The notes under the pieces were generated by a model that did not search any database, was not told where the DNA came from, and was given only the letters and a program-made list of their open reading frames with translations. Source: Endomicrobium sp. (GTDB lineage: Bacteria > Elusimicrobiota > Endomicrobiia > Endomicrobiales > Endomicrobiaceae). Taken from it: a stretch of 17,992 nt of DNA. The stretch lies in NCBI GenBank assembly GCA_031283985.1, contig JAITAQ010000006.1, positions 1 to 17,992 of the forward strand, read 5' to 3'. Each line of letters starts with the position of its first letter. The first letter of the stretch is position 1. Below, piece by piece: positions 1-17,992 of the stretch. Made by a program: the position numbers and the translations under genes.

Positions 1-29
1 GAGGCTTTTTGCCTCAAGGGGTTAAATGA
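1..29 (+). CDS. 3' end of an upstream gene, possibly another subunit of the 2-oxoacid:ferredoxin oxidoreductase
   Basis: Only the last eight codons are in the window (frame starting at base 3), reading GFLPQGVK then TGA at 27-29. The stop lies one base before the porA ATG, so the two genes are tightly coupled. PFOR gamma and delta subunits commonly precede porA in bacteria, so this may be porG or porD, but eight residues cannot prove it. The AAGGGG at 16-21 inside this tail serves as the ribosome binding site for porA. Confidence 0.4.
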
Positions 30-30
30 A

Positions 31-1236
31 ATGATAAAGACAGTTTTTTCAAAAGGTAAACTTGTTGCAAAAACAGGCAACGAAGTTATGGCGGAAGCAA
101 TGCGCCAAATAGAGCCGGACGTAGTAGCGGCATATCCTATAACCCCTGCGACAGAAGTTGTGCAGATATTCTCACAATTTGTCGCTGACGGCGTTGTAAA
201 AAGCGAGTATGTAGCTGTTGAAAGTGAACATTCTGCAATGTCAGCAACTATAGCGGCTTCTGCAGCTGGAGCTAGAGCTATGACTGGTACTTCTTCGCAA
301 GGATTGTGCTTTATGTGGGAAATGCTCTACATCGCTTCGGGTTTGAGGCTTCCTATAGTTATGGCGGAAGTTAACAGAGCGATTTCCGCTCCTCTTAATA
401 TTCACGGCGACCAGTCAGACACAATGGGTGCAAGAGATTCAGGCTGGATTCAAATTTATTCAGAAAATTCTCAAGAGGCCTATGACAATATGATTCAAGC
501 TATAAGGGTTGCCGAAAAGGCAAAACTTCCTACGCTTGTAACGACCGATGGATTTATTATTTCCCATTGTATGGAGGTGGTAGAGCTTTATCCAGATGTT
601 GATGTAAAAGCTTTTGTAGGTGAGTATAAACCTGAAAGATGCTTATTGGACACAAAAAAACCTTACACTTTAGGTTCAATTGACTTACAAGACTATTACT
701 TTGAACATAGATACCAGCTTGCTCAAGCTATGAGAGACTCAAAAGAAATAATCTTAAACGTAGCCAAAGACTTTGAGAAAACGTTTGGTCGTAAGTATGA
801 AATGTATGAGAAATTTATGCTTGACGATGCTGAAATTGCAATAGTAGTTATCGGATCAACAGCTGGAACTACAAAAGTTGTTGTAAACGAGTTAAGAGAA
901 AAAGGCATTAAAGCCGGTCTTTTGAAAATAAGAGTTTTTAGACCTTTTCCAACGGAACAGATTGCCAAAGATTTGGCTCATATAAAAGCTATAGCTGTGT
1001 TGGATAGAGCTGATTCTTGCTCAGGGGCTTTTGCTCCTCTACATGCGGACGTTGTGTCCTCTTTGTACGCCGCAGGAGTTACAACACCTAAAGTTGTAAA
1101 TTATGTTTATGGGCTTGGTGGAAGAGAAAACAACACTAAGCATATAGCTGAGGTTTATGAAACTCTTGTCAAGATAGCTTCAGGAGACCAAAAGCCAGCT
1201 AATCAAGTAGAATATATAAATGTAAGAAAGAAATAG
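31..1236 (+). CDS. porA: Pyruvate/2-oxoacid:ferredoxin oxidoreductase, alpha subunit
   Basis: This subunit works with PorB and small gamma/delta subunits in the cytoplasm to oxidise pyruvate to acetyl-CoA and CO2, passing electrons to ferredoxin. The 401-residue length fits a separate alpha subunit. The N-terminal pyrimidine-binding domain shows YPITPATEV near residue 35, then VESEHSAM and GTSSQGL near 64-92, which are the family signatures. The stretch NIHGDQSDTMGARDSG follows near residue 123. The C-terminal third (about 270-360) is the transketolase C-terminal-like domain II with the VVIGSTAGT segment. The ATG at 31 is preceded by AAGGGG with a spacing of 9. porB follows 36 bases downstream with its own strong ribosome binding site. 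Substrate specificity (pyruvate rather than another 2-oxoacid) is inferred from overall character, not proven. Confidence 0.93.
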   Translation: MIKTVFSKGKLVAKTGNEVMAEAMRQIEPDVVAAYPITPATEVVQIFSQFVADGVVKSEYVAVESEHSAMSATIAASAAGARAMTGTSSQGLCFMWEMLYIASGLRLPIVMAEVNRAISAPLNIHGDQSDTMGARDSGWIQIYSENSQEAYDNMIQAIRVAEKAKLPTLVTTDGFIISHCMEVVELYPDVDVKAFVGEYKPERCLLDTKKPYTLGSIDLQDYYFEHRYQLAQAMRDSKEIILNVAKDFEKTFGRKYEMYEKFMLDDAEIAIVVIGSTAGTTKVVVNELREKGIKAGLLKIRVFRPFPTEQIAKDLAHIKAIAVLDRADSCSGAFAPLHADVVSSLYAAGVTTPKVVNYVYGLGGRENNTKHIAEVYETLVKIASGDQKPANQVEYINVRKK

Positions 1237-1260
1237 AAAGCTTTAAAAGCTTAAGCTTTT
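1237..1260 (+). repeat. Palindromic inverted repeats between porA and porB
   Basis: The 36-base gap contains AAAGCTTT at 1237-1244 followed directly by the 16-base perfect palindrome AAAAGCTTAAGCTTTT at 1245-1260. The copies of AAGCTT can pair with each other in several registers to form a small hairpin just before the porB ribosome binding site (AGGAG, 1261-1265). There is no U-run after it, so it is not an intrinsic terminator. It could be a processing or stability element, or simply AT-rich chance. Confidence 0.5.
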
Positions 1261-1272
1261 AGGAGATATAAA

Positions 1273-2208
1273 ATGGTAAATTTAAAAGATTTGAGTAAAA
1301 ATCCGGAACATATAACAGGCGGACATCGTCTTTGTGCAGGTTGCGGAGCGGGTATAGTTGCTAGACAGGCTATGATAGCCGCAGGGAACACACAGGTTGT
1401 TGTTACCAGTGCGACAGGTTGTTTGGAAGTTTCAACTACTATCTTTCCCTATACGGCTTGGAAAAATTCCTTTTTTCATAGTGCTTTTGAAAATTCTGCG
1501 GCGACATGTAGCGGTATAGAAACAGCTTACAGAAGTTTAAAGAAGCAGGGAAAAATAACGGAAGATATTAGATTTATTGCATTTGGCGGTGACGGTGGCA
1601 CATACGACATAGGTTTGCAGTCTTTATCAGGAGCTATGGAAAGAGGGCATAGAATGCTTTATATATGCTACAACAACGAAGCATATATGAATACTGGTAT
1701 ACAGAGATCTGGAGCAACGCCTCTCGGTGCGCATACAACCACAGCTCCAGCTGGAAAAGTTCACCAAGGAAAAGAGCAGAGCAGAAAAGATTTAACGCAG
1801 ATAATGGTAGCTCATAATATTCCTTATGTCGCTCAAGGGTATGTAGGAAACTGGAACGACTTTATAACAAAAGTACAAAAAGCTTTATCAATAGACGGTC
1901 CGTCGTTTATAAATATTTTGACACCATGCAGGCTGGGCTGGAACTATAAGCCTGAAGATACAATGTCTCTTGCAAGACTTGCTGTTGAAACCTGTATTTG
2001 GCCTTCTTTTGAGGTTGAGTATGGTGTTTACAAAATAAACGTTATGCCCAAAGCAAAGAAACCTGTAACAGAGTTTTTAAAGCTTCAGGGTAGATTTAAA
2101 CATCTTTTTAAGATTGAGAATACTCCAATTCTTGAAACTATTCAGAAAAATGTTGACAACAATTGGGAGTTTTTGCAACGTAAAGCTTCAGCAGGCTGTC
2201 AGGTATAG
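1273..2208 (+). CDS. porB: Pyruvate/2-oxoacid:ferredoxin oxidoreductase, beta subunit
   Basis: This subunit binds thiamine diphosphate and carries the iron-sulfur cluster next to the active site. At the N-terminus, GGHRLCAGCGAG places cysteines at residues 21 and 24. A third cysteine is in ATGCLEV (C50) and a fourth in LTPCRLGW (C219), the usual cluster-ligand pattern for PorB. The thiamine diphosphate motif is GGDGGTYDIG around residue 108, followed by a YNNEAYMNTGIQRSG segment that completes the cofactor site. The length of 311 residues is normal. The start ATG has AGGAG seven bases upstream. It follows porA in an apparent two-gene operon and has no strong terminator behind it. All key residues are present, so it should be active. 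Confidence 0.94.
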   Translation: MVNLKDLSKNPEHITGGHRLCAGCGAGIVARQAMIAAGNTQVVVTSATGCLEVSTTIFPYTAWKNSFFHSAFENSAATCSGIETAYRSLKKQGKITEDIRFIAFGGDGGTYDIGLQSLSGAMERGHRMLYICYNNEAYMNTGIQRSGATPLGAHTTTAPAGKVHQGKEQSRKDLTQIMVAHNIPYVAQGYVGNWNDFITKVQKALSIDGPSFINILTPCRLGWNYKPEDTMSLARLAVETCIWPSFEVEYGVYKINVMPKAKKPVTEFLKLQGRFKHLFKIENTPILETIQKNVDNNWEFLQRKASAGCQV

Positions 2209-2283
2209 ATTTTTAGTTTCTAACTTGAAGATTAGTCATCAGCTGATATATTTTTGAATGTTTTATAAATATAAAATGATGCG

Positions 2284-2312
2284 TTGACATTCATTAGGTC
2301 AATTTATAGAAT
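2284..2312 (+). promoter_or_regulatory. Sigma-70-type promoter placed directly against the ZapB-like gene
   Basis: A perfect -35 box TTGACA lies at 2284-2289. Seventeen bases later is TAGAAT at 2307-2312, a good -10 box; TATAGA at 2305-2310 is an alternative with a 15-base spacer. Transcription would begin near 2318-2319, which is the first base of the next ATG. No Shine-Dalgarno sequence precedes that ATG, so the mRNA may be leaderless. Confidence 0.6.
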
Positions 2313-2318
2313 ATTGGT

Positions 2319-2549
2319 ATGGAAAATATTGAAATTTTATCTGTTAAAGTTAGAAAAGCAGCTGAAAAATTAAAAAAATTTACGAATGAAAATCATAAAT
2401 TAAAGTTGGAAGTTGAATATTTGAGAAAAGAAAATGAACGCACTAGGACTATTGTAAGCGAATATGCGGCATTAAAACGAACCGCAAAAGAAACAGTTTC
2501 TAGAGTAGAAAGAATAATGAAAAAAATTGATACGGTAAAGGTTTTGTAA
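2319..2549 (+). CDS. Small coiled-coil protein, ZapB-like
   Basis: The 76-residue product is almost entirely charged heptad-like helix (segments such as LKKFTNENHKLKLEVEYLRK and ERVMKK-like repeats), with no membrane segment and no cysteine. Small coiled-coil proteins of this kind next to zapA are usually annotated as cell-division proteins of the ZapB type, which bundle and link FtsZ-ring components to the nucleoid. The assignment rests on the coiled coil and the adjacent ZapA-like gene; sequence alone does not fix the function. The ATG has no Shine-Dalgarno sequence and sits at the predicted transcription start of the promoter just upstream. The stop is one base before the next ATG, so the two genes are co-transcribed. 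Confidence 0.6.
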   Translation: MENIEILSVKVRKAAEKLKKFTNENHKLKLEVEYLRKENERTRTIVSEYAALKRTAKETVSRVERIMKKIDTVKVL

Positions 2550-2550
2550 T

Positions 2551-2841
2551 ATGGCTACTACCCGTGAAAAAATAATGGGAAGAGATATAGAATTTAATAT
2601 AGACAATTTAGATGAATTAAGTTTTAACAGGATCGTAAATTTTGTAAATGAGCAGTGGATTGAAGTAAAAAAAGAGAATTTTAATGTGCCCGACACGCAG
2701 AAAATAGCAGCTTTAACCGCTGTAAAAATAGCGGCAGAACTACTTAAATTAAGAGATTTGCAAGAAAGTATTTCAAATAATTATGATAAGAAAATAAAAG
2801 ACCTAATTAGTCAACTTGACGAGTCTGATTACGTGAATTGA
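2551..2841 (+). CDS. zapA: Cell division protein ZapA-like
   Basis: ZapA is a small cytoplasmic dimer or tetramer that binds FtsZ and promotes filament bundling at the division site. The 96-residue product has the family layout. A short beta segment comes first (IMGRDIEFNID, residues 8-18). A helix follows with VNFVNEQWIEVK, matching the family's conserved Vn..m.ei region. Then comes the hydrophobic AALTAVKIAAELLKLRD segment, which corresponds to the conserved alaaLniAdEl region, and a C-terminal coiled coil. AAAGG at 2537-2541 gives a ribosome binding site nine bases before the ATG. The 6S RNA gene follows immediately, an arrangement known from other bacteria, which strengthens the call. Confidence 0.75.
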   Translation: MATTREKIMGRDIEFNIDNLDELSFNRIVNFVNEQWIEVKKENFNVPDTQKIAALTAVKIAAELLKLRDLQESISNNYDKKIKDLISQLDESDYVN

Positions 2842-2849
2842 AATATTTT

Positions 2850-2855
2850 TATAAT
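2850..2855 (+). promoter_or_regulatory. Probable -10 box of the 6S RNA gene
   Basis: A perfect TATAAT at 2850-2855 lies about four bases before the base-paired 5' end of the RNA. No convincing -35 box is visible at normal spacing; TGATTA at 2826-2831 with an 18-base spacer is the best candidate, and TTGACG at 2816-2821 is too far away. Confidence 0.5.
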
Positions 2856-2858
2856 AAT

Positions 2859-3022
2859 CTGCGATGTTGGTGTGTTTTAGCCAGTTTGTTCCTACAAGTC
2901 AACTTTAGAGAACAGCAGTCGAGTATATGCTCAGCTCATAGGGTTTATGCCACTGTGTGTAGTATCTCATTTAAACAAAGAGTGCTTTAAACTGGTTAAA
3001 ACTATGGCATTGCGGGTTTTTC
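2859..3022 (+). ncRNA. ssrS: 6S RNA (regulator of housekeeping RNA polymerase)
   Basis: The gap between zapA and rarA folds into a 6S-like rod. An eight-pair closing stem joins CTGCGATG (2859-2866) to CATTGCGG (3008-3015). After a small internal loop, fourteen consecutive pairs join GTTTTAGCCAGTTT (2874-2887) to AAACTGGTTAAAAC (2989-3002), with one G-U pair. Inside is a large, poorly paired central bubble, then an apical arm that includes the small hairpin CATA-GGGTT-TATG at 2937-2949. In known 6S RNAs the bubble mimics an open promoter and traps sigma-70 RNA polymerase. A run of five T (3017-3021) directly after the closing stem fits an intrinsic terminator. The size of about 160 nt and the zapA - ssrS - fthC neighbourhood both match known 6S loci. 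Exact ends are estimates. Confidence 0.8.
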
Positions 3023-3028
3023 TATTTT

Positions 3029-4348
3029 ATGAAACAAACAGATTTTTTTAGTGAGGCAGCAATCCAAAAAAATAAACCATTGGCGGCAAGAATGGCGCCT
3101 TGTTGCTTTGAAGAGTTTATGGGACAGGATAACATTGTCGGAAATGACAAGTTGTTGCGCCGCACCATAGAAGCTGACAATCTTGGTTCTGTTATATTTT
3201 TTGGACCGCCTGGAAGCGGAAAGAGTGCATTGGCGAAAATAATAGCTTCAAAAACAAAATCATATTTTGAAGAGGCAAATGCTGTAACTATAGGAATATC
3301 CGACATAAGAAAAATAATAGAGTCAGCTAAATCTAGATCGGAACTATCAGGCAAAAAGACTATCTTGATGCTTGATGAAATTCATCATTTTAATCGCTCT
3401 CAGCAAGACGCTTTACTCCCAGATGTTGAAAGAGGAATCATAACGCTAATAGGCATAACAACAGAAAATCCGTTTTTTTATATTAACGCGGCGATTATTT
3501 CAAGAAGCACTGTTTTTGAGTTTAATTCTTTGTCGCAAAAAGCTTTATCTACTATTATGGAGTCAGCTCTGAATGATAAAGATAAAGGTCTTGGAAAGTA
3601 CAATGTCAGAATGTCCGAAGAAGCAAAAAAACATCTTATTGCCAATTCGGGTGGTGATGCAAGAAAGCTTCTCAATGCTTTTGAAATAGGCGTTCTTTCA
3701 ACAAAAGTAAATAAGGACGGTGTTAGGGTTTTTGACATAAACGTAGCTCAAGAATCAATGCAGAAAAAAGCAGTTGTTTATGATCGTTCAGGAGACGCTC
3801 ATTACGACCATATCTCGGCGTTTATAAAATCAATGAGAGGAACAGATCCTGACGCGGCTGTTTATTGGTTGGCAAAGATGCTTTCTGCTGGTGAGGACCC
3901 ACGTTTTATCGCTAGGAGAATAATAATTTGTGCTTCTGAAGATGTAGGTATAGCGGATCCTAGAGCGTTGATTCTTGCCGTTTCTGCTCTTAATGCTGTT
4001 GAGTTTGTAGGTATGCCTGAAGCTAGGATTATTTTAGCTCAGGCAGTTATTTATGTTGCATGCGCTCCAAAATCTAATGCTTCTTACTTAGCAATTGAGA
4101 ATGCGTTGGCTGAGGTTAAAAGTGGCAAAGATAGAAATGTTCCGAATCACTTAAAAGACGCAACTCTTGACAGAAAAGAACTGTGTCATGGAAAAGGCTA
4201 CAAGTATCCACACGATTTTGAAGGACATTATGTCAAGCAGGAATATTGGATAGATCCTGTGGAGATTTATACGCCTACAAAAGAAGGATACGAGGGTAAA
4301 ATACGTGAGCGATTACTTGGAATTAGAAAAAAGAAAAGTGAGATCTGA
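3029..4348 (+). CDS. rarA: Replication-associated recombination protein RarA (MgsA-type AAA+ ATPase)
   Basis: RarA is a clamp-loader-like AAA+ ATPase that acts at stalled or damaged replication forks. The 439-residue product has the typical RarA opening PLAARMAPCCFEEFMGQ near residue 18, then Walker A GPPGSGKS at residues 59-66. Walker B is ILMLDEIHHFN at 112-122, and the sensor-1 region is IGITTENPFF. The C-terminal part, with YDRSGDAHYDHISAFIKSMR and WLAKMLSAGEDPRFIARR, is the RarA-specific tetramerisation/MgsA domain. The start lies only seven bases after the T-run of the 6S RNA and has no Shine-Dalgarno sequence, so expression may depend on read-through from the 6S promoter. The last 44 bases overlap fthC in another frame. 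It looks intact. Confidence 0.93.
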   Translation: MKQTDFFSEAAIQKNKPLAARMAPCCFEEFMGQDNIVGNDKLLRRTIEADNLGSVIFFGPPGSGKSALAKIIASKTKSYFEEANAVTIGISDIRKIIESAKSRSELSGKKTILMLDEIHHFNRSQQDALLPDVERGIITLIGITTENPFFYINAAIISRSTVFEFNSLSQKALSTIMESALNDKDKGLGKYNVRMSEEAKKHLIANSGGDARKLLNAFEIGVLSTKVNKDGVRVFDINVAQESMQKKAVVYDRSGDAHYDHISAFIKSMRGTDPDAAVYWLAKMLSAGEDPRFIARRIIICASEDVGIADPRALILAVSALNAVEFVGMPEARIILAQAVIYVACAPKSNASYLAIENALAEVKSGKDRNVPNHLKDATLDRKELCHGKGYKYPHDFEGHYVKQEYWIDPVEIYTPTKEGYEGKIRERLLGIRKKKSEI

Positions 4349-4895
4349 GTTTTTGTCTATGAGAAACAGACTTGATGTGACTTCGGCTTTAGTTTGCAGT
4401 ACTGCTATTTTTGCCGCACTTAAAAAGCTTTCTCTATATAAGCAGTCGAATACTCTTATGATTTATTTGTCTTATGGTTCAGAGGTTATAACTGATTTTA
4501 TTGTAAAGTCAGCTATTGGAGAAGGGAAAAATATTGTTGTTCCTGCGATAAAAAATTCCGGAGATTTGTTTATGCAGGCTGTAAGAATAATAAGTCTTGA
4601 AGATGCCAATCAGTTAGTTTACGGAATAAGGCAGGCTGAAGTAAATTCGAACGATGTTGTTTCAAAAGATTCTATTAATTTAGTTTTGATCCCAGGCATT
4701 GCTTTTGATCTTTCGGGTTACAGACTTGGTTACGGTAAGGGCTATTATGATAGATGGTTAAAAGATGTACCTTTAAGCAAGACAGTAGGTCTTGCTTATG
4801 ATTTTCAAATTACGGACAAGCTTCCAATCGGAAAACATGATCTGCCGGTTGGAACAATCGTTACTGAGCAAAGGATCATACAAACTATAAAGTGA
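4305..4895 (+). CDS. fthC: 5-formyltetrahydrofolate cyclo-ligase (5,10-methenyl-THF synthetase)
   Basis: This enzyme converts 5-formyltetrahydrofolate to 5,10-methenyltetrahydrofolate with ATP, returning a storage folate to the one-carbon pool. The 196-residue product has the expected N-terminal basic helix ([17 protein letters not shown]). It has [19 protein letters not shown] near the middle and the hallmark GYGKGYYDR at residues 142-150, which forms the nucleotide/folate site. The GTG start at 4305 lies inside the end of rarA. GAGGG at 4292-4296, eight bases upstream, supports this start. In E. coli the homologue (ygfA) sits just downstream of the 6S RNA gene, and here it is the second gene after it. 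The stop is followed ten bases later by the RNase Y start. Confidence 0.92.
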
Positions 4896-4905
4896 GGATC
4901 GAAAG

Positions 4906-6450
4906 ATGGGAGCGATTATTATAGGAGTTTTAGCGGCAATTACAGGATATGCTTTGCGTCTAGTTTATGCAAAAATAAATGTAAACTCGGCAGAGCAAGT
5001 TTCAGAAAGAATAATAAAAGAAGCAAAAATGGTTGCGGAGACTAAAACAAAAGAGGCTTTGCTTGAAGCAAAAGTCATAGTTGATAGAGAAAGAAAAGAG
5101 TTTGAGCATGATATAAAAGGAAGAAAACAATTAATACAAAACATGGAAAATAGAATCAATCAGCGCGAAGAGAATTTAGAGCGCAAGCTGGGCGACATAG
5201 ACATAAAAGAAAAAGATTTAGTAGGTAAAGAGAAAGAAATTTCAAAAAAAGAACATCATCTTACAATGAAGTTTTCCGAAGTTGATAGAATAAAAGAAGA
5301 ACAGAAAAAAGTTTTAGAACTCGTATCAGGAATGAGAAGAGAAGAAGCCAAGAAGGCGTTAATGAACGAGATGGAAAAAGAAGCAAGACAAGACGCGGCT
5401 ATTCTAGCTCAGAAACTTGAGCAAGAAACCCGCGAAAATGCGGATAAGAAATCAAAAGAAATTCTTTCCATTGCAATACAACGCATAGCTGCAGACCATA
5501 CAGCTGACATTACTACTTCAACCGTTCAAATACCTAGCGATGAAATTAAAGGAAGAATTATAGGAAGAGAAGGGAGAAATATAAGGGCTTTTGAACAAGC
5601 CACAGGAGTGGACTTGATAGTTGATGACACTCCGGAAGTTATTACTATTTCTGCTTTTGATGGCGTAAGAAGACAGACGGCTAAAATTGCATTAGAAAGA
5701 TTGATAGTGGATGGTAGAATACACCCTGCTAGAATTGAAGAAGTTGTTGCAAAAGTTAAAAGAGAAGTTGACCAGCATCTTAAAGAAATCGGCGAGCAGG
5801 CTGCTATTGATGCAGGCATTCCGGGTCTTAACCTTGAGATAATTAAATTGTTGGGTAAATTAAAATATAGAACATCTTACGGTCAGAACCAGCTTCAACA
5901 TACTCTAGAAGTTACATGGCTTGCAGGTGCTATAGCTGGGGAACTGGGACTGGACATTATGTTTTGCAAAAAAGCGTCTTTGCTCCACGATATAGGTAAA
6001 GCTGTTGACCATGAAGTTGAGGGAACTCATCATCAGATTTCTGCGGATATAGCTAAGAAATACGGTGAATCTCAAAAGATGATAAATGCTATTTTGTCGC
6101 ACCATGAGGGAATTGAAGCTCCTGCAACACCTGAAGCTTTTGTAGTAGCTGCCGCAGATGCAATTTCGGCTGCAAGACCTGGAGCAAGAAGAGAGTCCGT
6201 AGAGCATTATTTAAAGCGCCTTGAGAAGCTTGAAAAAGTGGCTAAAGAATTTCAAGGTGTTTCTTTGGCTTATGCCGTCCAAGCTGGAAGAGAAGTAAGA
6301 ATACTTGTTGAGCCTAAACATGTTGACGATAAGCAAGCTCAAGTTTTGGCTCATAATATAGCCAAGAAAGTTGAGCAAGAGCTTGAATATCCAGGACAAA
6401 TCAGAATAACTGTAATAAGAGAAACAAGAGTGCAAGACATAGCCAAATAA
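4906..6450 (+). CDS. rny: Ribonuclease Y
   Basis: RNase Y is the membrane-anchored endoribonuclease that starts mRNA decay in many bacteria lacking RNase E. The 514-residue product shows the full family order. A membrane helix occupies about residues 2-21 ([20 protein letters not shown]). A long charged coiled coil spans about 25-190. A KH RNA-binding domain follows, with GREGRN at 220-225. Last is an HD hydrolase domain with H332 and the H361-D362 pair of HDIGKA. The length is standard. TGAGG at 4893-4897, overlapping the fthC stop, is the ribosome binding site. In many bacteria a metallophosphoesterase gene (ymdB) follows rny; here the next DNA is the decayed xseA, so ymdB is absent from this spot. 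Confidence 0.96.
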
Positions 6451-6453
6451 AAT

Positions 6454-7029
6454 ATGAGAATTGAGAATAACGCGATAATGACGAGCGTTTAGTTTATAGT
6501 GTTTCTCAAGTAATCGACATGAAGACTGTATGAAAGAGTCAGGCTCATACCCTAAATAGATTATTGCAAACCATTATGCACTGCAAGAGTGCAGGGTAGC
6601 GATGCTGAAAAGGAAATCACAAAAGCTATAAAATACTTAAACGATAATTATAAAGACTTAGATGTTCTTCTTATTGGTGGTGATGGATTTAATATTCAAC
6701 AATTATCTTGAGCGATTTGAAAGATTGAAGCCTTCAAGAAGTTTAATAAAGCCGTATTTAATATATGAAGATAAAATAACTTACGTTGATGATATGGGCA
6801 AAAGACTTAAAAAATAATGCAGAAAGATTTTTTGAAACGAAGTTTGAAAAATACCACTTATAAATTAAATATATTGTCCTCTTTGGCTGTTTTGGAAAAA
6901 GGCTTTTCAATTTGTTTTCCAAGTAATAATAAAATTATTAAAAATTCAAGCGAAGTCAAAAAAGGCGATATTGTGAATATAAGACTTGCGTCTGGCAGTT
7001 TTAGCGCCGAGGTAAAATTTTATGACTAA
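6454..7029 (+). pseudogene. xseA: Exonuclease VII large subunit, decayed remnant
   Basis: XseA is the catalytic subunit of exonuclease VII, which degrades single-stranded DNA. Pieces of it survive in order but in changing frames. YSVSQVIDMK at 6495-6524 matches the family's N-terminal YsVSql opening and is followed by TGA at 6531. ARVQGSDAEKEITKAI and DLDVLLIGGDG (6583-6693) match the central vrVQG...eI..aI and DvliigRGGGS region, but the RGGGS signature is broken and a stop follows at 6709. YLERFERLKPSR and on (6704-6817) is a shifted C-terminal piece. Bases 6817-7029 encode the last 70 residues with LSSLAVLEKGFSI and VKKGDIVNIRLASG. A normal xseA is about 1.2 kb; about 0.58 kb remains, so large deletions have occurred. 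The 70-codon open tail is not a gene in its own right. Confidence 0.88.
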
Positions 7030-7237
7030 AAGGCAATTAAATTTTGAAAATTCTTTGCAAAGACTATAAGCTATAGTTTCAGAAATGGAAAACGTCGAGC
7101 TTGATTTGGATAAAGCCTTAGCTTTGTTTTCTGACTGATCGCCGTTCGTAAAATTTTGCTCCGAAAAACTCAACGCAACAAAAAAGAAAATTGAAATTAT
7201 AGCTTCTTCAGGAGAAATAAAGTCTTTTAAGGAGTAA
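7022..7237 (+). pseudogene. xseB: Exonuclease VII small subunit with two nonsense codons
   Basis: The frame from ATG 7022 to TAA 7235-7237 gives 71 codons, the normal size of XseB. It reads with family-typical residues throughout: LNFENSLQRL, AIVSEMENVELDLDKALALF, then FCSEKLNATKKKIEII. It is broken by TAA at 7067-7069 (codon 16, where the family usually has Glu) and TGA at 7136-7138 (codon 39, usually Gly). Both can arise by one base change from GAA and GGA. There are no frameshifts, so inactivation looks more recent than that of xseA, whose end it overlaps by eight bases. The Shine-Dalgarno sequence of ispA (AGGAG) lies in its last codons. Confidence 0.88.
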
Positions 7238-7240
7238 ATT

Positions 7241-8134
7241 TTGCAAAAAGTTAATTTAAAAAAATATTTGTCAAAAAGAACAAAATATGTAAACTCGGCA
7301 TTAAAAAAATTTTTGCCTAAAGACAATTCTATAATTTCTCAAGGTATGCGTTACAGCGTTATGGTAGGCGGAAAAAGACTTCGTCCTATTTGTGTTTTTT
7401 TAGCTGCGGAACTTTTTGGCGGCAAAGCTAAAGATGTTCTTCCCGCAGCTTGTGCGGTAGAATATTTGCATACATACTCGTTAGTTCATGATGATTTGCC
7501 GGCTATGGATAACGATGATTTGCGCAGGGGAATGACTACCAATCATAAAAAATTCGGAGAAGCAGCTGCTATTTTATGCGGTGATGCTTTGCTCACGGAA
7601 GCCTTTAATCTTATAACAAAAGCTAATGCTGAAACTAAGAATATTAACAAAGCTGTAAAGGTTCTCGCTGATTATAGCGGATATAAAGGCATGATTGCAG
7701 GACAAGCCGAAGATACTCTAGAAACCGGCAGCTGGAGCGAGAAAAATAAAGAAATTTTAGAGAAAAAGTTAAAATTTATACAGATAAAAAAAACTGCGTC
7801 GTTAATAGTTGCAAGTTTAAAAGTAGGCGCTCTTTTATCCGACGCAGATGAAAAAAGTTTAAAATCATTAGAAGATTACGGAACAAATATAGGAATAGCT
7901 TTTCAAATTACAGACGATATTTTGGACGTCTATGCTGATAAAAGGCTTTTAGGTAAAAATGGTAGCGATGCAGACAACGATAAACTGACCGCTCTTTCGT
8001 TGTTTGGCAAAGAGGAATCGGAAGGAATAGCGTACAGGCATATAAATAAAGCAAAAAAGGCGTTATCTATATTCGGAGATAAAGCCGAAATATTTCTACA
8101 TCTTGCAGATTATATGACATCAAGGAATTGCTGA
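7241..8134 (+). CDS. ispA: Short-chain polyprenyl diphosphate synthase (farnesyl/geranylgeranyl type)
   Basis: This enzyme condenses isopentenyl diphosphate with allylic diphosphates to give C15 or C20 prenyl diphosphates, feeding quinone and undecaprenyl carrier synthesis. The 297 residues include the first aspartate-rich motif in HDDLPAMDNDDLRRG (D84, D85, D90) and the second in QITDDILD (D225, D226, D229). GGKRLRP near residue 43 binds isopentenyl diphosphate. Translation begins at TTG 7241, with AAGGAG about seven bases upstream inside the xseB remnant. It is followed by a 190-base gap before dxs, the gene supplying its precursors, as in many bacterial xseB-ispA-dxs clusters. Product chain length cannot be read with confidence. 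Confidence 0.93.
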   Translation: MQKVNLKKYLSKRTKYVNSALKKFLPKDNSIISQGMRYSVMVGGKRLRPICVFLAAELFGGKAKDVLPAACAVEYLHTYSLVHDDLPAMDNDDLRRGMTTNHKKFGEAAAILCGDALLTEAFNLITKANAETKNINKAVKVLADYSGYKGMIAGQAEDTLETGSWSEKNKEILEKKLKFIQIKKTASLIVASLKVGALLSDADEKSLKSLEDYGTNIGIAFQITDDILDVYADKRLLGKNGSDADNDKLTALSLFGKEESEGIAYRHINKAKKALSIFGDKAEIFLHLADYMTSRNC

Positions 8135-8324
8135 TTTTTTTAATTTGTCTTTGATATGTCACGTCATCAATCAACTTAAGGCTTTGTATAGTAATTTGTT
8201 GTTGTGCTACTATTTCTGCGTAAGTCGCAATATCCAAATATATGGTTGTTGAGAAATAATTGGTCTTAGTTAAGTGTTAGTTTTTTTGTCATATTTTATT
8301 TCAATGTTTTTATCAGAGGCAATA
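8135..8324 (+). other. Intergenic gap between ispA and dxs
   Basis: This 190-base AT-rich stretch breaks an otherwise compact operon. I see no tRNA, no convincing terminator and only weak promoter-like boxes (TTGAGA at 8249-8254 without a good partner). AGAGG at 8315-8319 is the dxs ribosome binding site. Confidence 0.5.
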
Positions 8325-10181
8325 GTGAAAATATTAGATGTTGTGAATAATCCTCAAGATTTAAAAAAGTTAAGTAAAGAAAAATTTTCTTTTCTTGCAA
8401 AGGAAATAAGAGAAGAAATCCTCAATACAATTTCAGTAAATGGTGGTCATTTAGCGTCGAGTCTTGGCGTTGTAGAATTGACGGTTGCGATGCATTACGT
8501 GTTTGATTCTCCTCGTGATAAAATAATTTGGGACGTTGGTCATCAGTCTTATGCCCATAAAATTCTTACCGGAAGGAAAAATGAATTTAAAACAATAAGG
8601 ACTCATAATGGACTTAGCGGTTTCCCGTGTAGATCTGAATCCGAGCATGACGCGTTTGGTGTAGGACATTCTTCAACTTCAATTTCTGCAGCTTTGGGTT
8701 TTGCCGCTGCTAGAGATATAAAAAATGAAGATTATAAAGTAGTAGCAGTTATTGGCGACGGCTCTATGACTGGGGGTCTTGCGTTTGAAGGTTTACAAAA
8801 TGCCGGACATCTTAAAAAAAACATGCTTGTAATATTAAATGATAATGAAATGTTTATATCGCAAAAAATAGGCGCAGTTGCAGGATATTTAGCTAGACTT
8901 TTAACTGTGGGTATGGCAAGAAAAGTTGAAGAAAAGGTGATGAAAACTGTAAGTAGATTCCGAGGTTTTGGTTCGCCTTTTAGAAAGTTTATAAAAAGAG
9001 CTAAAGTAATACTTTTTCCAGGCATGCTTTTTGAAGAAATGGGATTTACGTATATTGGGCCTGTGCAAGGGCACGACATCAATAATTTAACAGTTATTCT
9101 TGAGAATATCAAAGACATGAAAGGTCCTGTTTTATTGCATGTTATTACAAAAAAAGGCAAGGGATACGCTCCCGCTGAAACTGAACCGATAAAATTTCAC
9201 GGAGTAGATAAGTTTGACATAAAAAGTGGTGAAATTATAAAAACCAATGAGGCTACATATACAAAAGTTTTTTCTGACACTCTTATAAAATTTGCTCATT
9301 ACGATAAAAAAATAGTTGCTATAACTGCCGCAATGCCTGAAGGAACTGGACTTGATAAATTTGCTAAAGAGTTTCCTAACAGATATTTTGATGTAGGTAT
9401 TGCTGAAGAACATGCCATTACTTTTGCCGCTGCTATGGCAGCGGACGGCATGAAACCTGTTTGCGCTATTTACTCAACATTTATGCAAAGAGCTATAGAT
9501 AATATTATACATGATGTGGCTTTGCAGAATCTTCCAGTTATCTTTGCTTTGGACAGAGCGGGTCTCGTTGGCGAAGACGGGGGAACTCATCACGGGGCTT
9601 TTGATTTGTCTTATCTGAACTATGTACCTAATTTAATTATTATGTCTCCTGCAGATGAGAACGAATTGCAGCACATGTTAAAAACAGCACTAATCTCCAA
9701 TAAAACTTGCGCCATACGTTATCCTAGAGGAGCAGGAGTAGGGTGCAAACTTGATAAATATCCATGTGTTTTAAAAATTGGGAAAGGGACTGTTGTAAAA
9801 GAAGGTGATGATATTTGCTTTCTTGCTATAGGAAGCCATGTAAATACGTGTTTAAAAGCTGTCCAACTGTTAGGAAAGGAAAATATAAGTGCTTCTGTAA
9901 TAAATATGAGGTTTTTAAAGCCTTTGGACGTTGACATAATAAAAGAAGTTCTTTCAAAAACTAAGAAATTTGTTACGGTTGAAGAAAATTCTTTAATCGG
10001 TGGGTTTGGCGAAAGCGTAAAGAATGTGCTATTTGGTACTGGAGCTGAAGTTGAATGTATAGGTCTTCCAGATAAATTTGTAGAGCATGGAAATGTAAAA
10101 GTACTAAGAAAAAAGTACGGTTTTACACCTGAAGGAGTAGCCAACAAAGCTTTAAAGATGTTTGCAGATGGAAAAAACTAA
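8325..10181 (+). CDS. dxs: 1-deoxy-D-xylulose-5-phosphate synthase
   Basis: DXS joins pyruvate and glyceraldehyde 3-phosphate, using thiamine diphosphate, in the first step of the MEP isoprenoid pathway. I place the start at GTG 8325 (618 residues) because AGAGG lies five bases upstream. The protein then begins with KILDVVNNPQDLKKL, the usual family opening. The longer frame from 8274 adds 17 hydrophobic residues that are atypical. Visible motifs are GHQSYAHKIL with H73, GDGSMTGG with the metal/TPP residues G144-D145-G146, the later NDN, DVGIAEEHA with the catalytic glutamate E361, and GGTHHGAFD. The C-terminal transketolase domain is complete. The end overlaps tlyA by 14 bases. It works with the neighbouring ispA. 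Confidence 0.95.
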   Translation: MKILDVVNNPQDLKKLSKEKFSFLAKEIREEILNTISVNGGHLASSLGVVELTVAMHYVFDSPRDKIIWDVGHQSYAHKILTGRKNEFKTIRTHNGLSGFPCRSESEHDAFGVGHSSTSISAALGFAAARDIKNEDYKVVAVIGDGSMTGGLAFEGLQNAGHLKKNMLVILNDNEMFISQKIGAVAGYLARLLTVGMARKVEEKVMKTVSRFRGFGSPFRKFIKRAKVILFPGMLFEEMGFTYIGPVQGHDINNLTVILENIKDMKGPVLLHVITKKGKGYAPAETEPIKFHGVDKFDIKSGEIIKTNEATYTKVFSDTLIKFAHYDKKIVAITAAMPEGTGLDKFAKEFPNRYFDVGIAEEHAITFAAAMAADGMKPVCAIYSTFMQRAIDNIIHDVALQNLPVIFALDRAGLVGEDGGTHHGAFDLSYLNYVPNLIIMSPADENELQHMLKTALISNKTCAIRYPRGAGVGCKLDKYPCVLKIGKGTVVKEGDDICFLAIGSHVNTCLKAVQLLGKENISASVINMRFLKPLDVDIIKEVLSKTKKFVTVEENSLIGGFGESVKNVLFGTGAEVECIGLPDKFVEHGNVKVLRKKYGFTPEGVANKALKMFADGKN

Positions 10182-10905
10182 GAAGAAGAAACGTTTAGAT
10201 ATTTTAGTGTTTGAAAAAGGCTTTGCGGAAACAAGAACCAAAGCCCAAGCCTTTATAATGTGCGGCAGTGTTTTTGTGAATAATCAAGTTCACTACAAAC
10301 CGAGCGTATTGGTCGGTGACGAAGATATAATTGAAATAAAAAATATAAATCCTTATGTTTCCAGAGGCGGACTAAAATTAGAGTCGGCTTTGAGGGCTTT
10401 AAATATTGATGTTAAAGGCTATATTTGTCTTGATATAGGGGCATCAACAGGCGGCTTTACAGATTGCATGCTCCAAAAGGGAGCTATTAAAGTTTATTCT
10501 ATTGATGTCGGTTCTAGGCAGCTTCATTATAAATTAAGAAATGATAAAAGAGTAGTAAATATAGAAAACGTCAATTTTAGATATTTTGACGATGTTTTAT
10601 TAAAAGATAAAATAGATTTTACGACTATAGATGTTTCTTTTATTTCGCTTGATAAGATTTTGCCAATTGTATATAAAATCATTTGTGAAAATAGCTGTGT
10701 TTTAGCTATGATAAAACCTCAATTTGAACTTGACCCGTCGGAAATAAAGAAAGGCGTTGTAAGGGATGATAAGTTGAGGCAAAAAGCTATAAGTAAAATT
10801 AAAAATTTTGCTTTAAGTTTGGGATTTAAGATAATTTCTGAATCTGACTCAGAACTTAAAGGACACAAAGGAAATCTAGAATATTTTGTTTTACTAAAAA
10901 AGTAA
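10168..10905 (+). CDS. tlyA: TlyA-family rRNA 2'-O-methyltransferase (hemolysin A family)
   Basis: Characterised TlyA enzymes methylate ribose 2'-OH groups in 16S and 23S rRNA; some members were first described as hemolysins. The N-terminal S4 RNA-binding domain (about residues 8-65) shows RLDILVFEKGFAETRTKAQ and YVSRGGLKLESAL. The FtsJ-like methyltransferase domain has the SAM-binding motif CLDIGASTGGFTDC starting at residue 87 and IKPQFEL with K183. I choose ATG 10168 (245 residues); a TTG two codons earlier is possible. The gene overlaps the end of dxs by 14 bases, a common dxs-tlyA arrangement. leuS starts 11 bases after its stop. It appears intact. Confidence 0.9.
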   Translation: MEKTKKKKRLDILVFEKGFAETRTKAQAFIMCGSVFVNNQVHYKPSVLVGDEDIIEIKNINPYVSRGGLKLESALRALNIDVKGYICLDIGASTGGFTDCMLQKGAIKVYSIDVGSRQLHYKLRNDKRVVNIENVNFRYFDDVLLKDKIDFTTIDVSFISLDKILPIVYKIICENSCVLAMIKPQFELDPSEIKKGVVRDDKLRQKAISKIKNFALSLGFKIISESDSELKGHKGNLEYFVLLKK

Positions 10906-10916
10906 AGGTGATAAAC

Positions 10917-13355
10917 ATGACAGAATATAATCATTTAGAAGTGGAAAAAAAGTGGCAGAAAAAATGGTCTGAAAGCAAAATATTTGAGAGTAAAGAAGAC
11001 TCTAAAAAAGAAAAATATTATTGTCTGGAAATGTTACCTTATCCTTCAGGCGATCTGCACATGGGACATGTCCGTAATTATAGCATAGGAGATGTTTACG
11101 CTCGTTTTCATAGAATGAAGGGCGAAAATGTTTTATATACAGCAGGTTGGGACGCTTTTGGTCTTCCTGCTGAAAATGCGGCAATTAAAAATAAAATACA
11201 CCCTGCAAAATGGACTAAACAAAATATTGCCCGTATGAGAGAACAATTGAAAGCTTTAGGGTTTTCCTACGACTGGAACAGAGAAACCGCAACATGTGAC
11301 CCTGAATATTACAAATGGACTCAGTGGTTTTTTATAAAGATGTGGGAAAAAAATTTAGTGTTTAGAAAGAGCGCTAATGTTAATTGGTGTCCGTCATGCC
11401 AAACAGTTCTTGCAAACGAACAAGTTTTAAACGGCGTATGTTGGAGATGCGACAGCCATACCGAGCATAGAGACTTGGAGCAGTGGTTTATAAAAATCAC
11501 AGATTATGCAGATGAACTTTTGGAAGGACACAAACAGCTTGGTGGATGGTCAGAGCAGGTTTTATCAATGCAGAAAAATTGGATAGGCAAATCTTATGGA
11601 GCCGAAATAGATTTTAAAATTTCATGTTCTGATAAAAATTTAAAAATATTTACCACGCGTCCTGACACAATCTTTGGCGTAACTTTTATGGTTATAGCTC
11701 CCGAGCATGAAATAATCAATGAGTTGAAATCTAAAATTAAAAATTATAAACAAGTTGCCCAATATATTCTTGCAAGTGGCAAAAAATCAAATATAGAAAG
11801 GGCATCAAGCAAAGAAAAAACAGGAATAAGGCTGGAAGGTATAAATGCCTTAAATCCCGCTACGAGGAAAGAAATCTCTATTTTTACAGCAGATTATGTT
11901 TTAACAGGATACGGCACGGGTGCTATTATGGCTGTGCCTGCCCATGACCAAAGAGATTGGGAGTTTGCTAAAAAATTTGATGTTCCTATCATAGAAGTAA
12001 TAAAAGGCAATAATTCTGACATAAGCAAACATGCTTATGAAGATGAAGGGATTCTTGTAAATTCCGGAAAATTTTCTGGAGTTAAATCTTCTGATGCTTT
12101 TGATGCTATTTCAAGCTGGATTGAAAAACAAGGGTTTGGAACAAAGACTGTAAATTTTAAACTTAAAGACTGGTTAGTTTCAAGACAGAGGTATTGGGGC
12201 ACTCCTATACCAATGATTCATTGTAATCACTGCGGCATTGTCTCTGTTTCTGAAAAAGAGTTGCCTGTTCTGCTTCCTGAAGACGTAGACTTCCTAGGAT
12301 CAGGTGAGTCCCCTTTAAAGACAAATAAGACATTTGTAAATGTTAAATGTCCAAAATGCGGTAAAGATGCGAGCAGAGAAACCGACACAATGGATACTTT
12401 TGTTGACTCTTCGTGGTATTATGTACGATATTGCGATTCGCACAATGACAATGCTCCTTTTGGCAGCGTAAGAGCAAATTATTGGATGCCTATAAATCAA
12501 TATATCGGCGGAATAGAACACGCTTGCTTGCACCTGATATACGCCCGTTTTTGGTTTAAAGTCATGAGAGACTTAGGTCTTGTAAAGTACGATGAACCTT
12601 TTACGAATTTGCTAACTCAAGGAATGGTAACTCTCGGCGACAGTGCAATGTCAAAATCTAAAGGAAACGTTGTAAGTCCTGACGAAATACTTCCAAAGTA
12701 CGGAGCTGATACAGCAAGATTGTTTATTCTTTTTGCAGCGCCACCTCAGAAACAGCTTGCTTGGTCTTTTGATGGAATAGAAGGGTGTTGGAGATTTGTA
12801 AACAGAGTATGGCGTCTTTTTGATGCTGTAAATACAAAGTCTATAACTGCTGCTTCTCAAAAGGATAAAGACGATATTTTGAGAACTATGCATAAGACCG
12901 TAAAGAAAGTTACGTATGATATTGAAAAAAAATTTCAGCTTAATACAGCGATTTCATCAATTATGGAACTTGTGAACGAATTATATTCCTACAAATATCA
13001 TGCTAATGACGACGGAGTATCGTTGGAAGTATATAAGACATTGATATTACTGCTTGCTCCTATTACTCCTCATTTATGTGAAGAAGTTTGGGAAAAACTT
13101 GGAAATAATGAATGTATTTCAATTCATACATGGCCTGTTTTTGATGAAAATATGATCAAAGAATCTTCTATTGAAATTCCTATACAAGTAAATGGAAAAT
13201 TAAAAAGAAGAATAACTGTTTCTGCCGATGCGAACGAAGATGAAGTAAAGAAAGCTGCAATCTCAGATGAGAAAATATCAGCTTATTTAAAAGACAAACA
13301 GGTAGTTAAATTTATATACGTTAAAAATAAGATAGTTACTATAGTGGTAAAGTAA
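10917..13355 (+). CDS. leuS: Leucyl-tRNA synthetase
   Basis: This class I aminoacyl-tRNA synthetase charges tRNA-Leu. ATG 10917 is preferred over the in-frame GTG at 10908 because AAAGG at 10904-10908 lies eight bases upstream; the product is then 812 residues. Motifs in order are HMGH at 48-51; a zinc-type pair of CxxC motifs (C158/C161 and C175/C178); the editing domain with TTRPDTIFGVTF and GTGAIMAVPAHDQRDWEFA; a second CxxC set in the catalytic region (HCNHCGI and CPKCGKD); and MSKSKGN at 578-584. The residue before that methionine is alanine instead of the usual lysine of KMSKS. The anticodon-binding and C-terminal domains are complete. An lptE-like gene follows, an order shared with other bacteria. 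Confidence 0.96.
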   Translation: MTEYNHLEVEKKWQKKWSESKIFESKEDSKKEKYYCLEMLPYPSGDLHMGHVRNYSIGDVYARFHRMKGENVLYTAGWDAFGLPAENAAIKNKIHPAKWTKQNIARMREQLKALGFSYDWNRETATCDPEYYKWTQWFFIKMWEKNLVFRKSANVNWCPSCQTVLANEQVLNGVCWRCDSHTEHRDLEQWFIKITDYADELLEGHKQLGGWSEQVLSMQKNWIGKSYGAEIDFKISCSDKNLKIFTTRPDTIFGVTFMVIAPEHEIINELKSKIKNYKQVAQYILASGKKSNIERASSKEKTGIRLEGINALNPATRKEISIFTADYVLTGYGTGAIMAVPAHDQRDWEFAKKFDVPIIEVIKGNNSDISKHAYEDEGILVNSGKFSGVKSSDAFDAISSWIEKQGFGTKTVNFKLKDWLVSRQRYWGTPIPMIHCNHCGIVSVSEKELPVLLPEDVDFLGSGESPLKTNKTFVNVKCPKCGKDASRETDTMDTFVDSSWYYVRYCDSHNDNAPFGSVRANYWMPINQYIGGIEHACLHLIYARFWFKVMRDLGLVKYDEPFTNLLTQGMVTLGDSAMSKSKGNVVSPDEILPKYGADTARLFILFAAPPQKQLAWSFDGIEGCWRFVNRVWRLFDAVNTKSITAASQKDKDDILRTMHKTVKKVTYDIEKKFQLNTAISSIMELVNELYSYKYHANDDGVSLEVYKTLILLLAPITPHLCEEVWEKLGNNECISIHTWPVFDENMIKESSIEIPIQVNGKLKRRITVSADANEDEVKKAAISDEKISAYLKDKQVVKFIYVKNKIVTIVVK

Positions 13356-13370
13356 TTATGTGGAGTCTCT

Positions 13371-13952
13371 GTGAAAAAAATTATTACTTATTTATCTGCG
13401 GTTGTTTTGTTTATAACTCTCAGTTCATGCACATCTCCATATGAGCAGGCAGTTCAACTATTGCCAGAACATGTTAAAAAAGTTTATGTTAAACCTTTTG
13501 GGAATAATACTAATCAATTTGGGATAGAGTCAAAATTTACAAACGAAGTTATAGAAGAAATAATTAACAGCGGGCGTTTATCTTTAGTAAACAAAGAAGA
13601 AGATGCAGACGGAGTTCTTACGGTGACAATTAAGAGATATATTTTGCAGCCGCTTACCTTTGATATAAACAATGTTGCAGAACAATATAAAATGTGTATT
13701 ATTGCAAGTGTTTCATTAGTTGATAATGACAATAACGTGACTCTATGGAGTGAGCCAAATATGGAAGGAATACAAATTTATCGCGATATAAATAGAAGAC
13801 CAAGCGGAGAAGATTTTATAGGCGATGGAATGAGTGAAGAAGATGCAAGACAAATTGTTTGGATTCAGATGTCTAGAAATATTGTAAGAAGGGTTAGTAA
13901 AGGTTTTGTCTCTGCAACTAGCATAGCAGAAAAAAAAGTTCCTGCGCAATGA
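13371..13952 (+). CDS. lptE: LptE-like outer-membrane lipoprotein
   Basis: LptE plugs the LptD barrel and helps insert lipopolysaccharide into the outer membrane. The 193-residue product starts at GTG 13371, with GGAG five bases upstream. It opens with a lipoprotein signal peptide: KK, a hydrophobic core, and the lipobox LSSC with the lipidated cysteine at residue 20. The body matches the LptE layout, with VKKVYVKPFGNNT, a segment typical of the family's start. FTNEVIEEIINSGRLSLVN follows, then a strand-rich region ADGVLTVTIKRY. The C-terminal helix contains MSRNIVRRV. Its place right after leuS is a common lptE position. The sequence family is divergent, so the symbol is a well-supported guess. 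It implies a cell with an outer membrane. Confidence 0.75.
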   Translation: MKKIITYLSAVVLFITLSSCTSPYEQAVQLLPEHVKKVYVKPFGNNTNQFGIESKFTNEVIEEIINSGRLSLVNKEEDADGVLTVTIKRYILQPLTFDINNVAEQYKMCIIASVSLVDNDNNVTLWSEPNMEGIQIYRDINRRPSGEDFIGDGMSEEDARQIVWIQMSRNIVRRVSKGFVSATSIAEKKVPAQ

Positions 13953-14248
13953 TTAAATATATTGTTAAAAATAAAACTATGAAAAGAATAAAAATTCGTT
14001 ATATTATATTGCTAGTTTTTCTCTTAATTTTGATTTTTAATGAAGGAAATAGGACACTTATTAGGCGATGTTTTGAGATAAATAAATTAAATAGAAGTAT
14101 TAAATATGCTCAATACCAAAACGAATTGCTTAACAAAAGAATATATTATCTTGAAAATGAGCCTTCTTATTTAGAAAGAATGGTTCGCAGCGAATTAAAC
14201 GTTGCAGCGCCAGATGAAATAGAGTACAGGTTTTCAGTTATTGACTAA
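13949..14248 (+). CDS. FtsB/DivIC-like septum formation initiator protein
   Basis: FtsB and DivIC are small bitopic membrane proteins that join FtsL and FtsQ in the divisome. The 99-residue product has a short basic N-terminus and one membrane helix at about residues 18-31 (RYIILLVFLLILIF). A coiled coil follows (INKLNRSIKYAQYQNELLNK). The C-terminal tail LERMVRSELNVAAPDEIEYRF matches the family's ending of the type R.elg.v.pgEi.y.f. The ATG overlaps the lptE stop (ATGA), so the two are translationally coupled; ATG 13979-13981 is a possible shorter start. The match is by architecture and tail motif; FtsL is a less likely alternative because of that tail. Confidence 0.7.
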   Translation: MIKYIVKNKTMKRIKIRYIILLVFLLILIFNEGNRTLIRRCFEINKLNRSIKYAQYQNELLNKRIYYLENEPSYLERMVRSELNVAAPDEIEYRFSVID

Positions 14249-14322
14249 TTTTAAGGCAGTTTTATAAGTTGACCATCTCTATATTTACACATCTTAAAGT
14301 ATTATATAAAATCCTATTAGTT

Positions 14323-14561
14323 GCTAAAATTTGCGTTTTCGGAAAGAATTCACATTAAACGGGAAAGCGTTTTTTATACAAAATACTGCCAGAGGAGTTT
14401 CCTGTGGATGTTGATTTTGGTATTTCAAACGTTTCTCAGTAAAAAGAGATTGTAAAATGTGTGCAGACGGTGTAGAAATAATAGAGCAATATAAAGTTAA
14501 TGCGGCGGCAAAACTAGTGAATTATACATCTGAACTTAAAAAAGCTATTGTCCTCAATTGA
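14323..14561 (+). pseudogene. trpA: Remnant of tryptophan synthase alpha chain (3' part)
   Basis: Broken reading frames in this stretch recall the end of TrpA, the subunit that cleaves indole-glycerol phosphate. FPVDVDFGISNVSQ (14398-14439) resembles the family's PvavGFGIs..eq segment and is followed by TAA at 14440. KEIVKC continues the match, then a frame change at the repeated GTGTG near 14458-14463 leads to ADGVEIIEQY (14463-14492). That fits aDGvIVGSaiVkiiE with about eight codons, including the GSA phosphate-binding residues, deleted. LVNYTSELKKAI to TGA 14561 matches the final helix. Upstream, FSERIHI and VFYTKY may be remnants of the ERi..I and GFiYyvS segments. The N-terminal two thirds is gone. 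I am fairly but not fully sure. Confidence 0.6.
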
Positions 14562-15044
14562 TATAAAAATTATTAAAACATTTTTTAACTTTTTCATCTG
14601 TAAAGTTACTAATATTCTGATTTATATGAGTATATCTGAACAATAATTTTAGGGATACTAGGGTTTTTGTTTTAATTTTCATATAATAACTAAATGTTGC
14701 ATTTTTCTTTCTAATTTGTATAGCAGATATTTAGTTAATCCTGCTTACAAAAAAGTAGAGGTTTGACATAATTTATAGAGAAAATTTTTTTCATCGTGGT
14801 AATAATATTGTCATTATTTACATTGTGTTAATGCTTGTTGCTTGAATAGGATGAGTGATGATGAGCAAAGAAATATATATGCATCCATCCAGCTGATGAG
14901 GAAGAGAAAGGTCAAGCACTTTTAGAGCATATCAGCTCTGCAAGTGCAATATATGCAGTGGAGAAATTGAATCCTATTATCTGGCTCCTTAAATAATTAT
15001 ACTATAGATTTTAAGTCTATGAAAATAAAATTAGGAAGGGGAAT
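14562..15044 (+). other. Gene-poor region upstream of cas9 with an unidentified decayed reading frame and hairpins
   Basis: No intact gene is visible in these 483 very AT-rich bases. TTGACA at 14763-14768 has no clear -10 partner. At 14865-14993, two short frames joined by a frameshift read MSKEIYMHP and then DEEEKGQALLEHISSASAIY onward to NPIIWLLK and TAA; this looks protein-like, but I cannot name the family. Within it, GCACTT-AGAGC pairs with GCTCT-AAGTGC (14916-14947), and AGCTGAT (14891-14897) can instead pair with ATCAGCT (14931-14937). ATAGA/TCTAT (15004-15020) forms a small hairpin just before cas9. A tracrRNA could hide here, but without the CRISPR repeat sequence it cannot be recognised. 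GGAAGGGG at 15034-15041 is the cas9 ribosome binding site. Confidence 0.5.
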
Positions 15045-17992
15045 ATGCAATTAAAAAATCAAATTTATCAGAAATATTTAGTTCAAATAAAAGAAAAATT
15101 AAGAAATAGAGATTATCGCATAGGGCTAGATTTGGGTGTTGGTTCCATAGGTTTTGCGATACTGTCTATGGAAGAAAACTCAGATAAAAATTTATTACCT
15201 AAAGAAATAATAATGTCTGGTTCAAGGATTTTCAAGGCGTCTGATGGTGCCATAAATAGAAGAATGCAAAGAGGACAAAGAAATAATCATAGACATACTA
15301 GAGAAAGAATGCGGTATTTATGGAAGCTTTTAGCGTCTAAAAAATTAGCTTTACCGATTCCAGATAATTTAGAAAAAAAAGAAAGCTCATTGGAGCAGGA
15401 AACTTCGTCTAAAAGATTTCCTGCAGGAGTTTTACAAAAAGACGTATATGAACTAAGAGTTAAAGCGCTTGACGAGAAATTATCCCTGCAAGAAATAGGA
15501 TATGCTTTATACCATATTGCAAATCATAGAGGTTCTTCTGCAATAACAATAAGAACTTTTGAAGAAGATTCTGAAGAATCTCAAAAAGAAAATACGAAAA
15601 ATAAAAAAATAGCCAAAAGTGTTGGACAACTAATGAAAGAGAAGTCTTATAGAACTTACGGCGAATATCTTTACAGAGAAAAATTTGAAAACAAACATAA
15701 AAGAGAAAAAGTGAGCAACACTACAAATAATCATAAATTTTCTCCTACAAGAGGTTTTGCAATTAAAGAAGTGCGATTAATTTTAAAAAATCAAGCAAAA
15801 TATCATAAAGAATTAGCTGACGATTATATTGAAAAAATTGTTAAAGCAATAGATTACGAAACGGAAAGGTTAATACCCGAAAGCGGATATTGTATATATT
15901 TTAAAGATGAAAAACGCTTGCCTCGTTCTCATAAGTTAAATGAAGAACGTCGTCTTTGGGAAGCTTTAAATAATGCAAGATATTTTCAGGATGTTGTTGA
16001 TAGAGATACAGGTGAAATTACAAATTGTGAAGAAAAAAAGTTTTCAAAAGAACAAAAAGAAAAATTATTTGAGTATCTTTTATCGGGAAAAGAATTAACG
16101 CAATCGCAAACAAAGAAATTGCTAAATTTAGAAGAGGATTCTCAAAATATTGTTTTACAGGGAAGAGATAAAAAGACACAAAAAATAAAAGGTTATAAAT
16201 TACGAGTGCTGGAAGATATGCCGTTTTGGGGAAGATTATCCGAACAGCAACAAGATCAATTTTTATACGATTGGAATTCTTATCCAGACGAAAAAGTTTT
16301 GGAAGATAAACTTAAAAAGGAATACAAATTAACGGATAAAGAAATAGAGGAAGCTTTTGATAAAATTGTGCTAGCGTCTTCATATGCATCGCTTGGAAAA
16401 AGTGCTATGAAAAAAGTTTTAGAGAAAATAAAAGATGGGTTATCTTATACAGAAGCAATAGAAGAATCTTTAAACGAGGGCAAGTTAACAAAAGACAAAC
16501 AATCTGTTAAAGACAAATTGCCTTATTATGGTGTCGTTTTGCCTGAAAGCACTCAAGCGGTAATTGCAAAAGGCTTTTCAAAGCAATTTGCTGAAAGAAA
16601 ATATAAAACGCCTTATACAAATAAAGATGAATTGAACTATGGAAGAATTGCAAATCCCGTAGTTCATCAAACACTAAACGAGCTTCGCAAATTGGTTAAC
16701 GAAATTATAGAAATTTTTGGGAAGAAACCTGTAGAGATAGGTTTGGAAACGGCAAGAGAATTAAAAAAATCTGCTGAAGATAGAGAGCAATTAAGTAATG
16801 AGCAAAATCGTAACGAAAAGAACAGAAATAGAATTTATAAAGAGTATATAGAAAAGCACCAAGAAACTATAAAAACAAGAAATGAAAATCCAAAAAAATA
16901 TATTTTAAAATTTGAGTTATTTGAAGAACAAAAGCATATCTGTCCATTTTGTTTGCAGACAATAAATGTTGACGATATTATAAATAATGAAGTTGATATA
17001 GATCATTTATTTCCTTTTTCTGAAAGTGAAGATAATTCAAGGAACAATCTTGTTATTTCACATGGAAGTTGTAATGAAAAGAAGGGCAAGCGTCCTCCTT
17101 TTAACGCGTTCGGTTTGTCGCCAAAATTGAGAGATATTCAATACGATTATAACGGAATGCTTTTAAATGCTAAAACAAATCTTTTTAAAAAATCTTGGCG
17201 ATTTTATCAAGGATCTTTTGAAAAATTTATAGAAAACAAGCCTATGAAAAAGAGATTTGAAACAGATAATTCTTATATTTCTAAAGTCGCGCATAAATAT
17301 CTCTCATGTTTATTTGAGAAGCCAAATATATTTTGTGTTAAAGGTTTTTTGACGTCTCAGCTGCGCTTGGCGTGGGGCTTAAATGGATTATTAATCCCTT
17401 TTGCAAAAAAATTGCTATCTGGTAAGAAATTAGAAGAGCTTGAACATGATGTTAATAAAAACAAGAAAATTAGATTAGATAACAGACACCACGCGTTAGA
17501 TGCTATAGTTATAGGATTTGCTTCAAGAGGTTACGGCAATTTATTAAATAAATTACATGGGCAAGGATATAAAATAAATTATAGAGATAAAAATTGGTTT
17601 TCTAAAATTTTAATTCCACCAAATAATGAAAATTTAGAATCATTTAAAAATTCTATAAACCAAGCATTAAAAGACTCTTTTATTAGCATTAAGCACGATC
17701 ATAATAATAACGGTGAACTTACAAAAGCAACAATGTACAAAATTTATAATTCAATGGATGGGTATATTTTAACTACGTGCAAATTGTTAAGTGCAATAAA
17801 GTTGGAAAAATCTCCGAAAAAAAATTTAGAAAATGCTCTTTTAACATTTGAAGGCAAACACAATGAATTAGAAAATAAGGAAATAAAAAATGCAGTTGAT
17901 AATAATAAAAAACTATTTGAAGATATACAAAAAAAGCTTAAAGAAGCTGAAGAATTGCTTGATGAAGAAAATAAAAAAGCTAAGACAGAAGG
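15045..17992 (+). CDS. cas9: Type II CRISPR-associated endonuclease Cas9, 3' end beyond the window
   Basis: Cas9 uses a crRNA:tracrRNA guide to cut matching foreign DNA. From ATG 15045, after a strong GGAAGGGG, the frame is open for 982 codons to the window edge with no stop. RuvC-I is RIGLDLGVGSIGFAIL with catalytic D29. The arginine-rich bridge helix follows (NRRMQRGQRNNHRHTRERMR, about 71-90). The recognition lobe includes YELRVKALDEKLSLQEIGYA and HIANHRGSS. RuvC-II is VEIGLETARE with E568. HNH has C633/C636, DIDH with H654, and SCNEKKGKRPP with N677. RuvC-III is DNRHHALDA with H816 and D819. SIKHDHNNNGELTKATMY near 881 resembles the wedge region of compact type II-C enzymes. A Lys/Glu-rich stretch runs from about 921 to the edge. 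The compact size and absence of large insertions favour II-C, but subtype is inference. All nuclease residues are intact. Confidence 0.96.
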   Translation, partial: MQLKNQIYQKYLVQIKEKLRNRDYRIGLDLGVGSIGFAILSMEENSDKNLLPKEIIMSGSRIFKASDGAINRRMQRGQRNNHRHTRERMRYLWKLLASKKLALPIPDNLEKKESSLEQETSSKRFPAGVLQKDVYELRVKALDEKLSLQEIGYALYHIANHRGSSAITIRTFEEDSEESQKENTKNKKIAKSVGQLMKEKSYRTYGEYLYREKFENKHKREKVSNTTNNHKFSPTRGFAIKEVRLILKNQAKYHKELADDYIEKIVKAIDYETERLIPESGYCIYFKDEKRLPRSHKLNEERRLWEALNNARYFQDVVDRDTGEITNCEEKKFSKEQKEKLFEYLLSGKELTQSQTKKLLNLEEDSQNIVLQGRDKKTQKIKGYKLRVLEDMPFWGRLSEQQQDQFLYDWNSYPDEKVLEDKLKKEYKLTDKEIEEAFDKIVLASSYASLGKSAMKKVLEKIKDGLSYTEAIEESLNEGKLTKDKQSVKDKLPYYGVVLPESTQAVIAKGFSKQFAERKYKTPYTNKDELNYGRIANPVVHQTLNELRKLVNEIIEIFGKKPVEIGLETARELKKSAEDREQLSNEQNRNEKNRNRIYKEYIEKHQETIKTRNENPKKYILKFELFEEQKHICPFCLQTINVDDIINNEVDIDHLFPFSESEDNSRNNLVISHGSCNEKKGKRPPFNAFGLSPKLRDIQYDYNGMLLNAKTNLFKKSWRFYQGSFEKFIENKPMKKRFETDNSYISKVAHKYLSCLFEKPNIFCVKGFLTSQLRLAWGLNGLLIPFAKKLLSGKKLEELEHDVNKNKKIRLDNRHHALDAIVIGFASRGYGNLLNKLHGQGYKINYRDKNWFSKILIPPNNENLESFKNSINQALKDSFISIKHDHNNNGELTKATMYKIYNSMDGYILTTCKLLSAIKLEKSPKKNLENALLTFEGKHNELENKEIKNAVDNNKKLFEDIQKKLKEAEELLDEENKKAKTE

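Follow-up and report, generated by a model that had tools for sequence, protein, structure and literature searches.

Genes and features of the window

The window, i.e. the whole stretch of 17,992 nucleotides analysed here, is the entire contig C41 of the Endomicrobium MAG G000, and the contig end falls inside a cas9 gene. The gene order is leuS, lptE, ftsB, then cas9; Table 1 lists the features under discussion. The names leuS, lptE and ftsB were given by eye without a family search, as were rarA, rny, gyrA, xseB, the RNA methyltransferase preceding cas9 in genome G005, the ATPase of L002 and the cas1 of contig C62, whereas dxs, Cas9, the xseA piece and cas1 and cas2 of G013 were checked by family search. 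The G000 assembly comprises 659,866 bases in 90 contigs, with an estimated completeness of 64.7% and contamination of 0.76%. Scaling 660 kb up from 65% completeness gives a full genome of about 1 Mb, a value within the range (<1.5 Mb) given for the endosymbiotic genus Endomicrobiellum in PMC11257099; the organism probably lives inside a flagellate. Among seven genomes compared, the nearest relatives of the contig's leuS and dxs are found in G013 and G005, and the same holds for cas9 among the genomes compared.

Table 1. Features of the window and the evidence for each
Feature	Position	Strand	Evidence
xseA pseudogene	6574..7026	+	three pieces with frame changes or deletions between them; tblastn with the 406-aa G013 XseA; last piece matches Pfam Exonuc_VII_L
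xseB pseudogene	7022..7234	+	two in-frame stops; tblastn with the 71-aa G013 frame; named by eye and position
Stretch without long frame between ftsB and cas9	14249..15044	.	blastn and six-frame translation; 14279-14331 and 14343-14385 match the G005 region after ftsB
trpA remnant, 26 residues	14472..14549	+	tblastn with relatives' TrpA, 58-62% identity
Ribosome-binding-like AGGAAGG	15033..15039	+	5 bases 5' of the cas9 ATG; read from the sequence
cas9, first 982 codons of about 1180	15045..17990	+	no stop; gene truncated at 17992, where the contig ends; TIGR01865 match; 79% identity to G013 Cas9 (1183 aa)
D29 codon, RuvC-I aspartate	15129..15131	+	identical in 6/6 alignment rows
E568 codon, RuvC-II glutamate	16746..16748	+	identical in 6/6 rows; aligns with E of PDB chain 9ar4_A
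HNH catalytic stretch with H654 and N677	17004..17075	+	identical in 5/5 covering rows; Pfam HNH_4 at residues 633-686
RuvC-III motif HALD with H816 and D819	17490..17501	+	H and D identical in 5/5 covering rows; Pfam RuvC_III at residues 733-886

The cas9 frame encodes a genuine Cas9. Its product scored 516 bits against NCBIfam TIGR01865 (cut-off 100; E 2.3e-154) and matched 41 distinct PDB sequences (best E 1.9e-37); comparison with profiles, PDB chains and aligned relatives located the RuvC and HNH nuclease domains together with their catalytic residues. The alignment consisted of the proteins of G000, G013, G005, G065, G024 and G043, of which that of G005 ends early, leaving five rows for H654, N677, H816 and D819. 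An earlier note on this DNA had described a cas9 open for 982 codons with D29, E568, H654, N677, H816 and D819 in place; this description was borne out, and the residues match those of the relatives. Against the Cas9d family model (subtype II-D) the protein reached 95 bits, below the cut-off of 375. The gaps between the G000 and G013 frames (four in G000, three in G013) are all of whole codons. The last codon in the window corresponds to residue 989 of the 1183-residue G013 protein, and about 194 C-terminal codons lie beyond the contig end. In Cas9 proteins, this C-terminal portion contains the PAM-interacting part.

Other genes of the contig are decayed. The assignment of xseA, xseB and a trpA-like gene as pseudogenes, made in the earlier note, was confirmed, and the trpA remnant is real but tiny. 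The xseA and xseB frames are open in G013 and G005. By Pfam model, trpA is present in four of seven genomes (G024, G062, G064 and G065) and was not detected in G000, G005 and G013. We had at one stage concluded that no trpA remnant exists, on the strength of the negative Pfam result for G000 and of a 33-residue piece lacking a Pfam match, and this view was overturned by the 26-residue match to the relatives' TrpA: three of four TrpA queries gave E-values of 3.6e-5 to 1e-4, and the fourth (L070) had no match there. A frame of 42 residues 5' of cas9 had no Pfam match, and scans of the window for tRNAs and Rfam families gave no hits, tracrRNA included; the candidate tracrRNA stretch of relatives falls beyond the window end.

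The same locus in relatives and the search for its remainder

In the genus set of 41 genomes, nine contain a protein above the cut-off of the Cas9 family scan (10 at E 1e-5). The only named relative carrying the window's Cas9 in a scan of the genome collection was 'Candidatus Endomicrobium neocapritermitis' (L002, WRJZ01000048.1), one confirmed out of 47 candidate stretches; its genome, an assembly of 2.4 Mb, is G065 of the genus set. Seven copies of the window-type cas9 can be compared, six from genus genomes and that of L002; four show an open frame over the part covered, and three are broken. A match in G011 of only 36% identity with three stops was left out of this count. The L002 locus is complete: cas9 (1187 aa), cas1 and cas2 lie in a row, followed by 15 repeats spaced 66 bases, with no other frame between these genes and the array. 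G013 has cas9 (1183 aa), cas1 and cas2 consecutively, and its contig stops 164 bases past cas2; the G005 frame is open for 602 codons up to the contig end. As to the broken copies, that of G024 has one frameshift, possibly a sequencing error, and CRISPR repeats are present. In G064, whose assembly comprises 1.1 Mb in four contigs, cas9 has two frameshifts and cas1 one, and cas2 is reduced to 29 matched residues. The G062 gene, with one frameshift and one stop, is truncated where CRISPR repeats begin, and neither cas1 nor cas2 was matched within the 12 kb read.

The region that separates cas2 from the array in L002 carries GGGCAACTCTAAC on the opposite strand; this stretch can pair, with one G-U, with the beginning of the L002 repeat, GTTAGGGTTGCCC, and is followed a few bases on by TTTCGTAAGATGCCGG. 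Nearly the same stretch occurs at the same place in G013, where no repeat is seen at this locus, and looser versions are found there in G024 and G043; the 290 bases read past cas2 of G064 contain none. The predicted repeat-tracrRNA duplex has an energy of -27.5 in L002 (100 shuffles: mean -16.6, best -27.3) and of -20.2 in G024 (100 shuffles: mean -14.0, best -23.5). By position and sequence the L002 stretch is a candidate tracrRNA, with a duplex energy not clearly better than that of 100 shuffles. Spacer cores of 23-24 bases gave no exact match in IMG/VR (five of 14 spacers of L002, three of 43 of a second array in G013). The L002 array had no hits among phage records; for the second G013 array, the best 20 of 84 matches with E up to 1 had E-values of 0.3-0.9 and were taken as chance. 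These searches speak neither for nor against the phage pressure proposed in the earlier note.

The remainder of the window's own locus was sought in the 64.7% complete G000 assembly. The complete 1187-aa Cas9 of L002 detected no further piece of this cas9. The Cas1 of L002 found nothing in G000; the same query found the counterparts in G013 and G024, yet missed a distant partial cas1 on contig C62. A cas2 query, run without a positive control, was likewise negative in G000, and two patterns derived from the relatives' repeats, from which the window's own repeat may differ, had no match in this assembly. Because about one third of the genome is absent and the searches are imperfect, the absence of cas1, cas2, tracrRNA, array and cas9 3' end from the assembly does not prove their loss. 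Open frame, catalytic residues and past constraint are shown, but the label "apparently functional" in the earlier note goes too far for a system of which neither the cas9 end nor cas1, cas2, tracrRNA or array turned up in the G000 assembly. A functional cas9 system in this organism is plausible.

Selection on cas9 and the state of the system

For cas9, the pairwise dN/dS between G000 and G013 was 0.21 (NG86) or 0.18 (YN00) over 976 codons, compared with 0.07-0.15 for leuS, dxs, rny and rarA. More distant pairs were analysed by NG86 and polarised counts. Polarisation assigned 62 nonsynonymous and 83 synonymous changes to the G000 branch (ratio 0.177) and 66 and 91 to the G013 branch (ratio 0.172); on the G000 branch the four housekeeping genes have ratios of 0.065-0.107. 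There, cas9 is less constrained than the housekeeping genes (62:83 versus 87:262, p 0.00015). The cas9 value of about 0.18 indicates constraint, weaker than that on housekeeping genes; the earlier note had named a value near 1 as the sign of a non-functional system. Values for the sister lineages are noisy (G005 0.438, G013 0.233; 599 codons). A relaxation of selection in the last third of cas9 was considered and rejected as weak (28:24 on the G000 branch versus 18:31 on the G013 branch, Fisher p 0.11).

The broken copies put these numbers into perspective. Compared with each other, the broken genes gave ratios of 0.157 for G064 and 0.099 for G062 (465 codons); versus G024, the ratios were 0.119 for G064 (823 codons) and 0.096 for G062 (462 codons). 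These values are within or below the housekeeping range of the G064-G062 pair (0.088-0.355), and open and broken cas9 do not differ significantly (62:83 versus 29:53, Fisher p 0.32). We had to reject the argument that a low dN/dS identifies a functional cas9, as the disrupted genes of G064 and G062 have equally low values. Because broken copies look equally constrained, dN/dS cannot show present-day function, and the low cas9 value is evidence of past selection only. The open frame adds to this. When loss of constraint was simulated for 5% of the four-fold divergence between G000 and G013, a mean of 4.2 stops accumulated, and only 1.5% of 200 runs had none, which excludes an open frame by chance at that level; for 2% of this divergence, the mean was 1.9 stops and 17% of runs had none. 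Given the open frame of 982 codons, any loss of constraint must therefore be recent, which supports selection on cas9 until at least recently in the window's lineage. Of the "continuing selection" proposed in the earlier note, the past part stands (polarised ratio of about 0.18), but its present-day part does not follow from a dN/dS check that lacks power, with broken copies at 0.10-0.16.

We consider it probable that the window contains the 5' five-sixths of a genuine II-C-kind cas9. The gene would be the effector in a locus made up of cas9, cas1, cas2, tracrRNA and array, of which the assembly lacks the second half, and in the window's lineage it has probably stayed open, with purifying selection acting on it at least up to the recent past. 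By homology, its product would bind a crRNA:tracrRNA pair and cleave matching DNA at the HNH and RuvC centres. Within the genus such loci occupy varied sites, have a patchy spread and are broken in several lineages. For the window's cas9, we infer the II-C membership, the guide RNAs, the cleavage and the present-day activity.

A freshly dead system, in which cas9 is open by chance or recency although its 3' end, the adaptation genes or the array are gone, is unlikely but has to be taken seriously. Three of the seven cas9 copies (G064, G062 and G024) are broken, dN/dS cannot tell these from the open ones, and no other part of the locus was found in the G000 assembly. However, 982 codons without stop or frameshift speak against it, and the contig of G005 also ends in cas9 and that of G013 164 bases past cas2, so that an assembly problem near the locus may account for the missing parts.

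A second Cas9, and the genomic position of the first

What this analysis chiefly adds is that the same assembly encodes another Cas9, intact and very different from the first. On contig C62 of G000, a complete Cas9 of 1070 aa precedes the first part of a cas1, which was named by its likeness to that of G013 and is cut by the contig end. This Cas9 scored 838 bits against the NCBIfam Cas9d model, above the cut-off of 375, and shares 25% identity with the window's Cas9 over 321 aligned positions. The contig is assigned to the G000 organism because of the binning and because G013 has both Cas9 types. The second Cas9 of G013 is intact and accompanied by cas1, cas2 and at least 44 repeats, the contig beginning inside the array; on the strand read in cas9 direction, no extra frame longer than 90 codons and no cas4 was seen among these elements. 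Frameshifts disrupt the gene in G009 and G023, at about residues 57 and 123, and the G006 copy is truncated where its contig stops. For the C62 cas9, the polarised counts on the G000 branch are 47:65 (ratio 0.172), with the same low power as for the window's gene. Judged by the model, the C62 Cas9 matches Cas9d; its locus may belong to subtype II-D, which PMC12669027 defines with an adaptation module of cas1, cas2 and cas4. A full-text literature search, with most subscription papers outside its scope, returned no paper naming both Cas9d and Elusimicrobi-.

With a second intact 1070-aa Cas9 and a cas1 start in the assembly, the window's cas9 might draw on adaptation genes or guides from the C62 type II locus, making its own cas1, cas2 and array dispensable. 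We regard such an arrangement as very improbable: the two Cas9 proteins are very different, G013 retains cas1 and cas2 at both loci, and in relatives the repeats beside the two Cas9 kinds differ in sequence, so that a sharing of guides is unlikely.

The window's cas9 lies at a position of its own. The 20-kb stretches around the counterparts of leuS, lptE and ftsB in G013 and G005 contain no cas9 match; in these two genomes cas9 comes after an RNA methyltransferase-like gene, and the window stretch 5' of cas9 has no blastn match to their pre-cas9 stretches. The L002 gene is preceded by gyrA-like, ATPase-like and PDC-S02-like genes. As the neighbours of cas9 differ between genomes, the locus appears to have been relocated, or gained at different places, within the genus. 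The least probable reading is that the contig is mis-binned or chimeric with a cas9 from another organism. In its favour, the post-ftsB position is not common to G013 or G005; against it, the contamination estimate is low and, among the genomes compared, leuS, dxs and cas9 are all nearest to these same two genomes.

As a transfer index we divided the NG86 dN of cas9 by the mean dN of leuS, dxs, rny and rarA. It was about 1.9 for G000-G013, 2.4 for G000-G024, 2.5 for G013-G024 and 3.0 for G013-G005 (602 codons), and 1.2 for G000-G065 and 1.3 for G013-G065. The low values for G065 give a weak hint that exchange between its lineage and that of the window may have taken place after the species split. 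The four-fold divergence between G000 and G065, 0.526 for cas9 and 0.577-0.649 for the housekeeping genes, agrees with an exchange; for G013-G065 (0.566 versus 0.560-0.597) and G005-G065 (0.547 versus 0.550-0.603) cas9 is not distinct, and these sites are near saturation. When Cas9 was compared with plasmid records, each of the 51 records was below 60% identity. The "recent acquisition" offered as an alternative in the earlier note thus has some support with respect to acquisition or relocation, namely the varied sites and the low dN versus L002/G065 relative to housekeeping genes, but not with respect to "recent".

Taking both loci together, we tentatively propose, at somewhat less than even confidence, that two unrelated Cas9 immune systems, of the II-C and the Cas9d kind, are kept at once in a lineage of termite-gut Endomicrobia whose genomes are small and eroding. 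Both effector frames are intact in G013 and, over the part covered, in G000, whereas such loci are broken in other members of the genus and lie at varied sites; defence may have been repeatedly gained, moved and lost rather than lost once.

Comparison with known systems

In the earlier note, an intact CRISPR effector was regarded as unexpected in such a symbiont. This expectation fails, as retention of CRISPR by symbionts of this group is already in print in the consulted parts of PMC11257099, PMC5478533, PMC7608387 and PMC8809381. That Endomicrobia have CRISPR, with a patchy distribution, is known from PMC11257099, the text of which, as far as available, reports 15 Endomicrobiaceae MAGs with CRISPR-Cas and mentions only two types, II-C (11 systems) and I-C (three systems). 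For Rs-D17, the retention of at least one functional CRISPR-Cas system is stated in the available text of PMC5478533, citing Izawa et al. 2016, and a functional system likewise in that of PMC7608387. The window's cas9 adds a case to the published pattern, in which adaptive immunity is kept while metabolic and repair genes go, and the retained immunity suggests that bacteria of this group still meet foreign DNA. The title of the Izawa et al. 2016 study names the requirement and the decay of defence systems. With open, broken and undetected cas9 copies side by side, the genus is useful for timing the loss. There is also a methodological warning: in this group, the dN/dS of cas9 cannot separate living from freshly dead systems.

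With the Endomicrobiaceae II-C systems, as described in the accessible text of PMC11257099, the window's system has in common the bacterial family, a type II effector and a patchy spread over free-living and endosymbiotic lineages; unlike them, the window copy is cut by a contig end, and its MAG may or may not be among those 15. 'Ca. Endomicrobium trichonymphae' Rs-D17 is an intracellular symbiont reported to retain CRISPR-Cas, but its genome is a different one, and the window covers only the cas9 of its locus. With regard to Cas9d and subtype II-D (PMC9755519 and PMC12669027, in the sections consulted), it is the second Cas9 of G000 and not the window's that fits the model. The counterpart in L002 shares 72% identity with the window's Cas9 over the best segment; its cas9 adjoins gyrA-like and PDC-S02-like genes, whereas that of the window adjoins ftsB, and it belongs to a complete cas9-cas1-cas2-array locus.

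A second Cas9 in the same genome and in a relative

The genome of the window encodes a second Cas9 on contig C62, which was matched in a family model search by the NCBIfam model Cas9d with 838 bits; the start of cas1 comes after it, and this gene is cut by the contig end. A system of this type, with cas1 and cas2, is also found in the close relative G013 (L085, L019; contig C10), where its array contains 44 or more CRISPR repeats, each 36 bases long, and spacers of 30-31 bases. G013 harbors both kinds of Cas9, as it additionally possesses a cas9 of the window's type. In two other genomes of the genus, G009 and G023 (L086, L078), the second-type Cas9 has a frameshift, near residues 57 and 123.

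Broken loci of the window's cas9 type

The G064 locus is decayed. For G062 (L042), the stretch read showed no match to cas1, to cas2 or to the 3' portion of cas9.

Coordinates of cas9 loci in Endomicrobium genomes
Feature	Location	Strand	Remarks
Second Cas9, window's genome	L087:329-3541 (C62)	-	complete, 1070 aa
cas9 5' part, G062	L042:5318-7382	-	CRISPR repeats directly adjoin
Decayed locus, G064	L041:3818-8322		cas9 frameshifted twice, cas1 once; cas2 shortened

A possible duplication upstream of a complete locus

In L002, a stretch of 'Ca. Endomicrobium neocapritermitis', positions 7718-7865 and 8724-8871 form a 148-base repeat (97% identical), whose first copy lies close to where a gyrA-like gene ends and whose second copy lies past an ATPase-like gene; a PDC-S02-like gene and cas9 are located shortly downstream. 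This pattern looks as if a piece bearing the ATPase-like gene had been inserted, duplicating the gyrA end.
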